64,000 bases of DNA from Microbulbifer sp. VAAF005 (GTDB lineage: Bacteria; Pseudomonadota; Gammaproteobacteria; Pseudomonadales; Cellvibrionaceae), in the NCBI RefSeq assembly GCF_030012985.1, contig NZ_CP120233.1, positions 3,328,501 to 3,392,500 of the forward strand, written 5' to 3'. The notes beneath the pieces were generated by a model. It was given only the letters and a program-made list of their open reading frames with translations, was not told the DNA's origin and did not search any database. The position numbers and the translations under genes are program-made. Below, one piece after another: positions 1 through 64,000 of this stretch; positions within the stretch are counted from its first letter, which is position 1, and each line of letters begins with the position of its first letter.

Positions 1-878
1 ATAACGTAGTGACTAGCGAAAGTATGGCGTAAAACATGCGTTAGCTGACCATCGGGCAGTGTAATCCCTGCACGCGCTACAGCTCGCCGGAATGCTTGGT
101 GGCTGTAGTCATTGAATAGCCGACCTGATCGGGGGCGACCTTTCCTGAGATCCGCTTCAAGCTGTGCATGAATTGGGACAGCTCTGGCCTTGCTGTTTTT
201 GGTTCTAGTGAAATGCACCTTTCCTTGGCGGATCTGCTCTGCCCGGAGCGCTTCAGCCTCTCCCCACCTGGCACCAGTGGAAAGACAAACCCGAGAAATA
301 AGCAAGACATCAGGATTAGTGGATTGCTCTAGCGACTTTAGGAGCGCTTTTATTTGGTCAAGCTCTAGGTAAATCAGATCCAGTTCATCTAATTTTACTT
401 TTGGGATTCCCTGGAGTGGGTTCGGCAGTTTCCAATTTCGAAGCTTTATTAAAGTGCCAAATACAGCTGATAGATACGCTTGTTCATGGTTTAAAGTGTT
501 TGGAGAAACAAGTTTATTCCGTCGCTCCTGCTTCTCGGACAACCGTTTTTTTCGATAGCGTAGAAAGTCCTCACCACTAAAATTACGCGCTAGCGGATTA
601 CCAAGACGCTTGCAAATACCATCAAGCTTGCCTTTTCGCTTTGCCCCATCTTTAAGGGTGTATCCGTGCAGGGAGTACCATTCGTCTATCAAAAATTGTA
701 AGCGACGATTTTCCTTGATCGGAGGTGACCACTCTCCACTATTTGCTTTTGCCCGCTGTTGGGTTTCAAAATTTTCTGCTTCCCTTTTCGTTTTAAAGGT
801 TCGTCGAACCCTCTTCCCGCCTCGGCCTTCTGGCTGAATGTCAGCTTGCCATCCTTTGATAACCTGTTTAATCGCCAT
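1..878 (-). CDS. int: P2-type tyrosine recombinase integrase, partial
   Basis: Site-specific recombinase for integration and excision of the prophage. ATG at 878, then 292 open codons to the window edge, so the C-terminus is missing here. A basic arm-binding stretch (residues 1-45) is followed by a SAM-like core-binding domain (about 60-165) and the catalytic domain. Visible catalytic residues are Arg204 in TGARWGEAEALR, Lys227 in the TKNSK turn, and His281/Arg284 in THVLRHTFASH. The last His/Trp and the nucleophilic Tyr lie outside. The start overlaps the stop of the repressor gene (ATGA), so the two are co-transcribed leftward as in P2-like phages. Family assignment is firm. Only the missing end prevents judging whether it is intact. 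Confidence 0.95.
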   Translation of the reverse strand, partial: MAIKQVIKGWQADIQPEGRGGKRVRRTFKTKREAENFETQQRAKANSGEWSPPIKENRRLQFLIDEWYSLHGYTLKDGAKRKGKLDGICKRLGNPLARNFSGEDFLRYRKKRLSEKQERRNKLVSPNTLNHEQAYLSAVFGTLIKLRNWKLPNPLQGIPKVKLDELDLIYLELDQIKALLKSLEQSTNPDVLLISRVCLSTGARWGEAEALRAEQIRQGKVHFTRTKNSKARAVPIHAQLEADLRKGRPRSGRLFNDYSHQAFRRAVARAGITLPDGQLTHVLRHTFASHYV

Positions 879-1225
879 CAATAAAGCCGCTGAAACTGAT
901 TATTTAATCTTGTCGTGGATGTAATAACCGGGGGAATTTGCCCAGCGGTTATTTTGGCCGCGGCCAATTGACACAATGGCTCCGGACTATTCCTCAAGTC
1001 CTCCACCACTATGTCTCCCTCATAAGTTATCCATGGCATAAATTCAGGGAACCTTTGTCCAATCTTGGCAAACTCTTCTTCCGCCATTCGCACTTTCTGT
1101 TGTTCTATATTCTTCATTCTGATCCAGGGGATATCGACTAACTCGGAAAAGTCGTCCCGAGTAATGCCAAGCAGCTCCCGCATCCCCTTAAGGCGTTGCC
1201 CCGCCCTTAGCTTCATTTCTATCAC
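878..1225 (-). CDS. P2 C-like / HTH immunity repressor
   Basis: Predicted DNA-binding repressor of 115 aa that would hold the lysogenic state by blocking the rightward early promoter. The HTH is in residues about 8-60 (QRLKGMRELLGITRDDFSEL, then IPWIRMKNIEQQ). I chose the GTG at 1225 because AGGAG lies six bases before it. The open frame continues upstream to 1303, but that part overlaps a palindrome. The stop overlaps the integrase ATG. Its position between integrase and the divergent Cox-like gene is that of gene C in P2-like phages. The C-terminal half has no motif I recognise. It has no LexA/CI-type peptidase domain, so SOS cleavage is unlikely (inference). Confidence 0.8.
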   Translation of the reverse strand: MIEMKLRAGQRLKGMRELLGITRDDFSELVDIPWIRMKNIEQQKVRMAEEEFAKIGQRFPEFMPWITYEGDIVVEDLRNSPEPLCQLAAAKITAGQIPPVITSTTRLNNQFQRLY

Positions 1226-1275
1226 GATTTCTCCTAAATACGACTTGCGCCATGTAGCGGCGTGTACCGCCATCC

Positions 1276-1425
1276 TTTTACGCCGAAGGGCGTAAAAAAT
1301 CAACGGATAAGGCTAAAGAATACCCCTAAAGGGGCAAAATGTGATCATACAAGCCATTACGGGCGTTAAAATTACGCCCTAGGAGCACAAAAAGCTTGAC
1401 CTTTGATATTGGGCGTAATTATTAT
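1276..1425. promoter_or_regulatory. Lysogeny switch: GGGCGTAA operators and rightward early promoter
   Basis: Three sites share the core GGGCGTAA/TTACGCCC. One is the palindrome TTTTACGCC-GAAG-GGCGTAAAA at 1276-1297. One is an inverted pair at 1361-1379. One is a single GGGCGTAA at 1411-1418. The last lies in the spacer of a good promoter, TTGACC (1396-1401) and TATTAT (1420-1425), reading toward the Cox-like gene. The repressor gene reads away on the other strand. This is the expected layout of a P2-type switch. Which protein binds the sites is inferred. Confidence 0.65.
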
Positions 1426-1466
1426 CTCCTGCGTGTTCAGTTAATTACCACCATGGAGTACAACAA

Positions 1467-1865
1467 ATGACCCTCAGTCAATGTCAATCCAACCCACCCA
1501 CCGCACTTCCCGTCCAGCTGGCCAGCCCGGTAATGACCCGCGAGAAGTTCGCTTCTATGTCCGGCCTTCGCGAAGGGCAGATTCGCGGCCAGATAGAGCG
1601 TGGCCATCTACCAGTTTTCCACGTTGGGCGCCTCGCCTTGGTCAATGTCGCCTTACTCACCTGGGATGACGTTCACCTGATTCCCTGCCCAATCATGACC
1701 AAGGACGCATTTGCCAAAGCCACAGGTCTCCGTGAACAGCAAGTTGAGTCACAGCTTGATAGAGGGAATTTGCCTCGTAGGGATGTGGGGAGGCTGGCTC
1801 TAGTTAATGTTTCTGAATTAGTTCGTCAGTGCATGGCTCAGCAAGACAGCAGCCGTAGTTACTAA
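1467..1865 (+). CDS. Cox/excisionase-like regulator with tandem duplicated domain
   Basis: A 132-aa DNA-binding protein made of two copies of one domain. The copies are residues about 22-68 (MTREKFASMSGLREGQIRGQ ... VGRLALVNVALL) and about 75-123 (MTKDAFAKATGLREQQVESQ ... VGRLALVNVSEL). Each resembles the single winged-helix domain of P2-family Cox and pseudomonad phage regulators, with a recognition helix followed by RGxLP and a V/IGRxALVN strand. GGAG stands ten bases before the ATG. It is the first gene of the rightward early transcript. By position it should repress the repressor promoter and direct excision. The doubled domain is unusual because Cox proteins normally act as oligomers of one domain. 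Confidence 0.8.
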   Translation: MTLSQCQSNPPTALPVQLASPVMTREKFASMSGLREGQIRGQIERGHLPVFHVGRLALVNVALLTWDDVHLIPCPIMTKDAFAKATGLREQQVESQLDRGNLPRRDVGRLALVNVSELVRQCMAQQDSSRSY

Positions 1866-1887
1866 TATTTACGTAATTGGAAAGACC

Positions 1888-4562
1888 ATGGACTACAGCC
1901 AAATAAACCATGAAGTACTTGAGGCCCTGGAAAATGATCACAGCCTCAATTTGGTTCGTAAGGGCACAGGTAATAAAGCCGTGCTTCGGGGAACCTGTCC
2001 CGACTGTGCCCAGAAAACAGTTTGGATCAAAGTTGATAAACCTATCGCTTTGCGTTGTGACCGTGAGGATAAATGCGGATATGAAGAAAGGGTAAGGGAT
2101 CGCTACCCGGACCTTTTCGAAAACTTCTCCAAGCGCTTTCCATCAAGCGACGAAGACCCCAAAGCTACGGCGCGAGCCTACTTATCTATTCAGCGCGGGT
2201 TTCCCGCTGCTGATATTGAAGATTGGTTTCAGCAGGGGTTTTATAAATTGCCGGATGGCTCCTGGGCGGAGACAGTACGCTTCCTTCTATTTGGAGGTGA
2301 GAAAGATTACTGGGAACGTATTGTTGATAAACAACATGTAAAAAAGGCGGGTAAAAAAGCCCGCTTTAAAACCGGCACAAGCTATGCCGGGAAGCACTGG
2401 GCACCACCTGGGCAAAAAATCAAACCCATGGAAAAAGTCTTCATTGTTGAAGGTATTTTCCACTGTATTGCGATGTACCTAAAAGGCTACAAAGCGGTTT
2501 GCGCGTTCTCCTGTTCCAATTTACCGAGAGAACTCATTAAGGAAAATAAAGGCCAGGGCATTATCTGGCACTTGGCATACGATGACGAACCCGGTGCGCG
2601 TAAGCATGTTGCTAAATACTACAAAGAACTCAAGGAGCAGAAAGAAACTGTAGAAGTCGCGCAGACCGGCAGCTGTAAAGATTGGGATGATCTTTATAGA
2701 GATGGTTTGCTTAATGATGAAACCATTGAGAACTGTGTTTGGCGTGGTCGCGTTTTTGTGGCTGAAACGCCAAAGCGTAAAGCTTATGCGCAGTATGGGT
2801 GGAAGCCATTTGGCAAAACCATCATTGAGCATAACGATAGATTACATTCTGTAAAATTCTCCCTGGAAGACTTTAACAAAGCTAGTGAGGGAGAACCCTA
2901 CAAGTGGGGCTTCTCCTGGGATGCTTTTAACCAGGCTGCCAAAGTAGAGCAAATTTCAAACTGCGTTCCTAAATTCCAGTACACGGAAATCGATCGGCTA
3001 ACTAATGAGCGTCGCTATTTTTTTGCTATCAAGAAATCGGGCACCAAGCGCAGCTACCTTGGTGCATTTACTCCCAACGCACTATCCGACCCCCGCGCCT
3101 TTGGCCTTGCTCTGCTTTCGCATACAGACGGCGGCAGCTTTGAGGGCGGAGCAGGTGATTTAAAAATTCTCAAGTCTCGCTGGCTAGACGGCGAAGTTAA
3201 CCGGGTAACTACCTTGCCGCACATGGGATTTGATGAAAATACCCGCACTTATATCTTTCCTGGTTTTGGCTATCAAAACGGCAAATTAATTACAGCCAAT
3301 GAACACGGCTTTTTACAGCAGGGTGATACCGCCATTAAAACCACCCTGGAGGGAATGCCGGTTCATCAGAGCGATAAATTTGACGGAAGCTGGTGGCCGG
3401 ATTTTGTAAAGGTATTTCACTTAAACGGTATCGCCGCTTTGGCTTACTTCACCGCCAGCCTGTTTGCCCGCCAGATCAAGGAAAAACACCAGGCGTTTCA
3501 TATTCTGGAAATTACCGGTGATCCCGATGCCGGTAAATCCACCCTAATCCGTTTTATCTGGAAATTACTGGGCCGAGACAACTACGAAGGTGTAGACCTA
3601 CTGAGTACCTCAACGTCCAGTTACGGGCGTAACTTGGGTAAGGTTAGTAACCTTCCGGTTGTGGTCATTGAGAGTGACCGAGAAACCAGCGGCGGCACAG
3701 GGGGCGCCCTGCAAAGTCCTTTGAATGGGATATTTTCAAAAAGATCACGGATTTAGATGGCGTTGTTGATTCAAGGGGGGTCAAGACCAACGACAATAAA
3801 ACCCATGACCGTATTTTCCGTGGCTCTATGGTTATCAGCCAAAATGCCACGGTTCATGCATCAGCGGCAATGCTCTCGCGTATTGTCCACCTTCACTGCA
3901 CAACCGCCCACAAGCGAACGGAAAACCGCCCTCTGGCAGATCGCCTCAAACGCGAGTCGGTAGAAAACCTGGCGGGATATCTTCACCAGGTGCTTACCCA
4001 TGAGACAGAGTGGCTATCTCACTTCTTTAACGCTTTTGAAAGCCACCGGGCAACCTTAACCACTGATGACGGTATTTCCCAAGGCCGGGTTATCGATTTC
4101 CATGCCCAACTGATGGCAGCGGTAGAAGCCCTGCAAGTCGTCCTGCCGAACTTTGATACTTCTTTAATTAACCAGGTGCAAGAACACCTGGTTGAGCGCG
4201 CACGGGACCGCCAGCGCCGTTTAAACAAGGATCATCCGATCATTGAGCAGTTCTGGGACACCTATCACTTTCTTAACGATCAAGTGGTTTATGTCGAAGA
4301 CGAGCAAGGGAAACGGCACGTAAACACTGATCGCCTGAACCACAGCATCGATCCCGCCTTAATCGCCATCAACCTCAACGAGTACATGGAACTCTGCCGC
4401 AAACGCGGACAGGAGCTGATACCCGTAGCGGAATTAAAACAGCTATTCCCCACCAGCCAGCGTTATCCATTTGCAGGTTACAAGCGGATCAGGTCGAAGC
4501 GAGAGAAGAAGGCCAGCCCCTGGTGCTGGGTATTCAAAAGAACCGGCGGAAGTGGTCGCTGA
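1888..4562 (+). pseudogene. Phage toprim primase-helicase, apparent -1 frameshift
   Basis: Replication protein of about 890 aa, read in two frames. The first frame (1888-3756) has a zinc finger (CPDC ... CDREDKCGY, residues 38-67) and a toprim core (VFIVEGIFHCIAMYLKG, later AYDDEPGARK). It then has an unassigned middle region and an SF3/DUF927-like helicase with Walker A GDPDAGKST and Walker B-like VVVIESDRE. It stops shortly after. The helicase continues in the -1 frame from about 3711 (AKSFEWDIFKKITDLDG ... FRGSMVISQNATVHAS) to 4562 with no gap in homology. The break is at the G5 run 3700-3704, where one more G would restore a single frame. Either an inactivating deletion, a sequencing error, or, less likely, frameshifting at a non-canonical site. 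Confidence 0.8.
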
Positions 4563-4996
4563 TTCTCCAGTTTGTATTTTTTTTGAGCCTGTAAGGCAGG
4601 GCGAGAAATGAGGGAGAGGGGGCTAAAAAAACATAGAACAAAGCGGAACAAGAGATAAATAGATAAAAAACTCTATATATATCAATAAGTTAAATGGATA
4701 TACAGCATGGAACATTTTTGGAACATTGATGGAACAACACGGAACATGGCTTTGGTAACAAGTTACCAATCCGCCGCCAATATTGGTAACAGCCCAAAAG
4801 CCCGCAAACCCAGTAATGGCGGGGCCTCCAGCAAATCGGGAGGCGGCGTGTTCCATCTTGTTCCAAAAAAAATGGAACAAGGTAGCTCCTCTACAGGCCG
4901 CATAAAACCTAGCTTTAAAGGTGAAATAGGCGCCATGTTCCATTGTTCCGGGTTTTTTTACCCCCTCCGAGCATTTTTCAGCAAAGGGGGTGCCTG
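4563..4996. other. Repeat-rich region with iterated GGAAC motifs; possible replication origin
   Basis: About 430 bp between the primase-helicase and the next clear gene. GGAAC or its complement GTTCC recurs about ten times, mostly as (T)GGAACA. It is tight at 4636-4650 and 4707-4748 in one orientation, and in mixed or opposite orientation at 4849-4880 and 4935-4950. The sequence between is AT-rich (4640-4700). Iterated short sites beside a replication gene are typical of phage origins. That reading is an inference. Confidence 0.4.
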
Positions 4997-4997
4997 A
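4707..4997 (+). CDS. Doubtful small protein over the GGAAC repeats
   Basis: An open frame of 96 codons beginning ATG GAA CAT. It ends in TGA overlapping the ATG of the next gene (TGATG), an arrangement that often marks real coupled genes. Against it: no good ribosome site, low complexity in the middle (GGASSKSGGG), and a start made of the repeated GGAAC units, which may serve as DNA sites. No family recognised. Kept at low confidence. Confidence 0.2.
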   Translation: MEHFWNIDGTTRNMALVTSYQSAANIGNSPKARKPSNGGASSKSGGGVFHLVPKKMEQGSSSTGRIKPSFKGEIGAMFHCSGFFYPLRAFFSKGGA

Positions 4998-5284
4998 TGG
5001 TCAACGGATACCAAGACGCAGTGCCGGGCATCAGCGCCAGCATTACCGCTGCAACGGACGCGGGCTGGGTTCCCCCTCTGATCGCCGAGGCCGCCGATTC
5101 CAGCAGCGAGGACCACCGCCGTAACTGCCTGGCCTGGTACCTGTTTCGCACAAAGACCCGGCCAGAAATCCTGGCCTGGCTGAATAAACAGAACTCACGA
5201 TTTAAGGCTGATATGCGCGCTCGCCTCAATACCCTGCGGGGTGAGGTGCGGCAGATGCGCGAGCAAGTACAGGAGGAGGGGTAA
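4997..5284 (+). CDS. Phage hypothetical protein (95 aa)
   Basis: No firm family. The start ATG at 4997 follows AAAGGGGG by seven bases. Residues 35-80 contain a conserved-looking block with HRRNCLAWYLFR, then a charged helix (RFKADMRARLNTLRGEVRQM). This resembles the short Arg-rich early-region proteins of Pseudomonas and P2-like phages that have an ExR...C..R..L pattern, but I cannot assign it. First of five small rightward genes between the replication gene and the membrane protein at 6582. Cytoplasmic, no signal or membrane segment. Confidence 0.65.
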   Translation: MVNGYQDAVPGISASITAATDAGWVPPLIAEAADSSSEDHRRNCLAWYLFRTKTRPEILAWLNKQNSRFKADMRARLNTLRGEVRQMREQVQEEG

Positions 5285-5287
5285 GTC

Positions 5288-5707
5288 ATGGAACGCCAGC
5301 GCAGCCTGCGGTTAATCCAGGGGGAAATCACTGAAGCCCATGTGTTCAACGCCTACCAGCGAAACAGCTCAGTAAATACCGCCGTTACCTGGGAAGAGGT
5401 ACTGCACAGCCCCGCGCTGTTTCACTGCCTGGCATTGGAAGCGAAATACACCTACCGGGGACAAGCACCTCGGGAATTTACAAAAAGCAAAAAACAGGAA
5501 AACGCAATGCGACACACAACCGTACTTGATGCCGCGCAAGTGGCGCAGATAAAACTGGCTTTGATGCTTTGCCGAGAGCGTATCAATTGTCCCAATACCA
5601 CCACGGTCAAACAGGGCGAAGCCAGTCAGGAATTACAAAGCGCCCTGGATATATTCAGAGCACACGACCAACGCAATGGAGAAATAAAGGGAGTTACCCA
5701 TGTTTGA
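5288..5707 (+). CDS. Phage hypothetical protein (139 aa)
   Basis: Unknown function. Starts four bases after the preceding stop with GGAGGAGGGG just upstream, and its end overlaps the next start. The N-terminal half (residues 1-65) has Trp/His/Tyr-containing segments (NTAVTWEEVLHSPALFHCL). The C-terminal half is helical with two Cys (KLALMLCRERINCPN). No signal peptide or membrane segment. Its place in the early operon suggests a host-takeover or replication accessory role (inference). Confidence 0.6.
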   Translation: MERQRSLRLIQGEITEAHVFNAYQRNSSVNTAVTWEEVLHSPALFHCLALEAKYTYRGQAPREFTKSKKQENAMRHTTVLDAAQVAQIKLALMLCRERINCPNTTTVKQGEASQELQSALDIFRAHDQRNGEIKGVTHV

Positions 5708-5963
5708 AATTAATATCGCCATGTCAGAAGACACCGCCCAAATTATCTATGCACTGAAACAGCGCCGGGATTTGCTGATCCGTTTAATTAAGCACTCGGA
5801 AGAAATTGGGGCGACCCACCGCATAGACCCCTATGTCGATGAACTCAGTGAGATAGAAGTGAAGCTGATTTCATTCGGGGTCGAACTCCTATCAATGGGT
5901 AAGTATGTCGAAGAGAGTTCTGCATCCTATCAGCTGGCCAGTAAAACACTGGTTTTACACTAA
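5700..5963 (+). CDS. Phage hypothetical protein (87 aa)
   Basis: Small, predicted largely helical protein, overlapping the preceding gene by eight bases. AAAGGGAG stands just before the ATG. The middle is rich in charged residues (LKQRRDLLIRLIKHSEEIG, then DPYVDELSEIEVKL). No family recognised, no Cys, no membrane segment. Confidence 0.55.
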   Translation: MFEINIAMSEDTAQIIYALKQRRDLLIRLIKHSEEIGATHRIDPYVDELSEIEVKLISFGVELLSMGKYVEESSASYQLASKTLVLH

Positions 5964-5982
5964 AGGAAAAGGGGCATAAAAA

Positions 5983-6279
5983 ATGACTGAATTATTCGCT
6001 GCCATTCGTGAAGACTCTAAATACTTTTACCAAAACCCTAAAGCTTTGCCTTTTCCCGTAAGTATTGTGAACACCACCGACGCCTACCGGGTAAAAGGCA
6101 ATGGCGATCAATACCGGCTGGAAGATGTTTATCTCTTTGTGCAATCGGGACGCAATTTTCAGCAAATCAATAAGGAAGTTACAAAGCCGTTCCCAAATTG
6201 TGGTGCCTGCCCTGGAGGCGGGACAGTATGCAAAACGGCTTGTCTGCACGCTCAGGAAAATCCCACTACAGACCTATAA
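5983..6279 (+). CDS. Phage hypothetical protein with C-terminal Cys cluster (98 aa)
   Basis: Unknown function. Residues 77-91 carry four Cys in the pattern C-x2-C-x6-C-x3-C (NCGACPGGGTVCKTACLH), followed by a His. That is a plausible zinc or iron-sulfur site. The N-terminal part is soluble and aromatic-rich (DSKYFYQNPKALPFPVSIV). Good ribosome site (AAAGGAAAAGGGG). Part of the early operon. Confidence 0.55.
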   Translation: MTELFAAIREDSKYFYQNPKALPFPVSIVNTTDAYRVKGNGDQYRLEDVYLFVQSGRNFQQINKEVTKPFPNCGACPGGGTVCKTACLHAQENPTTDL

Positions 6280-6291
6280 GGAACCTACAAA

Positions 6292-6585
6292 ATGTTAATC
6301 GCAACCATTGATACTGAAGACTATTTATTAAAAGATTCGAAAGACGCTGAAGCTCTGTTACGTGTCCTTCAGAGAGCTAAGAAACTTAAATCCTTCCACC
6401 GGCTTGAATCTGGCATCCATTATTCAGAGAGCCAGGAATCCGTATCGGTAAAAATATCGATTGTTACCAGAGAGCTTATATCCCAAGAGGATATGGAAAA
6501 GCTCAAGAATAAGCGTGAACAGGAGATGCAAGAAAGGAGAAATAAAAGACTAGAGGAAATCGTTGCAAGGGAGGGCAACCCGTGA
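6292..6585 (+). CDS. Phage hypothetical coiled-coil protein (97 aa)
   Basis: Soluble protein with a mixed N-terminal part (residues 1-60) and a strongly charged C-terminal helix from about 62 (EDMEKLKNKREQEMQERRNK), probably coiled coil. Twelve bases after the preceding stop, with AAGGAACC before the ATG. Its last bases overlap the GTG of the next gene (GTGA). No family recognised. Confidence 0.55.
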   Translation: MLIATIDTEDYLLKDSKDAEALLRVLQRAKKLKSFHRLESGIHYSESQESVSVKISIVTRELISQEDMEKLKNKREQEMQERRNKRLEEIVAREGNP

Positions 6586-7600
6586 TTTTCTTCTGGAAAC
6601 TTTTTACCGGGCTTGCTGCACTAATTTTCTGTAGTACGTCTGTAGCGTTCACTATCGGTCTGTGGATTTCCATTCCCACGCCGGGGGGCCTCCCCTGGTG
6701 TGGGGGTTGTCTGCTGGCACACTGGTAGCCGGTTGTACTGCCTTCGCTTTGGAGTTGTGCAAATTTGCGTTTGCTCCCCTGGGGATATGGTTGAAGGAAA
6801 AAAAGCGCCGTATAGGTTGGGCGCTTCTGTTTATTTGGCCGATATTAGTGTTGATTAGCATTGCCGCCACCGTTGGCTTTTTGGAGAGCAACGCAACGGA
6901 ACAGAAACAGACAGCAGCAACCAATAGCGTTGAGTATCAAACCTTGAAACAACAGTTAAACAGTTATAACCAGCGAATAAACAATACCAACGAGATTGTT
7001 GCAGGTTACAAAGCGGGAAATTTCAAGAAAGTGGCACTAGAAAAAGATCAGAGGATAGATGACCTTGAGGAAAAGCGGGCTCAAATACTGGCCCAGCTGA
7101 AAGCGGTACAAGGAGACAGCACAGGGAGCGCACAGGCGGCCTTCCAGGGTTGGGCAACCCTAACCCATGTGGAGTCCGATAAACTCCAGCATGGCGCCTT
7201 TCTAGCGCTAGCGGTTATTACTGATGTTGTTGGATTACTGGCACTGCTGGCCTTTAATAGCGCGGTAACTGTTAAAAGCACCGTAACGGCAGAACAGGAC
7301 AACGCTGAACAGCAAGAACCGTTAACAGAGGATCAACAGCAAGAACAGAATCACCAGGAAGAACCCGAAAGCGGAATAGAATTAGATGAATCGTTTAGTG
7401 CAGTGCAACGGGATTTGGCAATCCGTATTGCTGGCGGTGAGTATGGACTAAATCCAGTCTTGCGGGACATCAACCGATCAGTGACCGGGGGCAATGCTGT
7501 AGTCAGGCCTGTCTTTCAGCACTTACAAAAAATAGGTGTGATAGATAAGCAGGGGCGAGGATTCGCCTTGATCAAATATGTAGATGTGGCCCCTACTTAA
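6582..7600 (+). CDS. Membrane protein with coiled coil and C-terminal winged helix; apparent -1 frameshift
   Basis: Read as one gene in two frames. GTG at 6582 has an excellent ribosome site (GGGAGGG) and gives one transmembrane helix (KLFTGLAALIFCSTSVAFTI) before a stop at 6728. The -1 frame continues with a second helix (GLSAGTLVAGCTAFALELCK), a third (WALLFIWPILVLISIAATVG), a coiled coil and a fourth helix (FLALAVITDVVGLLALLAFN). A Gln/Glu linker and a soluble domain resembling a winged helix end the protein (QRDLAIRIAGGEYGLNPVLR to IGVIDKQGRGFALIK). The switch falls in G6 at 6683-6688, inside G GGG GGC. The 312-codon frame alone would start at GTG 6662, without a clear ribosome site. Function unknown. 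Confidence 0.55.
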
Positions 7601-7980
7601 GGGGCTCTATTTCTCTCCCTTTCCTTCCTCTCATGGTTGTAAACCATCTCCAAGTGCTTCAATACTAAAGACCGGTGATCCGCGTTTAACTCTGACAAGA
7701 TGGTCATATAAAAAACCGCATCCTCTTCTAATGCACCATCTACGGTATTGGGAGATAAGATACTGGATACCGGAACACACAGCACTGAACACCAGTCAGC
7801 CAGCAATTCAGCCGGGATAATTTGCTTCCCGTTTTCCATTTGTGAAAGGGAGTCGTTACGAACGTTTAATTTTTTGGCCAGTACCAGGCCAGTAACACCA
7901 GAATTCCGCCGCGCTTTTTTGAGTCGCGCCCCAATTTTGGAGCGAGAAGCCTGCCTTGTTTCAGGACTAAAATCAGTCAT
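7597..7980 (-). CDS. XRE-family HTH regulator
   Basis: A 127-aa transcription factor with an N-terminal HTH_XRE domain, residues 16-70 (RLKKARRNSGVTGLVLAKKL, NVRNDSLSQMENGKQ). The C-terminal helical tail (EEDAVFYMTILSELNADHRS) probably dimerises. It is convergent with the membrane protein, the stop codons overlapping by four bases. It probably controls the divergent small gene at 8202 through the palindrome at 8076-8092. It is the second repressor-like gene of this prophage, besides the one at 878-1225. Confidence 0.8.
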   Translation of the reverse strand: MTDFSPETRQASRSKIGARLKKARRNSGVTGLVLAKKLNVRNDSLSQMENGKQIIPAELLADWCSVLCVPVSSILSPNTVDGALEEDAVFYMTILSELNADHRSLVLKHLEMVYNHERKERERNRAP

Positions 7981-8075
7981 AATTTTTTTGACTGTCCGTC
8001 CTTAAACAGCTGTACCACCCATAATGTGAATTAATTTTTAATGTTTTTGATATATCCAAAAAGGATTCTTATCAG

Positions 8076-8092
8076 TTTTGGCTAGTCCAAAA
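8076..8092. promoter_or_regulatory. Palindromic operator TTTTGG-N5-CCAAAA
   Basis: A perfect 6+5+6 inverted repeat (TTTTGGCTAGTCCAAAA) about 100 bp before the XRE regulator start. A related half-site ATCCAAAAA lies at 8054-8062. A TATACT that could be a -10 toward the 8202 gene is at 8105-8110. Probably the XRE operator (inference). Confidence 0.45.
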
Positions 8093-8201
8093 TGTAGCAA
8101 AATTTATACTTTACTAAAATAAAAAAATACTGCTAAATGGTTATCACATCTCCGAAATAGGTAGAGATGTTTTAAGAAGAATGTGGTACAGGAGGTTTTA
8201 A

Positions 8202-8378
8202 GTGTCTTCTAAAGATAATACATTGAGCATCAAGGAAGAGTTATCAGAGGTGGATAAGTTGTTGGCTTTAGTTCAGCACATCACCACAACAAATACAGAC
8301 TGCCTATCAAAAGAAGCAACTGGCGGGTTGTATCTACTGGTCGACCACGTTCGCGATAGGGTCCAGGGTTGTATTTAA
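8202..8378 (+). CDS. Small phage protein (58 aa)
   Basis: GTG start with a strong GGAGG six bases upstream. The product is a short acidic two-helix protein (SIKEELSEVDKLLALVQHIT, then ATGGLYLLVDHVRDRVQ). It resembles the short DUF3077-type proteins of Pseudomonas phages in size and pattern, without firm identity. It ends just before a bidirectional terminator and faces the Ogr-like gene. Divergent from the XRE regulator, so probably under its control. Confidence 0.5.
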   Translation: MSSKDNTLSIKEELSEVDKLLALVQHITTTNTDCLSKEATGGLYLLVDHVRDRVQGCI

Positions 8379-8401
8379 TATAAAAGGAATATTATTTCTT
8401 T

Positions 8402-8426
8402 AAAGGCGCTATATGCGCCTTTTTTA
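8402..8426. terminator. Bidirectional terminator
   Basis: AAAGGCGC (8402-8409), loop TATAT, GCGCCTTT (8415-8422), then TTTA. It separates the convergent 8202 gene and the ogr-portal group. Confidence 0.8.
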
Positions 8427-8681
8427 TTAGCTGGCTATTTGTGCCTGATTGACCAAGGCCTGGCGCTCAGAAGTTGAAAGGCCGCGCAGGTAATCCAAGG
8501 CCGTCTCTCTTACTTGCAACTGTGAAGGGGCGATTGAATGGCTATAGGTTAATTTTGCTACGAAGTAATGCCGACACTCTGGATTAGTGCAAGTGCAATA
8601 GAGATCAACCACCTTTGGGTCAATTTCATTTCGGCTATTTATTAGCGCCTTATGCCCGCACGTCTCACATTTAACCCGCAT
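8427..8681 (-). CDS. ogr: Ogr/Delta-like late transcription activator
   Basis: Zinc-finger activator of phage late promoters (P2 Ogr, P4 Delta family), 84 aa against 72 in P2. The four zinc ligands are visible as C-x2-C (CETCGHKA, residues 5-8) and C-x4-C (CTNPECRHYFV), with the family ending FVAKLTYSHSIAPS. I placed the start at 8681 (MRVKCETCG), which has GAGGGG nine bases upstream and matches how Ogr proteins begin. The frame is open to 8762 and overlaps the portal gene there. It should switch on the rightward and leftward structural operons. HP1/K139-type phages also keep it beside the portal gene. Confidence 0.85.
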   Translation of the reverse strand: MRVKCETCGHKALINSRNEIDPKVVDLYCTCTNPECRHYFVAKLTYSHSIAPSQLQVRETALDYLRGLSTSERQALVNQAQIAS

Positions 8682-8745
8682 TATCGTATTCCCCTCAGCC
8701 GTAAGGGGAAATCTTATCACTTTGTTATCCCCTAGGGGGTAATTA

Positions 8746-9801
8746 TTATCCATTAAGGGCAAACTCTGGTTTAGTGAATTCTATGCGCTTATTCCTGGGA
8801 AGCCACTCATTCAACTGCAAAAAAACGTCTTGCATAGGCACAACCTCATTCTCAAAATAAACGCGGGTAATCTTCTCTATATCACCAAACCCCCCGCTAT
8901 TTTCCGGCATGACTCCAGCCAGCGCGGGCTGAATTCGCCACATGCTTAGAATATCGTTCCGCGTTAGGTTCTTGATTCGCTCGAATTCGTCTTTGGTGGC
9001 AATGTCACCCACGGGAATAATCTGAACACTCTTCTCTTTGCCGTTGGGAATATTCAGGAACATTGAACGGAAGTTGCCCACCCCTTTACTACTCTTTATT
9101 TGCTCCTTGATAGCCGCCTCATCCTCTGGGCTAAGGTGTGCGTCTGCGGTGTAGAATATATACCCCATATGGGCTCCGTTGTTGTAATAGCGGCGCCTGA
9201 AGAGTGTGCTGTCTTCATTTAGCAAAACTGATTGAACGCCGCCTAAATATTGTGGCCTACCGTAGATTTGCTGTGCGGGGTCGTACTCCTTCAGCTGTAC
9301 AACCTCCCCAGGCTCATAGACGACCGGGTCAGCGCCATTTGGCTGCAACATGCAAAAGCGGTCAGACTCTTTCATTCTTCGCATATTGACCCCCGGCAAA
9401 TGCTCCAAACGCAGAAGATGGCCAAAGGCGTTGTACTTTTTCTTGAAATAGCAGTGCCCTAAAACCTCATTATCAAACCCGGCTTTTGCTAGGCATTCTG
9501 TGCGAACCCCGCCCCCTGGTTTGAACCACTTGCGCAACTGGTTGCGCTTAAAGTAGGGGATAGTTCCATGATGGGCATTGGCACCTAGAAGATTGATCAA
9601 CCCGGTTTGGCTTACAGGGGGCACGTAGTAGTCACCACCAGGCTGTAAGAATGTACCGAGGTAATCCCCCAGATTCCCATTTAGGACCGGCTCAGGATCA
9701 CCAAAGCTAAACATTGTGGGGCCGTTATCTACGGGGGTTGCCTTCATGCTCTCAGAACTGGCTTTTGCCTTTGCTTTAAAGCGGTTTCTCTTGCGTCCCA
9801 T
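8746..9801 (-). CDS. Portal protein (P2 gpQ, PBSX family)
   Basis: Portal of the capsid vertex through which DNA is packaged. At 351 aa it is close to P2 gpQ (344). Family features include YYVPPVSQTGLINLLGANAH, the stretch GRPQYLGGVQSVLLNEDSTL followed by FRRRYYNNGAHMGYI, and DILSMWRIQPALAGVMPEN with a glycine-rich turn. The Lys/Arg-rich N-terminus is normal. It reads leftward downstream of the terminase, as in P2, but here a shortened terminase copy lies between them. Confidence 0.95.
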   Translation of the reverse strand: MGRKRNRFKAKAKASSESMKATPVDNGPTMFSFGDPEPVLNGNLGDYLGTFLQPGGDYYVPPVSQTGLINLLGANAHHGTIPYFKRNQLRKWFKPGGGVRTECLAKAGFDNEVLGHCYFKKKYNAFGHLLRLEHLPGVNMRRMKESDRFCMLQPNGADPVVYEPGEVVQLKEYDPAQQIYGRPQYLGGVQSVLLNEDSTLFRRRYYNNGAHMGYIFYTADAHLSPEDEAAIKEQIKSSKGVGNFRSMFLNIPNGKEKSVQIIPVGDIATKDEFERIKNLTRNDILSMWRIQPALAGVMPENSGGFGDIEKITRVYFENEVVPMQDVFLQLNEWLPRNKRIEFTKPEFALNG

Positions 9802-9817
9802 TAATTACTCTCTCTAG

Positions 9818-9912
9818 CTGGCAAGTGCCACAGTGGTTTTACGTTGGTTTCGGTTTAGGGGTTAATTGCTAAGGGCGTGCATAAGTGCCCAGGACACATC
9901 CGCGTGGCCAGT
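9818..9912 (-). repeat. Duplicate of the terminase gene 3' end
   Basis: About 95 bp nearly identical to 10693-10787, at a constant offset of 875 bp. The top strand of both begins CTGGCAAGTGCCACAGTGG. The 10693 copy codes for the terminase C-terminus (GHADVAWAIMHALSN onward). This copy retains the same coding potential (GHADVSWALMHALSN) but is out of frame with, and past the stop of, the gene at 9923. It marks the downstream edge of a terminase duplication. Confidence 0.85.
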
Positions 9913-9922
9913 GGCGCAATAT

Positions 9923-10675
9923 TTAATTGAAGCAACACATAAAAAATCTATTAAATTCAGCTTGACTGTATTCATTGCGAAGACTGGCAATATCGAATAA
10001 ATCAGAGCCTTGCTCTATGGCATCCTTTACCGTGACAACATTTCGCCAGATATTATCTAGTCCAACTTGTCCATACTTAATAATTTTATGGTCAATATTT
10101 ACTAAATCTTTACCCTTGTTTTTCCGGTTGTAATGCTCACCGTTCCATATCAAGTAAGCGGGGTGATTCTCTACTGAAAGGCTAGAAAAATAAGTTTTAC
10201 GATGTATTTTCTTGGCTGCCATTCCAGAAGCAATTATGTTTATAGTTTCAAAGGTCGTCATCCAAAATGGTTCATTTATATAAACATTGCCGTCGTGGCT
10301 TGCGGTTAAGCTATCTGGTGTCCAAAAAATCAGTAATGCCCCGTTAGATAACTCAATAATCTCATCACCTTTTAGTTCAATATCAAAGTACTGCTTTGCA
10401 AATTGCAAAATATACATAAGATATATTTCGCACTCTCCATTGCTGGAGCAGAGAAATATTTGATTGCTGCCTGTAATTATGGCGTCTTCAAGTGCTTCCC
10501 AAGCAAAGTAGTAAGTTGTGCCGATTTGTCGTGACTTAAGAATGAATCGCGTTCGCTCGCCTTTGTGGTCATGCCAGCGGTGCTGATAGCTGTAGAATAA
10601 TTCTTTGCGGATCTCTTCCAGCTGTTCCGCTGTGATATCACTAATATCATTCTTTAGAGTTTTTCTTATTGTCAT
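9923..10675 (-). CDS. Truncated, diverged duplicate of the terminase ATPase domain
   Basis: A 250-aa protein aligned with residues about 130-385 of the adjacent terminase, from NDISDITAEQLEEIRKELFY to the end of the ATPase domain (NRFFMCCFN). Then it stops. The nuclease domain is absent and the N-terminal HTH part is gone. The Walker A region is kept (LKSRQIGTTYYFAWEA) but Walker B IDEVFW has become INEPFW. It has its own ATG and a GGAG thirteen bases upstream, right after the terminase stop, so it may be translated. Divergence is spread along the length, so the copy is not recent. Could be a relic or a protein that pairs with the real terminase. Confidence 0.75.
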   Translation of the reverse strand: MTIRKTLKNDISDITAEQLEEIRKELFYSYQHRWHDHKGERTRFILKSRQIGTTYYFAWEALEDAIITGSNQIFLCSSNGECEIYLMYILQFAKQYFDIELKGDEIIELSNGALLIFWTPDSLTASHDGNVYINEPFWMTTFETINIIASGMAAKKIHRKTYFSSLSVENHPAYLIWNGEHYNRKNKGKDLVNIDHKIIKYGQVGLDNIWRNVVTVKDAIEQGSDLFDIASLRNEYSQAEFNRFFMCCFN

Positions 10676-10688
10676 GGATTAATACTCC

Positions 10689-12431
10689 TCAACTGGCAAG
10701 TGCCACAGTGGTTTTACGTTGGTTTCGGTTTAGGGGTTCATTGCTAAGGGCGTGCATAATTGCCCAGGCCACGTCCGCGTGTCCGGTAGTACTGGTGCGG
10801 TTTGCGGCATAGGTGATTTGGTCGTTGCCGGTAGTGACCTGGTGAATCTGCAAAAACGCTTGGGGTATGTCGGTGTGTTCCGCGTCCCATTCGACGCGAC
10901 GGGACTCAATAACGTCTTGCGCTTTGAGCACCAGGTTTGTTTTTGTATTGATGCCGTAAGTAATTGGCGTTACCCGTGGGAAGAAGTCTTTGACCATCTC
11001 ATAAACCCCATTGCCCGGCCCGGTACAATCAATGCCGATAAACTGGGTATTATATTTTTCTGTCAGTTCTTTAATTCGGTTTGCTTGCCACTGCCAGGCG
11101 CGGTTGCGCATAACAATTTTTTCTAAAACCCGGAATTTACCACCAGGTTTAAGCGGCGGAGCAATAACAACGACTGCGGCACCGTCGCCACTACGGGAGG
11201 GGTCATAACCAATCCATACCGGAAGATTGCCATAAGGCCGAACTTCGCGCTTTTTAAAATCGACCCAGGTGACATTGGTATCAATCGAGCAACTAAGCAG
11301 ATCATCTAATTTAAATACTGATAAGCCCGCCTCCATAAAGGCGCACATAAATAAGTTATTAAATTCAGAATCGCTGTATTCGTCCTTAAGTTCTTCGATA
11401 TTGAAAAGGTCACAGCCTTGTTCCTCGGCATCCTTGACGGTGACGATGTTTCGCCAGATGCGATCCTTTCCTTTTTGCCCAGTCTTCAGGGTTTCCCGTG
11501 TAAGATCGAATTCAACTTTATTTACTCTTTTTTCGTTGTACTTCTCACCACTCCATAGCGGGTAGGCGCCGTGACTTTTTACTGACGGCGTAGAGAAATA
11601 GGTTTTACGCCATTTCTTTTGAGAAGCCATCGCACTAGCCAGCTTGTTCAGGTTCTCAAAATCGGGTATCCAAAAGACTTCATCAATATAGAGATGACCG
11701 TGATAGCTCTGGGCGGTGCGCCCGTTGGTCGATACAAAGCGCAATTCAGCTCCATTCGAAAGCTGAATAAAGTCAGCGCCTTTAAGCTCAATATCAAAAT
11801 ACTTGCTGGCGAATAAAAGAATGTAAGCCTTAAATACTTCTGCTTGACTGCGGCTGGCGGAAAGGAATATCTGATTGTCACCTGTGATTATGGCGTCTTC
11901 TAACGCTTCCCAGGCAAAGTAATATGTGGCGCCTATCTGACGTGATTTGAGTATAAAGCGAGTGCGCTCGCCCTTATGGTCGTGCCAGCGGTGCTGGTAG
12001 CCGTAGAATAATTCTTTGCGAATTTCTTCCAGCTGTTCCGCTGTGACTTCACTAATATCATTTTTAGGCTTTTTCTTTTTGCCTTTACTTTCCCCGCGTT
12101 CTCCACGGGAAGCCGCCGCCTTCTCTTTAGCTGCCCTCGCCTTTTTCAATTCAATCCCGGCCAGCTTATCCAGCAGATTTGCAAGGCGGTCTATTTCTGT
12201 GAAGTCCTCCTTTGTTTTGTTGGGCTTCTCCACTAAAGCAATAAGCTGGCGTGAGGTGGCTTGCTCAACAGTTTCATGTTGAAGCATGTCTTCCCAGTGG
12301 CCTTTCTCCGCCCACTGGTAAACCACTCGAACGCTGTTCAAGTTTAATTGGTCCGCTATCTCTCGCGCGCTCACTCTGCGCAACCACATCAATTTAGCGG
12401 CGGTTTTGATTTCGTCTGAATATGTAGCCAT
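10689..12431 (-). CDS. Terminase large subunit (P2 gpP)
   Basis: DNA-packaging ATPase and nuclease, 580 aa. It has an N-terminal HTH (SAREIADQLNLNSVRVVYQW), an ATPase domain with LKSRQIGATYYFAWEA and Walker B YIDEVFW, then a nuclease domain with IGYDPSRSGDGAAVVV and FIGIDCTGPGNGVYE. I start it at ATG 12431 (MATYSDEIK). An in-frame TTG at 12449 is less likely. Leftward and divergent from the scaffold gene, as in P2. The end is repeated 875 bp downstream. Confidence 0.95.
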   Translation of the reverse strand: MATYSDEIKTAAKLMWLRRVSAREIADQLNLNSVRVVYQWAEKGHWEDMLQHETVEQATSRQLIALVEKPNKTKEDFTEIDRLANLLDKLAGIELKKARAAKEKAAASRGERGESKGKKKKPKNDISEVTAEQLEEIRKELFYGYQHRWHDHKGERTRFILKSRQIGATYYFAWEALEDAIITGDNQIFLSASRSQAEVFKAYILLFASKYFDIELKGADFIQLSNGAELRFVSTNGRTAQSYHGHLYIDEVFWIPDFENLNKLASAMASQKKWRKTYFSTPSVKSHGAYPLWSGEKYNEKRVNKVEFDLTRETLKTGQKGKDRIWRNIVTVKDAEEQGCDLFNIEELKDEYSDSEFNNLFMCAFMEAGLSVFKLDDLLSCSIDTNVTWVDFKKREVRPYGNLPVWIGYDPSRSGDGAAVVVIAPPLKPGGKFRVLEKIVMRNRAWQWQANRIKELTEKYNTQFIGIDCTGPGNGVYEMVKDFFPRVTPITYGINTKTNLVLKAQDVIESRRVEWDAEHTDIPQAFLQIHQVTTGNDQITYAANRTSTTGHADVAWAIMHALSNEPLNRNQRKTTVALAS

Positions 12432-12474
12432 GCCGCGGAGTGTACGCAACGAAATTAATATTTTTGCCCGGTTT

Positions 12475-12521
12475 AATTCCTAAGAATTCCGATTTTCCAA
12501 AAATAGGAATTTTTAGGAATT
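12475..12521. promoter_or_regulatory. 16-bp inverted repeat in the divergent late promoter region
   Basis: AATTCCTAAGAATTCC (12475-12490) is matched by GGAATTTTTAGGAATT (12506-12521) with one mismatch. The gap is 15 bp. It lies between the leftward terminase and rightward scaffold genes, where P2 has Ogr-activated late promoters. A second pair, TGTGCCG (12537-12543) and CGGCACA (12572-12578), lies nearby. Ogr-type or repressor binding is an inference. Confidence 0.45.
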
Positions 12522-12622
12522 TATTGAATTGTGAGGTGTGCCGACTACCTATAAATTTCAAATTCTCGGCGCGGCACAGACCGCAAAGTGAAATCAATCT
12601 TTCAATAGTGTGTAGGCGAACA

Positions 12623-13498
12623 ATGGCAAGAAATCTGAAAACCGGCTGGGTGGTATTGGCTACTAGTGGATCAGTTGTGCATGGTCTTGATGATGGTCGA
12701 ACCATAGAAAAGCAGTGGTTGTTAGATATGGCGGAAACCTACAACACAAAAATACACACCGCCAGAATCTGGCCAGACCATCAGCGCTACTGGAACGGCG
12801 GCAAAGTATTAGCTTTAAAAACAGAGGAAGCCAAAGAACCAGAACTAAAAGGGGAAATCCAGCTTTACGGGATCATGGCGCCTAATGATTCTTTGATAAG
12901 CGCAAACCGTCGCGGCGACTATACACACCCATCTATTGAAGTTGGCGAGGACTACCGAGGTACAGGCAAGTTCTTTTTAAGAGGTCTGGGCGTAACCGAT
13001 GATCCAGCTAGTGCAGGAGTTTCAGAACTTCACTTTTCGGCCAAGTCTGGTGAGCAGAAAACAGCACTGATATTTCCCGGCCATCAAATCAATGTGGCTG
13101 AATCTCTCCAGGAAGAAAAGGGCCTTTTCTCAAAAATCTTCAATAAAGAGATACAGCAGGAAAAATACGAAACTCAGCAACAGGAAAATAACAGCATGGC
13201 TTTTGATGACGCTCAGAAAAGTGAACTTAGAGAAATCATCTCAACTGAAATAAAAAATGCTTTTTCAACCCAATCGGCAGGTAGTCAGGGCGACGCTAAA
13301 CCAAAAGGCGGTGAGGGTGATGAAGGGGGAGCCCCTGAAAGTGATAGCGAAGAAACCGTGCCAATGAAGAAGTTCAAGAAACTGGAAGGTGAGCTTGAAG
13401 ACCTGAAAACACAATTTGCGGCAGCGCTCAATCAAGAGAAGCCGGGCACGCAGGCCCCTGAAGGTACAGGCGGCGCAGAATCTAAGCGTGTTCTGTAG
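12623..13498 (+). CDS. Capsid scaffolding protein/protease (P2 gpO)
   Basis: A 291-aa scaffold with an N-terminal protease domain, near P2 gpO (284). The protease part covers residues 1-150 (KTGWVVLATSGSVVHGLDDG, WPDHQRYWNGGKV, RGLGVTDDPASAGVSELHFS). A linker leads to an acidic, helical scaffold region (MAFDDAQKSELREIISTEIK, then MKKFKKLEGELEDLKTQF). Start ATG at 12623. The frame is open upstream to 12440 but without a ribosome site. First gene of the rightward capsid operon. An internal ATG at 13196 has AGGA ten bases upstream and could give a scaffold-only product. Confidence 0.9.
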   Translation: MARNLKTGWVVLATSGSVVHGLDDGRTIEKQWLLDMAETYNTKIHTARIWPDHQRYWNGGKVLALKTEEAKEPELKGEIQLYGIMAPNDSLISANRRGDYTHPSIEVGEDYRGTGKFFLRGLGVTDDPASAGVSELHFSAKSGEQKTALIFPGHQINVAESLQEEKGLFSKIFNKEIQQEKYETQQQENNSMAFDDAQKSELREIISTEIKNAFSTQSAGSQGDAKPKGGEGDEGGAPESDSEETVPMKKFKKLEGELEDLKTQFAAALNQEKPGTQAPEGTGGAESKRVL

Positions 13499-13552
13499 GT
13501 TGTTTTATTTGAGTATTTCGAATTAGTTAAATTTTTTTAAAACGGTAAATCC

Positions 13553-14599
13553 ATGAACTTTGAAACCAAAAAACTCTTTTCAGCAATGCTGCTGGCTATG
13601 GCAACTACTTATAGTGTGCCAAGTGTTTCTGAAAAATTTAGCGTTACCCCATCGGTCGCCCAGGAACTGCAAGACGCAATCACCGAAAGTGATGAATTCC
13701 TAAAGCGTATCAACGTTATCCCTGTCGATGAGGTGAAGGGGGAAAAAGTATTAGGTTCTGTTACCGGATTGCTACCAAAGCGCACGGATACCGACAATGA
13801 AGACCGACAAACAAGTGAAGTTTGGTCTCTCGGTAGTAAAAACTATGAATTATTTAAAACAGAATATGACACCCATATTCGCTATATCACTATGGATTCC
13901 TGGGCTAAATTCCCTGATTTCCAACAAAGATATGGAAACTGGGTGCGCAGAGCAATCGGCCTAGCCCGTATCCGTGTTGGTTGGATGGGTACCCAAGCAG
14001 CAACAAAAACCGATAGTGCAAGCAACCCGAACGGTGAAGATGTTAATAAAGGTTGGCTGCAACATCTGAGGGAATATGATAGCGGTAGTCACTGGTTTGA
14101 TGGCTCCAGCGGCACCCAGGTAGCCAATAAAATCCGTATTGGCGCGGGCGGCGATTTTGAAAACCTGGATTCCGCCATTCTTGCCCTAAAGCAAATGATC
14201 CACCAGATACATCGTGGCTCCAAGGATTTGGTAGCGATTGTTGGTGATGACCTTATCGCAGAAGAAAAGGCCGCACTCTATAAAGCGATGGGGCAAAAAC
14301 CCTCAGAGAAAGAGCGCGTAGAAAAAGAGGTTGTCACCAAAATCTATGCGGGCCTACCCATCGTTAACGATGTTCCTAATTTTCCGGCACGGGGTATTTT
14401 GATTACCAGCCTGGATAATCTCTCTATTTACTATCAAACCGATAGCTGGCGCCGCCAAGTTACAGATAACCCTAAGCGGGACCGCATTGAGGACTACAAC
14501 TCAGTCAATGAAGGATATGTGATTGAAGATGAGGAAAAGGCGGCAGGTATCGAGTTCGCGAATGTGCAGTTACCAGACGGCAGTGGTGGTTGGGCTTAG
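13553..14599 (+). CDS. Major capsid protein (P2 gpN)
   Basis: Head shell protein of 348 aa (P2 gpN has 357), HK97 fold by family. Characteristic stretches are SVTPSVAQELQDAITESDEF (near 32-51) and INVIPVDEVKGEKVLGSVTG. Others are WAKFPDFQQRYGNWVRRAIG and GLPIVNDVPNFPARGILITS. P2 N is cut near its N-terminus by the gpO protease. A similar site here is possible but not identified. Followed by a strong terminator. Confidence 0.95.
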   Translation: MNFETKKLFSAMLLAMATTYSVPSVSEKFSVTPSVAQELQDAITESDEFLKRINVIPVDEVKGEKVLGSVTGLLPKRTDTDNEDRQTSEVWSLGSKNYELFKTEYDTHIRYITMDSWAKFPDFQQRYGNWVRRAIGLARIRVGWMGTQAATKTDSASNPNGEDVNKGWLQHLREYDSGSHWFDGSSGTQVANKIRIGAGGDFENLDSAILALKQMIHQIHRGSKDLVAIVGDDLIAEEKAALYKAMGQKPSEKERVEKEVVTKIYAGLPIVNDVPNFPARGILITSLDNLSIYYQTDSWRRQVTDNPKRDRIEDYNSVNEGYVIEDEEKAAGIEFANVQLPDGSGGWA

Positions 14600-14612
14600 G
14601 TAGACGGTGCTT

Positions 14613-14640
14613 CCCCCGGCACTGCGCCGGGGGCTTTTTT
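14613..14640 (+). terminator. Terminator after the capsid gene
   Basis: CCCCCGGC (14613-14620), loop ACTGC, GCCGGGGG (14626-14633), then C and six T. A strong intrinsic terminator inside the head operon. It may lower expression of downstream genes relative to the capsid. Confidence 0.9.
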
Positions 14641-14667
14641 AAATCCATTATAACTAGGTCAATAAAA

Positions 14668-15399
14668 ATGCCGTTTATCACTGTTGCGCATCAAAACAAA
14701 TGCAAAGCAAAAGCTGCAAAAGAAAAAGCCGAACAGCAAGCATTAGAAAATCACGCGGTTTTATTTGCTGACAACATAGCGCCGCAGAGTGCACCTACCA
14801 ATGTCGAGGATAGTGCCGCATCTCACGAAGTTATAGAGGTCTCTTTAGATCGTGATCTTGAATTACTCAAAGAGCGCACGAACATTGCCGATAAAGTGGA
14901 CCTCAAGCGCCAGCTGTTGCCGAAGTACCTACCGTTTGTGAAAAAATACCGCGAAAGCGGAGAGCACTATAAAAACTTGGTTTTGGTGTACTGCACACTG
15001 TGGGCAATGGATGTTGAAGATATTGAGCTTGCGCTTGATCTTGCAAAGTTCGCCGTCGAACAACAGCAAAAGCTACCGCACTATTTCAAGTCTGATGACC
15101 TGCAAACCTTTGTTGCGGAAAGCCTGCACGATTGGGCATTGAAGCAATACAAAAACAACACGACCGCCAGCCCTTATTTTGATGAAGTGTTAGAGCTGGT
15201 GACTAATAACAGCTGGCCAATTATCAACACAATTGTTCTTGGCAAGCTGTACAAGATGGCCGGGCTATTTGCCGAGAAAGCCGGCGACCAGGAATCCGCT
15301 TTTAAATGGTATCACTCCGCCGAGGAAGCCAACCCCAGAAAAGCTGGGGTTAAAACCCGCTTAGAAGCGCTGGCAAAAAAATTGAATAAACCATTGTAA
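14668..15399 (+). CDS. Terminase small subunit/endonuclease (P2 gpM)
   Basis: Recognises the cos site and partners the large subunit. 243 aa, close to P2 gpM (247). The N-terminal Lys/Ala-rich helix (CKAKAAKEKAEQQALE) precedes the domain KRQLLPKYLPFVKKYRESGE with VYCTLWAMDVEDIELALDLA. ATG at 14668 follows the terminator by 28 bases. A weak ribosome site only. Order N-M-L is that of P2. Confidence 0.9.
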   Translation: MPFITVAHQNKCKAKAAKEKAEQQALENHAVLFADNIAPQSAPTNVEDSAASHEVIEVSLDRDLELLKERTNIADKVDLKRQLLPKYLPFVKKYRESGEHYKNLVLVYCTLWAMDVEDIELALDLAKFAVEQQQKLPHYFKSDDLQTFVAESLHDWALKQYKNNTTASPYFDEVLELVTNNSWPIINTIVLGKLYKMAGLFAEKAGDQESAFKWYHSAEEANPRKAGVKTRLEALAKKLNKPL

Positions 15400-15494
15400 C
15401 GACTCCCACAGCCACGCGGGCCAGTGGGGCGCTTAACGCCCTGCGCGTTTATGCAAACCACTTGGCGCCGCGTTTTTAAAAAAGAATTTTTGTT

Positions 15495-15959
15495 ATGAGC
15501 TTTACCGGAAGGTCTGCAAGTTATTTAGAGACCGTTTTACAAAACAGCGGTTTCTTCCCTGATATATCCCTAGGGGATTATCAGAAGATGTACAGCGCAC
15601 CGGCAAGCCTGATGCAAGAAAAGGTTGAGCACTTATTGCGCCTGGCAATGATTGAAATCAACGAAGGTTTGGAGGATCAGCAAGCGCTTTGGGAAGAGGA
15701 AGGCTATTCCACGCTTGCAGAAGTACCGGCTAAGTTGGTCGGGGGTAAGAGCCGGTTATTGGTGCATTACCAGCGCGCGGTTTTTTCTTTGGCAACTGCA
15801 ATGGCTTTCCGAGAATTTCCAACGGTTGCACGCCGTGAGGTGGGAGAGCACCAGGCAGCTCAAAGCCTAGATACAGAGCAAATGTACCGGGCTGAATCTG
15901 ATAGAGCTGCGCGCCGCTTGCGCGGTATCTCAACCAATATAACCGCTGAGATTATCTAG
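15495..15959 (+). CDS. Head completion protein (P2 gpL)
   Basis: Head-tail connector protein of 154 aa. Family features are the N-terminal FTGRSASYLETVLQNSGFFP with DISLGDYQKMYSAP, and RLAMIEINEGL, ending in a conserved Arg-rich helix (RAESDRAARRLRGIS). Preceded by 95 bp containing GC-rich dyad sequence but no clear terminator. Two bases separate it from the next gene. Confidence 0.9.
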   Translation: MSFTGRSASYLETVLQNSGFFPDISLGDYQKMYSAPASLMQEKVEHLLRLAMIEINEGLEDQQALWEEEGYSTLAEVPAKLVGGKSRLLVHYQRAVFSLATAMAFREFPTVARREVGEHQAAQSLDTEQMYRAESDRAARRLRGISTNITAEII

Positions 15960-15961
15960 TT

Positions 15962-16450
15962 ATGGCTGGGAAAAAGTTACAAGAAATTACCGCGCATTTG
16001 CTAGCCGCTAATTTAGTGCCGCAAGAAAAGTTTGAATCTTGGATGGAAGAAGGGCGCATAGAAACAGCTAGCAAGAATTTAGGGAATGGCATTCGAATTA
16101 GTCGGACAGAGTACGACGCTGTAATCGTACTTGAAGAATATAGCGGTGACGCGGCCCTGGTCCTCGCATTGGTGACAACCTGGTTAATGGAAAATGATTC
16201 CAGCCGCTTTGATGTCGATATGCCAGAGCCGCAAATAGAAGTCACACCGATTGATGACAAGTCGGTAGATGTGGAAATCACAATCCGATTTTTTGAGAAC
16301 GTGGATTTAGTGCCTGACGATAACGGCCCTATTTCGTACCTAGGGCAACGCTATGCAATTGCGACCGTGCCTATTGATGAGCCAAGCCAAGTAGCGGTTG
16401 GCGATAACAAAGAATTACCCACCGACGCCCCATATAGCCGTGCAGATTGA
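15962..16450 (+). CDS. Tail completion protein (P2 gpR)
   Basis: Completes the tail at its head-proximal end. 162 aa (P2 gpR 155). It carries the family pattern of an N-terminal helix (KLQEITAHLLAANL), a short strand region (RISRTEYDAVIVLEEYSGD) and WLMENDSSR followed by the acidic DVDIE-type strands (SVDVEITIRFFENVDLV). Lies directly after gpL with no lysis cassette between them. In P2 that cassette is here; in this phage it is further on. Confidence 0.85.
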   Translation: MAGKKLQEITAHLLAANLVPQEKFESWMEEGRIETASKNLGNGIRISRTEYDAVIVLEEYSGDAALVLALVTTWLMENDSSRFDVDMPEPQIEVTPIDDKSVDVEITIRFFENVDLVPDDNGPISYLGQRYAIATVPIDEPSQVAVGDNKELPTDAPYSRAD

Positions 16451-17096
16451 TCTAACAGGACATTTAAAAGCTCGGCAGCAACTAGCGCTGCTAAAGCTAC
16501 CACCAGCGAAACAGCGGCGTATAGGCGGCACGCTGGCCCGTAAAGTTCGCACTTATAGCCGCAAGCGATTGCGCGAACAAAAAGATCTGAATGGTAAAAG
16601 CTGGGAGAAGCGGAAGAAGCGCAGACAGGGCAAAGGAAAAAAGATGCTGCGCGGCATGAGTAAGAGAATGCGAACCAGAAGTACCGGCTTAGGTGGTGAA
16701 GTATTTTTTGCCGATAAAAACACGGCCCAAATTGCTTACCAGCACCAACACGGTATTGCTGAAGAATGGGACGGGCAAAAGGCAGAAAAGGTTTACGGCC
16801 AACCGGACTACAAGGCACCGGCAACGCGACGACAGGCAAGAGCGTTGAAAAAAGAGGGGTACAAAGTGCGGCTTCCTGGAGGCCGCAAGAAAAAGCCAAC
16901 CCTGCGTTGGATCACTGAAAACCTAACCCTTGGGCAAGCGGGATTGATCTTACAGGTATTGCGCGATGAGCCGAAGGAAAACAGCTGGGTTATTGAATTA
17001 CCAGAGCGCAGTTTTTTAGGTACTACAGACCGGGAAGTGAGCGAGCTTGCCGACATGATTTTTAAAGAAACCAGCGGACGTATTAACAGCATTTAG
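16440..17096 (+). CDS. Phage virion morphogenesis / tail completion protein (P2 gpS)
   Basis: Family of P2 gpS, which helps finish the tail. Basic N-terminal half (KARQQLALLKLPPAKQRRIG, VRTYSRKRLREQKDLNGKSW) and the typical EKRKKRR...MLRGM...G block. The start is uncertain. GTG 16440 gives 218 aa and overlaps the gpR stop, while the in-frame TTG at 16398 gives 232 aa and overlaps it by 53 bases. Neither has a good ribosome site. At 218-232 aa it is longer than P2 gpS (150) but like kappa-type versions. Confidence 0.85.
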   Translation: MQIDLTGHLKARQQLALLKLPPAKQRRIGGTLARKVRTYSRKRLREQKDLNGKSWEKRKKRRQGKGKKMLRGMSKRMRTRSTGLGGEVFFADKNTAQIAYQHQHGIAEEWDGQKAEKVYGQPDYKAPATRRQARALKKEGYKVRLPGGRKKKPTLRWITENLTLGQAGLILQVLRDEPKENSWVIELPERSFLGTTDREVSELADMIFKETSGRINSI

Positions 17097-17104
17097 GGGG
17101 CCAC

Positions 17105-18214
17105 ATGGCACAGGGGACAGTAACGGTAAATAACCTGAACTTAGGTCAGGGCGCCTTCGATGAAATCGAACGCAAGGCACTTTTTTTGGGGGTAGGGGAC
17201 ACCAATAAAAATAGTGTTCTTGCATTGAATTCACAGAGTGATCTGGACGAACTACTGGGCGCAAATGATTCACAGCTAAAAACCCAAGTGATGGCCGCAC
17301 AGGCCAATGGTGGGGAAAACTGGAACGCCTGGGCCGTGCCCCTGGATGTGTCCGACGATTGGAAGACCGCGCTGGATACGGCAATGCAGAGTGTCTCCCC
17401 AGAGCTGGTAGCCGTTTGTACCCCGGCATTGGTGGCCAATGACCTAGATGTAGCTTTTGCCAAGGCTGAGAGCATTAGAACCAGCCTGGGGCGCCGTGTA
17501 GGTATTCTGGTTGCTACTCCCTGTATCGATGACACTAGCGAGAGCTGGAGCGATTACCTGGCCGCACAGGCCGCCATTGTGGACCCTGTAAACGCCTATC
17601 GGGTATCAGCGGTTCCCCTGCTGCACGGAAACAACCTGGGCGAATTGGTAGGCCGCCTGTGCAATCGTGCTGCCAGCGTCGCTGATTCCCCTATGCGGGT
17701 GGCCACAGGGCCGCTGTTAGCGCTGGGTTCTGTACCCAACGACAAAGACGGCGTACCGCTAGATAACGCCATGTTGGCGAGTCTGGACGCTCTGAGGCTG
17801 TCAGTACCGCAAACCTATGTTGATTATCCGGGTACCTATTGGGGCGACTGCAACATGTTGGACGCCGAAGGGGGAGACTACCAGGTTATTGAAAACCTCC
17901 GTGTCGTGGATAAAGCAGCCCGCGCTATTCGGGTGTTGGCGATTGCGCGGATAGGCAATCGACAACTGAACAGTACCCCAATCTCTATTGCCTCCAATAA
18001 AACCTACTTTTCCCGCCCACTACGGGAAATGGCCCGCAGTGTGCAATTTGGGGCTGATGTATTCCCCGGCGAGATTAAACAGCCCAAGGACGGCGATATT
18101 GAAATTATTTGGCCGACTCGCGACAAAGTGGAAATTTATTTAAAGGTAACGCCTTACAACGCACCGAAATCTATTACCGCCAATATTGCGTTGGACCTAA
18201 CCAACCTTGGCTGA
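17105..18214 (+). CDS. Tail sheath protein (DUF2586 family)
   Basis: Contractile tail sheath of kappa/HP1-like phages, 369 aa. It has the family start (MAQGTVTVNNLNLGQGAFDE), IERKALFLG, and the conserved C-terminal block NKTYFSRPLREMARSVQFGA with FPGEIKQPKDGDIEIIWPTR. Good ribosome site (AGGGGG). Followed by the tube gene in the same order as in K139. The type differs from P2 FI, one reason for placing the phage near HP1/K139. Confidence 0.85.
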   Translation: MAQGTVTVNNLNLGQGAFDEIERKALFLGVGDTNKNSVLALNSQSDLDELLGANDSQLKTQVMAAQANGGENWNAWAVPLDVSDDWKTALDTAMQSVSPELVAVCTPALVANDLDVAFAKAESIRTSLGRRVGILVATPCIDDTSESWSDYLAAQAAIVDPVNAYRVSAVPLLHGNNLGELVGRLCNRAASVADSPMRVATGPLLALGSVPNDKDGVPLDNAMLASLDALRLSVPQTYVDYPGTYWGDCNMLDAEGGDYQVIENLRVVDKAARAIRVLAIARIGNRQLNSTPISIASNKTYFSRPLREMARSVQFGADVFPGEIKQPKDGDIEIIWPTRDKVEIYLKVTPYNAPKSITANIALDLTNLG

Positions 18215-18265
18215 GTACGGTTTTTTCAATCTTAATTTTTAGCTTTTAAATACCAGGGGATAGTT

Positions 18266-18712
18266 ATGTCAAAAATTTCCGGACGCGACATTGACACCAC
18301 GATCGGTAGTTACCGCGTCAATATCGAAGAGGCCAGTCTTTCTATCGAAGACGGCACCGGCACCACAAAAACCCGTGGTGTACCCGATGGATTTATTGAG
18401 GGTGATGTTTCGGCCAGTGGAGAGATCAAACTGAATACCGGGCAGTTTCAAATCATTGTTGAAGCGGCCAAAGAGGCGGGCAGCTTTCGGGGGCTGCCAA
18501 CTTTTGATTTGGTGTTTAACGCGGAAACCACTGATGAATCCATCAATGTTGAAGCCTTTGACTGCAAGCTGAGTTTATCGGATGTCCTGAGCGCAAATCA
18601 AAGCAATGAACGGCTAATGCATACCATTAAGTACGAAGTAACAGGCCGTGAATTTGTCAATATCAACGGTGTGCCCTATCTGCGCTCTGAAGAAATAGAG
18701 CGGCTGAATTAA
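18266..18712 (+). CDS. Tail tube protein (DUF2597 family)
   Basis: Inner tube of the contractile tail, 148 aa. The family begins MSKISGRDIDTTIGSYRVNI and contains GFIEGDVSASGEIKLN and FRGLPTFDLVFNAE. It always follows the DUF2586 sheath gene in kappa-like phages. AGGGGA ribosome site seven bases before the ATG. The tube role comes from gene order and family, not from a motif. Confidence 0.8.
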   Translation: MSKISGRDIDTTIGSYRVNIEEASLSIEDGTGTTKTRGVPDGFIEGDVSASGEIKLNTGQFQIIVEAAKEAGSFRGLPTFDLVFNAETTDESINVEAFDCKLSLSDVLSANQSNERLMHTIKYEVTGREFVNINGVPYLRSEEIERLN

Positions 18713-18721
18713 GGGCCTGTT

Positions 18722-18931
18722 ATGCCAGATCTATTTGACCAGGCGTCACAGCTAGAGCAGCGGGAGCGGGACAGCGTATTAGCTGCACAGCGCGACCGAT
18801 CCCGACAAAAGATATCCAGTCGGGAAAGCTGTAAAGAGTGTGACGAGCCTATCCCGTTAGCACGGCGGGCCTTTGGTGGCGTAACCAGGTGTATTGAGTG
18901 TCAGGAATTTTTTGAAAAAACGGGGCGCTAA
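18722..18931 (+). CDS. TraR/DksA-type C4 zinc finger protein
   Basis: A 69-aa single zinc finger protein with C-x2-C ... C-x2-C (CKECDEPIPLARRAFGG, then RCIECQEFFEK). It resembles TraR and the P2 Orf82 family, which act on RNA polymerase without binding DNA. Lacks the long coiled coil of DksA. Sits between the tube gene and the lysis genes, three bases before the next start. Confidence 0.85.
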   Translation: MPDLFDQASQLEQRERDSVLAAQRDRSRQKISSRESCKECDEPIPLARRAFGGVTRCIECQEFFEKTGR

Positions 18932-18933
18932 AA

Positions 18934-19518
18934 ATGCGAGTACGGTACGGACAATTACAAACGGCAATGATACGGAAAGGATACCGTTTCTTTGATGAAG
19001 GAGACTTTAATCTTAACTTGATTGGTATTCGTAGTTCCGACCGTGACGCCAATTCTTTTAACGATCGTTTTGCTGTTGCCTGGCGTTTTCAAGGGATGCC
19101 CCATTGCCTTAGCTTTTCCGCGACCACTGATCCCGGCAATTTCTGGCGAGAAAACCCGCTTAATGTAAACGGTACTGCCATTTTAGTCCCTGGACAGTAT
19201 CCGGGGTTATGGCAACTGGGTTTACACCAGGGTAAATACCGCGCATTGGTACAGCGGAAGTCTGCGCGGGTGTATCGAGACAATAACCAGGATTCAATCA
19301 TCAATATTGATTCCCCCATCGACGACGGACTATTCGGGATTAATTGTCACCGAGCAAACGCCACTCAAAAAAGCCGCCGTGTGGATCGTTGGAGCGCGGG
19401 TTGTCAGGTGTTGGCTGATCCTTTTGATTTTGCACTGCTAATTTCGCTATGTGATGTGGCGGCGGAAAAGTGGGGAACCTCATTTACCTATACGTTACTT
19501 GAAGAGAAAGACCTATGA
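18934..19518 (+). CDS. Putative endolysin with L,D-transpeptidase-like Cys motif
   Basis: 194 aa. Near the C-terminus HRANATQKSRRVDRWSAGCQ reads as H-x14-S-x-G-C. This is the catalytic pattern of YkuD-type L,D-transpeptidases and related cysteine peptidases. Upstream blocks (RVRYGQLQTAMIRKGYRFF, WRFQGMPHCLSFSATTDPG, LVPGQYPGLWQLGLHQGKYR) match uncharacterised phage and Bacteroides proteins I recall with the same core. Between tube and holin genes and overlapping the holin start (ATGA), it is where an endolysin is expected. No signal peptide, so a holin would be needed. The enzymatic role is inferred. Confidence 0.6.
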   Translation: MRVRYGQLQTAMIRKGYRFFDEGDFNLNLIGIRSSDRDANSFNDRFAVAWRFQGMPHCLSFSATTDPGNFWRENPLNVNGTAILVPGQYPGLWQLGLHQGKYRALVQRKSARVYRDNNQDSIINIDSPIDDGLFGINCHRANATQKSRRVDRWSAGCQVLADPFDFALLISLCDVAAEKWGTSFTYTLLEEKDL

Positions 19519-20014
19519 ACCTTTTAAAAAAATTGTAAGCGCTGCTACGGGTGGTATTGGAAAGTTGGCTTTCGAGGTGGCAGAAAAATATTTTCCGCCG
19601 AACATGAGTGAAGCGGAGCGAGAGAAAGTCCGTATTGATTTCCAAAAGATGGAAGATGCAAGGACTCGTGAAGCTGATAACGCGGCGCTAATGGCTGAGA
19701 AAGCCCACACAGAAAGAGTCAGTATCCTTGAGGGGTCTGCAAGTGATCTCAAATCAATACCAGTACTAGGTTCGCTAATTCTCTTCTTGAGAGGCTGTCA
19801 GCGTCCCGCGTGGGGATTCGTCACTCTCTACTTAGATTGGCTTTGGTTTAGTAGCTGGACTCTTACAGAAAGGCAGGAAACGGCACTAATCGTTATCAAC
19901 TCTTTAGTTTTAGGTTTCCTTTTTGGTGAGCGTGCCGTTCGTAATGTGTCGCCAATGATTGCGGAAGTATTCCGGGCACGTGTTGGCGGGGCGGGTAATG
20001 GAAAACCTATCTGA
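19515..20014 (+). CDS. Three-TM holin-like protein, needs -1 shift near its start
   Basis: Membrane protein of about 165 aa of the 3TM holin type. An amphipathic N-terminus (ATGGIGKLAFEVAEKYFPPN) and a charged helix (SEAEREKVRIDFQKMEDART) are followed by hydrophobic segments (PVLGSLILFLRGCQRPAWGF, TLYLDWLWF, ETALIVINSLVLGFLFGERA). The natural ATG at 19515 overlaps the endolysin stop but reads only MNLLKKL before TAA. A -1 shift in T TTA AAA / A7 (19523-19532) gives MNLLKKIVSAATGG and the full protein. The main frame can otherwise start at GTG 19451 or ATG 19454 inside the endolysin gene. Confidence 0.65.
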
Positions 20015-20258
20015 ACAGGAATCAGCAGTAGCAAGACGGGCAGCAGATGAAGCCCTAGACGGGATGCTACAAAGGCTGGGCATAGATACTGAAAACGTCC
20101 TGGAGACACAAAAAGACCAGGCGTACTTGCGTCAGCAACGCCTGGCAGCAGAACAGGTTACCAAGTGGACTAAACGAATCATTCTAGGAATATTTCTGAG
20201 TAGTTTATTTGGAATTCTTTGGGCCGGCTTTAAAGCTGCTCTAAATATCAAAAGTTAA
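19998..20258 (+). CDS. Small membrane protein, DUF6127-like
   Basis: 86 aa with a soluble N-terminal helix region (EQESAVARRAADEALDGMLQ) and LGIDTENVLETQKDQAYLR, then one membrane helix near the end (ILGIFLSSLFGILWAGFKAA). The layout matches short proteins beside holins, annotated DUF6127 by my recollection. It overlaps the 3' end of the holin gene by 17 bases. Possibly a second holin or spanin-like helper, unproven. Confidence 0.6.
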   Translation: MENLSEQESAVARRAADEALDGMLQRLGIDTENVLETQKDQAYLRQQRLAAEQVTKWTKRIILGIFLSSLFGILWAGFKAALNIKS

Positions 20259-20288
20259 ACATAAATCAACTTTAGTTAAGGAAATATC

Positions 20289-20758
20289 ATGGCAAACGCT
20301 ACCAACGAAAACACACAAGAATTTGAAGTCACTATTGATGGTAATGAGGTTCAGTTCAAAGTTACTCGCAGTGATTACAACAAGCTGGTTAACCAGTTAG
20401 GGCCAGGTAATAAAGTCAACGCCTTTCATAATTTCCTGGTTTCTACGGTGACTGACGAAGGCAAGCAAACCTTGTTGAAAGTGCTAACGGATATGCCTGG
20501 AAGTGAAATTGCCATTGGCACAGATATTTATGAAGCCTATACCCCGGATCTGCAAGTTACCGTAAAAAAGCGTTAGCGCTCGCCGACGCAATGTCGGAAA
20601 ACGGGTATAGCCAGTTATGCGCTTATGCCCGGAAGTGGTTGCCGGGTGAGCCTCTTACAGAGGACACCTTGGCAACTGCAACGATGTTAGAGCGGGAATA
20701 CTGGAAGAACTTTGAAGCAGCCGTAACTAACGGTATTGGTAAAGCCTGGAAAAATTGA
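20289..20758 (+). CDS. Tail assembly chaperones by programmed -1 frameshift (E / E+E' type)
   Basis: Two products. The zero frame (20289-20576) gives 95 aa (TNENTQEFEVTIDGNEVQFK ... DLQVTVKKR). Just before the stop is A AAA AAG (20564-20570) in the correct phase (codons AAA AAG). A stem CCGAC-GCAAT-GTCGG follows 12 bases downstream (20583-20597). The -1 frame continues from 20570 (ALALADAMSENGYSQLCAYA) to 20758, giving a 156-aa fusion. Myophages make a short and a long chaperone this way between tube and tape measure genes, to guide tail length and assembly. Slip site, phase, stem and gene order all agree. Confidence 0.85.
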
Positions 20759-20762
20759 CGCA

Positions 20763-22679
20763 ATGAGCACCAAGCTAGAAAAGCTAATGTTTCGAATAGC
20801 TCTGATTGATAGGGCTAGTGGTCCAATCGGAAAGATTGACTCACAGGTGAAACAATTAAAAGCCACTGCTACAACGGGCGGTGCAATGCTTGGTGGTGCA
20901 GCTGCGGGCGGCTGGGCTTTACAGCGTTCTCTTTCAGGTTTACTTGATCCCGCTATTGAAATTAACCGTGCATTAGGAGAGGTCAAAAGTCTTGATGTTC
21001 ACGGTAAGGCACTGAATAAGTTACAGCGAAGCGCTCTAGCAACTTCTATTCAGTACGGCACCAGCGCAGCTGGTTTTATCCGGGCATCCTACGATATTCA
21101 GAGCGCTATTTCTGGCCTAAAAGGAGATGAACTAGCGCGGTTTACTAAAGCTAGTGCTGTATTAGCTCAGGGCACAAAGTCTGATGTGGGCACTATCACT
21201 AATTATATGGGCACCATGTACGGCATCTTTCAAAAGGATGCTGAAAGGTTGGGCAATGCTAAGTGGGTCGAAATTGTTGCAGGCCAAACAGCCACCGCTG
21301 TACAGATGTTCAAAACTACCGGGGCAGAGATGGCCGCCGCCTATTCCACTTTAGGGGCTGAAGCTCAATCTCACGGGATTCAAATGGCCGAGCAAATGGC
21401 CATTGTTGGCCAGCTTCAATCCACCATGAGCGGCAGTGAAGCGGGCACCAAGTACAAGGCATTTTTACAAGGGGTCGGAAAAGCACAGGGCGTTCTAGGC
21501 CTTCAGTTAACAGATAGCCAGGGCCGCATGTTACCCATGCTGGATATTCTTGGAAAACTTCAGGGCCGTCTAGCGGGTATGGGTTCTGTTGAGCAAGGGC
21601 AATTGCTACTAAAAGCCTTTGGCCGTGGTGAAGCGGTGGCATTGATTAAACAATTAATGCTGGATACCGAAGGATTAGCAAACAATATCCAGGCGCTAGG
21701 CAACGTCAAAGGGATGGAAAAAGCCCGTCGAATGGCAACGGAAATTGCCGACCCCTTCGACCGCTGGCGCGAGAGTAGCAAAGCAGTGCGGGCGGTTATT
21801 GGTCAGTCGCTGTTACCTGTTATCACGCCACTGATTAATAACTTGATTGCCGCCAACGCCACTATGGTTGATTGGTCGTATAAGTTCCCGCACTTAACAA
21901 AGGCTATAGGCATTACTGTATTGGTAATCGGTGGCCTAATTGCAACGGTATTAGTTTTTGCTGCGGTTGGTGGGGTTGTTCAGCTAACAATAGCGGGATT
22001 AATTGGCCTTCAAACCGCGTGGACAGGTATTACAGCACTTGGAGCAGGCGCATTAGGGTTGTTATCTAAAGGGCTTAAGGCTGTACGCATAGCAACGCTA
22101 CTCTTTAGTTTGGCTTTATATGCTAATCCCTTGGTTTGGATTGCAGCTGCGGTAATAGGTTTAGTGGCTGGCCTTGCTTTACTGGTGGTTCATTGGGACA
22201 CCGTCAAAGCGGCCGCACTTGGTTTTATTAGTGGTTTTGTTGAACGCTGGGGGGTTATCCGTAATGCGATTGAAAGCAACCCTATTACCCGAATTCTTGC
22301 GGCCCCGTTCCTTGTCGCCATTGATTTGATTGGGTTTTTGTTTAAGCAGATTAAAAAGATACCGGCGTTATTTACCCGACTTAAAAATTGGTTGGGCGAT
22401 ATCGGTGTGTTTGACGCATTGGGTAGCGCTGCTGATTGGGTGATTGAAAAGTTAAACCTAATACCGGGCATTAATATTGAAGCGACGGTAGAGAAAGAGC
22501 GCTCAAGTATTCCCAAGGCGTCAACGCCTCAGTATCAGCCCAGTGCTGTTCCGGCCGGAGGTATCTCCCAGCATATCCAGAACAACCAGAAAGGCGGCAC
22601 ACATATCGAAAAAGTCGAGGTAATTAACCCGGCGAGCGGTTACGGCTTTGTAGATGAAATGGAAATGGCGGCGGGCTAA
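20763..22679 (+). CDS. Tail tape measure protein
   Basis: 638 aa protein that sets tail length. N-terminal part KLEKLMFRIALIDRASGPIG is typical of HP1/kappa tape measures. It has a TP901-type core (QYGTSAAGFIRASYDIQSAI, KYKAFLQGVGKAQGVLGLQL) and hydrophobic segments in 380-460 (ITVLVIGGLIATVLVFAAVG, LVWIAAAVIGLVAGLALLVV). I start at ATG 20763 (MSTKLEKLMF). Its stop overlaps the next ATG by one base (TAATG). For a myophage the tail would be fairly short. Confidence 0.95.
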   Translation: MSTKLEKLMFRIALIDRASGPIGKIDSQVKQLKATATTGGAMLGGAAAGGWALQRSLSGLLDPAIEINRALGEVKSLDVHGKALNKLQRSALATSIQYGTSAAGFIRASYDIQSAISGLKGDELARFTKASAVLAQGTKSDVGTITNYMGTMYGIFQKDAERLGNAKWVEIVAGQTATAVQMFKTTGAEMAAAYSTLGAEAQSHGIQMAEQMAIVGQLQSTMSGSEAGTKYKAFLQGVGKAQGVLGLQLTDSQGRMLPMLDILGKLQGRLAGMGSVEQGQLLLKAFGRGEAVALIKQLMLDTEGLANNIQALGNVKGMEKARRMATEIADPFDRWRESSKAVRAVIGQSLLPVITPLINNLIAANATMVDWSYKFPHLTKAIGITVLVIGGLIATVLVFAAVGGVVQLTIAGLIGLQTAWTGITALGAGALGLLSKGLKAVRIATLLFSLALYANPLVWIAAAVIGLVAGLALLVVHWDTVKAAALGFISGFVERWGVIRNAIESNPITRILAAPFLVAIDLIGFLFKQIKKIPALFTRLKNWLGDIGVFDALGSAADWVIEKLNLIPGINIEATVEKERSSIPKASTPQYQPSAVPAGGISQHIQNNQKGGTHIEKVEVINPASGYGFVDEMEMAAG

Positions 22680-22999
22680 TGACGGAACCTAAATACCAGG
22701 ATTTATTAATTGTTAATAACGATATCGCCCTGGATTCCCTGGGCGTTCCTATGGGGATTAGCGACAGGGCATCCGTTGCACAGGATATCAAACACATGAT
22801 TAGAGAGAGTGGCCTGCTGGTGGAGCTCGTGGGTGAGCGCCAGAGCGACAAATGGGCGTTAAATCTTTCTCGACTTGAGAACCTGGTGGAAAGTGATTCC
22901 CGTATTGAACCAGGTACAGCGCGCCTTTCTCGTGATGAAGGAGAAATTTTAGTCACTGCCACCACGGTAGATTTTAAAGATATCGAGTTTACCTTATGA
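22679..22999 (+). CDS. Baseplate protein, DUF2590 family
   Basis: 106 aa, matching the DUF2590 family of kappa/HP1-like phages (QDLLIVNNDIALDSLGVPM, SVAQDIKHMIRESGLLVELV). In size and position it corresponds to the P2 gpW / T4 gp25 wedge protein just before gene J. Starts in the stop of the tape measure gene. Confidence 0.75.
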   Translation: MTEPKYQDLLIVNNDIALDSLGVPMGISDRASVAQDIKHMIRESGLLVELVGERQSDKWALNLSRLENLVESDSRIEPGTARLSRDEGEILVTATTVDFKDIEFTL

Positions 23000-24165
23000 G
23001 CGAACAAGAGCTATTTACCAACCTTTTAAAAGATGGCGGTATCCCAACCACTGAAGAAGAGGTGCGCGCGGAATTTGAAAAAGAGGTAGACGCGGAAGGT
23101 GTCGCCTTTACCAATAATCGGGACATTTCACCCTGGTGGCGAATGGTTACGGTGCTAATTACAACGCCGATAGTTTGGTTGATACAAGCATTAATTAAAC
23201 TCGTAATGCCACAAATGTACGTGAAGACCGCAAGCGGTGAATTTCTCGCATTACATGCTGACGGCGTAAACCTGGAGCCGAAAACAAAGAGTAAGGCCCA
23301 AGGCTTTGTGCAATTTTTACGGGCGGATAGTTCGGGCTCCCTGGATGTGCCCATCAACACGGCAATACAAAGTGCCAATATTAATGGCCGTGTCTATACC
23401 CTACGAACAACAGCAACGGTGACGTTTAGCGATGGATTGGACACGGTTCTAGCACCAGTGGAAGCTGAAGAGGCGGGCAGTGCCTATAACTTGGCAGCGG
23501 GGTATTACTCAGTATTGCCGGTTTTATTGCCGGGTATTGTGGCAGTAGCCAACCTGGAAGACTGGCTTACACATCCTGGAACGGATGACGAAGACCCAGA
23601 GGAATTAAGAAAGAGAATTAGAACTCAGTATATGGCGGTGAACCAGTGGCACACAGACGCTGTTTACCGATCATTAATTGCCAGTTTTGATGGTGTTAAT
23701 GATGACAACGTATTTTTTGACAGTGATGCACCGCGCGGCCCTGGTACCGCTGATGCCTATGTGATGTTTGAGACCGGTCAACCAGATGACAGTTTTATCC
23801 ATACTATCCAGCAAAAAATCACCGATGAAGGGAACCACGGTCACGGGGATGATTTAAAAATTTATGCCATGCCTGAAACCTTCCACGATATTACGGTGAC
23901 GGTATACACCATTGATGGCCTAAGTGGTGGTACCAAAGATGAAATCAAAAAGAGTGTTGAGGATTTTATCTGGGCTGCCTTTAGGGGGAATTTAGATTAT
24001 CAACCAACCCTGGTTAAGCCTTGGAGTCGCTTTTCTTTCTCGCTATTGGGTGGCGAGCTACATAGACAATTCGACTTGCTTCGCGGTGTCGATTTCAGCC
24101 TGGATTACATCGTTAGTCAAATGGATTTACCCAGAATTAATAGCCTATCGGTGACAGTGGCATGA
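22996..24165 (+). CDS. Baseplate protein J
   Basis: Baseplate wedge protein of 389 aa. Family features are the hydrophobic N-terminal block (ITTPIVWLIQALIKLVMPQM), the KTASGEFLALHADGVNL motif and the mid-domain (AGSAYNLAAGYYSVLPVLLP). A later block is ELRKRIRTQYMAVNQWHTDA. Overlaps the genes on both sides by four bases, so the baseplate genes are translationally coupled. Confidence 0.9.
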   Translation: MSEQELFTNLLKDGGIPTTEEEVRAEFEKEVDAEGVAFTNNRDISPWWRMVTVLITTPIVWLIQALIKLVMPQMYVKTASGEFLALHADGVNLEPKTKSKAQGFVQFLRADSSGSLDVPINTAIQSANINGRVYTLRTTATVTFSDGLDTVLAPVEAEEAGSAYNLAAGYYSVLPVLLPGIVAVANLEDWLTHPGTDDEDPEELRKRIRTQYMAVNQWHTDAVYRSLIASFDGVNDDNVFFDSDAPRGPGTADAYVMFETGQPDDSFIHTIQQKITDEGNHGHGDDLKIYAMPETFHDITVTVYTIDGLSGGTKDEIKKSVEDFIWAAFRGNLDYQPTLVKPWSRFSFSLLGGELHRQFDLLRGVDFSLDYIVSQMDLPRINSLSVTVA

Positions 24166-24686
24166 TTGACTTAAAACTGCCTTTTTGGTTATCCGGTCCC
24201 CAGCTCTCTAAGTTACGCAATGCTTGCCAACGCTTTTGGGAGCGTGTGGAGGAGTGGCTTTATTGGCCGGTACGACAACTGGACCCGGAGACCTGTATAC
24301 CTGATGCCCTGGATTTGCTTGCCTGGCAAAGAGGGGTGGAACGGTTTGAAGGCGAATCCATGCAGTTATATCGCTTGCGGGTTAAATACGCTTTTGTGAA
24401 TGCACAGGATGCGGGCAGCACAGCCGGTTTAAAGCGTATCTTTGAACGGCTATTAATTGGTTATATCGAGATTGAAGAACGCTTACCGGATCGCGACTGG
24501 GATGTGATCAAGTTGCATTTAACCGACTCACAGTTGGCAGAAAACCCAGAACTATTACAAATCATTTTAAGTAAATATGGCCGGATATGTCGCCGCTATG
24601 AGTTTGAAGTTTTAACTCCATTGCAAGTGCAATTGCGCACCGCAGATTGTGGCCATGATAACGGCTATCTAGTCGCTTCACTTTAA
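24162..24686 (+). CDS. Tail protein I-like baseplate component
   Basis: 174 aa. Position after J and the pattern LLAWQRGVERFEGESMQLYR with DAGSTAGLKRIF mark it as the P2 gpI-like wedge protein of kappa phages. The C-terminus is strand-rich. Starts inside the end of gene J (GCATGA) and is followed by the fibre gene. Confidence 0.8.
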   Translation: MIDLKLPFWLSGPQLSKLRNACQRFWERVEEWLYWPVRQLDPETCIPDALDLLAWQRGVERFEGESMQLYRLRVKYAFVNAQDAGSTAGLKRIFERLLIGYIEIEERLPDRDWDVIKLHLTDSQLAENPELLQIILSKYGRICRRYEFEVLTPLQVQLRTADCGHDNGYLVASL

Positions 24687-24695
24687 GGGGGAACT

Positions 24696-26474
24696 ATGCC
24701 CGCGATTATCAATACAGGGGCGGCTTATATTGCAGCCCAGACTGGCGCAGATGAACCGGTAGATATCACGCAGTTTATATTGGCTGATATTGATGGCCTT
24801 GACCATACACAGTCAGTAAATCTAGCGGAGACCATGCCTGCCGCTAATGAAATAGTGCATTCAGCTGCTGTAACTCAGAAAGGCTATTTAACCAGTGACA
24901 AAGTAGTTTATTCGCTTTCTATGGATACGAGCGTTGGCGATTTCTATTTTAACTGGCTTGGCTTGATTGCCAGTGATGGCACCTTAGTAGCGACTGCCTA
25001 TGTACCGCGCACATTAAAGACTGCAACCGCTAACGGTGTACAAGGAAATAACATTACCCGAAATTTCCTTTTGCAGTTTGCAGACGCGCAGCTGGCAACC
25101 GGAATCACTGTATCCGCCGAAACCTGGCAAATAGACCTAAGCGCCTGGCTTAATGCTATGGACGTTAGAGAGCGTGAAAGTAACCGGGATATATACGGGC
25201 GCGCTAGTTTCTTTGGCGATGCCTGGAAAGTGGTTCTTGATGGCGGTGATTACAAAGTACAACCAGGTATTGGCTATATAGAAGGGATACGCATTGTAAA
25301 CCCCTCTGAAATCGTTATTGCAGCACCAAGCGCTTTACCTAAAGAGTTGTGTCTTGATGTTTCACTACAAAAAGACGTTAACCAGGTATCCGCAGTTGTT
25401 ACTTTTTTTTATGGGTCTCCCGTTGATTATGCGGACGGTGCAGGGGTTCAACATTATGTTGAAAAAATATCATACCTTTTAGCTACGGGTGATCCTGAAG
25501 ATAGACGCACGGTATACGATGTAGACGATACGGGCTTGATCAACTTTATTCAGACCCGTACTAATCTTTATGTTTCCCAGCAGCAATACGCCTCTGAAAC
25601 TGAGCACGGTATTGTCAAGCGCGCAACTCAAACGCAGCTTTTAGAGCGAGCAGATAATGAAACGTATATTTCCCCAAAACAATTATGGGCGGCACTGGAT
25701 CATTTAATACCACTCAATGTCGGCGTTACTTGGCATGGGACAATAGATGATATTCCTGATGGCTGGGCACTATGTGACGGACAGGACGGGCGCCCCAACT
25801 TAATTAATCGCGTGATTATTTGTGCGGGTGATGAATATGAGCCGGGGGATATAGGTGGGGCGGATAAACCCGATACCGGTGACGGCGGCAGTCACTCGCA
25901 CAGTGCATCTACGGGTGATGCCGGTAGCCATAGCCATGGCGGTAAAGCTGATGATGCAGGTAGTCATTCCCATACAGCTACGACAGCTAGCGCAGGTAGT
26001 CACAGCCATAGTGCATCTACAGGCAGTGCCGGAAGCCATTCTCATACAATTTCGGTTGCGAACCATACGTTAGCAACGTCGCGGATACCTTCGCACGGTC
26101 ACAATATTAATAGCGTGCAGCTTTTGAGATATCCGGGTAATGAATCTTCTAGTTTCGGGCCTGACTATGACCCTAGTGACCGCGACGGCCTAACGGTTAC
26201 AGGATCAAATAACGGCAGCGGCGGCGCGCACAATCACTCAGCCTCAAGTAATTCCACTGGTTCGCATACTCACAGCGTTAGTGTGAATAGTAACGGCTCT
26301 CATACTCACTCCGTTACGGTAAAAGACGACGGCAGCCACAGCCATAACCTGTCGATAGATGACAGTGGTGATCATAATCACTCCGTTACCATAAATAATG
26401 ATGGTAGCCACACACATACTGTCGATGTACGCCAACGCTATTACGCGGCGGCTCATATTATCCGTGTTGCATAA
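24696..26474 (+). CDS. Tail fibre/collar protein with eleven GxHxH repeats
   Basis: Receptor-binding fibre of 592 aa. The N-terminus (INTGAAYIAAQTGADEPVDI with FILADIDGLD) is the DUF3751 baseplate-anchoring type. A collar-like part follows (TWHGTIDDIPDGWALCDGQD, NLINRVIICAGDEYEPGDIG). Then two blocks of 12-residue repeats with core GSHSH/GSHTH/GAHNH, five in about 396-450 and six in about 509-575. A non-repeat stretch (SRIPSHGHNINSV) separates them. In trimeric fibres such His-x-His rows bind iron or zinc along a thin needle. The tip ends YYAAAHIIRVA. The assembly chaperone gene follows. Confidence 0.9.
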   Translation: MPAIINTGAAYIAAQTGADEPVDITQFILADIDGLDHTQSVNLAETMPAANEIVHSAAVTQKGYLTSDKVVYSLSMDTSVGDFYFNWLGLIASDGTLVATAYVPRTLKTATANGVQGNNITRNFLLQFADAQLATGITVSAETWQIDLSAWLNAMDVRERESNRDIYGRASFFGDAWKVVLDGGDYKVQPGIGYIEGIRIVNPSEIVIAAPSALPKELCLDVSLQKDVNQVSAVVTFFYGSPVDYADGAGVQHYVEKISYLLATGDPEDRRTVYDVDDTGLINFIQTRTNLYVSQQQYASETEHGIVKRATQTQLLERADNETYISPKQLWAALDHLIPLNVGVTWHGTIDDIPDGWALCDGQDGRPNLINRVIICAGDEYEPGDIGGADKPDTGDGGSHSHSASTGDAGSHSHGGKADDAGSHSHTATTASAGSHSHSASTGSAGSHSHTISVANHTLATSRIPSHGHNINSVQLLRYPGNESSSFGPDYDPSDRDGLTVTGSNNGSGGAHNHSASSNSTGSHTHSVSVNSNGSHTHSVTVKDDGSHSHNLSIDDSGDHNHSVTINNDGSHTHTVDVRQRYYAAAHIIRVA

Positions 26475-26485
26475 AAGGAGCAGGC

Positions 26486-27130
26486 ATGAAGCTTTCAATT
26501 ATTAATGGCGATGCCGGAGACGATACGACCACTATTAACGGGGTTGGTTTTCATTTTGACCTGGTGGGCCTCATCGATGATGCAATCTGGGCTGTACAGT
26601 GGAGTGATGAAGGTGAAAACCCCGGCGGTGAAATTGAATACCGCAATGGTACCCATAGAAAAATTCGTTCTATAGCACCGTTTAAAAAAATTATTGATCG
26701 GTGGAATGAAGAAAAGGCCAAAGTAGATGAAGAAGAATCAAACCGGCAGGAGTTTATGCAAAGCCGACAATTTGCCCTGGACTTAATCGACAACACTGCC
26801 GGAAAAACGCGCTTGCGTTCTGTCCCTATCGGCTACGGCATGACAGATGAATATGCACGAGTAAGGGCAGAGGCGAAAAGATTTTTAGAGCCTGAGTTTT
26901 CGGGTGATATTCCGGCGGTTATTCAAACACACTCAGAAGTTGAGGCGGTAACCCCGCAAGAGGCCGCAGAGGCGATTTTATCGGCTGCTAATAAATGGGA
27001 TAGCGCCTTAGACAAAATTCGCGATATTCGCATAAGAGCAAAAGCGAAGATCAAGCAAGCTGAAGAGGGTGCGCATTATGTCGATATTGCGCGCCCATTC
27101 TTAGAACAATTAAAGACATTGGAGTTTTAA
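26486..27130 (+). CDS. Tail fibre assembly chaperone
   Basis: 214 aa, needed to fold or attach the fibre. The pattern IWAVQWSDEGENPGGEIEYR followed by a loop and FKKIIDRWNEEKAKV is that of fibre-assembly proteins (IWAVQW...GEVE...W). The rest is helical (ESNRQEFMQSRQFALDLIDN). Eleven bases after the fibre gene with AAAGGAG before the ATG, and not found elsewhere in the window. Confidence 0.75.
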   Translation: MKLSIINGDAGDDTTTINGVGFHFDLVGLIDDAIWAVQWSDEGENPGGEIEYRNGTHRKIRSIAPFKKIIDRWNEEKAKVDEEESNRQEFMQSRQFALDLIDNTAGKTRLRSVPIGYGMTDEYARVRAEAKRFLEPEFSGDIPAVIQTHSEVEAVTPQEAAEAILSAANKWDSALDKIRDIRIRAKAKIKQAEEGAHYVDIARPFLEQLKTLEF

Positions 27131-27133
27131 ATC

Positions 27134-27334
27134 ATGGGTAACAAAATCTGGGGCTTTATCCGTTGGCACTTTGAACCGCGCCACTTCACGACGCCGCTAG
27201 CGACCACCAACAGCCTTGCCACAATAGAGGTTTTAGAAGGTGGGCGCGGCGCAATTGTACGGGGGCAAACCCATATATTTATTTTTGGTGTTCGTGTGGC
27301 TTGCATTCAACGAACTGTGCCTTGGGAAAAATAA
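27134..27334 (+). CDS. Small phage protein (66 aa)
   Basis: Unknown. Basic N-terminal stretch (GNKIWGFIRWHFEPRHF), then strands (TIEVLEGGRGAIVRGQTHIF). Three bases after the chaperone gene and ends on the next ATG (TAATG). Homologues in kappa-like tail modules are expected by position. Confidence 0.55.
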   Translation: MGNKIWGFIRWHFEPRHFTTPLATTNSLATIEVLEGGRGAIVRGQTHIFIFGVRVACIQRTVPWEK

Positions 27335-28239
27335 TGACCTGGCAAAGCGCGGCAATACAGTTTCCACCCAGTGCCCAAAGCCTTAGCGATGCGGTAGACG
27401 CTACGCTGGTACAGGGTAGTGGTGAAATTACTTCGGCCCTGGCGCGATTGGGGGATATTTCCCCCAGTTTTGCGGCAAACCCAACCGCCAGCACCGCAAC
27501 CGGTAGCGCAGCCAATCAAAATGCCCTGGTTGACCTTTTCGGGGCCGATATGCGCGCGCTAGTGGTTCACCCTTATCAACAGGGCGTTGGACAGGGGGAG
27601 AGCTACAGCAGGCACCTCAGCGCACCCAATGCACAACAAGCGCTTGCGGCAAAGCTGGGGGACGCCTGGGACAACTACAAGCCAAGCGGCAACCTGGAGG
27701 CCGTGTGTGTGCTTTTTGCAGAGCAAACCCTTGCCGCCTTCGCAACCAGGTTAAAAACGGTGTGTGGATTATTCCCTATCTCTGAGCTTTGCGAGGCAGA
27801 GCACCGAGCGGAACAGCTGCTAAGGCTGGAGTCTGAAAAATCGGTATTGCCTGGGGCGCCTCTGGGCGGCCACTGGAGGCCGCGCAAGCTTACCCAGTTG
27901 CAGACAGCCCGCTGGGCTTCAGAAGCCATAGGCGCGGAGATTGCGAGCGCTTACGGCTATGAAGTGGAGAACACCGACCCGCTGCAAGAACTGCAAACCT
28001 TGGCCGCAAAAAAACAACAGTACCTGGATCAAGTGCGGGCTAACACGGTAAGCCTAGCCGCGCAGTTTGTCGGAACTGAAAATACTTATAGCTTATTTGC
28101 AACAGGGACAACCCGAGAGATTGCCAACCAGGTATTGGCGTCGAAGCCTTTTGACCATGACCACGTTTTTAGCGCGGCCATGTTATTTGCTGCGGCCCCT
28201 GGTGAATTAACTATTCTGCGCGAGCTATTCGGATTATGA
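27334..28239 (+). CDS. Tail-module protein of unknown function (301 aa)
   Basis: Ala-rich N-terminal half (SFAANPTASTATGSAANQNA). It has a conserved-looking segment (FGADMRALVVHPYQQGVGQG, GESYSRHLSAPNAQQALAAK), then helices (LFAEQTLAAFATRLKTVCGL) ending in RELFGL. I do not recognise the family. Its place between fibre chaperone and hub genes, as in K139-type phages, suggests a baseplate or tail-tip part. Overlaps the next gene by four bases. Confidence 0.65.
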   Translation: MTWQSAAIQFPPSAQSLSDAVDATLVQGSGEITSALARLGDISPSFAANPTASTATGSAANQNALVDLFGADMRALVVHPYQQGVGQGESYSRHLSAPNAQQALAAKLGDAWDNYKPSGNLEAVCVLFAEQTLAAFATRLKTVCGLFPISELCEAEHRAEQLLRLESEKSVLPGAPLGGHWRPRKLTQLQTARWASEAIGAEIASAYGYEVENTDPLQELQTLAAKKQQYLDQVRANTVSLAAQFVGTENTYSLFATGTTREIANQVLASKPFDHDHVFSAAMLFAAAPGELTILRELFGL

Positions 28240-28793
28240 GATTAAATGATTTTACTCTGCGCGGTTCACAGTTGGCCGTTAATGGGGTTTTGCGTATTGA
28301 GACGGAATCACTAGGCGGGAATACCAGCAGCACTGAGCGTGCGCAGAACGGCATTAAACCAAAGGCGTTGACGGTCTCTTTAGTCATTACTTTTGATAAC
28401 GCGGACGACCTGTCCAGCTTATTACAGCAGGCAGAATCCGTAGATGAAAATGGAAAGCTGACGGTATTTGATATTGTGGACGATACCGCACGGGCAATGA
28501 ATATTCGCCAAGTGCAATTTAATGAAGCTTTCAACGTGCGCGAGATGGTAGGTCAAAAAGCTTGGAGAATTAACTTTACTCTCTCCGAGTATTTATCCGT
28601 TCCCGAGAAAAAAGAGCAGCGCTTACAAGCTGAGACCGCCCAACAACAGAGCGCCAGCGGTGAGGCTGTGGCCGAAACAGGGATAGACAGCCAAGAAGAA
28701 GCCGAAACTTTCACCGGCTTTGAAAAGGTTTTAAAGCTCGCTGATGACGCCTTAGCACCAGACGAAGAGGAAAGCGGCAGTGCAGTTGCATAA
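28236..28793 (+). CDS. Putative baseplate-complex protein (185 aa)
   Basis: N-terminal two thirds is a beta-rich domain (LNDFTLRGSQLAVNGVLRIE; GIKPKALTVSLVITFDNADD; AWRINFTLSEYLSVPEKKE). An acidic linker with a short helix follows (DEEESGSAVA at the end). Kappa-like phages have a similar protein just before the hub gene, thought to bind the tube tip. Overlaps the next gene by 14 bases. Role inferred from position. Confidence 0.6.
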   Translation: MRLNDFTLRGSQLAVNGVLRIETESLGGNTSSTERAQNGIKPKALTVSLVITFDNADDLSSLLQQAESVDENGKLTVFDIVDDTARAMNIRQVQFNEAFNVREMVGQKAWRINFTLSEYLSVPEKKEQRLQAETAQQQSASGEAVAETGIDSQEEAETFTGFEKVLKLADDALAPDEEESGSAVA

Positions 28794-29481
28794 GCGTTTA
28801 ACCGTAAATGGCGAGCTGGTGCCCATCATCAATGATGATGTGCGGCTAGATTTGTTTACACCAGGTAGAGCGGCTTTCACTGTGCGCAGTGCTGCCAATT
28901 TAAATGGTCTGGTGCAATTAGATTTAGGTTACAACGTTAATCAGTTGCAGAGATTCTTTATTGGTTATGTTGTGAGTTGCACCAGTGTGAATGGTGATCA
29001 AAAAAAACTGATGTGCCGAGAGTTAACAGCCACATTGGCTAAGGTTGTGCCGCTGGCAGAGCGCTATGTCACCTTGGCGGGGGTTCTTGGGGTTGTTTCG
29101 TCGTTAACGGGGTTACAGTTTTTGACGGGTAGCGGGAGTTACACCGACAACAAAGCCCCGGCGTTTTACAGTTTGGGGGCTGGGTATTGGGTGATGGATA
29201 ACCTGGGACAAGTCTTTGATATCCCGCAATACACCTGGCAGCAACAGGGGGACGGTAAAGTCTTTGTCGGTAGCTGGGCGGATAGTTACTGGGCAGGCCG
29301 CCCCCTGACATTACCCAGCGGATATACAACGAACTTTGGAGTATCTAACCGGGCAAAAATCGCCTGTATTCCAAGGCTGCGCCCCGGCGTTTTACTCAAT
29401 GGACACTATGCAACCAAAGTAGAACTCTCTGGGAATTATATGAATTTAACTTGGAGCGCGGACCCTTGGACCAGCAAATAA
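28780..29481 (+). CDS. Baseplate hub-like protein (P2 gpD-type)
   Basis: 233 aa. The beginning (LTVNGELVPIINDDVRLDLF ... GRAAFTVRS ... FFIGYVVSC) has the fold pattern of baseplate hub proteins (T4 gp27/P2 gpD). A Tyr/Gly-rich region follows (GAGYWVMDNLGQVFDIPQYT). Directly upstream of, and overlapping, the spike gene. Shorter than P2 gpD (387), so it may be one half of a split hub (inference). Confidence 0.65.
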   Translation: MQLHKRLTVNGELVPIINDDVRLDLFTPGRAAFTVRSAANLNGLVQLDLGYNVNQLQRFFIGYVVSCTSVNGDQKKLMCRELTATLAKVVPLAERYVTLAGVLGVVSSLTGLQFLTGSGSYTDNKAPAFYSLGAGYWVMDNLGQVFDIPQYTWQQQGDGKVFVGSWADSYWAGRPLTLPSGYTTNFGVSNRAKIACIPRLRPGVLLNGHYATKVELSGNYMNLTWSADPWTSK

Positions 29482-30425
29482 AAAGAATTATTGCGCGACT
29501 CTACCCTGAAATTAATAGCGGGTTACATTTGCCAATACTGGCAAAAGTGGTAGCGATTAGCGACCCCATGCAAAAGCAGGAACTAGCGGAAGAGTACCGC
29601 CCACGCTACGGAGTAGACGTACAGGTTTTAAAGCCTGATGGTCAGGCAGATGAACAGTTACCTATTTTTCGTAGTGTACCGTTACCGCTGCAAAATGCAG
29701 GTAATGAACGCGGCGTGTTTGGTTTCCCACAACCTGGGACGGTGGTTGAATTGGCTTTTGCCTATGGTCAGCCAGATCAGCCATTTATTAGAACGGTATT
29801 ATCGCGCGGGGTTGGAGTTCCAGCGCTCGACCGTGAGGATTTAGCATGGCAGCAAAGCGACTCAGTACGGCAGAGAGTGGACGCGCAAGCAGAGTGGAGC
29901 CGGGAGACCCATGGGGATATTAATGAAAGTTCACTACGCAGAATTATTAAGGCTGCGGAATTACAAAGCAGCTGTGACAACGAGTACCGACAAGTTAAAG
30001 AGCACTCGATAGAGGAAATTGCCGGGGTAAAAATTATTGAAGCCCTTGGGGCTTTACGCTTCTTATCGGGTGGCAGTCTGAACTTATCAGCGCTGGACAA
30101 TCTAAATGTTACAACCGCTAGTGATATTAATATTTCAGCGGGGCGCGACTTAAAGGAACAAATCGGGAATATTCGGGAATCTATAGCCAAAGCCGAACAA
30201 ACTATTAAGGTAAAAAGCGGCGGTAAGGTTTGGTTGGGGAGCGAAGCTTTAAACGTGCTGAAAGTGCTAGAGGACTTAATCGGCGTAGTGTCGGCCCTCG
30301 CTGGTACGCTGGCGACTCACTCACACCCAAGTAGCGGACAGAAGCCAACACAAGATACCGCAATCACAGCACACCAAACTAACGCAGACAATTTGAAATC
30401 GCAGCTAACGCCAATAGTAGCTTAA
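29466..30425 (+). CDS. Baseplate spike protein (P2 gpV/gp5-type)
   Basis: 319 aa central spike that punctures the outer membrane. OB-fold part: GLHLPILAKVVAISDPMQKQ, PQPGTVVELAFAYGQPDQPF and IRTVLSRGVGVP. A beta-helix-like segment follows (NLNVTTASDINISAGRDLKE), then KVWLGSEALNVLKVLED. The C-terminal HSHPSSGQK contains the H-x-H apex motif that binds iron in these spikes. No ATG near the start. TTG 29466 with GGAG is my choice, and an in-frame TTG at 29451 is the alternative. It overlaps the hub gene. Confidence 0.8.
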   Translation: MDQQIKRIIARLYPEINSGLHLPILAKVVAISDPMQKQELAEEYRPRYGVDVQVLKPDGQADEQLPIFRSVPLPLQNAGNERGVFGFPQPGTVVELAFAYGQPDQPFIRTVLSRGVGVPALDREDLAWQQSDSVRQRVDAQAEWSRETHGDINESSLRRIIKAAELQSSCDNEYRQVKEHSIEEIAGVKIIEALGALRFLSGGSLNLSALDNLNVTTASDINISAGRDLKEQIGNIRESIAKAEQTIKVKSGGKVWLGSEALNVLKVLEDLIGVVSALAGTLATHSHPSSGQKPTQDTAITAHQTNADNLKSQLTPIVA

Positions 30426-30453
30426 GCTGATTACTTAAAAGTAGGGGGAAAGC

Positions 30454-30699
30454 ATGAAAGGGAAAAACAACAGGTACGCAATTTTTGCAGGTGGAGTTCA
30501 TTTGATGAATGGAGGGGCAAACAGCTTTAAGGTTGCAGCACCTACCAAGAAAGAGGCAGTGGAACTGGCCGAGGAAATTGCCCAGTCAGAAAAAGCTATT
30601 TTTTATAGTTGGTTGAATATCTTGGATATACAGACTGGGGAAGTTGTTCGTTATTCAATATTGCGGGGCGGGGTATTGGTTGAGCAGCGCTGCTCTTAG
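30454..30699 (+). CDS. Small protein at the end of the tail operon (81 aa)
   Basis: Soluble mixed protein (YAIFAGGVHLMNGGANSFKV, KEAVELAEEIAQ, VRYSILRGGVLVEQRCS). Good ribosome site (AGGGGG). Last gene before the terminator. Such genes at prophage ends are often lysogenic-conversion (moron) genes. No family recognised. Confidence 0.5.
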   Translation: MKGKNNRYAIFAGGVHLMNGGANSFKVAAPTKKEAVELAEEIAQSEKAIFYSWLNILDIQTGEVVRYSILRGGVLVEQRCS

Positions 30700-30707
30700 T
30701 TTCAGTT

Positions 30708-30733
30708 AAAGTGCCAGTTTGTGCTGGCACTTT
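30708..30733. terminator. Bidirectional terminator at the end of the tail operon
   Basis: AAAGTGCCAG (30708-30717), loop TTTGTG, CTGGCACTTT (30724-30733). It lies between the rightward tail operon and the leftward toxin-antitoxin genes and could serve both. Few extra T follow. Confidence 0.75.
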
Positions 30734-30747
30734 AAAATCAAAAGTTT

Positions 30748-30930
30748 TCATTTTTTCGGGATTACTTTCTTCTCTGATTTGACAAACTTGTTAGACTGCA
30801 AGACAGGGTTTTCTAAGTCCTGGCTTGATCTTATGTCCGCCAAATCTTGGCTTTCACTTATTAATCTATTCCAGTCTGTTTTATCCTCCACCTTAAAGGA
30901 ATTTTTTTCGGTTACTTTTGTGGTGCTCAT
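30748..30930 (-). CDS. Small antitoxin-like protein 2 (60 aa)
   Basis: Third gene of the brnT operon, its ATG overlapping the stop of the gene before it (ATGA). TDWNRLISESQDLADIRSSQ followed by LENPVL resembles the N-terminal toxin-binding part of CopG/BrnA antitoxins (TDW..., then a D-I-P segment). The ribbon-helix-helix DNA-binding end (DPDVL-type) is missing. It stops at ...EKKVIPKK, 15 bases before the terminator. No frameshift was found that would restore a DNA-binding part. Confidence 0.5.
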   Translation of the reverse strand: MSTTKVTEKNSFKVEDKTDWNRLISESQDLADIRSSQDLENPVLQSNKFVKSEKKVIPKK

Positions 30931-31103
30931 TTTCTCTTTACCTTTCTAAATTTTTTTAAATCTTCTTCAGTTGGAGTTAGTGCGTCGGGATCTGTTTTGG
31001 CGCCCTTTTCTATTTCTTCTTCAGTCATTCTTTTCTGGCGTTCATAATCAGTTAAGTCTTTAAGATCTTTAACTTCTTCTTGGGTGTATTTTTTAATACT
31101 CAT
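30927..31103 (-). CDS. BrnA-like antitoxin 1, lacking the DNA-binding domain (58 aa)
   Basis: Follows brnT by eight bases. RMTEEEIEKGAKTDPDALTP followed by TEEDLKKF is the characteristic N-terminal half of BrnA-type antitoxins (EEI...DPDA..LT-E-DL). It ends at FRKVKRK with no ribbon-helix-helix. BrnA normally neutralises BrnT and represses the operon as a DNA-binding dimer. This one should bind toxin only. Confidence 0.6.
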   Translation of the reverse strand: MSIKKYTQEEVKDLKDLTDYERQKRMTEEEIEKGAKTDPDALTPTEEDLKKFRKVKRK

Positions 31104-31111
31104 AATTAAGC

Positions 31112-31396
31112 CTATTGTCCAAGCATTGAATTATAAATTGCACGTTCTTTCCTGTTTGCTCTTCGTGCAGAGATTAGTCGATAGCTGTTTCCCGAATTTC
31201 TTTCAGTATACACAACGAAAAGAATACCAGGTCTAGCCATGCCGATAACTTGAATTCTTTCTTCGCCGTAGTCTTCTCGGGTATCTTCGGTTTCAATACG
31301 CTCCTGGTCTTGGAATACTTCGGTTGCTACAGCAAAGTCAATGTTGTGCTTGTCGAGATTTCTTTGACGCTTATTTTCATCCCATTCAAAATCCAT
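31112..31396 (-). CDS. brnT: BrnT-family ribonuclease toxin
   Basis: 94-aa type II toxin, a RelE-fold ribonuclease. The start FEWDENKRQRNLDKHNIDFA is the family signature. It continues with ATEVFQDQERIETEDTRED, ERIQVIGMARPGILFVVYTE and RLISARRANRKERAIYN, which holds the C-terminal catalytic Arg region. AAGG ribosome site before the ATG. First of three leftward genes between the prophage tail and the tRNA. It may stabilise the prophage by killing cells that lose it. Confidence 0.9.
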   Translation of the reverse strand: MDFEWDENKRQRNLDKHNIDFAVATEVFQDQERIETEDTREDYGEERIQVIGMARPGILFVVYTERNSGNSYRLISARRANRKERAIYNSMLGQ

Positions 31397-31849
31397 TTTC
31401 TATCCTTGGGTTAGATTTTCCTTATTAATTGTTGTGCCAATCATAAATCCGTTTTTTTTGATGGCAACTACAGTCACTTATAGAGAGTTTTTCGAAATTT
31501 ATTTGTTTTGGCTGAAAGTGTTTTCAGCAATTCCATGTAAAAAATTATCATCGATTAGATTTCAAAATCCTTCATAGGCTCCTTTGGCTGAAAAATTTGT
31601 GAATCTTCTTCTAACCCCTTAGATTTCTAGGCCCTCAAGCCAAGCCGGTTAAAAAACGTACTACAAAAAACGGCGCCGGTCACTCCTCCCCACGCCTGCC
31701 GATTTTTGGCGTTCTTTTAGTTGATGAAATGAGATTGGCGGCCAGAGCCTGAGCTGGTACGGGGTTTGGGTAAGAACTGGATTTCACACTTTGAAGAGTT
31801 ACGAAGAGAAGTGAAAGGATATTGCACAGCCGGATGGCTTGCGGGGTAG

Positions 31850-31894
31850 CAAAGTGTCAACGTGATTTTGCGTTGACACAATGTTGACACTTTG
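31850..31894. repeat. Inverted and direct GTTGACAC repeats near the tRNA
   Basis: CAAAGTGTCAAC (31850-31861) is perfectly repeated inverted as GTTGACACTTTG (31883-31894). A third core GTTGACAC lies at 31872-31879. Three related sites in 45 bp, 79 bp from the tRNA 3' end. Compatible with integrase or Cox arm-type sites. The protein is not identified. Confidence 0.6.
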
Positions 31895-31932
31895 GGGGAT
31901 TTTGCCGCCAAAACTTTAAGGGCGGTAGAATT

Positions 31933-31967
31933 AAAAAACCCGCGAAAGCTAGTGCTGACGCGGGTTT
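31933..31967 (-). terminator. Terminator of the tRNA-Phe gene
   Basis: Read leftward: AAACCCGCG, a 14-base loop, CGCGGGTTT followed by further T. The stem is at 31936-31944/31959-31967. It begins five bases past the tRNA CCA. Confidence 0.85.
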
Positions 31968-31972
31968 AAAGA

Positions 31973-32048
31973 TGGTGCCCGGAGGCGGAATCGAACCACC
32001 GACACGGGGATTTTCAATCCCCTGCTCTACCGACTGAGCTATCCGGGC
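31973..32048 (-). tRNA. tRNA-Phe (anticodon GAA)
   Basis: 76-nt cloverleaf from GCCCGGAT at 32048 to the encoded CCA at 31973. The acceptor stem pairs GCCCGGA with TCCGGGC. The D-loop holds AGCTCAGTCGGTAGAGC. The anticodon arm GGGGATTGAAAATCCCC gives GAA, and the T-arm contains GGTTCGATTCC. The gene is complete, its 3' end faces the prophage, and such 3' ends are common targets of tyrosine integrases. Confidence 0.98.
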
Positions 32049-32172
32049 TTTGCGATTTTGCTGGGCTTCCCCTGCGTCGCGAGGCGCGTATTAAAGCCCT
32101 TCCCCGAGTCAGAGTCAACCCCTTGATTATAAAAAGTTTTTTTCTTTGCCGGGGAAGCTTCGGGGCCTTGTG

Positions 32173-32448
32173 TTACTGCTGTTCCGGCGGAACGTAACCG
32201 TCGGCTGCGTCGTATTCCTCGCCACTCAAGAACTTCATCATCTGCTCGCTCAAGTAGGCGCGGCTTGAGGGTTCCATCATGTTCAGGTGCTTTTCGTTAA
32301 TCAGCATGGTCTGGTGGGACATCCACTCCAACCAGGCCTTCTTTGAAACGTTCTCGAAGATATCCATGCCTTTGGGGCCTGGGAAGGGCGGTGCATCCAG
32401 ACCTTCCAATTCCTCTTGGTACTTGCGGCAGAATACGGTTCTGGACAT
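32173..32448 (-). CDS. yggX: Probable Fe(2+)-trafficking protein YggX
   Basis: 91-aa cytosolic protein protecting iron-sulfur clusters from oxidation and serving in iron handling. [18 protein letters not shown] carries the conserved Cys7. [19 protein letters not shown] and [14 protein letters not shown] are family blocks, as is the ending [14 protein letters not shown]. It lies 15 bp after mutY, whose product is a [4Fe-4S] enzyme. This pairing is conserved in gammaproteobacteria. Confidence 0.97.
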
Positions 32449-32463
32449 GGACTCCTCCTGGTT

Positions 32464-33549
32464 TTAGTCGGCAGTGGTCGGCGTGAGCAGGGGAGCCTGC
32501 AGCGCCAGTAGTTGTTTTGCCAGCTTGACGATAGGGGCGGGTAGCCCCAGTTCCTGGGCCGCACGAGGGCGGTTTAAACGCCGCAGTTTATACCAGCCAG
32601 CGCCGCTCTCCGCCACCTGTGCTGGGACTTTGCTCAGTTGTACCCACACCGGGGAAATATCCAGGTGAAAGTGAGTGAAGGTGTGTCGCAGGGTCGGCAG
32701 GCTTTGGACGTCACTGGCACGCCAGCGCTTTGCCTTGAGCCAGTCGCTGCTATTGTCGGCTTCAGGCGGGCTCCAGAGTCCGCCCCAGATGCCGCTGGGC
32801 GGGCGCTGTTCCAGGTAGATTTCACCTTTGTGTTCAAGCAAGAGCAGGGTGGCGCTGCGCACCGGCTTTTCCTTGCGCGGTTTCTTGCCGGGGTAATCCT
32901 GTGGGTTGCCCTGGGCGTGAGCCACACAGGATTTTTTCACCGGGCACTCCTCGCAGCGTGGTTTCGAGCGGGTGCACAGGGTGGCACCCAGGTCCATCAT
33001 CACCTGGGTGTAGTCGTTAACGCGTTGGTTTGGGGTGTAGGTCTCGGCCAGTTCCCACAGTTGATTGGCAACCGCTGTCTGTCCGGGCCAGCCTTCCACT
33101 GCGTGAAAGCGGGCCAGCACCCGTTTGACGTTGCCATCTAAGATCGGCGCCCTGAGTCCCATACTGATACTGGCAATAGCGCCAGCGGTGGAGCGGCCTA
33201 TGCCGCTCAATTCGGTCAGTTCCTCTACGTCCTGGGGAAACTCCCCGCCGTATTCCTCCAGTACTGTCTGGGCGCACTTGTGCAGGTTGCGGGCGCGGGC
33301 GTAGTAGCCGAGGCCGCTCCAGTGAGCCAGGACTTTGTCCTGAGGCGCGCGGGCGAGGCTTTCCAGGGTGGGGAAGCTCTGCATAAAGCGCTCAAAGTAG
33401 GGAATCACCGTGGTGACCTGGGTCTGTTGCAGCATGATTTCGGACAACCAAACCCGATAGGGGTTGATGTCTTGCTGCCAGGGCAGGTCTTTGCGCCCGT
33501 GTTTGTCGAACCATTTCAGGACGGCATTTTGGAACTGCTTTGGGGTCAT
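32464..33549 (-). CDS. mutY: A/G-specific adenine glycosylase MutY
   Basis: Base-excision repair enzyme that removes A paired with 8-oxoG; 361 aa. The catalytic region has Glu in [12 protein letters not shown], HhH motif [12 protein letters not shown] and Asp in [12 protein letters not shown]. The [4Fe-4S] ligands are visible as C-x6-C-x2-C-x5-C ([17 protein letters not shown]). The C-terminal NUDIX-like 8-oxoG-recognition domain includes [17 protein letters not shown] and [13 protein letters not shown] use ATG 33549 ([11 protein letters not shown]), and the GTG at 33597 is less likely. Co-transcribed with yggX. Confidence 0.97.
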
Positions 33550-33628
33550 GGGGATACTGCGGGCTGGAATCTGTGGTTGAACGCTGGAGTTGTGCACCGG
33601 GTGGGCCCCAGTGCACTTCAGAGGGGCC

Positions 33629-35797
33629 TTAGCGGCCGAAGAGATTTTTCAATTTTTCTTTCAGTTCGTCGACCTTTTCTTCAACTTTATCGCCATATTT
33701 CTTTTCGGCTTTGTGCTTCAGTTCTTCCCGCAGCAAGTCGTCGAGGCGGCGGCTGTCGGGTTTACAGGTGCTGATGTTCACATCGTCGAAGTCGCCCTTG
33801 CAGCGCAGCGGCAGCGGGCGATTGCGCCAGCGCTTGTTGCGCACGGTACAGCCGTCGGCGGAGGTGCTCTCGCCCACCAGGGCCAAGCCGAGCTTGAAGT
33901 CGAAGTCCTGTTTCTTCAGGTCCACCTCTCCGTCACCGGTCAGGGCGATATTTTCGATACCGGCGAGAATTTCGCTCACATCTACCTGGTCGCCTTTTAC
34001 CGCGATGGTGGCGCGAAGGTCCTGTAGTCCGGTACTGTTGGGCCAGTCCCGGGTGGGCATTTCGGTATTTTCTGTGTAGCTGAACAGCTGGCACATGTTT
34101 TTCTCCAGGTTGAATGGAGAAATCGACATTTCCTTACTGGAAACCTCAATGGAGGCACGCAGGTTTTTCTCTAGGGCTGTGGATGTTTTGCCTTTGGTGC
34201 TGGCGCTCCAGTTAACGCTGGCTTCTCCGGCCAGCTGGACATCTTCACTGGGGAAGAGGGCGGCCTGGATCTTGCCAATATCGACATTGGTGAGACCGCC
34301 GCGCATTTGCGCCTCGGCGGACTGGGCGCGAGCGTTGAGCTGGCCATTCGTGTTCAGCTGGCCACCATAGATATCGGCGCTCAATTTTTGCAGGCGGTAG
34401 AGGCCATTATCCACGGTGAGTTGGATTTCCGGGCTGTCCATTTGCAGGTCAGCGGCTTGCAGTTGGTCCAGTGCCAGGCTGATATTGGCGTTGAAGCCGC
34501 GCAGGTCGCTCAGTGGCAGGGGTTCTGCCGCAGGCGGCTTGGCAGCTACTGTTCTCTTTGGTTTTTCTGCGGTTTCAGTTTGATCGCTCTGTGCCGCCTG
34601 CTCTCCCTGCTTTTTGCCTTCAGCGGCGGGAGCCTGAGCACTCTGTGCTTCCACTCCCTCGGTTTGTTCCGCCGAAGCGGCTCCAGCCTCATCTTCGTTC
34701 GAAGGGGGCAAGTAGTTATCCAGGTTAAAGGCGCCGCCGCGCAGGTTCAGGTCCAGCCCGGGCATTTCTGCGTTGCGCAACTGGGCGTTGCCACTAAAGG
34801 TGACGTCGTCCAGTTTCAATTGCAGCGGTGTCAGGTCGAGTTTTTGCTCGGTACCTTCCACACTCGCTTCGATACTCAGCTTTTGCAGTGCCGCTTTATC
34901 GCGGGTATCGATTTCGGTGCCCGTCAGTTCAAACCAGGGGCGCAGAGGGTCGGCATTAGCGTTGACGTTAAGCTGTATACGCCAGGGTTGGGTGTTGCTG
35001 TCCCTGCGCAGGTAGCCGCGCATATGCAGGCTGGCCTTGGCGCTGTTCTCAGAGGTGAGGTCTACTTGTAGCGGTTGCAGGCGCAGCCCATTGAGGCCCT
35101 CATCCAGAGCGAGGGTGCTGTCAATTTTTAGCTTTAGCGGGTGTTTGAGGTCGCTGCCGGTAAGGTCTGCTGCGGCAGTGAGTTTGCCCGGCTCGCCGCC
35201 TGGCACCAGGTTGATAACGCTCACCTGCAGGTCTTGGACTTTGTACTCTTTGTTGGTTTGGGCATCGCTATAGAGTACCAAGCCCTTCTCGATACGCAGC
35301 TTTTGCAGGCTCAGGTCGACCTGTTGTTGTGAAGGCTCTTCCTGTTCCTTGGGGATGGAGAGTTTGGGAGGTTGCTTGCTCTGCGCTTCCAGGGCCTCGC
35401 TGATCAGCTCCCAGTTGCCGCGCCCTTCTTTGTCGACAGTGAGCTCAATTTGCGGAGCTACCAGGACTATCTCCTCAGCCTCTACTTTGCGTTGCAGTAG
35501 TGGCTTGAGGGCCACGCCGATGGCAATTTTTTCTGCTTTCACCAGAGTTTGTTTTGGCAGCTTTAATGGTGCCAGCTGTACATCTTCAAGTTGCAGGCCG
35601 AGCTTGGGCCACAGTTGCCAGCCGATATCACCTTCCAGTTGCAGGGAGATGCCCTGCTTGGCAGCGAGTTTTTCTAACTGGGGTTTGTATTGGTTGATGT
35701 CGAGTCCTGCTAACAGCCAGGCGACGGCGCCAGCGAGTAGCAGGAAAACGATTAAAAGTGCGATAAAAGTGCGCTTTATCCAGGCCATGGAGAGCAT
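33629..35797 (-). CDS. AsmA family protein
   Basis: About 722 aa, anchored by one N-terminal membrane helix ([20 protein letters not shown]) with a long periplasmic part. AsmA start [20 protein letters not shown] and the C-terminal AsmA_2-type domain ([20 protein letters not shown] to DINIDVGKIQ-like strands, [18 protein letters not shown]) are clear. A Pro/Ala/Glu/Gln-rich linker lies between. The family belongs to the bridge-like lipid-transport proteins that move phospholipids across the periplasm. The start is ATG 35797 (AGGGACA upstream) or 35788. Upstream of mutY in the same direction, as in Pseudomonas. Confidence 0.9.
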
Positions 35798-35953
35798 TGT
35801 CCCTGTGTATTTGTCGTGTGGTGTCACGCATATGACGCCGCAGCGCGGCTCGATGTTCCCGCGCACTTCTACAAATAGGTTATGCCGGAATTGTAGGAGA
35901 TGCAGCCCCGCGAGGCTGGGAAAGCGCTGCGGGGCCATTGAAGCAGGTGTTTA

Positions 35954-38026
35954 TTAGAAAATAAACCGCACACCGGCTTCGACGCTGCGACCAGCTTCAG
36001 GAGCGTAGTCGCGCAGTAGTGAGGTGGAGTTGCGAATTTCTTCGTCGAGCAGGTTGCGGGCGCTGGCGAAGATCACCGCGTCGCTGCTGCCGATGTTGAA
36101 GTTGTAGTGGGCACTCAGGTCCATGCGGGTATAGCCGTCGGTTTCCTCTTCGTAGGCGCCGGCACGATCCTGGTCTGCAGCTTCGACTGTGCGCCATTCC
36201 CAACCCCACTGGTCGTACTCTGCTCCCAGGGCGAGGCCCAGGCGCAGGGGAGGCATGCGCGGCACGTCGGAACTCTCACCGGCAATATCTTCGTCGAAGC
36301 TCGCGCGCACAACATCGCCAAACAGAGTCAGGTAGAAGTTGCTGCGCAGGGGGAGTTTCACCGAGGCTTCAGCACCGTAGAAGGTGGCATCGCGATTGGC
36401 ATAGGCGTAAATGGGCAGCTCTTCATCCTCGTACTCAAGGCCGGTATTTTGCGAATAGATGTAGTCGCCGATGCGGTTGTAGAAGACGCTGGCTTCAATC
36501 TGCGCTGCATGCCAGCCGCTGGCCGCTTCGTTGTGGTGGTGATAGCCCAGTTCCAGGTTTAAAGAGCGTTCTTTGTCCAGGTCGCTGTTACCGATCAGGT
36601 AGCGCGATTCGGCCAGGTGCTCACCGTCGGCAAACAGCTCTTCGGCTACTGGGGCGCGCTCGGAGTGGGTGGCGCCGACGCTGATGTGTTGGTGCTCTTG
36701 CAGGAAGTACTGCAGGGTGGCACTGGTGCTGAACAGATTGAAGTCGCGATCCTCTGCGGTCTCCGGATCGATATCGACACGCTCAATACGCGCGCCCAGG
36801 TCCAGGTGCCAGTTGCCCCACTCGCGTTCCTTCATAGTGAAGAGGCCGGCGCTGCGGGTGCGGGAGGGCTGGATAAAGGCTTCGTCGCCCACTGCGGCAA
36901 AGTCTTTGTCGGACAATTGCAGGCCGTAGGCACCACGCCACTCACTATCGTTGTCGTGGGTGATCTCCAAGCGACTTTCCCAGGCTTCATTGGTAAAGCG
37001 GGTACCGGGTTCACCTTCTTCCAGCTCTACGTGCTCATAGTCGTTGTAGCCGATACGCAGGCGCATCTTGTCCCAGTAATTACTATCGAAGCGATGTTCG
37101 CCTTTGAAGTCGTAGCGGGTTTGCGCCATATCGATGCGCACGGCTTCGACTTCGCTCTCCTCCTCGTGATCTTCTTCCTCTTCTTCGTGATGATGCTCGT
37201 GGGTGCCGAGGGGAATGCCGTAGTTGTTCTCCAGCTTGTTCACTGACAGGCCGAAATAACCGCTATCAGTAATCCATGAAACACCGCCGCTGTAGCTGTG
37301 AGCGCGGGCATTGGTGTTGCCGACGTAACCGTCGGTGTTGAATTCTTCCTCGTGCTCTTCTTCGTCCTCATCGTGCTCTTCATGCTCGACGATGGCGAGA
37401 CCAGGAATTTCGGTATCGTCATTTTCGCGGTAGACACCGTCGAAGTACCAGGCCAGCTGCCCGGCACCGCCGGTAAAGCGGAATACCGAGGCATCCTGGC
37501 TATTGGCAGTGTCGTGGCGCATCTCAACCGCGCCTTCAACTTCCTCGGGTACCTCAGTGGGGATGCGACCGTCGATAATATTTACCACCCCACCGATAGC
37601 GCCGCTGCCGTAGCGCAGTGCCGCCGGTCCGCGCAGTATTTCGATGCGCTCCGCCAGTAGAGGTTCGATACTGGCAGCGTGATCGGCGCTGGTGTTGGAG
37701 GCGTCAGAGACATCCAGGTTATCGTTCAGGATCTTCACCCGGTTGGCGCTCTGGCCGCGAATAACCGGTAGGCCCACGCCACTGCCAAAGGAGGCGTTGG
37801 CCACACCCGGCTGGTTCTTCAGGGTTTCGCCCAGGGTGGCGGAAGCGGCTTTGCGCAGGGTCTCGCCGGAGAGCACCGATACCGGGGCAGCTACTGCGTC
37901 GGCGGGCTTATCCAAGGGAGATACGGTGACGTTAACTTCTTCCAGTTTGTTGCTGTCTTCCGCAGCGCAAATAGCGGGCACGGCCAAGCTGGCAATAGCC
38001 AGGGCCAAAGTATTGAACTTAGTCAT
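35954..38026 (-). CDS. TonB-dependent receptor, probably for zinc (ZnuD-like)
   Basis: 690-aa outer-membrane receptor. Signal peptide (LALAIASLAVPAICA), plug domain (VSVLSGETLRKAASATLGET, RGQSANRVKILNDNLDV, ERIEILRGPAALRYGSGAIG) and a 22-strand barrel ending in VRFIF. Two extracellular loops are packed with His, Glu and Asp (EHEEHDEDEEEHEEE; THEHHHEEEEEDHEEES), as in ZnuD. The next gene upstream is a small secreted protein of zinc-uptake type. No clear Zur box seen. Confidence 0.9.
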   Translation of the reverse strand: MTKFNTLALAIASLAVPAICAAEDSNKLEEVNVTVSPLDKPADAVAAPVSVLSGETLRKAASATLGETLKNQPGVANASFGSGVGLPVIRGQSANRVKILNDNLDVSDASNTSADHAASIEPLLAERIEILRGPAALRYGSGAIGGVVNIIDGRIPTEVPEEVEGAVEMRHDTANSQDASVFRFTGGAGQLAWYFDGVYRENDDTEIPGLAIVEHEEHDEDEEEHEEEFNTDGYVGNTNARAHSYSGGVSWITDSGYFGLSVNKLENNYGIPLGTHEHHHEEEEEDHEEESEVEAVRIDMAQTRYDFKGEHRFDSNYWDKMRLRIGYNDYEHVELEEGEPGTRFTNEAWESRLEITHDNDSEWRGAYGLQLSDKDFAAVGDEAFIQPSRTRSAGLFTMKEREWGNWHLDLGARIERVDIDPETAEDRDFNLFSTSATLQYFLQEHQHISVGATHSERAPVAEELFADGEHLAESRYLIGNSDLDKERSLNLELGYHHHNEAASGWHAAQIEASVFYNRIGDYIYSQNTGLEYEDEELPIYAYANRDATFYGAEASVKLPLRSNFYLTLFGDVVRASFDEDIAGESSDVPRMPPLRLGLALGAEYDQWGWEWRTVEAADQDRAGAYEEETDGYTRMDLSAHYNFNIGSSDAVIFASARNLLDEEIRNSTSLLRDYAPEAGRSVEAGVRFIF

Positions 38027-38109
38027 TGTTTTTTATTCCTGTCACAGACGGACAATGCCATACGCGCTCCAGCGCGGGCATTCACTAAAAAAATATCGGT
38101 TTTTGGGTG

Positions 38110-38400
38110 TTAGCTGAGTGACAGGAAGAAAGGAGGGGCGCGCGCACTCTGGCGCTCTGGCTGGCAATCGCGCGCGGTTGGCGCAGAGGGCCGTTCGTAG
38201 TGACTTTGGGGCTCAGCCTGTACGAGCAATGGCTCGCTGCCGAGTGCTGCAGGTGAATGCATGCAACACAGGTCACACATCTCTACCTGGGTATTGCCCA
38301 GGTGGAAGTGCTCCGCCCACAGCGGCTGAGCTGCTACTACGGCGAGTAACAGGAACAGGCTGGCCCAGTAATGGGATTTTCGGCGCTTTAGAGTAACCAT
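38110..38400 (-). CDS. Small secreted protein with Cys/His motif, zinc-chaperone-like
   Basis: 96 aa with a signal peptide (YWASLFLLLAVVAAQPLWA) and a short mature part having EHFHLGNTQVEMCDLCCMHS (C-x2-C-C with nearby His). It resembles the DUF2946-like small proteins found beside zinc TonB receptors. The rest is Pro/Arg/Ser-rich and without homology I can name. Upstream of the receptor by 83 bp and likely co-transcribed. ATG 38400 preferred over 38424. Confidence 0.55.
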   Translation of the reverse strand: MVTLKRRKSHYWASLFLLLAVVAAQPLWAEHFHLGNTQVEMCDLCCMHSPAALGSEPLLVQAEPQSHYERPSAPTARDCQPERQSARAPPFFLSLS

Positions 38401-38407
38401 GCGGTGC

Positions 38408-38435
38408 ATGATAGGGCTAAACAATTACGAATCAA
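38408..38435 (-). promoter_or_regulatory. Putative promoter of the zinc receptor operon
   Basis: Read leftward: TTGATT (38435-38430), 16-bp spacer, TATCAT (38413-38408), eight bases before the ATG at 38400. The -10 is thus very close to the start, giving a short or absent leader. Confidence 0.35.
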
Positions 38436-38478
38436 GTTTCATCTGACACTAGAGAGCCACAGGGGATGTCATTCATCC

Positions 38479-38484
38479 TATAAT
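38479..38484 (+). promoter_or_regulatory. Putative -10 of the his operon
   Basis: A perfect TATAAT 42 bp before hisB. The -35 around 38456-38461 (GCCACA) is poor, so an activator or an alternative site is possible. Confidence 0.4.
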
Positions 38485-38525
38485 TTGCGCCCTCTGTCTT
38501 ATCGTGCAAATAAGGATCGCTTTCG

Positions 38526-39113
38526 ATGCGTACAGCTAGCGTCACCCGTGACACCCTGGAAACCAAGATTCAAGTCAGCGTTAACCTGGACGGCCAAGGT
38601 CATGGCAAGTTCGCGACTGGGGTTCCTTTCCTGGAGCATATGCTCGATCAAATTGCCCGCCACGGCATGATCGACATGGACATTAGCTGCGATGGCGATA
38701 TTCATATCGATGACCATCATACGGTGGAAGATATCGGCATTACCCTGGGCAAAGCCATTACCGAAGCGCTGGGAGATAAAAAGGGGATGACCCGTTACGG
38801 CCACAGCTATGTCCCATTGGATGAGGCGCTTTCCCGGGTCGTAATCGACTTCTCCGGGCGGCCCGGCCTGGTTATGGATGTGCCTTTCACCCAGAAGCGG
38901 ATCGGCAATTTTGATACTGAACTGTTTTTTGAGTTCTTCCAGGGCTTCGTCAATCACGCACTGGTAACCGTACATATTGACTGCCTGCGTGGCCACAACG
39001 CTCACCATCAGGTGGAAACTGTATTTAAAGCCTTTGGCCGCGCCCTGCGTATGGCGTTGACCCCGGACCCCCGTATGGCCGGCACCATGCCCTCCACCAA
39101 AGGAGTCTTGTGA
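38526..39113 (+). CDS. hisB: Imidazoleglycerol-phosphate dehydratase
   Basis: Sixth step of histidine synthesis, the dehydration of IGP to imidazole-acetol phosphate. 195 aa, so the monofunctional form without the phosphatase domain. Metal-binding His clusters: [30 protein letters not shown] near the first third, [11 protein letters not shown] near the end. Directly before hisH with overlapping stop/start. Opposite direction to the zinc receptor genes. Confidence 0.98.
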
Positions 39114-39766
39114 TGGGTAAGATTGCGGTACTCGATTACGGTATGGGCAACCTGCACTCGGTGGCCAGCGCCCTGAACAAGGTGGCGCCGGAGGCCGAGG
39201 TGGTGCTGGCACAAACTCCGGAGCAGGCCGAGGGCGCAGAGCGCCTGGTGGTGCCCGGTGTGGGTGCCATTCGGGATTGTATGGCAGGGTTTGTCGAGGC
39301 GGGTTTTTCGCCGCTGCTTCGCGAGGCCATCAGTGTGGGTACCCCGGTGCTGGGTATCTGTGTGGGTATGCAGATTATGATGCACCACAGCGAGGAGAAT
39401 AATGGCGTTGATTGCCTGGGGATTTTCCCGGAGCCGGTGAAATTCTTCGGCGACAACATTCCCCCGGCGCAGAGTGCTGAACGGCTCAAGGTGCCCCATA
39501 TGGGCTGGAACAGTGTTCAGCAGCGTCAGCCGCACCCCCTGTGGGCCGATATTGCCGATGGCAGCCGTTTCTACTTTGTCCACAGCTACTATGTGCCGGC
39601 TGCTGAAAATCCGGATATTGCCGGGCAAGCCGAATACGGCATTCCCCTGGCTGCCGCAGTTGCCAGGGAGAATATCTTCGCCACCCAGTTCCACCCGGAG
39701 AAGAGTGCCGAGGCTGGCTTGCAGCTGCTAAAGAACTTTGTCCACTGGAACGGCCGGGCCCAATAG
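39113..39766 (+). CDS. hisH: Imidazole glycerol phosphate synthase, glutaminase subunit
   Basis: Supplies ammonia to HisF. Class I glutaminase of 217 aa with nucleophile Cys in LGICVGMQIM, oxyanion and interface motifs (VPGVGAIRDCMAGF) and the catalytic His-x-Glu in QFHPEKSAEAG. AGGAG eight bases before ATG 39113. Histidine genes follow in the usual order hisB-H-A-F. Confidence 0.98.
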   Translation: MGKIAVLDYGMGNLHSVASALNKVAPEAEVVLAQTPEQAEGAERLVVPGVGAIRDCMAGFVEAGFSPLLREAISVGTPVLGICVGMQIMMHHSEENNGVDCLGIFPEPVKFFGDNIPPAQSAERLKVPHMGWNSVQQRQPHPLWADIADGSRFYFVHSYYVPAAENPDIAGQAEYGIPLAAAVARENIFATQFHPEKSAEAGLQLLKNFVHWNGRAQ

Positions 39767-39814
39767 ACCCAGCTCACCGATCACACTGAAATTACTGCCG
39801 ACGTAAGAAAAGAC

Positions 39815-40546
39815 ATGATTGTAATTCCCGCGATAGATTTAAAAGACGGCCAATGCGTGCGCCTGCGCCAGGGCGAGATGGATGACGCCACTGTATTTTC
39901 CGATGATCCCCTGGCTACAGCTCAGCATTGGGTGAACGAGGGAGCCAAGCGACTGCACCTGGTGGATTTGAACGGCGCCTTCGCCGGCAACCCGGTGAAC
40001 GGTGAAGCGGTAACTGCTATCGCCAAACAGTTTCCCGATTTACCGGTGCAAATTGGCGGAGGAATTCGCGATTTGCACACTATCGAGCGCTATCTGGATG
40101 CCGGTGTGCAGTGGGGGATTATCGGCACTGCGGCGGTAAAAAATCCCAAGCTGGTGGAAGAGGCGTGTCGCGAGTTTGAGGGCCATATTATTGTCGGGCT
40201 CGATGCCAAAGGTGGCTTGGTGGCTACTGAGGGCTGGGCTGAGGTCTCCGAGCTGAAGGCGACAGAACTGGCCAAGCGCTTTGCCGATTGTGGCGTCAGC
40301 TCTATTGTTTATACAGATATTGCCCGCGACGGGATGATGCAAGGCGTCAATATTGAGGCGACTCTGGAAATGGCCCGCGCAGTGCAGGTGCCTATTATTG
40401 CCTCCGGCGGTGTCAGCAGCATTGAGGACATTGAACAGCTGTTGGATGCCGGTGAAATCTACGGTGCGATTACCGGCCGGGCGATCTACGAAGACAAGTT
40501 GAACCTGCGCGAAGCGCAGCAGCTTTGCGACCAACGGAACAAATAA
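39815..40546 (+). CDS. hisA: ProFAR isomerase HisA
   Basis: TIM-barrel isomerase that opens the ribose ring of ProFAR; 243 aa. Catalytic Asp in [14 protein letters not shown] (first strand) and Asp in [12 protein letters not shown], with phosphate-binding [11 protein letters not shown] and [12 protein letters not shown]. It ends TAATG, sharing a base with the hisF start. 48 bp separate it from hisH. Confidence 0.98.
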
Positions 40547-41307
40547 TGGCTCTGGCGAAACGTATTATTCCCTGTCTGGATGTGGACAACGGCCGCGTGG
40601 TGAAGGGCGTTAACTTTGTCGATATCCGCGATGCCGGCGACCCGGTGGAAATTGCCCGCCGCTACAACGAAGCGGGCGCGGATGAAGTCACTTTCCTCGA
40701 TATCACCGCCACCCATGAGCAGCGCGATACCATCCTGCACACCGTGGAGAAAATGGCCCACGAGGTGTTTATCCCCCTCACTGTCGGCGGCGGTGTGCGC
40801 ACCTTGCAAGATATCCGCAATCTGCTGAATGCCGGTGCGGACAAGACTGCAATCAATTCAGCGGCGGTGAAAAATCCCGAGTTTGTACGCGAGGCCGCCG
40901 AGCGCTTTGGCAGCCAGTGTATTGTGGTGGCCATTGATGCCAAACAGGTGGGAGAGGGTCGCTGGGAGATCTTCACTCATGGCGGGCGCCAGCCCACTGG
41001 CATTGATGCAGTGGCCTGGGCTCGGCAGATGGCCGAATACGGTGCGGGCGAAATCCTGCTGACCAGTATGGATCGCGACGGTACCAAGAACGGTTTTGAC
41101 CTGGCCCTGACCCGGGCAGTTACCGAGGCGGTTCAAGTGCCAGTCATTGCTTCCGGTGGTGTGGGAGATCTACAGCACCTGGCGGATGGCGTATTGCACG
41201 GCGGTGCGGATGCGGTATTGGCTGCGAGTATCTTCCACTTTGGCGAGTACACCATTGCCGAGGCGAAAGCGTTTATGCACAGCGCTGGGATTGAAATGCG
41301 TTTGTAG
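40546..41307 (+). CDS. hisF: Imidazole glycerol phosphate synthase, cyclase subunit
   Basis: Forms IGP and AICAR with HisH ammonia; 253 aa TIM barrel. Catalytic Asp in [16 protein letters not shown] and Asp in [14 protein letters not shown]. Phosphate loops GGGVRTLQD and [16 protein letters not shown] 40546 overlaps the hisA stop. Confidence 0.98.
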
Positions 41308-41325
41308 GTCGGTGTAGGTCTTGCA

Positions 41326-41346
41326 CGGCGGGCCCTGGGCCCGCCG
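41326..41346. terminator. GC-rich palindrome between hisF and ctpA
   Basis: CGGCGGGCCC-T-GGGCCCGCCG, a near-perfect hairpin located between convergent hisF and ctpA. Only weak T runs follow, so it is a likely but not certain terminator for both. Confidence 0.6.
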
Positions 41347-41353
41347 CACTCTG

Positions 41354-42712
41354 CTACTGCTGTTCGTCTGCGCGGGCAAGGCGCTCGCGCAAACCTCTGT
41401 CCCTGTGAGCGTAGAGATTGAGGCCCTTGAGTACATTGAGGGCTTCGAAGATTTGATTGTCACGATCCATCCAGTCTTCCCGTTCTTCCTGTTCTCTCGA
41501 GCGGTCTTCAGAAGTCCGGTCGGCACCACCGTTACCGTTGTCCAGATGCCCTGCCAAATCCGCTTCAGTGGGTCTGGGAGAGTCGTCCAAGCGGGTGACT
41601 TTCACCCGCTCTACCACGATATCCGGTGTGATGCCCTGGGCCTGGATTGAGCGCCCATTGGGAGTGAAGTAGAGCGCGGTTGTCAGCTTAATAGCGCGCT
41701 CATTATTGATCGGGATTACCGTTTGGACCGAGCCCTTGCCGAAGCTGTCGGTGCCCATCACCACTGCGCGGCGATGGTCTTGCAGGGCGCCGGCGACAAT
41801 TTCCGCTGCAGAGGCGGAGCCCGCGTTGATTAATACAACCAGCGGAGCGCCTTCGGTTAAATCGCCCGGCTCGGCGGAATAGCTCAGGTTGGCAGCTTCA
41901 TTGCGACCTTCGGTGTAGACGACCAGGCCCTCTTCCAAAAATGCATCCGCTACTTCCACCGAGGATTGCAGCACGCCACCGGGGTTGTTGCGCAGGTCGA
42001 TAACCAGCCCTTTAAGTGCTCCTTTCTTCTGCAACTTGATCAGCTCATCGGCCACATCGGCGCCGGTGTCCAGTTGGAACTGGCTGATGCGCAGGTAACC
42101 GTAGCCATCGTCGAGGACTTTGCTGCGCACACTGCGTACGCGCACGGTGTCCCGCTTGAGAGTGACATCGAAAGGTTCTTTAAAACCTTTGCGAGCGATG
42201 GTCAGGGTGACACTGCTGCCTTTGGGCCCGCGCATCCACTCCACCGCTTCATCCAGGCTCACGCCCTTCATGGATTTGCCCGACAGGCGCAGTATGACAT
42301 CGCCGGCCTTGAGGCCAGCGCGGGAGGCGGGAGTGTTGTCCATGGGGGTGACGACGGTGATATGGTCGTTTTCGATGCCTACCTCGATTCCGAGGCCGGC
42401 AAATTCACCGGTGGTGTTGGCTTGTAAATCGTCAAAGGAGCGGCGATCAAGGTAGGAGGAGTGAGGGTCTAGGCCTTGCAGCATGCCCTTGATGGCGTAT
42501 TCCAGCAGGGTGCGGTCGTCCACTTCCTCGATATAGCCCTGGCGAATTTGCTCGAAAACTTTGGCAAAGCTGCGCAGATCTTCCAGCGGCAGGCGGGCTT
42601 CAGTGTCTGCAGCCACCTGGGAATGGCTATCGCCGTCGGTCAAACCCATTAAAGGCAGGGCTGTCAGAGCGGCTGCGCCGATCAAGGTTGTCAGCGCCTT
42701 GGGGATAAACAT
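41354..42712 (-). CDS. Carboxy-terminal processing protease, S41A family
   Basis: Periplasmic serine protease of 452 aa with signal peptide (ALTTLIGAAALTALPLMGL). PDZ domain about residues 100-185 (GLGIEVGIENDHITVVTPMD, SRAGLKAGDVILRLSGK). Protease domain has the catalytic Ser in NAGSASAAEIVAG and Lys in SFGKGSVQTV. The C-terminal tail is charged and predicted coiled. The position before envC is conserved in pseudomonads (CtpA). Confidence 0.93.
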   Translation of the reverse strand: MFIPKALTTLIGAAALTALPLMGLTDGDSHSQVAADTEARLPLEDLRSFAKVFEQIRQGYIEEVDDRTLLEYAIKGMLQGLDPHSSYLDRRSFDDLQANTTGEFAGLGIEVGIENDHITVVTPMDNTPASRAGLKAGDVILRLSGKSMKGVSLDEAVEWMRGPKGSSVTLTIARKGFKEPFDVTLKRDTVRVRSVRSKVLDDGYGYLRISQFQLDTGADVADELIKLQKKGALKGLVIDLRNNPGGVLQSSVEVADAFLEEGLVVYTEGRNEAANLSYSAEPGDLTEGAPLVVLINAGSASAAEIVAGALQDHRRAVVMGTDSFGKGSVQTVIPINNERAIKLTTALYFTPNGRSIQAQGITPDIVVERVKVTRLDDSPRPTEADLAGHLDNGNGGADRTSEDRSREQEEREDWMDRDNQIFEALNVLKGLNLYAHRDRGLRERLARADEQQ

Positions 42713-43084
42713 GTTGTTGTGACCTCTGCCTTATTTCTTCGCTGCTTTGCGAAAGTGTAGACCGCAGAGATTGGCAGGGATTCTAAGCGGACGCCAAATT
42801 CTACAGTGTCACGATCTTAGTCGTCATAAGCCCAGAGGTCTTACACCTGGGTTGTCTCCCGCTCTTATTCTCTTTTGGCGATAAAAAAGCCGATACTCCG
42901 CAGCTTTTCGTCGTGGTGCTTTCTCATTTAATTAGCACAGCGGCCGGAGTCGTGAGATGAAGTGGGGAGCATTAGGCGGGTGTGTAATCCCGATCGCTGT
43001 GATTTGCGAGGGGGCTCTATAACGGGTGCGTGGAAAATGCCCGGGATTTTACGCCTCGTATTATGCCCTCTGTGCCAGCTCCGA
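42713..43084. other. Intergenic region between envC and ctpA without genes
   Basis: 372 bp. No convincing gene, RNA or repeat seen. A 97-codon leftward frame at 42928-43218 mostly overlaps the end of envC in another frame and looks like chance. CTTACACCTGGGTTG near 42840 may belong to the ctpA promoter or leader. Confidence 0.4.
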
Positions 43085-44212
43085 TCAGGAGCGGCACCAA
43101 ACTGTAGGGTCCTGCGCTTTACCCCGGTGGCGAATTTCGAAGTAAACACCGCTATGGCTGAGTCCACCGCTATTGCCAACCCGAGCGATGGTGTCACCAC
43201 TTTCCACCCACTCGCCAATATTGCGGGTGAGGGACTGGTTGTGGGCGTAGAGACTCATGTACTCCTCTCCATGATCCAGGATAACCAGCATGCCGTGGCC
43301 GCGCAGGTAATCGGAGAAAACCACGCGGCCGCGGTGGATTGCCCGCACCGGCTCCCCTTCATTGGCGCGCAAGGTGACACCTTTCCAAGTGATGCCATTG
43401 GCGCGGCGCTGTCCATAGGCATTGGCGCGGCGGCCATCAACAGGCCACTGCATCTTGCCCCGCTGGCGCGCAAAGGGCTTTTGCTCGCTGGGGTTTACCA
43501 GTGAGGCGATGGCGCGACCTACTTCGTCGACCAATTTTTGTAGGCGTGTGCGATCTCCTTGGAGCTGCTTGAGTTCACCGCTGCCATCGGAGAGCCGCGC
43601 CGCAAGTTTATCCAGCGTGTCCTTGCGATTCTGCTGTGCGACGCGCAGTTTGCTCTGGCGTTTCTGCAGCTGCTCTCGCTCCGCTTTCAGGGTCTCGCGC
43701 TCGCGCTCAATGGAGGCGGATACGGTTTTCAGTGAGGTGAGGGTTTCAAGGTAAGTGTCTATGATGCGGCTGCGTTCTTGGAGGAAGTAATCGTGGTAGC
43801 GGAGATGGCGGGCGACGTTCTGTGGATCTTGCTGGTTGAGCAGGAGCTTGATCTGCTCCTGTCGGCCTAGTCGGTATGCGGCGGCGATCTCCTGCTCGAC
43901 CCGCCGCTGCATACTTCGTCGCGACTCTTGCAGTTGCTGTTGTTCCTGCTGGAGTTCGTGCAACTTGTCCGAGCGGCTGCGCATATCCTGTTTGATCTTG
44001 TCTATGCGCTGGTGCAGCCCGGAAATATCTTTCTCGTTCTCTTCCAAATCCTTGAGCAATTGGTCGCGCTGGCCCTGCACCTGATTGAGTTCCTGTTGCA
44101 GGGACTCAATGCGTTGCTTGATTTGCGCCAGGCGCGCCTGCTCATCTCCCTCTGCCTGGCTCCAGGCGGGTAGGGAAATCAGTGTGATCAGGAAGAGTAC
44201 GAGAGTTTTCAT
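43085..44212 (-). CDS. envC: Murein hydrolase activator EnvC
   Basis: Periplasmic activator of the amidases that split daughter cells. 375 aa with signal peptide (LVLFLITLISLPAWSQA), a long coiled coil (about 20-245, for example RLAQIKQRIESLQQELNQVQ) and a C-terminal LytM/M23 domain (GVTLRANEGEPVRAIHRGRV, LVILDHGEEYMSLYAHNQSL, SHSGVYFEIRHRGKAQDP). The zinc site looks incomplete (no H-x3-D, and only one His in LYAHNQ), as in EnvC, which regulates rather than cuts. Overlaps gpmI by one base. Confidence 0.92.
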   Translation of the reverse strand: MKTLVLFLITLISLPAWSQAEGDEQARLAQIKQRIESLQQELNQVQGQRDQLLKDLEENEKDISGLHQRIDKIKQDMRSRSDKLHELQQEQQQLQESRRSMQRRVEQEIAAAYRLGRQEQIKLLLNQQDPQNVARHLRYHDYFLQERSRIIDTYLETLTSLKTVSASIERERETLKAEREQLQKRQSKLRVAQQNRKDTLDKLAARLSDGSGELKQLQGDRTRLQKLVDEVGRAIASLVNPSEQKPFARQRGKMQWPVDGRRANAYGQRRANGITWKGVTLRANEGEPVRAIHRGRVVFSDYLRGHGMLVILDHGEEYMSLYAHNQSLTRNIGEWVESGDTIARVGNSGGLSHSGVYFEIRHRGKAQDPTVWCRS

Positions 44213-45759
44213 CAGTCCATTTTTACCAAACTTTGGCCGGTCATTTCCGTCGGCTGTGGCAGATCCATCAACGCTAACATGGTTGGTGCTACATCCGCCA
44301 GACTACCTCCGTCACACATTTGCACATTGCGCTCGCCGATATAAACAAAAGGCACCGGCAGAGTGGAGTGCTGGGTGCTGACCTGGCCGGAGTTGGCGTC
44401 GAACATCTCTTCCACATTGCCGTGGTCGGCAGTTATCAGCACTTCGCCGCCGGCAGCCAGAGCGGCGTTTACGACGCGCTCTACACACTGGTCCAGGGCT
44501 TCGACGGCTTTTACTGCCGCCTCGAAAACACCGGTATGGCCGACCATATCGCCGTTGGCGTAGTTGCAGATAATGGCGTCGTACTCGCCGCTCTCAATCG
44601 CCGCTACCAGTTTGTCAGTGACAATTGGCGCATTCATTTCCGGTTGCAGATCGTAGGTGGCCACATCCGGTGACTTGATCAGTTCGCGGGTTTCGCCGTT
44701 GTAGGGCTCTTCGCGGCCGCCGCTGAAGAAGAAGGTAACGTGGGCGTACTTCTCTGTCTCGGCGATGCGCAGCTGGGTTTTGCCCTCTGCAGACAAGTAC
44801 TCGCCGAGGGAGTTGACCAGGTTTTCTGGCGGGAAGGCACAGCTGGCGTGGATATTGGCAGCATATTCGGTCGTCATGACGAAGTCCGCCAGCTGCGGTT
44901 TGGCTTTGCGCTCGAAGCCGCTGAAGTCCTGCTCGGTAAAAGCGCGGGTTAACTGGCGCGCGCGATCCGGGCGGAAATTCATAAAGATAAGGGCATCGCC
45001 GTCTTGGATAGGAGCGGGCTCGCCAATCACCGTTGGCGCGACAAACTCATCGTTTTCACCGCGCTCATAGGCCGAGGCCAGTCCTGCCAGGGCGTCACTG
45101 GCACGGTGCTCTGCTGTACCCAGGGTCAGCATGTCGTAAACGGACTCGGTGCGCTCCCAGCGCTGGTCGCGATCCATGGCGAAGTAGCGCCCGGCCAGGG
45201 TAGCCATATGGGCATTGCCGACGGAGTCACACACCTGCATCAGGCGCGCCAGGGAGGGTTCGGCACTGCGCGGTGGGGTGTCGCGGCCATCGAGAAATGC
45301 GTGTACATAAATAGCGCGGGCGCCGCGCTGTGCCGCCAGGGTTATCATGGCGACAATATGATCTTCGTGGCTGTGTACGCCGCCTTCGGACAGGAGTCCC
45401 ATAATATGGACGGCGCCGTTGTTGGCGATAGCCTTATCGACCGCAGTGGTGTAAGCGGTATTGCGGAAGAAGTCGCCGTCCTGAATGGCTTTGTTGATCC
45501 GGGTGAAGTTCTGGTAGACCACTCGACCGGCGCCCAGTGTCATATGGCCGACTTCCGAGTTGCCCATTTGTCCATCGGGCAGGCCCACCGCCATCCCGGA
45601 TGTCTGGATCAGGGTTTTTGGGCGGGTTGCCCAGATATTGTCCCAAACCGGAGACTTGGCTGCGTGAATCGCATTGTGCTCGGGATTGTCGCTGTGGCCG
45701 AAGCCGTCCAGAATCAGCAGGACCAGGGGGCGTTTTTGCGGGGCTTGCGTAGCGGCCAT
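44212..45759 (-). CDS. gpmI: 2,3-bisphosphoglycerate-independent phosphoglycerate mutase
   Basis: Glycolytic Mn-enzyme interconverting 3- and 2-phosphoglycerate; 515 aa. Alkaline-phosphatase fold: metal Asp in [10 protein letters not shown], phosphoserine in [14 protein letters not shown], then [11 protein letters not shown] and [15 protein letters not shown], and the C-terminal [13 protein letters not shown] with [16 protein letters not shown] ending. Followed by envC-ctpA in a classical block. A promoter should lie in 45760-45975. Confidence 0.98.
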
Positions 45760-45882
45760 AGCGACAGTATTCCTCTTCCAAGGGTTAAATTGCGGACGCG
45801 GATTTTAACCTGTGGGGCTGGTATTTCACCATGTTATTTAGCTTAAGCCGGATTACAAAGAGGCTGGGGCGGAGGGATTTGG

Positions 45883-45914
45883 TTGATTAGAATTTCGCCA
45901 TGATCGTGTATACT
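45883..45914 (+). promoter_or_regulatory. Putative promoter of yibN-grxC-secB
   Basis: TATACT at 45909-45914 preceded by TG. TTGATT (45883-45888) is 20 bp away, so spacing is long and the promoter may rely on the extended -10. Confidence 0.35.
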
Positions 45915-45975
45915 CCCGCCGGCATTGGGCGCCGTAGTGCCCTATTGATTACCACTTGAGGATTTTGGGGGCGAA

Positions 45976-46392
45976 GTGGATTTTCTCGACTTTTTAGCTG
46001 AGCAGTGGCTGTTGGTCGGCCTGCTTGTGGCATTGCTTTACGCATTTGTTTTGACTGAGCGATTCAAGTCTGGCGAGCCGGCATCACTTCATGAAGTGAC
46101 CAAGCTGATCAATAGCGACGGGGCCAAGGTGCTGGATATTCGCGATCGCAGCGAGTTCACTGCCGGTCATATTGTCGACTCCCTGCATATTCCCCACGGG
46201 GATGTGGCTGAGCGCATTGCCGAGCTGGAACCGTTTAAAGATAAGACCATTATTGTCGCTGACAAGATGGGGCAGCACGCAGGTCCGGTGGGGCGCATGC
46301 TGAAACAGAAAGGTTTCCAAGTGCGTCGCCTGCAGGGCGGAATGAGCGAGTGGGCTAACCAGAACCTGCCTGTCGTTAAAGGCAAAGGTTAA
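45976..46392 (+). CDS. yibN: YibN-like membrane rhodanese domain without catalytic Cys
   Basis: 138 aa: one membrane helix (WLLVGLLVALLYAFVLTERF) then a rhodanese domain (LHEVTKLINSDGAKVLDIRD, FTAGHIVDSLHIPHGD, RLQGGMSEWANQNL). Where relatives have V-C-K-M-G-Q, this has V-A-D-K-M-G-Q, so the sulfur-carrying Cys is replaced by Asp. GTG start with GGGGGCG upstream. Precedes grxC and secB as in Pseudomonas. YibN of E. coli interacts with the insertase and Sec machinery, a role that would not need Cys. Confidence 0.9.
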   Translation: MDFLDFLAEQWLLVGLLVALLYAFVLTERFKSGEPASLHEVTKLINSDGAKVLDIRDRSEFTAGHIVDSLHIPHGDVAERIAELEPFKDKTIIVADKMGQHAGPVGRMLKQKGFQVRRLQGGMSEWANQNLPVVKGKG

Positions 46393-46422
46393 CCTGAAGT
46401 ATAAGTTTGACGGAGTTTTGTC

Positions 46423-46683
46423 ATGCAGAATGTTGTCATTTATACCACCCGTTTCTGCCCCTACTGTATTCGCGCCAAGCAGCTACTGGATAGCAAGGGT
46501 GTCGCTTATCGCGAAATCCCTGTGGACAATAATCCCGGCTTGCGCGCAGAAATGGCTGACAAGGCGGGGCGCCGCTCGGTGCCGCAGATTTGGATTGGCG
46601 ATAAGCATGTAGGTGGTTGCGACGACCTGATGGCGTTGGAGCGCGGTGGCCGACTCGACAAATTGCTGAAAGCAGCGGGATAA
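46423..46683 (+). CDS. grxC: Glutaredoxin 3
   Basis: Glutathione-dependent disulfide reductase of 86 aa. Active site CPYC at residues 12-15 (TTRFCPYCIRAKQLLD), cis-Pro in RRSVPQIWIGDKHVGGCDDL, which also holds the GSH-binding loop. Middle gene of yibN-grxC-secB, preceded by GACGGAG. Confidence 0.97.
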   Translation: MQNVVIYTTRFCPYCIRAKQLLDSKGVAYREIPVDNNPGLRAEMADKAGRRSVPQIWIGDKHVGGCDDLMALERGGRLDKLLKAAG

Positions 46684-46843
46684 GCGGAAAACTGACGCGG
46701 CCGCCAACATGCGGTCCCCAATTTTTGCTATTTATCCGGTCTGGGCCTTGAAACGTTTTATCGAGGCCCCAACTGTTGAGTTATTACCGGAGTCTTTCTC
46801 ACGGAAGGCATCAATAAACTTTTTATAATGAACAGGCTGTAAC

Positions 46844-47335
46844 ATGGCTGAAGAATTAAATGGCGCAGCGGCAAACGCAGAGGCTCCACAAGTACAATTT
46901 GCGATGCAACGCATCTACCTGAAAGACCTCTCCTTCGAAACCCCGATGGGTGCCGAGGTCTTCAAAAAGCAGTGGAAGCCCCAGGTTAATCAGGAGCTGA
47001 ACACCAAGACCGCGAAGATCGAAGACGATCTGTACGAAGTGGCTCTGACCCTGACTATCACCGTAAAGCTGGAAGAAGATACCGCTTTCCTGGTGGAAGT
47101 AAAACAAGCTGGCCTATTCGGTATCAAAGGTCTGGAAGGTCAACAGCTGGCCCAGGCCCTGAATACTGCCTGCCCGCAAATTCTGTTCCCCTACGCTCGC
47201 GAAGTGATCGATAACGCAGTAGTTAAAGGTTCTTTCCCGGCACTGATGTTGCCGCCTGTGAACTTCGACGCTCTGTTCGCTGCTGCCCTCGATAAGGCAC
47301 AGAAAGAAGCAGAAGGCGCTCAAGCGAACGCTTAA
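46844..47335 (+). CDS. secB: Protein-export chaperone SecB
   Basis: Tetrameric chaperone that keeps preproteins unfolded and hands them to SecA; 163 aa. Family blocks: VQFAMQRIYLKDLSFETPMG, EDDLYEVALTLTITVKLEED, QAGLFGIKGLEGQQLAQALN and ANTACPQILFPYAREVIDN-type, ending LMLPPVNFDALF. A 160-bp gap from grxC suggests its own promoter. Followed by a terminator. Confidence 0.97.
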   Translation: MAEELNGAAANAEAPQVQFAMQRIYLKDLSFETPMGAEVFKKQWKPQVNQELNTKTAKIEDDLYEVALTLTITVKLEEDTAFLVEVKQAGLFGIKGLEGQQLAQALNTACPQILFPYAREVIDNAVVKGSFPALMLPPVNFDALFAAALDKAQKEAEGAQANA

Positions 47336-47360
47336 TTCGTTTTAGCCCAGCTGGCACGAT

Positions 47361-47390
47361 AAAAAGGTCCCTTAGCGGGGCCTTTTTTTA
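47361..47390 (+). terminator. Terminator after secB
   Basis: AAAAAGGTCCC, loop TTAG, CGGGGCCTTTTTTTA. Strong intrinsic terminator. Confidence 0.9.
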
Positions 47391-47468
47391 TATCTGTAAT
47401 CTCCCCGGGGATAGCGTCCATTTTACTGACTATCCCTCCGCAACCGCAGCACAAACCTGGAGCCGCTT

Positions 47469-47921
47469 ATGCAGTGGGATCTGCCAAACCCATTTATCAC
47501 CAAAGTGACGGTTGGCGCCGAACATGTGGATGGTCTGAGTCATGCCAACAATGCGGAATATGTGCGTTGGTGTGAGGCTACCGCCTGGGCGCACAGCGCA
47601 GCCCTGGGTCTGGATGTCACGAATTATCAGCAGCTTGACCGGGGAATGGCAATTCGTCATGGCGAGTATGACTATATACTGGCGGCCAGAGAGGGGGAGG
47701 AATTGCTGTTTGGCACCTGGCTCACTGAGGTGGACGGGCGTCTGAATATGACTCGCCGCTTTCAGGTGTTTCGCGCCGCCGATAAGGCATTGGTATTGCG
47801 GGCCGAATGGCGGATGGTGTGCATTGAGCTTTCCACTGGCAAGCCAAAACGTATGCCGGCGATCTTCAAGGAAATTTACAGTCCGGCAGTGACTGCCCCG
47901 GAGGCTGAAAAAAATGAGTGA
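47469..47921 (+). CDS. Acyl-CoA thioesterase, 4HBT hotdog fold
   Basis: 150-aa thioesterase probably cleaving acyl-CoA. DGLSHANNAEYVRWCEATAW matches the YbgC/FadM-type signature with a catalytic Asp at the start (D-x2-x-H-x-N-N-x-x-Y). Other hotdog elements: IRHGEYDYILAAREGEELLF, LNMTRRFQVFRAADKALV. Overlaps the following SDR gene by eight bases, suggesting both handle fatty-acyl or related substrates. Confidence 0.88.
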   Translation: MQWDLPNPFITKVTVGAEHVDGLSHANNAEYVRWCEATAWAHSAALGLDVTNYQQLDRGMAIRHGEYDYILAAREGEELLFGTWLTEVDGRLNMTRRFQVFRAADKALVLRAEWRMVCIELSTGKPKRMPAIFKEIYSPAVTAPEAEKNE

Positions 47922-48777
47922 AGAGTTTGTATCCCTGACCAACAATTCAGGGGCGCTTAAGGACAAGACCATCTTTATCACTGGTGCCAGTCGCGGCATC
48001 GGCCGGGCGATTGCCCTCAAATGCGCGGCGGATGGTGCCAATATCGTGATTGCCGCTAAGTCGGCAGAGCCACATCCCAAGCTTCCGGGAACCATCTTCT
48101 CGGTGGCGGAGGAAGTGGAGAAAGCCGGCGGCAATGCCCTGGCCCTGCAGGTGGATGTGCGCGATGAGCAGCGAGTAGAGCAGGCTATGTCGGAGGCTGC
48201 CGAAAAATTTGGCGGCATCGACGCTGTGATTAATAATGCGGGCGCGATCAACCTGACCAATGTTGAGTCGACACCACCCAAGCGCTACGACCTGATGCAG
48301 AGTATCAACAGTCGCGCGGTGTATCTCACCGCCCACTTGGCGACTCCCTACCTGAAAAAAGCTGACAACGCCCATATCCTCAGCCTGTGCCCACCGCTGA
48401 ATATCCAGCCCAAGTGGTTGGGGCCCTTCGCTCCTTACGCCCTGTCAAAGTTTGGTATGACCATTCTCAGCCTGGGTTTGGCGGAAGAGCTGCGTGAGGC
48501 GGGGATCAGCGTGAACACCTTGTGGCCGCGCACGCTGGTGGCCACTGCTGCGATTGAGTTTGCGGTGGGTAGTCGCGATATGTTTGAGCAGAGCCGCAAG
48601 CCCTCAATTATGGCCGATGCGGCCTACGAGATACTGACGACTAAAGATGTCGCCTTGAGCGGTCGCCAGCTAATCGATGAAGAGCTGTTGGCAGAGCGCG
48701 GTGTGAAGGATTTCACCGGTTATGCCCACAATCCAGCCAATGCAGACAATTTAACCAAGGATTTATTTCTCGACTGA
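47914..48777 (+). CDS. SDR-family oxidoreductase, HSDL2-like
   Basis: 287-aa short-chain dehydrogenase. NAD(P) motif TGASRGIGRAIA, NNAG in the middle, catalytic Y-x3-K in FAPYALSKFGMTIL with Ser in AHILSLCPPLNIQ. Sequence around PPKRYDLMQSINSRAVYLTA and NTLWPRTLVATAAIEF is that of the hydroxysteroid-dehydrogenase-like-2 group. It lacks the SCP2 domain of animal HSDL2. Translationally coupled to the thioesterase. Substrate unknown. Confidence 0.88.
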   Translation: MSEEFVSLTNNSGALKDKTIFITGASRGIGRAIALKCAADGANIVIAAKSAEPHPKLPGTIFSVAEEVEKAGGNALALQVDVRDEQRVEQAMSEAAEKFGGIDAVINNAGAINLTNVESTPPKRYDLMQSINSRAVYLTAHLATPYLKKADNAHILSLCPPLNIQPKWLGPFAPYALSKFGMTILSLGLAEELREAGISVNTLWPRTLVATAAIEFAVGSRDMFEQSRKPSIMADAAYEILTTKDVALSGRQLIDEELLAERGVKDFTGYAHNPANADNLTKDLFLD

Positions 48778-48795
48778 CGCTGGCAGGGGGTATTT

Positions 48796-49383
48796 GTGAG
48801 CAGCGACAGCAAATTATTTAAAGACGCTCTCGGTGAAATGGGAGACGTTAAACCGCTGGCGCAGGAGCGCCGCGTCAATTTGCGCAAGGAGCCGAAGCAA
48901 TCTGAGTCTATGTTGCGGGAGCGCCGCGCCGCTGCCACACGACTGACAGAGCGGGAAATGAACCCCCTGTCCGGTGAATATATTGATCTGGTAGAGCCAT
49001 GGGATCCGTTGGAATTCAAGCGCGATGGTGTGCAAAACGGGGTCTATCGCAATTTGCGCCTAGGCAAATACAGCATAGATGCGCGCCTGGATTTACATCG
49101 CCACTCTGTGGAGATGGCGCGCAGGGCCGTGATGGAATTTATCCGTGATTGTGTTGAAGCGGATGTGCGCTGTGCCCTGATTACCCACGGTAAGGGTGAG
49201 GGGCGTAAGCAGCCGGCGTTATTGAAAAGCTGTATCAATCACTGGTTGCCGCAGCTGCACGAAGTACTGGCTTTTCACAGTGCGCAACCCCAACACGGGG
49301 GCTTGGGAGCGACTTATCTGCTGCTGAGAAAGAGTGAACGCAAGCGGCAGGAGAATCTGGAGATACATCAAAGACGCCGTTAA
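48796..49383 (+). CDS. Smr-domain protein (YdaL/SmrA type)
   Basis: 195 aa. N-terminal Arg-rich linker (RRVNLRKEPKQSESMLRERR), then the Smr domain: LDLHRHSVEMARRAVMEFI and ITHGKGEGRKQPALLKSCIN, LAFHSAQPQHGGLGATYLLL. The HGKG and LDLH motifs are the nuclease residues of the family (MutS2-related, RNA or branched DNA cleavage). GTG start at 48796. Followed by a terminator downstream. Confidence 0.92.
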   Translation: MSSDSKLFKDALGEMGDVKPLAQERRVNLRKEPKQSESMLRERRAAATRLTEREMNPLSGEYIDLVEPWDPLEFKRDGVQNGVYRNLRLGKYSIDARLDLHRHSVEMARRAVMEFIRDCVEADVRCALITHGKGEGRKQPALLKSCINHWLPQLHEVLAFHSAQPQHGGLGATYLLLRKSERKRQENLEIHQRRR

Positions 49384-49473
49384 GGTTCTTTTGTAACTTT
49401 TCTGTCACTTATGCAAATTAAGATGCGCCGCTGAGGCTTTCCCCTCAAGAGTGCTTTTTTAGACTCCTAAAGC

Positions 49474-50034
49474 TCATCTTTTTGATTCTTCTTGATTGTC
49501 ATTCTGGCGACCCAATGGGTCGCCTTTTTTATAGGGTTGGGCCTGGCGGTAGCTGCGGTCTACTTGTTCAAACTCAATATAGGCACTGCCATCGGTATTG
49601 CTGATCATCATCTTGTTACCCACGATAACAATCAAATCAGACTTTCTCAGGGCATTGAGGTAATCGATCTCCAGTTCATCGCTGGGGTGTGCTCCCCCCA
49701 TGCGCGCAATAGCGGGAATCCGCTCCCAGGTGAAAGCACCGCTGCTAGTGAGAGAAAATCGCCCCAAGTACGGATTGGTGCCACTGTTGCCCCTAACGTA
49801 ACCAAATTGATCGCATTTGAAAAAGGGTCTATCCCGCCAAAACCTGCTCCAGCTCAGGGTTGAATCATAAGTGCGCCCGGAGTAGTACAAGCTCGATAGC
49901 ACCCACTCGTGCTCACAGGCAGACCAAGCCGATCGTTGGAGTTGGGGAATAGGGGGATTGGGGGTGCTGCAGCCTGCAAGCACCAGGTTGCATACGATAA
50001 TACTCAGTAGTAAGTAAAAAGCACGACGTGGCAT
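49474..50034 (-). CDS. META/HslJ-like lipoprotein 1
   Basis: 186 aa with lipobox (YLLLSIIVCNLVLAGC, Cys21). The pattern YVRGNSGTNPYLGRFSLTSS with FTWERIPAIARMGG is a META domain (G-N-x-G-x-N, then T-R-M), but without the Cys usual at G-C-N. Outer-membrane or periplasmic, function unknown. Its last 18 codons read through a terminator that serves the opposite strand. Neighbour is a second META lipoprotein. Confidence 0.7.
   Translation of the reverse strand: MPRRAFYLLLSIIVCNLVLAGCSTPNPPIPQLQRSAWSACEHEWVLSSLYYSGRTYDSTLSWSRFWRDRPFFKCDQFGYVRGNSGTNPYLGRFSLTSSGAFTWERIPAIARMGGAHPSDELEIDYLNALRKSDLIVIVGNKMMISNTDGSAYIEFEQVDRSYRQAQPYKKGDPLGRQNDNQEESKR
49506..49530 (+). terminator. Terminator after the Smr gene, inside the 3' end of a lipoprotein gene
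   Basis: GGCGACCC-AAT-GGGTCGCC followed by six T. It reads rightward and lies within the coding end of the leftward META lipoprotein (residues about KKGDPLGRQNDN). Confidence 0.85.
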
Positions 50035-50098
50035 GATGTCGTTCTCATTGATTTTGCGACATTTAACCTAAAAATTTACAGGTCTTCTGTGGCGGCGT

Positions 50099-50572
50099 TC
50101 AAGGTCCGGCCTTTACGTATTCTATATAGATATCACCGGAGGGGTCACGAAGTATCAAACGATTCCCGCGCGATTTGGTAAATGCCTGGCGAGTGGCGGC
50201 GAGGGCACCGAGGTAGGCATGCTCTTGCCGCAGCAAGGGTTCGGGGCCGCCCATCTTGGTAGAGACAAAGCTGGAGGTATCCCAAAGTAACTGCCCGTTA
50301 TCGGTTACCTGCACCTCTCCCCGATAGGTGTTTATGCCACTCCTCCCCATGACATTGCCTTGGAGATTGCACACAAAGGTAAAGTCCGCAGGCCTCTGGA
50401 TGTCGACCACCTCACCATTGACGCGCAGGCGCACCAGCTGCCACTTCTTACCACAGACTGCTCCCATACTGCCTGAGGATTGAACAACTTGGGCTTCTTC
50501 TATTCGGTTTGTTAGACATCCGCCGACAACTAATAGGGCTCCCAGAAGCCATATTTGTACCAACCTACTCAT
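50099..50572 (-). CDS. META/HslJ-like lipoprotein 2
   Basis: 157 aa, lipobox in IWLLGALLVVGGCLTNR. META pattern CNLQGNVMGRSGINTYRGEV, WDTSSFVSTKMGGPEPLLRQ, ending RLILRDPSGDIYIEY. A tandem relative of the gene 65 bp downstream. ATG 50572 preferred over 50641, since the longer form has no signal at its N-terminus. Function unknown. Possibly envelope stress related (inference). Confidence 0.7.
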   Translation of the reverse strand: MSRLVQIWLLGALLVVGGCLTNRIEEAQVVQSSGSMGAVCGKKWQLVRLRVNGEVVDIQRPADFTFVCNLQGNVMGRSGINTYRGEVQVTDNGQLLWDTSSFVSTKMGGPEPLLRQEHAYLGALAATRQAFTKSRGNRLILRDPSGDIYIEYVKAGP

Positions 50573-50749
50573 CGACGAATAACTCCCAAACACAAACCCT
50601 TCTCCAGCCCACACCCAAGCCAGCCACTTTTCGGCTTTCACAAAAGCTTAGTTGTTGGCTGCCGTGACGAGACGACAGCAGTGACAAGCTATGCTTGCAC
50701 TGATGTAAAAAAATAGTATTTGGCCATCGATTAAAGGACGGTCGTCGAT

Positions 50750-52186
50750 ATGATCAGGCGCACCAAAATTGTTGCCACCCTGGGTCCAGCTACCGATAAA
50801 GAAGAAACACTTCGGCAATTAATCAAGGCCGGTGTGGATATGGTTCGCCTGAACTTCTCTCATGGAAAAATTGATGATCACAGGCGCCGGGCAAAATTTG
50901 TCCGCGAGGAAGCCGAGCGTCAGTGCAGACATATTGCCCTGCTGGGAGATTTGCAGGGGCCCAAAATTCGTGTCGGAAAATTCACTGATGGGCGTATATA
51001 TCTGCGCAAAGGTGAAGAATTTATTTTGGACCCGGATTGGGATAAAGATAGTGGCAGTCCTGAAGGTGTCTGGGTTGATTATGAAGCACTCGCAGAAGAC
51101 TGTAATGAGGGAGACCGCCTGTTACTGGATGACGGCCGATTGAGTTTGCGCATCAAAAAAATTATTGGTCTGTCGTTAAAAACTGAAGTTGAAAATGGTG
51201 GCTGGTTATCTGATAGAAAGGGAATAAATAAGCAGGGAGGTGGCCTTACTGCGCCGGCACTGACAGAAAAAGACCACCGGGATATCAAAGTTGCCGCCGA
51301 GTTACAGGTAGATTATTTAGCCGTTTCTTTCCCTCGCGATGCTCGCGATATTCACAAAGCGAGAAAGTTACTCAGAGAGGCGGGTGGCACAGCACATATT
51401 ATTGCCAAAATTGAAAGGGCTGAAGCGGTATCCAATGATGCTCGCCTGGAGAAGCTCATCTTGGCCAGTGATGCCATTATGGTAGCGCGCGGTGATCTCG
51501 CCGTGGAGATTGGTGATGCAGAATTAATGGGGGTACAAAAACATTTAATCAGCTATGCCCGCTATCTCAATCGGGTAGTTATTACTGCGACACAAATGAT
51601 GGAGTCGATGATTTCGAGTCCGGTACCTACTCGAGCAGAAGTCTGCGATGTGGCGAATGCAGTACTGGATGGTACTGATGCGGTAATGTTATCTGCTGAG
51701 ACAGCGGCAGGTGAATATCCTATTGAAACCGTTAAGCATATGGCTGAAGTGATTCTTGGGGCAGAAAAACACCGTAAAATTTATTCCACGCCGGAAAGCC
51801 TTCGCGGCGATTACCCTGCGGGTGATGCGTGTATCGCCATGGCCGCCATGATCATCGCGAATCATTGCCGAGAAATTAAAGCCATTATTTGCCAGACCGA
51901 AACTGGAAATACTGCGTTATTGATGTCGAGAGTATGTGCATTAATTCCTATTTACGCTTTTTGTCGGCACCAAAAGTGCTGCAATCGTGTAGCCCTCTAC
52001 AGCGGCGTTGACCCCGTATTAATGGATGTATCCAACATGGACGGCCCGCTGCGAGATCAAAAAGCAATTTCTTATTTATTGGATCAGGAACTGCTAATTT
52101 CAGGGGACTTCGTGTTGATATCCCGGGGCTATCAACAGGATATTGGTGGTCACACCGATACCCTGCGTATTGTCCGCGTGCCCTGA
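50750..52186 (+). CDS. pykA: Pyruvate kinase, PykA type
   Basis: Final glycolytic step, PEP to pyruvate with ATP; 478 aa. IRRTKIVATLGPATDKEETL, NFSHG, LGDLQGPKIRVGKF, catalytic Lys in IIAKIERAEAV, metal Glu/Asp in MVARGDLAVEIGDAELMGVQ, and ATQMMESMI are all present. The sequence resembles E. coli PykA (AMP/sugar-phosphate regulated) rather than PykF. Own promoter region upstream, divergent from the META lipoproteins. Confidence 0.97.
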   Translation: MIRRTKIVATLGPATDKEETLRQLIKAGVDMVRLNFSHGKIDDHRRRAKFVREEAERQCRHIALLGDLQGPKIRVGKFTDGRIYLRKGEEFILDPDWDKDSGSPEGVWVDYEALAEDCNEGDRLLLDDGRLSLRIKKIIGLSLKTEVENGGWLSDRKGINKQGGGLTAPALTEKDHRDIKVAAELQVDYLAVSFPRDARDIHKARKLLREAGGTAHIIAKIERAEAVSNDARLEKLILASDAIMVARGDLAVEIGDAELMGVQKHLISYARYLNRVVITATQMMESMISSPVPTRAEVCDVANAVLDGTDAVMLSAETAAGEYPIETVKHMAEVILGAEKHRKIYSTPESLRGDYPAGDACIAMAAMIIANHCREIKAIICQTETGNTALLMSRVCALIPIYAFCRHQKCCNRVALYSGVDPVLMDVSNMDGPLRDQKAISYLLDQELLISGDFVLISRGYQQDIGGHTDTLRIVRVP

Positions 52187-52226
52187 TACAAACGATTAAA
52201 TTAAAAATTTTCACAGTGCAAATAAC

Positions 52227-52394
52227 TTACCCCGCACGAACACATCTAACTAGTACCTTGGTCTCCAATTCCTGCTCAACACAGCGAAACTTCTGCCCGT
52301 CAAGGGTTAATGACTTTGGGCTTCCCTGGGGCGCGGTTGTCGAACAACCGGCAACTCCTGTCGCCAGGGCCACGGCAAGCAGAATAAGTAACAT
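52227..52394 (-). CDS. Very small lipoprotein (55 aa)
   Basis: ATG at 52394. LLILLAVALATGVAGC is a compact signal with lipobox VAGC, then a 38-residue mature part (STTAPQGSPKSLTLDGQKFR, with two more Cys, ending CVRAG). Weak ribosome site. Convergent with pykA, 40 bp from its stop. No family known. Confidence 0.5.
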   Translation of the reverse strand: MLLILLAVALATGVAGCSTTAPQGSPKSLTLDGQKFRCVEQELETKVLVRCVRAG

Positions 52395-52643
52395 TTTCTG
52401 CACCGCAGTTACCTCTTTGAGTAGTGTGAGTGACGCATTCCCGAATAACTTGTTTATTCAGGGTAGAGGTAATAGCCGTCATTGAGATGTATAGCGCGCC
52501 AATTTGTTAAAAGTGGCGACAGTGATATTGGAGGGAGAAGGCTAATTAAACGGACGGTTGTATTGAGGTTGGCGATTAACTACCCCCGCTGCGTTTTTTG
52601 ATGGTTTGCTACAGCGGGGTTAGTTACCTAATAAAGCTTGGAG

Positions 52644-53144
52644 TTAGCGTCTACCGCGATGGTGTCCACCGCGAACACGATAGTGGCCTCTATGGCCCCG
52701 GTAGCCGCGATAACCGCCGCGGTGATAACTTCTATAGCCTCGGTGATGGGCCCGGTAGCGGGCATGGGGCGACCGAGGGTAATAGAAACGGTTGTAGTAG
52801 GGCATTCCGCGATAGTAATAGCGAGCCCGGTAGCGAGGGTGGCCGCGGAATGATGCGGATCGGTAACTGGCGTAGCCACCGCGGTAATAATAGGTATTCA
52901 CCGGTGTGAAACCAACGGTTTGGTAAACCGGTGTCCTGTAGGAAGTTAAATAGACATTACTCGAAGCGTAATAGTTGGGCGTGGCATAGGGATAAGCGTA
53001 GGAGGAGGTGTAAGCGACTTGCCCTCCACTTGGGCCACCGTAACTGGTGTAGGTGGTGTAGTAACCATCGGTGGCACAGGCACCCAGGGCTAGGGCTGTG
53101 CACACCGTGGCGGTGAGAATCACCGTTTTTACAGCTCTATTCAT
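52644..53144 (-). CDS. Lipoprotein with Tyr/Arg/Gly-rich tail (166 aa)
   Basis: Lipobox in TVCTALALGACATDG (ATG 53144 chosen; the frame is open to 53198). After that the protein is nearly free of hydrophobic core: Tyr/Ser repeats (YYTTYTSYGGPSGGQVAYTS), then Tyr/Arg/His/Gly (YRARYYYRGMPYYNRFYYPR; later RGYRSYHRGGYRGYRGHRGH). Likely disordered, positively charged, on the membrane or outside. Could bind polysaccharide, DNA or humic material (speculation). Beside another lipoprotein reading the same way. Confidence 0.7.
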   Translation of the reverse strand: MNRAVKTVILTATVCTALALGACATDGYYTTYTSYGGPSGGQVAYTSSYAYPYATPNYYASSNVYLTSYRTPVYQTVGFTPVNTYYYRGGYASYRSASFRGHPRYRARYYYRGMPYYNRFYYPRSPHARYRAHHRGYRSYHRGGYRGYRGHRGHYRVRGGHHRGRR

Positions 53145-53239
53145 AGTGCTTTCTCCGGTAAGTGGAATTTCCCCCCGGAGAGGCCCGGCAGGGGCCAAGC
53201 CCCTAGGCGCGCCAACTAGGCGAGCACAGAATCTCAGAC

Positions 53240-53572
53240 TTAGTAAGGTCTTGCGCGCGGCGGTGGATCGACAATTTGATACTGGGTATTTACAACCGCA
53301 GGCGGTCTCAGGCGATAAAAGTTGCCGTCCCAGTAGAAGTTACAGTGCTGCATATTGTGACAGGTGCCATCCGGGTGGCAGTGGGCATAGCGGCCACGCA
53401 GGTTGTAATACGTCTTGTTGTAATAAGGGCTGTATCCGTAATAACTGGCGGAACAATCGTTGCCTCCGCAGGGATAGCCGGATGTTCCATTACAGGCCGA
53501 TAGAGCCAGTCCTGCTGCGATGGCGAGCGCACAACCTGAGCCTCGCAGCAATCTAGTGGGCAGCGGTTTCAT
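53240..53572 (-). CDS. Cys-rich lipoprotein (110 aa)
   Basis: Signal with lipobox (ALAIAAGLALSACNG). The mature part has Cys in YPCGGNDC and AHCHPDGTCHNMQHCNFYWD, so possibly two disulfides or a metal site with the His. Rest is Tyr/Pro/Arg-rich (SASYYGYSPYYNKTYYNLRG; VDPPPRARPY). Same direction and style as the Tyr/Arg/Gly-rich lipoprotein downstream. Function unknown. Confidence 0.65.
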   Translation of the reverse strand: MKPLPTRLLRGSGCALAIAAGLALSACNGTSGYPCGGNDCSASYYGYSPYYNKTYYNLRGRYAHCHPDGTCHNMQHCNFYWDGNFYRLRPPAVVNTQYQIVDPPPRARPY

Positions 53573-53852
53573 CAAGACCTCCACACCTATTGGCGGGTAA
53601 CACTTCTACATTCAGCCTAGCATTTTTGGCGCGTGAATCATCACGGGGCAGAGTAAATGTTCTAGCAAAGCTGAATACCGAGGCAGGTCTGTATTGGTTG
53701 ATGGAAACTCTTCAGTTTCAATTTGATAGACCCACTTGTTCGGAGTCAAAAAAGGTAAGGTCGGCAGGCGGGTGAAACCACTAAAAATTCGCACATTGTG
53801 AGAAAAATGGTTCTCTCGCAATGCGCGAATCAAGCCATGAAGTTTTTTTAAC

Positions 53853-55403
53853 CTAGTGACTGCTGGGCAGAAGGTTGGGGTTTATTGACTCTAAGTAGGC
53901 GCCGCTGCTCAGCAACTGCTTTGCCTCTTCAATATCCGGGGCAAAGTAGCGGTCCTTGTCATAGAAAGGTACTCGGGCGCGAAGTTTTGCCTTGGCGGCC
54001 TCCAGTTTTTCCGTGGATTTTAACGGCGCGCGGAAATCCAGTCCCTGACAGGCAGCGAGTAGCTCCACCGCCAGGATGCCACAGGTATTGTCGGCCATAT
54101 CCCGCAGGCGACGGCCAGCAAAGGTGGCCATGGATACATGGTCTTCCTGGTTGGCGGAGGTGGGCAGTGAGTCCACGCAGGCTGGGTGCGCCATGGATTT
54201 GTTCTCACTGGCAAGCGCCGCTGAGGTGACCTGGGCGATCATAAAGCCGGAGTTCACCCCGCCATTTTCCACCAGGAAAGGAGGCAGGCCCGATAGGTTG
54301 CTGTCTATCAACAGGGCCATGCGACGCTCGGATAGGGAGCCGATTTCTGCCAATGCCAGCGCCAGGTTGTCGGCGACCATAGCAACAGGCTCCGCGTGGA
54401 AGTTACCGCCGGAAATAATGTCGGAGTTATCCGGATTTTCCTCGTCGGTAAATACCAGCGGGTTATCAGAAACACCATTTGCCTCGGCCAACAATACTTC
54501 GGCAGCGAAGCGCATCTGCTGCAGACAGGCACCCATTACCTGGGGCTGACAGCGCAGGGAGTAGGGGTCCTGCACTTTTTCACAGAACTGGTGGGAATCA
54601 CCGATCTGGCTGGTCTCACCGAGCAGGTCCCGATAAATTGCCGCTACGTCGCGCTGAGCCTGTTGGCCGCGGGCGTTGTGAATACGATCATCGAAGGGGC
54701 GGCGTGAGCCCTTGGCGGCTTCCAGAGTAATAGCACCGGTTACCAGGGCGCCGGCGAACAAGTCTTCACTGGCGAACAGGCCGAGCAGGGCAAAGGCGGT
54801 AGAAGCCTGGGTGCCGTTTAGCAGGGCGAGGCCTTCTTTGGGGGCCAGGGTGATGGGCTCAAGCCCCGCGGCTTTGAGGCCTTCGTGAGCACTCTTGCGC
54901 TCGCCCTTGATAAATACTTCCCCTTCACCGAGAAGTACCACGCTCATATGAGCCAGGGGCGCCAAATCGCCAGAAGCGCCGACAGAACCTTTCTCAGGGA
55001 TAGCGGGGTAGACACTGGCATTGACCAGTTGCATTAAAGCTTCGATAACCTGTGGGCGCACACCGGAGAAGCCGCGCGCGAGCGAATTGATTTTCAACAC
55101 CATCAGCAGACGCACGGTGGCTTCACTCATAAAATTGCCGGTACCGGCGGCATGGCTCAGTACAATAGCGCGCTGCAGGTTTTCCAGGTCGTGCTTTTCA
55201 ATGCGGGTGTTGGCCAATAAACCAAAACCGGTATTAATTCCGTAAACTGTGCGCCCCTCGGTAATAACCTGGGCAACAGTGTGGGCAGAGGCTTCAATAG
55301 CGGGGTAGGCGCTTTTCGCCAGGGACAGCTGCACCGACTCGCGGGCTACGCGGCGCAGTTGCGCAAGGCTCAATTGACCGGGATCGATTTCCAATTGATA
55401 CAT
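53853..55403 (-). CDS. hutH: Histidine ammonia-lyase
   Basis: First step of histidine degradation, histidine to urocanate and ammonia; 516 aa. The MIO cofactor forms from Ala-Ser-Gly in [16 protein letters not shown]. Also [20 protein letters not shown] and [18 protein letters not shown] 55403 ([12 protein letters not shown]); the longer open frame upstream runs into the MITE and is not real. Downstream of hutU in the same operon. Confidence 0.98.
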
Positions 55404-55436
55404 AAATTCATTCACCAAAAAATATTTACTGCTTAG

Positions 55437-55587
55437 CAGGCTGTTGAAAAACAGCCTGCGCGGGCGGTGCGAAAGCGCCTGCCGCAAAATCAAGCACTGC
55501 AATTGCTTGATTTGAGTGCCCATCTTTGTGGACATGTGCCGTAAAGATGGCTTGAAAAAGTCGCTTGTTGGCTTTTTCAACACCCTG
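55437..55587. mobile_element. MITE-like element between hutU and hutH (151 bp)
   Basis: Ends CAGGCTGTTGAAAAAC and, inverted at the right, CAGGGTGTTGAAAAAG: imperfect terminal repeats. Both sides carry TTAG (55433-55436 and 55588-55591), a four-base target duplication of the YTAR type used by IS5-group elements. No transposase inside. Long internal dyads. Sequence of the CAGGnTGTTGAAAAA type is common at IS ends in gammaproteobacteria. Confidence 0.7.
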
Positions 55588-55670
55588 TTAGGCGCCGGCG
55601 GCGCAGCCCGATAAAAATTATTCGGGCTGTAAAAGATTTCCGCCGGCGGTATTTTTATTGCGGTAAAAAA

Positions 55671-57347
55671 TCAGTCGTTCAGCATGGGCAGGTCCAAGCC
55701 CTGATCTTTTGCACATTTTTTTGCGATCTCGTAACCGGCATCGGCGTGGCGCATTACGCCGGTGGCGGGATCATTCCAGAGAACCCGTTCGATACGTTTG
55801 CGCGCAGCTTCGGTGCCGTCACAGACAATGACCACACCAGAGTGCTGGGAGAAGCCCATGCCTACGCCACCACCGTGATGCAGGGATACCCAGGTAGCGC
55901 CGGAGGCAGTGTTCAGCAGAGCATTCATCAGCGGCCAGTCGGAGACAGCGTCGGAACCATCTATCATGGCTTCAGTTTCGCGGTTGGGGCTGGCTACAGA
56001 GCCGCTGTCGAGGTGGTCGCGGCCGATCACTACCGGTGCTTCCAATTCACCGTTGGCTACCATTTCGTTAAATGCCAGTGCCAGACGCGCGCGATCTTTC
56101 AGGCCCACCCAGCAGATACGTGCGGGCAGTCCCTGGAAGTGAATCCGCTCGCGGGCCATATCGAGCCAGTTGTGCAGCTGCGGATTGTCGGGAATCAGTT
56201 CCTTAACCTTGGCATCGGTCTTGTAGATATCTTCCGGGTTGCCGGACAGGGCCGCCCAGCGGAAAGGACCGACACCTTCGCAGAACAGAGGGCGAATATA
56301 AGCGGGTACAAAACCGGGGAAATCGAAGGCATTTTCTACACCTTCCTCGAGAGCCATCTGACGAATATTGTTGCCGTAGTCGAGGGTTGCGGCTCCGCGC
56401 TTTTGCAGCTCCAGCATGGCTTCAACCTGAACCGCCATAGACTGTTTGGCTGCCTTTACTACTGCGGCTTCATCTTTCTTGCGCATCTCCGCTGCGTATT
56501 CCATGGTCCAGCCCTGGGGCAGGTAGCCATTTAAAGGATCGTGAGCGGAAGTCTGGTCGGTAACCGAATCTGGCAGAATATTGCGTTTTACAATTTCCGG
56601 GAAAATATCTGCTGCGTTGCCCAGTAGGCCAACGGAAATGGCTTCGCCTTTTTCCATTGCGGCTTCAATCATTTGCAGGGCTTCGTCGAGGCTGGTGGCT
56701 TTTTTGTCTACATAGCCAGTGCGCAGACGGAAATCGATACGGGTTTCGTCGCACTCTACTGCGATCATGCTGAAACCAGCCATCGTCGCCGCCAGTGGCT
56801 GAGCGCCACCCATGCCGCCGAGGCCACCGGTAAGAATCCATTTGCCTTTCGCTTCGCCATTAAAATGTTTGCGTGCGACGGCGGCAAAGGTTTCATAGGT
56901 GCCCTGGACGATGCCTTGGGAGCCGATATAAATCCAAGAGCCGGCAGTCATCTGGCCGTACATGGCCAGGCCTTTTTTATCCAGCTCGTTAAAGTGTTCC
57001 CAGTTGGCCCAGTGGGGTACCAGGTTGGAGTTGGCAATTAATACCCGGGGTGCATCGGCGTGGGTTTTAAAGACTCCGACAGGCTTGCCGGACTGCACCA
57101 GCAGGGTTTCGTCGTCTTCCAGGCGCTTCAGCACTTCGACAATCTTGTCGTAGCACTCCCAATCCCGCGCGGCGCGGCCGATACCACCGTACACCACCAG
57201 GTCCTCCGGGCGTTCAGCTACCTCGGCGTCCAGGTTGTTCATCAACATGCGCAGGGGAGCTTCGGTGAGCCAGCTTTTGGCATTGAGCTCACTGCCGCGA
57301 GGCGCGCGGATTTTGCGGCTGGGATCGTGGCGTTTGTCGGTAGACAT
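55671..57347 (-). CDS. hutU: Urocanate hydratase
   Basis: Urocanate to imidazolonepropionate, using NAD+ as electrophile; 558 aa. [18 protein letters not shown] is the NAD-binding region. Other family blocks: [80 protein letters not shown]. Start ATG 57347, GAGGAAG upstream. Between hutC and hutH. Confidence 0.98.
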
Positions 57348-57436
57348 AGCTTCCTCGTCAATTTTTCTCGTAAAAAAATTCACACGTCCCGGATTTGATT
57401 GTTTCTTTTCCCAGGGCGCGCGGGATAAATCAATAA

Positions 57437-58147
57437 CTAGAATCTCAGTTGTGCACCGAGGCGGTATCGATTGCCTGGGTGAACCAGGCGCGCGAAGCTC
57501 ACGGTGCCGGCACTGCATTTAGTGCGCCGCCAAACCTGGAGGCACGCATCTCCGGGGGCAATTTCCAGAGCGTGGGCGATAGCGGCTTCCGCAGCTATGG
57601 CCTCGACGGTTGTATCGGCCTCGGTCAGCGGTGCGACTTTGGAAAGATAGGCGTTGGGGGTGGTGTGGGCGAAGTCCTGGTCCAGGTAATCTGGAGCCAA
57701 GGCTGGGTTGGTAAACCGCTCTTCCCACTGCACCGGCAAGCCGTTGTCACAGTGCACAATAATGGAGTGAAACACTTTTGCCTGTTCGGGCACTTCCAAT
57801 GCCAGGGCTACATCGGCGCTGGCGACACAGGGCTGAGCTAACAGAATGCGGTTGCTGTAACTGTGCCCCCGGGCCGAGATCTCGTCGGCGATATTGCGCA
57901 CTTCCAACAGTGAGCTGGCGGGCACCGGCTCGGCGACAAAAGTACCCAGCCCCTGGGAGCGCATCAGAACGCGCTCATCGGTTAACTCGGTGAGTGCCCG
58001 CCTTGCGGTCATCCGGCTCACACTGAATTGCTGTGCCAGTTGGTTCTCCGAGGGCACCTGGGAGTGAATTGGCCACTCGCCAGACTCAATTTGTTGGCGG
58101 ATATGGCGCTTGATGGCCGCGTATCGGGGTTCACTTGCAGTATTCAT
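57437..58147 (-). CDS. hutC: Histidine utilization repressor HutC
   Basis: GntR-family repressor, HutC subfamily; 236 aa. Winged HTH ([40 protein letters not shown]) and UTRA effector domain ([20 protein letters not shown] ... [18 protein letters not shown] ... [20 protein letters not shown]). Urocanate is the known inducer in this group. ATG 58147 preferred to 58195. First gene of the hutC-U-H group and presumably autoregulated. Confidence 0.95.
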
Positions 58148-58172
58148 AGACTCAGGTACAGTGCTTTCGTGG

Positions 58173-58196
58173 CTTGTATATTGTTGTATATACAAG
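58173..58196. promoter_or_regulatory. HutC operator
   Basis: Perfect palindrome TTGTATATACAA at 58184-58195 with a flanking partial copy CTTGTATATTG at 58173-58183. This is the Hut box type (TTGTATAtACAA) and lies between divergent hutC and hutI, so it can control both groups. Confidence 0.8.
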
Positions 58197-58334
58197 AATA
58201 GTTACGGCTACTATGGTTTCCCTGCTGCGGGCTGTCAAGTCGAAGAGGGGAGCTGTATCCTGCCCGTTACTGGTTTGTCGGTCATCGGGCCGAGCATCTA
58301 TGGTTTAAAAGGAAAAGCGTGCCGCTAAAAGCTT

Positions 58335-59564
58335 ATGTCAGAACGCTGTGATTTGCTGATTACCAATTTGAATGCCGCCACAATGGACCCATCCATTGCC
58401 GGTGGTTACGGTGTTATCGAGGATGCTGCAATTGCGGTAACCAAAGGTCGGATCGTTTGGATTGGTCCCCGCCGGGATCTGCCCGAGTGCACCCCAGACC
58501 GCATTGTTGATGGCGAAGGTCAATGGGCAACTCCGGGCCTGATCGATTGCCACACGCATCTCGTATATGGAGGTCATCGCGCAGGGGAGTTTGCCCGTCG
58601 CCTGGGGGGAGAGAGTTACGAAGAAGTGGCTCGCTCTGGCGGGGGTATTATTTCTACGGTGCGGGCGACAAGGGGTGCCAGTGCCGAGAACCTGTATAAG
58701 TTGGCTGAGCCCCGTCTGCACGCCCTGATGGCCGAAGGCGTTACAACCGTGGAAATTAAATCCGGTTATGGCCTGGACCTGGATACTGAACTAAAGCAAT
58801 TGCGCACCGCGAGACGTTTGGCGCAACACAACTCAGTGGAAATAGTAACGACCTGTCTGGCAGCACACGCTCTGCCACCGGAATACGACGGTCGTGCCGA
58901 TGAATATATCGACCTTATTTGCGAGCAGATATTGCCCGCTGTAGCCCGCGAGCAGTTGGCTGATGCTGTGGATATGTTTTGCGAGACGATAGGCTTTACT
59001 GTCGACCAGTGCCAGAGAGTTATCGATGCAGCGAAAAAACTGGACCTGCCAGTAAAAGTGCACGCCGAGCAGTTGGCGCGTACAGGGGCTACTGAAATGG
59101 CGGCAAAGTCCGGGGCATTATCGGTAGATCATATTGAATATATCAGTGATGCCGATGTACTGGCGATGGCGGAAAGCGGCACCGTGGCAGTGCTTCTACC
59201 AGGAGCTTTCTACACTCTGCACGAAACCCAGGTTCCGCCTATTGAAAAGTTACGCGAGGCAGGAGTTTGTATGGCATTGGCAACAGACCTTAATCCCGGG
59301 AGTTGTCCAATCGCTTCCCTGCGTTTGATGATGAACATGGGTTGTCAGCTGTTTGGCTTAACTCCGGCAGAAGCTCTCGCAGGTGTTACCCGTGCAGCCG
59401 CTCGGGCATTGGGTTTGTGCTGTTCTCGCGGTGTACTGCGCGAGGGGCTGCGAGCAGATATTGTTCTTTGGCCGATGGATACCCCGGATCAGCTCGCTTA
59501 TGAAGTGGGTGCTCTAAAGCCTGCAAAAATTTTCTTGGGAGGTCGCGATGTTACAACTTGCTGA
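58335..59564 (+). CDS. hutI: Imidazolonepropionase
   Basis: Third step of the pathway, hydrolysis to formiminoglutamate; 409 aa amidohydrolase. Metal-binding HTHLVYGGHRAGEFA, His in VHAEQLARTGATE, and Asp in ATDLNPGSCPIASL. ATG 58335; ribosome site poor (AAAGGAAAAGCG is 20 bases away), so translation may be weak or start unusual. Overlaps hutG by 17 bases. Confidence 0.98.
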   Translation: MSERCDLLITNLNAATMDPSIAGGYGVIEDAAIAVTKGRIVWIGPRRDLPECTPDRIVDGEGQWATPGLIDCHTHLVYGGHRAGEFARRLGGESYEEVARSGGGIISTVRATRGASAENLYKLAEPRLHALMAEGVTTVEIKSGYGLDLDTELKQLRTARRLAQHNSVEIVTTCLAAHALPPEYDGRADEYIDLICEQILPAVAREQLADAVDMFCETIGFTVDQCQRVIDAAKKLDLPVKVHAEQLARTGATEMAAKSGALSVDHIEYISDADVLAMAESGTVAVLLPGAFYTLHETQVPPIEKLREAGVCMALATDLNPGSCPIASLRLMMNMGCQLFGLTPAEALAGVTRAAARALGLCCSRGVLREGLRADIVLWPMDTPDQLAYEVGALKPAKIFLGGRDVTTC

Positions 59565-60510
59565 TATGCAATTATGGAGCGGTCGCACTGATTCTGAGGA
59601 TGGGCGAGCGGGTGAGCGTTGGCACCAGCGGATTTCTCCTTTGCAGTTAGATGATGCTCCTGGCCTCACAATTCTAGGTTTTGCTTCAGATGAAGGGGTA
59701 CGCCGAAATAAAGGGCGAATCGGTGCAGCGAAAGGTCCGAGAATCCTGCGTCTGGCTATGGCTAACCTGCCGGCCACTTTCGATGCGCCCTTATACGATG
59801 CGGGTAACGTCAGAGTCGAACGGGAAGACTTGGAGTCTGCCCAATCGCTATTGGGTGCCCGTATCAATGAGTTGCTCGGTGCCGGTCACTTTCCTCTGGT
59901 ATTGGGAGGCGGCCATGAAATTGCTTTTGGCAGTTATCAGGGGATTGCCCGCTGGATGCGCGAGCATCACCGCGAGAGCAGTCTGGGTATTATCAATTTT
60001 GATGCGCATTTGGATTTACGCACACCTGCGCCAAAGGGGTCATCGGGTACGCCATTTTTCCAGATTGCAGAGCAGTGCAGGATAAATGGCCGCGAATTTA
60101 ATTATCTCTGTGTGGGTGCGGCGGATAACGCCAACACACCTGCTCTCTATCAGAGAGCTGATGAATTGGGTGCCCAGGTTATTCGGGACCGTGAAATCAT
60201 TAGTTGGAATCTGAATACAGTTCAGGCGCGAATCCGCGACTTTATCGAGAAGGTGGATTTTGTCTATCTGACGGTATGTCTGGATGTATTGCCGGCGGCA
60301 GTAATGCCAGCGGTGAGTGCCCCCTCTGGCAGGGGAGTTTCTATGGAGTTTTTGGAAGTCTTGCTGGATACCGTTTTGGAATCTAATAAAGTTTGTTTGG
60401 CGGATATCGCTGAATTTAATCCTTATTTCGATATTGAGGATCATGGTGCGCGTACCGCAGCCCGCTTAGGTTTTCAAATTGCAAATCGTGCGGCCAGAAA
60501 AATTCCCTGA
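59548..60510 (+). CDS. hutG: Formimidoylglutamase HutG with changed metal ligand
   Basis: Ureohydrolase fold enzyme hydrolysing formiminoglutamate to glutamate and formamide; 320 aa. Present: GGGHEIAFGSY, INFDAHLDLRTPA. The third motif, usually T-V/I-D-L-D-V-L-P in this group, reads TVCLDVLPAAVMPAVSAP, so the first Asp that bridges the two Mn is Cys. Start inside the hutI end. Rest of the fold is intact. Either a sequencing variant, an altered metal site or a weak enzyme. Confidence 0.9.
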   Translation: MLQLADMQLWSGRTDSEDGRAGERWHQRISPLQLDDAPGLTILGFASDEGVRRNKGRIGAAKGPRILRLAMANLPATFDAPLYDAGNVRVEREDLESAQSLLGARINELLGAGHFPLVLGGGHEIAFGSYQGIARWMREHHRESSLGIINFDAHLDLRTPAPKGSSGTPFFQIAEQCRINGREFNYLCVGAADNANTPALYQRADELGAQVIRDREIISWNLNTVQARIRDFIEKVDFVYLTVCLDVLPAAVMPAVSAPSGRGVSMEFLEVLLDTVLESNKVCLADIAEFNPYFDIEDHGARTAARLGFQIANRAARKIP

Positions 60511-60640
60511 GTATTTGTAATAACACAGCGCGGCCACTATGGCTTTGGAGGTCGCGTTAACTTCAGTATTAGAAACCACTATTTTAATCCTTATCCACAG
60601 CCGTAAGTGACTGGCAGAAAGCTCCGCTTTTGCAGTTGAT

Positions 60641-61540
60641 ATGATCAAAGATCTTGAAATTAATCACTTAAAAACCCTAGAAATACTATTCAGGGTTGAA
60701 AGTATCTCCCTTGCCGCAGAGCATCTGCAGGTTTCGCAGCAAGCTGTCAGTTTTCAGCTGAAGAAGATTAGAAAAATAGTTGGGGATGATCTATTTGTGC
60801 GTACTGGGCATGGGATGGCTCCCACCAGTTATGCAAAATTTATAGAGCCACAGATTCGACAGGTGCTGACGTTACTCAGTGAGATTCCCGCCCCGGGCTC
60901 TCTTGATTCAAGCCAGACTTCCCGGACCCTGGTGATCTCTGCAACAGATTACGCGCAAAAAGTGGTTGTTGCCGCGTTGATCCAAAGGGTCAGGCAATAT
61001 GCGCCGAAAGTGAAATTTATTGTCACTAATATTGAAAGCGTCTCGCTCACCCAGAAAATGCATCAGGGAGAAATTGACTTAGCTTTCACATCAGCGGGGT
61101 ATGTGCCTGATGGAATTAATACACAGGTGCTCTTTAATGAGCGTTATGTCTGTGTATCGGCTAATCCTATATATAGTTTAGATGAGTTGGTCCCTATTGA
61201 TCAGTTGATGCAATCTGATTTTGTGATTACATCGCCAGGAGTTGGAGGCTTGCGTGGTTCAGCCGATCGTTGGCTAGAGGGGCAAGATCTAAAAAGAGAG
61301 ATTGTTGTTTCGGCGCCCTCTTTTTATATAGCCCAGGAGTTCTTGAAAAGGACGGATGCCCTGGCCTTTATTCCCTCTAGGTTGATGCCTTGTGAGGGCT
61401 TGGTGGAAATTACCTTGGACAAGTATCCACCTGGCTACGAAGTTGTAGCCGCCTTTCATCCCCGAGTGGAAAATGATCCATTGGTAAGTTGGATTCTCAA
61501 TGATCTGCACCAACGGTTTTCTAAGTCAATGGCTTCCTGA
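60641..61540 (+). CDS. LysR-family transcription regulator
   Basis: 299 aa. N-terminal wHTH (LKTLEILFRVESISLAAEHL with VSQQAVSFQLKKIRKIVGDD). The PBP-like effector domain begins at about 90 (LVISATDYAQKVVVAALIQR) and contains VTNIESVSLTQKMHQGEIDL. No operator identified. It lies between hutG and ridA and may control one of these or the pathway (inference). Confidence 0.92.
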   Translation: MIKDLEINHLKTLEILFRVESISLAAEHLQVSQQAVSFQLKKIRKIVGDDLFVRTGHGMAPTSYAKFIEPQIRQVLTLLSEIPAPGSLDSSQTSRTLVISATDYAQKVVVAALIQRVRQYAPKVKFIVTNIESVSLTQKMHQGEIDLAFTSAGYVPDGINTQVLFNERYVCVSANPIYSLDELVPIDQLMQSDFVITSPGVGGLRGSADRWLEGQDLKREIVVSAPSFYIAQEFLKRTDALAFIPSRLMPCEGLVEITLDKYPPGYEVVAAFHPRVENDPLVSWILNDLHQRFSKSMAS

Positions 61541-61631
61541 TTGTATCCGTAACAAGCTTTACTCCATAGCTTTGGCAAAGCTGCCTTTCTACTATGATTT
61601 TTTCAAAAGCTAGAAAGCGTACAGGTCTGTT

Positions 61632-62033
61632 ATGAGTATTCTGAATATTAATCCTTCTTCACTTTATGATGGCAGTTCTTCCTGCCTATCCCACGCCCGA
61701 GTCGATACTAAAACAGGCTTGGTATTTGTATCGGGTCAGGTGGATTGGGATAGTAATTGTGAAGTTAAAAACATAGGGGTTGGTGCTCAGGCGGAAAGCG
61801 CCATGCAAAACTTATTGACAGTATTGGATGAGGCCGGATCGTCGGTAGAGAATCTTTTGCAGTTACGTATCTATGTGCGTGGAGAAGTTAGTGAGCATCT
61901 GGGGGAAATAGTCCCCGTGCTATCTAAATATTTGGGTACTACTCGCCCGGCAATCACGGGAGTGGGAGTCACATCCCTGGCGTCGCCAGAGACATTGATA
62001 GAAATTGAGGCAGTGGCTAAAACGCTGCTTTAA
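61632..62033 (+). CDS. RidA family enamine/imine deaminase-like protein
   Basis: 133 aa, YjgF/RidA fold. HARVDTKTGLVFVSGQVDWD and NLLTVLDEAGSSVENLLQLR with IYVRGEVSEH, ending PETLIEIEAVAKTLL. The RidA catalytic Arg is expected at the RPAITGVGV block (TTRPAITGVGVTSL). Close to but separate from the hut genes. RidA-type proteins detoxify reactive enamines from amino-acid breakdown. Confidence 0.9.
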   Translation: MSILNINPSSLYDGSSSCLSHARVDTKTGLVFVSGQVDWDSNCEVKNIGVGAQAESAMQNLLTVLDEAGSSVENLLQLRIYVRGEVSEHLGEIVPVLSKYLGTTRPAITGVGVTSLASPETLIEIEAVAKTLL

Positions 62034-62043
62034 GTACCTGAAT

Positions 62044-62072
62044 AAAAAAAGCCCCGCATTGCAGGGCTTTTA
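62044..62072. terminator. Bidirectional terminator between ridA and esterase genes
   Basis: AAAAAAAGCCC-CGCATTGCA-GGGCTTTT, located between two convergent genes. Works both ways. Confidence 0.9.
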
Positions 62073-62076
62073 AGTT

Positions 62077-63096
62077 TTACTTGAGGTGTTCCCTAAGCTC
62101 GGAGCCTGCTTGATCAAGAGCATCCTGCACCGCGGGCACGTCACTCAGGGCATTTAGTAGGCCGTAGTCGTGAATCATGCCGTTATAGCGAACAGCGGTT
62201 ACGGTCACACCAGCTTCGTTAAGTTTGCGGGCGTAAGCTTCCCCTTCATCTCTCAGCACATCCATCTCAGCAGTCTGCACCAGAGCGGGAGGCAAGCCGA
62301 CCAACTGGGATTTGCTTGCGCGCAGAGGTGAAGCATAGATCTCGTTGCGCTGTTTGGGGTCGGTAGTGTAGTTATCCCAGAACCACTTCATCATATCCCG
62401 TGTCAGGAAGTGATCCTGGGCGAACTGCTTATAAGAAGCGTTGTTGAAGTTGGCATCGGTAACCGGCCAGAGCAGCAGTTGGAATTGCAGATCCGGTGTT
62501 CCTTTCTCTTTCGCCATCAAGGCAACCACGGCTGCCATATTGCCACCGACACTGTTACCGGCCACGGCAAGACGGGAGCCGTCGACACCGATCTTTTCGC
62601 CATTCTCCGCGACCCACTGGGTAGCCGCATAAGCCTGGTTAATTGCAGTCGGGTACTTGGCCTCTGGAGATGGGGTGTAATCCACATACACCGCAGCGGC
62701 GCCGGAGCGTTGAACCAGATCGCGGATCAAGCGTTCGTGGGTTGGGTAGTCACCCAAGACCCAGCCTCCGCCGTGGAAATACATAAAGGCGGGAATCTGG
62801 CCCCGGGTGTTTTTCGGTTTAACGATAGTCAGTTCCAGCTTTTCGCCATTAACCGTAATGGTTTTCTTGCTGACTTCAGCGGGCGGCAATTGCGCACCCT
62901 CTTGGGCTCCGACCAGGACGGCGCGGGCATCTTTTGGTGATAGTTGCTCAATGGGTTTGCCGCCACCTTGCGCCAGTGCTTGAAGGAACCCCTGGGTATT
63001 TTTCTCCACACCAGGGGAAATAGAAGCAGACGCAGAAGCCATACCAAGAGCAAAGAAAAGGGGTAGTGCCAGCTTGGAAATTTTTAAGCCATTCAT
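62077..63096 (-). CDS. Secreted alpha/beta hydrolase, HSL-type esterase
   Basis: 339 aa with signal peptide (LALPLFFALGMASASAS). Oxyanion-hole HGGGWVLGDYPTHERL, nucleophile Ser in AVAGNSVGGNMAAV (GxSxG, with N for the usual D), acid Asp in AEMDVLRDEGEAYA, His in MIHDYGLLNA. The HSL family acts on short acyl or aryl esters. ATG 63096 with AGGT upstream; TTG 63111 less likely. Followed leftward by the shared terminator. Confidence 0.88.
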   Translation of the reverse strand: MNGLKISKLALPLFFALGMASASASISPGVEKNTQGFLQALAQGGGKPIEQLSPKDARAVLVGAQEGAQLPPAEVSKKTITVNGEKLELTIVKPKNTRGQIPAFMYFHGGGWVLGDYPTHERLIRDLVQRSGAAAVYVDYTPSPEAKYPTAINQAYAATQWVAENGEKIGVDGSRLAVAGNSVGGNMAAVVALMAKEKGTPDLQFQLLLWPVTDANFNNASYKQFAQDHFLTRDMMKWFWDNYTTDPKQRNEIYASPLRASKSQLVGLPPALVQTAEMDVLRDEGEAYARKLNEAGVTVTAVRYNGMIHDYGLLNALSDVPAVQDALDQAGSELREHLK

Positions 63097-63126
63097 AACG
63101 GATACCTTCAACTCTCTACCGGTTGC

Positions 63127-63549
63127 TTAAGCGGATATGTGCAGGCGCACATCAACATTGCCTCGGGTTGCATTGGAATAAGGGCAAACTTCTTCGTGAG
63201 CGGTGTTGGCAATTTTTTCTGCCGTCGCCTGATCCAGGCCAGGAAGATCGATGTAGAGGTCAATATCCAGACCGAACCCCTTACCCTGGGGACCGATTCC
63301 AACTTCAGCGCGCACAGTGGTTTCTTCCGGGACTTTTACTTTCTCTTTACCGGCGACAAACTTAAGAGCGCCAATAAAGCAGGCAGAGTAACCCGCAGCA
63401 AACAGTTGCTCTGGGTTGGTGCCATCGCCACCGGGGCCGCCAAGCTCTTTGGGAATACTGAGCTTTACGCTTAACTTTCCATCTGATGATTGAGCTTCGC
63501 CATCACGGCCGCCATTTGCGGTTGCTACTGCGGTGTAAACTGTTTGCAT
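63127..63549 (-). CDS. ohr: Organic hydroperoxide resistance protein Ohr
   Basis: Thiol peroxidase detoxifying organic hydroperoxides; 140 aa OsmC fold. The two catalytic Cys are in GYSACFIGALKF and EEVCPYSNATRGN, and the Arg is expected in the conserved loop near GKLSVKLSIP. An ohrR-like MarR gene lies upstream in the same direction with a repeated operator between, the usual arrangement. Confidence 0.95.
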   Translation of the reverse strand: MQTVYTAVATANGGRDGEAQSSDGKLSVKLSIPKELGGPGGDGTNPEQLFAAGYSACFIGALKFVAGKEKVKVPEETTVRAEVGIGPQGKGFGLDIDLYIDLPGLDQATAEKIANTAHEEVCPYSNATRGNVDVRLHISA

Positions 63550-63699
63550 TACCTGTCCTCATTGATGTGTGTTTGTCTGTCAGAAGCCGCCTGGAATGGA
63601 GTCCAGTCCTTTTCCCGCTGGATTTATTGAGCTGGGGGTAGTAGTCCGGATTTCTAAGTCAGCTTCTAAACAGCGCGTCAGCTTGGACGCCAGATAAAG

Positions 63700-63726
63700 T
63701 TATTGCGATAACTATTATTGCGATAA
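63700..63726. promoter_or_regulatory. Tandem TTATTGCGATAA sites upstream of ohr
   Basis: Two identical 12-mers at 63700-63711 and 63715-63726, spaced 15 bp start to start. Each is an imperfect palindrome. They lie 151 bp before the ohr ATG. Candidate OhrR sites. The same region continues into GTTGCTATAAGG ... ATAGCTATAAC (63733-63759), also dyad-like. Confidence 0.5.
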
Positions 63727-63813
63727 TTAAATGTTGCTATAAGGACGATAGCTATAACAAATGGAGCCAAAGCGGGGGCCCCGCTAATGGCGGGGCGATA
63801 AAAGAGGGGAAGA

Positions 63814-64000
63814 TTAGGGGGTCGCTAAATATTGGCGAAGCGTCTCTATTTGCGTCTTTAGCGCCCGTGCAGACTGAGGATTCAAGCCACAGGCATTCAG
63901 CACTTGAGTGGGAATTGAAGCAGCTTCTTTTTGCATCGACCTACCGGCATCAGTCAGCTCGATAATGACTCGACGCTCATCCTCCGGGTCTCGGTGGCGG
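63814..64000 (-). CDS. OhrR-like MarR-family regulator, C-terminal part
   Basis: Runs off the window. 61 codons visible: RHRDPEDERRVIIELTDAGR is the MarR wing/C-terminal signature (R-x-x-x-D-x-R-x-x-x-x-x-L-T-x-x-G), then helices (SMQKEAASIPTQVLNACGLN) ending at YLATP. Likely senses organic hydroperoxides by a Cys in the missing N-terminal part. Confidence 0.85.
   Translation of the reverse strand, partial: RHRDPEDERRVIIELTDAGRSMQKEAASIPTQVLNACGLNPQSARALKTQIETLRQYLATP

Follow-up and report, generated by a model that had tools for sequence, protein, structure and literature searches.

A stand-alone terminase ATPase-domain gene between large terminase and portal in a Microbulbifer prophage, and genes of the same kind in other phages

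In a window of 64,000 nucleotides from the chromosome of Microbulbifer sp. VAAF005, we found a prophage in which a short gene for a stand-alone ATPase domain of the large terminase (TerL), without the HTH and nuclease domains, lies between the genes for full-length TerL and the portal protein. Genes of the same kind occupy this place in several other phages. Sequence comparison points to four origins of these ATPase-only copies, probably five, and such a number of origins at the same place, together with an overlapping loss of residues, is strong evidence that the gene is of use to the phage. Given several gains, selection and parallel residue loss, the copy appears to be a functional component and not junk. 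The question would bear on the regulation of packaging motors or on conflicts over them, and it is directly testable with near-identical pairs with and without the copy (phiO18P and A051; the window prophage and its sibling) and with coliphage 186. It also means that some genes annotated as 'terminase large subunit' are not full terminases.

The short gene (9923..10675, minus strand) starts with ATG and codes for 250 amino acids. It follows the gene for a full-length, gpP-like large terminase of the P2 type (10689..12431, minus strand) after a gap of 13 bases, its GAGGAG Shine-Dalgarno sequence, as read from the sequence, overlapping the stop codon of TerL. TerL residues are numbered here from the ATG at 12431 (580 aa); a version starting at TTG has 586 aa. 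A stretch of 121 bases separates the short gene from the gene for a gpQ-like portal protein (8746..9801, minus strand), next to which an Ogr/Delta-like zinc-finger protein, a late activator by family, is encoded (8427..8762, minus strand). The gpO-like capsid scaffold/protease gene (12440..13498, plus strand) is divergent from TerL, and the neighbourhood of portal and scaffold genes is a P2-like arrangement. The G+C content of the short gene is 37.6%, compared to 47.5% for TerL, and a scan for promoters and terminators gave no excess over shuffled sequences. Elsewhere in the window, two open frames on the plus strand (1888-3756 and 3828-4562) match the same DNA primase profile, phrog_1139 (895 positions), covering its positions 3-610 and 650-889; with a replication gene in two frames, the prophage may be defective or its primase gene split.

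The preliminary description, made from the sequence alone, had recognised a second, shortened terminase ATPase gene between TerL and portal, and our analysis bears this out. BLASTP aligned the short gene with the neighbouring TerL at 153 of 242 identical residues (63%; E 2e-109), and 514 of 747 positions (69%) are identical at the DNA level. The TerL part covered is approximately 124-365, or 130-371 in the 586-aa numbering, in which the range of 130-385 proposed originally extends too far. Pfam detected Terminase_5, Terminase_6N and Terminase_6C in TerL and only Terminase_6N (E 1.2e-27), i.e. an ATPase domain, in the short gene; neither Terminase_5 (N-terminal HTH) nor Terminase_6C (C-terminal nuclease) gave a Pfam match there, and the frame stops at the end of the ATPase domain. 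The best PHROG of the short gene is 3746, 'terminase large subunit' (374 positions; E 9.6e-77), as it is for five other copies scanned; this profile extends to the ATPase region of full-length TerL as well, and its name hides the ATPase-only paralogues. Full-length gpP of the P2 type thus shares the ATPase domain, Terminase_6N and PHROG 3746 with the window gene, unlike which it has an HTH, an RNase-H-like nuclease and all near-invariant residues. In structure prediction, the window copy was modelled as a complete ATPase domain (pLDDT 94, pTM 0.91; 66 alignment rows). The TerL model was weaker (pLDDT 82, pTM 0.51), with helices up to residue 107 or so, a low-confidence linker, the ATPase domain at about 122-365 and the nuclease at about 375-565, boundaries that were read by eye. 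The copy comprises only the middle part of TerL, its ends coinciding, as read from the TerL model, with those of the ATPase domain. Sequence searches of the PDB found no ATPase of a P2-type TerL.

To define which residues had been lost, we used 106 TerL ATPase domains as reference, 70 of which come from one search, and obtained 71 domain columns that are at least 97% invariant. Of these, 13 are changed in the window copy, 9 in the Pseudomonas-type copy P0010, 17 in the Vibrio, 13 in the Aeromonas and 15 in the W group. All five groups have changes at T235 and Q241, gaps being counted as changes (T235 in Vibrio; Q241 in the window, 186-type and Yersinia copies); S191, A192, Q196, N236 and P282 are changed in four groups and F200, A240 and T281 in three. 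Random placement of equal numbers of changes matched the observed sharing by at least three, at least four and at least five groups in 7, 0 and 6 of 50,000 trials, respectively, while an earlier test with four groups had found sharing by at least two groups not unusual (0.27). The column test indicates clustering and not its cause, since the TerL set is biased towards one search, columns are unequally free to vary and gaps were counted. P282 is proline in 106 of 106 TerLs and leucine or valine in the window, P0010, Vibrio and Aeromonas copies. It stays proline in the 186-type and Yersinia W proteins, and P0010 keeps S191, A192 and Q196, both of which count against the motor-accessory reading proposed below. 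In the window gene, the STPS of TerL, containing the STP motif that we take to be the C-motif, became SSLS (10175..10186, minus strand), and Walker B changed from IDEVFW to INEPFW, as noted originally, with an Asp to Asn exchange (codon 10274..10276, minus strand); the coordinates and other motif readings of that time hold as well. R158, K162 and G167 are kept in all copies of the motif counts (23 of 25, leaving aside P0003 and P0105). In the TerL model, the lost residues follow strands 187-191, 229-234 and 276-280, beside the Walker B strand 246-250, and are thus predicted to lie at the catalytic edge of the sheet. In terminases generally, this edge couples ATP to DNA movement.

A protein search with the short gene returned 33 hits, some others of which end at the same FMCxF point. 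Among these 33, we recognised P0003, P0010, P0011 and P0014 as complete ATPase-only proteins (40-46% identical; own entry aside), as well as fragments such as P0012 (167 aa, 63% identical over half of the query), and no orthologue of the short gene; a scan of viral contigs with the short gene as query gave no match. P0003 (286 aa), which has a Cys-rich insert in the ATPase region, and P0105 (283 aa) are further ATPase-only TerL proteins, and both keep STPS. The order TerL, short gene, portal was found in every one of the 7 viral contigs that P0014 matched (Aeromonas-type by tree), in Aeromonas phage phiO18P, in a viral contig called Pseudomonas-type for the likeness of P0010 to TerLs of Pseudomonas and Stenotrophomonas phages, and in coliphage 186 (gene W), PSP3, Midge and two Yersinia phages. 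Of two further loci, one, in Aeromonas enteropelogenes, has it, as has one of another five, a Vibrio-type viral contig (L108; labelled by the source names of P0065 and P0082 and by tree); the remaining loci hold full TerL only. Among 75 genomes of the Aeromonas family, 24 match and 2 have a short open frame of 260-264 codons, a count that leaves out four other open frames of 191-426 codons. In an annotated phage collection, 333 records match; identity and place indicate a W- or phiO18P-type copy in at least 18 of them (at least 10 distinct phages), and in 6 of those 10 the copy was inspected (phiO18P, 186, 201.16, PSP3, 56.17 and Midge). In 186 and other lineages, the copy overlaps its neighbours or sits within a few bases of them. 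In several phage records, the W-type gene is annotated as a second TerL.

Some of these genes are individually known. The record of 186 (U32222) lists W as 'similar to Orf12' and places it, together with TerL and portal, in a late operon that depends on B, and PSP3 gp2 is annotated as 'similar to 186 W; similar to orf3'. W (248 aa) is, like the window gene, an ATPase-only TerL paralogue between TerL and portal, and both 186 W and PSP3 gp2 are without HTH or nuclease domain and have lost T235 and Q241. Unlike the window gene with its 63%, however, 186 W is only 37% identical to its own TerL, keeps the C-motif proline and the Asp-Glu of Walker B, where the window gene keeps neither proline nor Asp, and is of separate origin. 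Walker B reads Asp-Asp in the PSP3 copy and Gly-Glu in the Yersinia copies. Lettered genes of 186 are defined by amber mutants, and from this W is presumably essential. In phiO18P, the CDS phiO18_21, a 'truncated terminase ATPase subunit' (DQ674738), corresponds to the window gene in order and ends and also alters STPS (to STLS); it differs in Walker A, where KSRQIGAT became KAHQIGMS, in 4-bp overlaps on both sides, and in its separate position in the trees and in the all-copies AU tests. Among the papers listed in searches of a literature short of subscription papers on 186 and phiO18P, we recognised none dealing with recurrent ATPase-only TerL paralogues. The individual genes of 186 and phiO18P are therefore already known, the kind of gene from 186 W, and their recurrence may have been published already; the independent recurrence, the shared residue loss and the cassette behaviour were not met with among the papers listed.

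Across pairs with dS above 0.1, dN/dS of the copies ranges from 0.13 to 0.28. Aeromonas copies gave an omega of 0.13-0.18 in pairs with dS above 0.3, compared to 0.03-0.12 for their TerL, whereas 186-type W gave 0.14-0.19 and the Yersinia pair 0.28, compared to 0.02-0.06 for TerL of the same pairs; comparisons between 186-type and Yersinia W are saturated. Within one Aeromonas-type set (L092-L096), copy pairs have a dS of 0-0.075, their omega being 0.21-0.83 or undefined due to few changes, below the dS of 0.08-0.28 for TerL. From this contrast, the Aeromonas-type cassette seems to travel by recombination. The presence of the copy also differs between close relatives: phiO18P and A051, which lacks it, are 98.5% identical in TerL, 97.0% in portal and 97.1% in TerS, the insertion in phiO18P being flush at an ATGA overlap that A051 uses directly, and P2 has no W, although the TerLs of P2 and 186 are 88% identical.

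But, what would such a protein do? Regulator, decoy and defence, the roles suggested at first, are all hypothetical. With roughly even confidence, we propose that the short gene is a W-type late accessory of the packaging motor, an uncoupled TerL ATPase fold that works at TerL or at the portal. Gene order and the example of 186 suggest that it would be made late, together with TerL and portal, a position that speaks against a function in the resting lysogen. The protein is predicted to fold as a complete TerL ATPase domain without HTH and nuclease and probably still binds nucleotide, as judged from the conserved P-loop residues Lys162 and Gly167, while the loss of near-invariant residues at the catalytic edge and in the coupling (C) motif may uncouple it from DNA translocation. 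As a paralogue that does not translocate DNA, it would then most likely attach to the ring of TerL or to the portal and tune assembly, initiation or termination of the motor. Operon position, the kept fold and P-loop, and the missing edge residues, HTH and nuclease all fit a paralogue of this kind. The motor does not need the copy everywhere, as indicated by the phiO18P/A051 pair and by the two closest prophages without it, and since P2, A051 and the sibling lack it, it should either be a weapon or serve some phages as an accessory that they need or benefit from. The pattern TGT-N12-ACA, presumably the half-site of late activators, occurs in none of five regions scanned; as these include P2 and 186, the scan is uninformative. 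The copy need not be inactive, and catalysis is possible, since the isolated TerL ATPase domain of phage D6E is very active: removal of the nuclease domain raised its kcat about 60-fold (PMC5727402). In a bolder version, which we regard as doubtful, P2-like phages would have repeatedly evolved a two-gene motor, in which a separate, non-translocating ATPase subunit joins TerL in the ring or caps the portal as a regulatory part of a hetero-oligomer. Phage motors have been described as rings of identical subunits (PMC9410871), and a special role is attributed to one of the five subunits in phi29 (review PMC7617512); if the two-gene motor were true, such a special role would be carried by a gene of its own.

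A weapon is an unlikely alternative to the accessory: the copy would mix into the motors of rival phages or satellites and poison them, the cognate TerL being tolerant, and would be exchanged like a moron. The presence or absence among near-identical phages, the recombination that the L092-L096 contrast suggests, the faster evolution of the copy compared to TerL and the loss of motor residues are all in line with such interference, and a prophage-encoded blocker of assembly, Tab, is known, which acts on tails (PMC10884400). However, a gene in the TerL-portal operon, late in 186, would be made mainly while the phage packages its own DNA, whereas Tab is expressed constitutively from the prophage according to the same source, and PADLOC profiles of anti-phage defence proteins gave no hits for 5 of 5 copies scanned. 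Improbable, by comparison, is an immune decoy that occupies TerL-recognising bacterial sensors without triggering them. The targets recognised by Avs1-4 are TerL, portal or a different phage protein, TerL being a known trigger of Avs proteins (PMC12931631), and the patchy presence of the copy as well as a fold and P-loop that appear to be kept while motor residues are lost would suit a decoy; but the operon of the copy also encodes full TerL, immediately upstream.

In ATPase-domain trees, each copy falls together with TerLs from its own kind of phage: Aeromonas copies adjoin Aeromonas TerLs, Vibrio copies fall inside K139-like TerLs, P0010 inside Pseudomonas-type TerLs, and the window copy joins the TerLs of its genus. 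The root of the 186/Yersinia W clade is unsure because of its deep position on a long branch, and long branches stay a caution for all origin trees. AU tests rejected a single clade of all copies, these being defined by domain content (p 2.6e-7 with 13 rows, 2.1e-6 with 18 rows). For a selection of pairs, chosen after the first tree, they rejected Vibrio with Aeromonas (p 0.0033), window with Vibrio (p 3.7e-66 as printed), window with P0010 (p 1.4e-4) and window with W (p 3.7e-5), so that there is no common descent with 186 W, and did not reject window with P0003 (p 0.487). P0003 and P0105 were left out of the later ATPase-domain tree and of the post-P-loop tree. A single ancient copy is rejected by these tests and has no support from the truncated-domain tree. 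One ancient copy that was repeatedly overwritten by the neighbouring TerL could nevertheless mimic independent origin, and the copy does adjoin TerL and is most TerL-like at its residues 9-75, where just 5 positions differ. Such gene conversion is very improbable, since a tree of the part after the P-loop alone agrees in its placements (47 of 52 rows; 5 were not cut by rule) and whole-domain AU tests reject shared clades.

How did the short gene reach this locus? Between it and the portal gene lies a relic of the TerL 3' end (9806..9912), which matches 10683..10787 (minus strand) at 98 of 107 positions (92%); the preliminary description had found this copy, though its 9818-9912 was slightly too short. 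A second P2-like prophage on the same chromosome (one contig, 5.4 Mb), 97.7% identical in TerL and 96.3% in portal, runs from TerL directly into portal and thus has an empty site, as has a prophage of genome G004 (TerL 96.6% identical); these two are the closest prophages seen. The leader after the relic is identical to the leaders of both, and relic and leader together resemble a former junction of TerL and portal. In a comparison of 96 bases, the relic differs at 12 from the present TerL and at 9 from G004, siding with G004 against the present TerL at 5 positions and the reverse at 2. With the relic 92% but the gene 69% identical to TerL, and the closest prophages lacking the gene, the gene must have entered as a cassette that had diverged beforehand; recombination at the TerL 3' end would be the simplest route. 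An old duplication that lost the nuclease, as first proposed, therefore remains valid for this kind of gene, which lost the HTH too, and not for this locus. Local duplication is disfavoured by the empty site of the sibling, the mismatch in divergence between relic and gene, and selection. The Vibrio-type short gene in L108 is flanked by a 36-base direct repeat (5994-6029 and 6760-6795, 34 of 36 identical), consisting of the TerL end and the following start and parallel to the relic in the window; a comparable flanking repeat was not found in the other five loci tested.

A decaying relic of TerL duplication or recombination is the least probable reading and already disfavoured. The closest prophages lack the gene, and this lineage was seen once: among 37 genomes of the genus (own included), 5 match and only the own genome has the short open frame, as is the case for the short gene in a class-wide sample with 8 matches in 369 genomes. 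At sites where four outgroups agree, 43 amino acids are changed in the copy only and 4 in TerL only, and one block of 30 codons has an omega of 0.95 as well as low G+C. Against decay stand the selection and repeated origin in other phages, codons 31-60, which differ at 1 amino acid with saturated synonymous sites (pS 0.92), and a frame that stayed open after near-saturating synonymous change. Compared to its own TerL, the copy has a dN of 0.286, a dS of about 1.9 and an omega of about 0.15, a rough value with synonymous sites near saturation, and neutral simulation with substitutions only and no indels left the frame intact in 30, 1, 0 and 0 of 4000 runs at 0.2, 0.35, 0.5 and 1.0 substitutions per site. 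The short gene is thus constrained, as supposed originally and as the purifying selection on its counterparts also suggests, yet faster-evolving than TerL. The preliminary description would have called it a mere relic if related prophages lacked it and selection were absent; they do lack it, yet selection is visible and less related phages carry equivalents, and a mere relic is therefore not supported. In the sibling prophage, the scaffold gene matches in two adjacent open stretches (1729-1917 and 1918-2796 of L003), and with its match divided in this way the sibling itself may not be intact.
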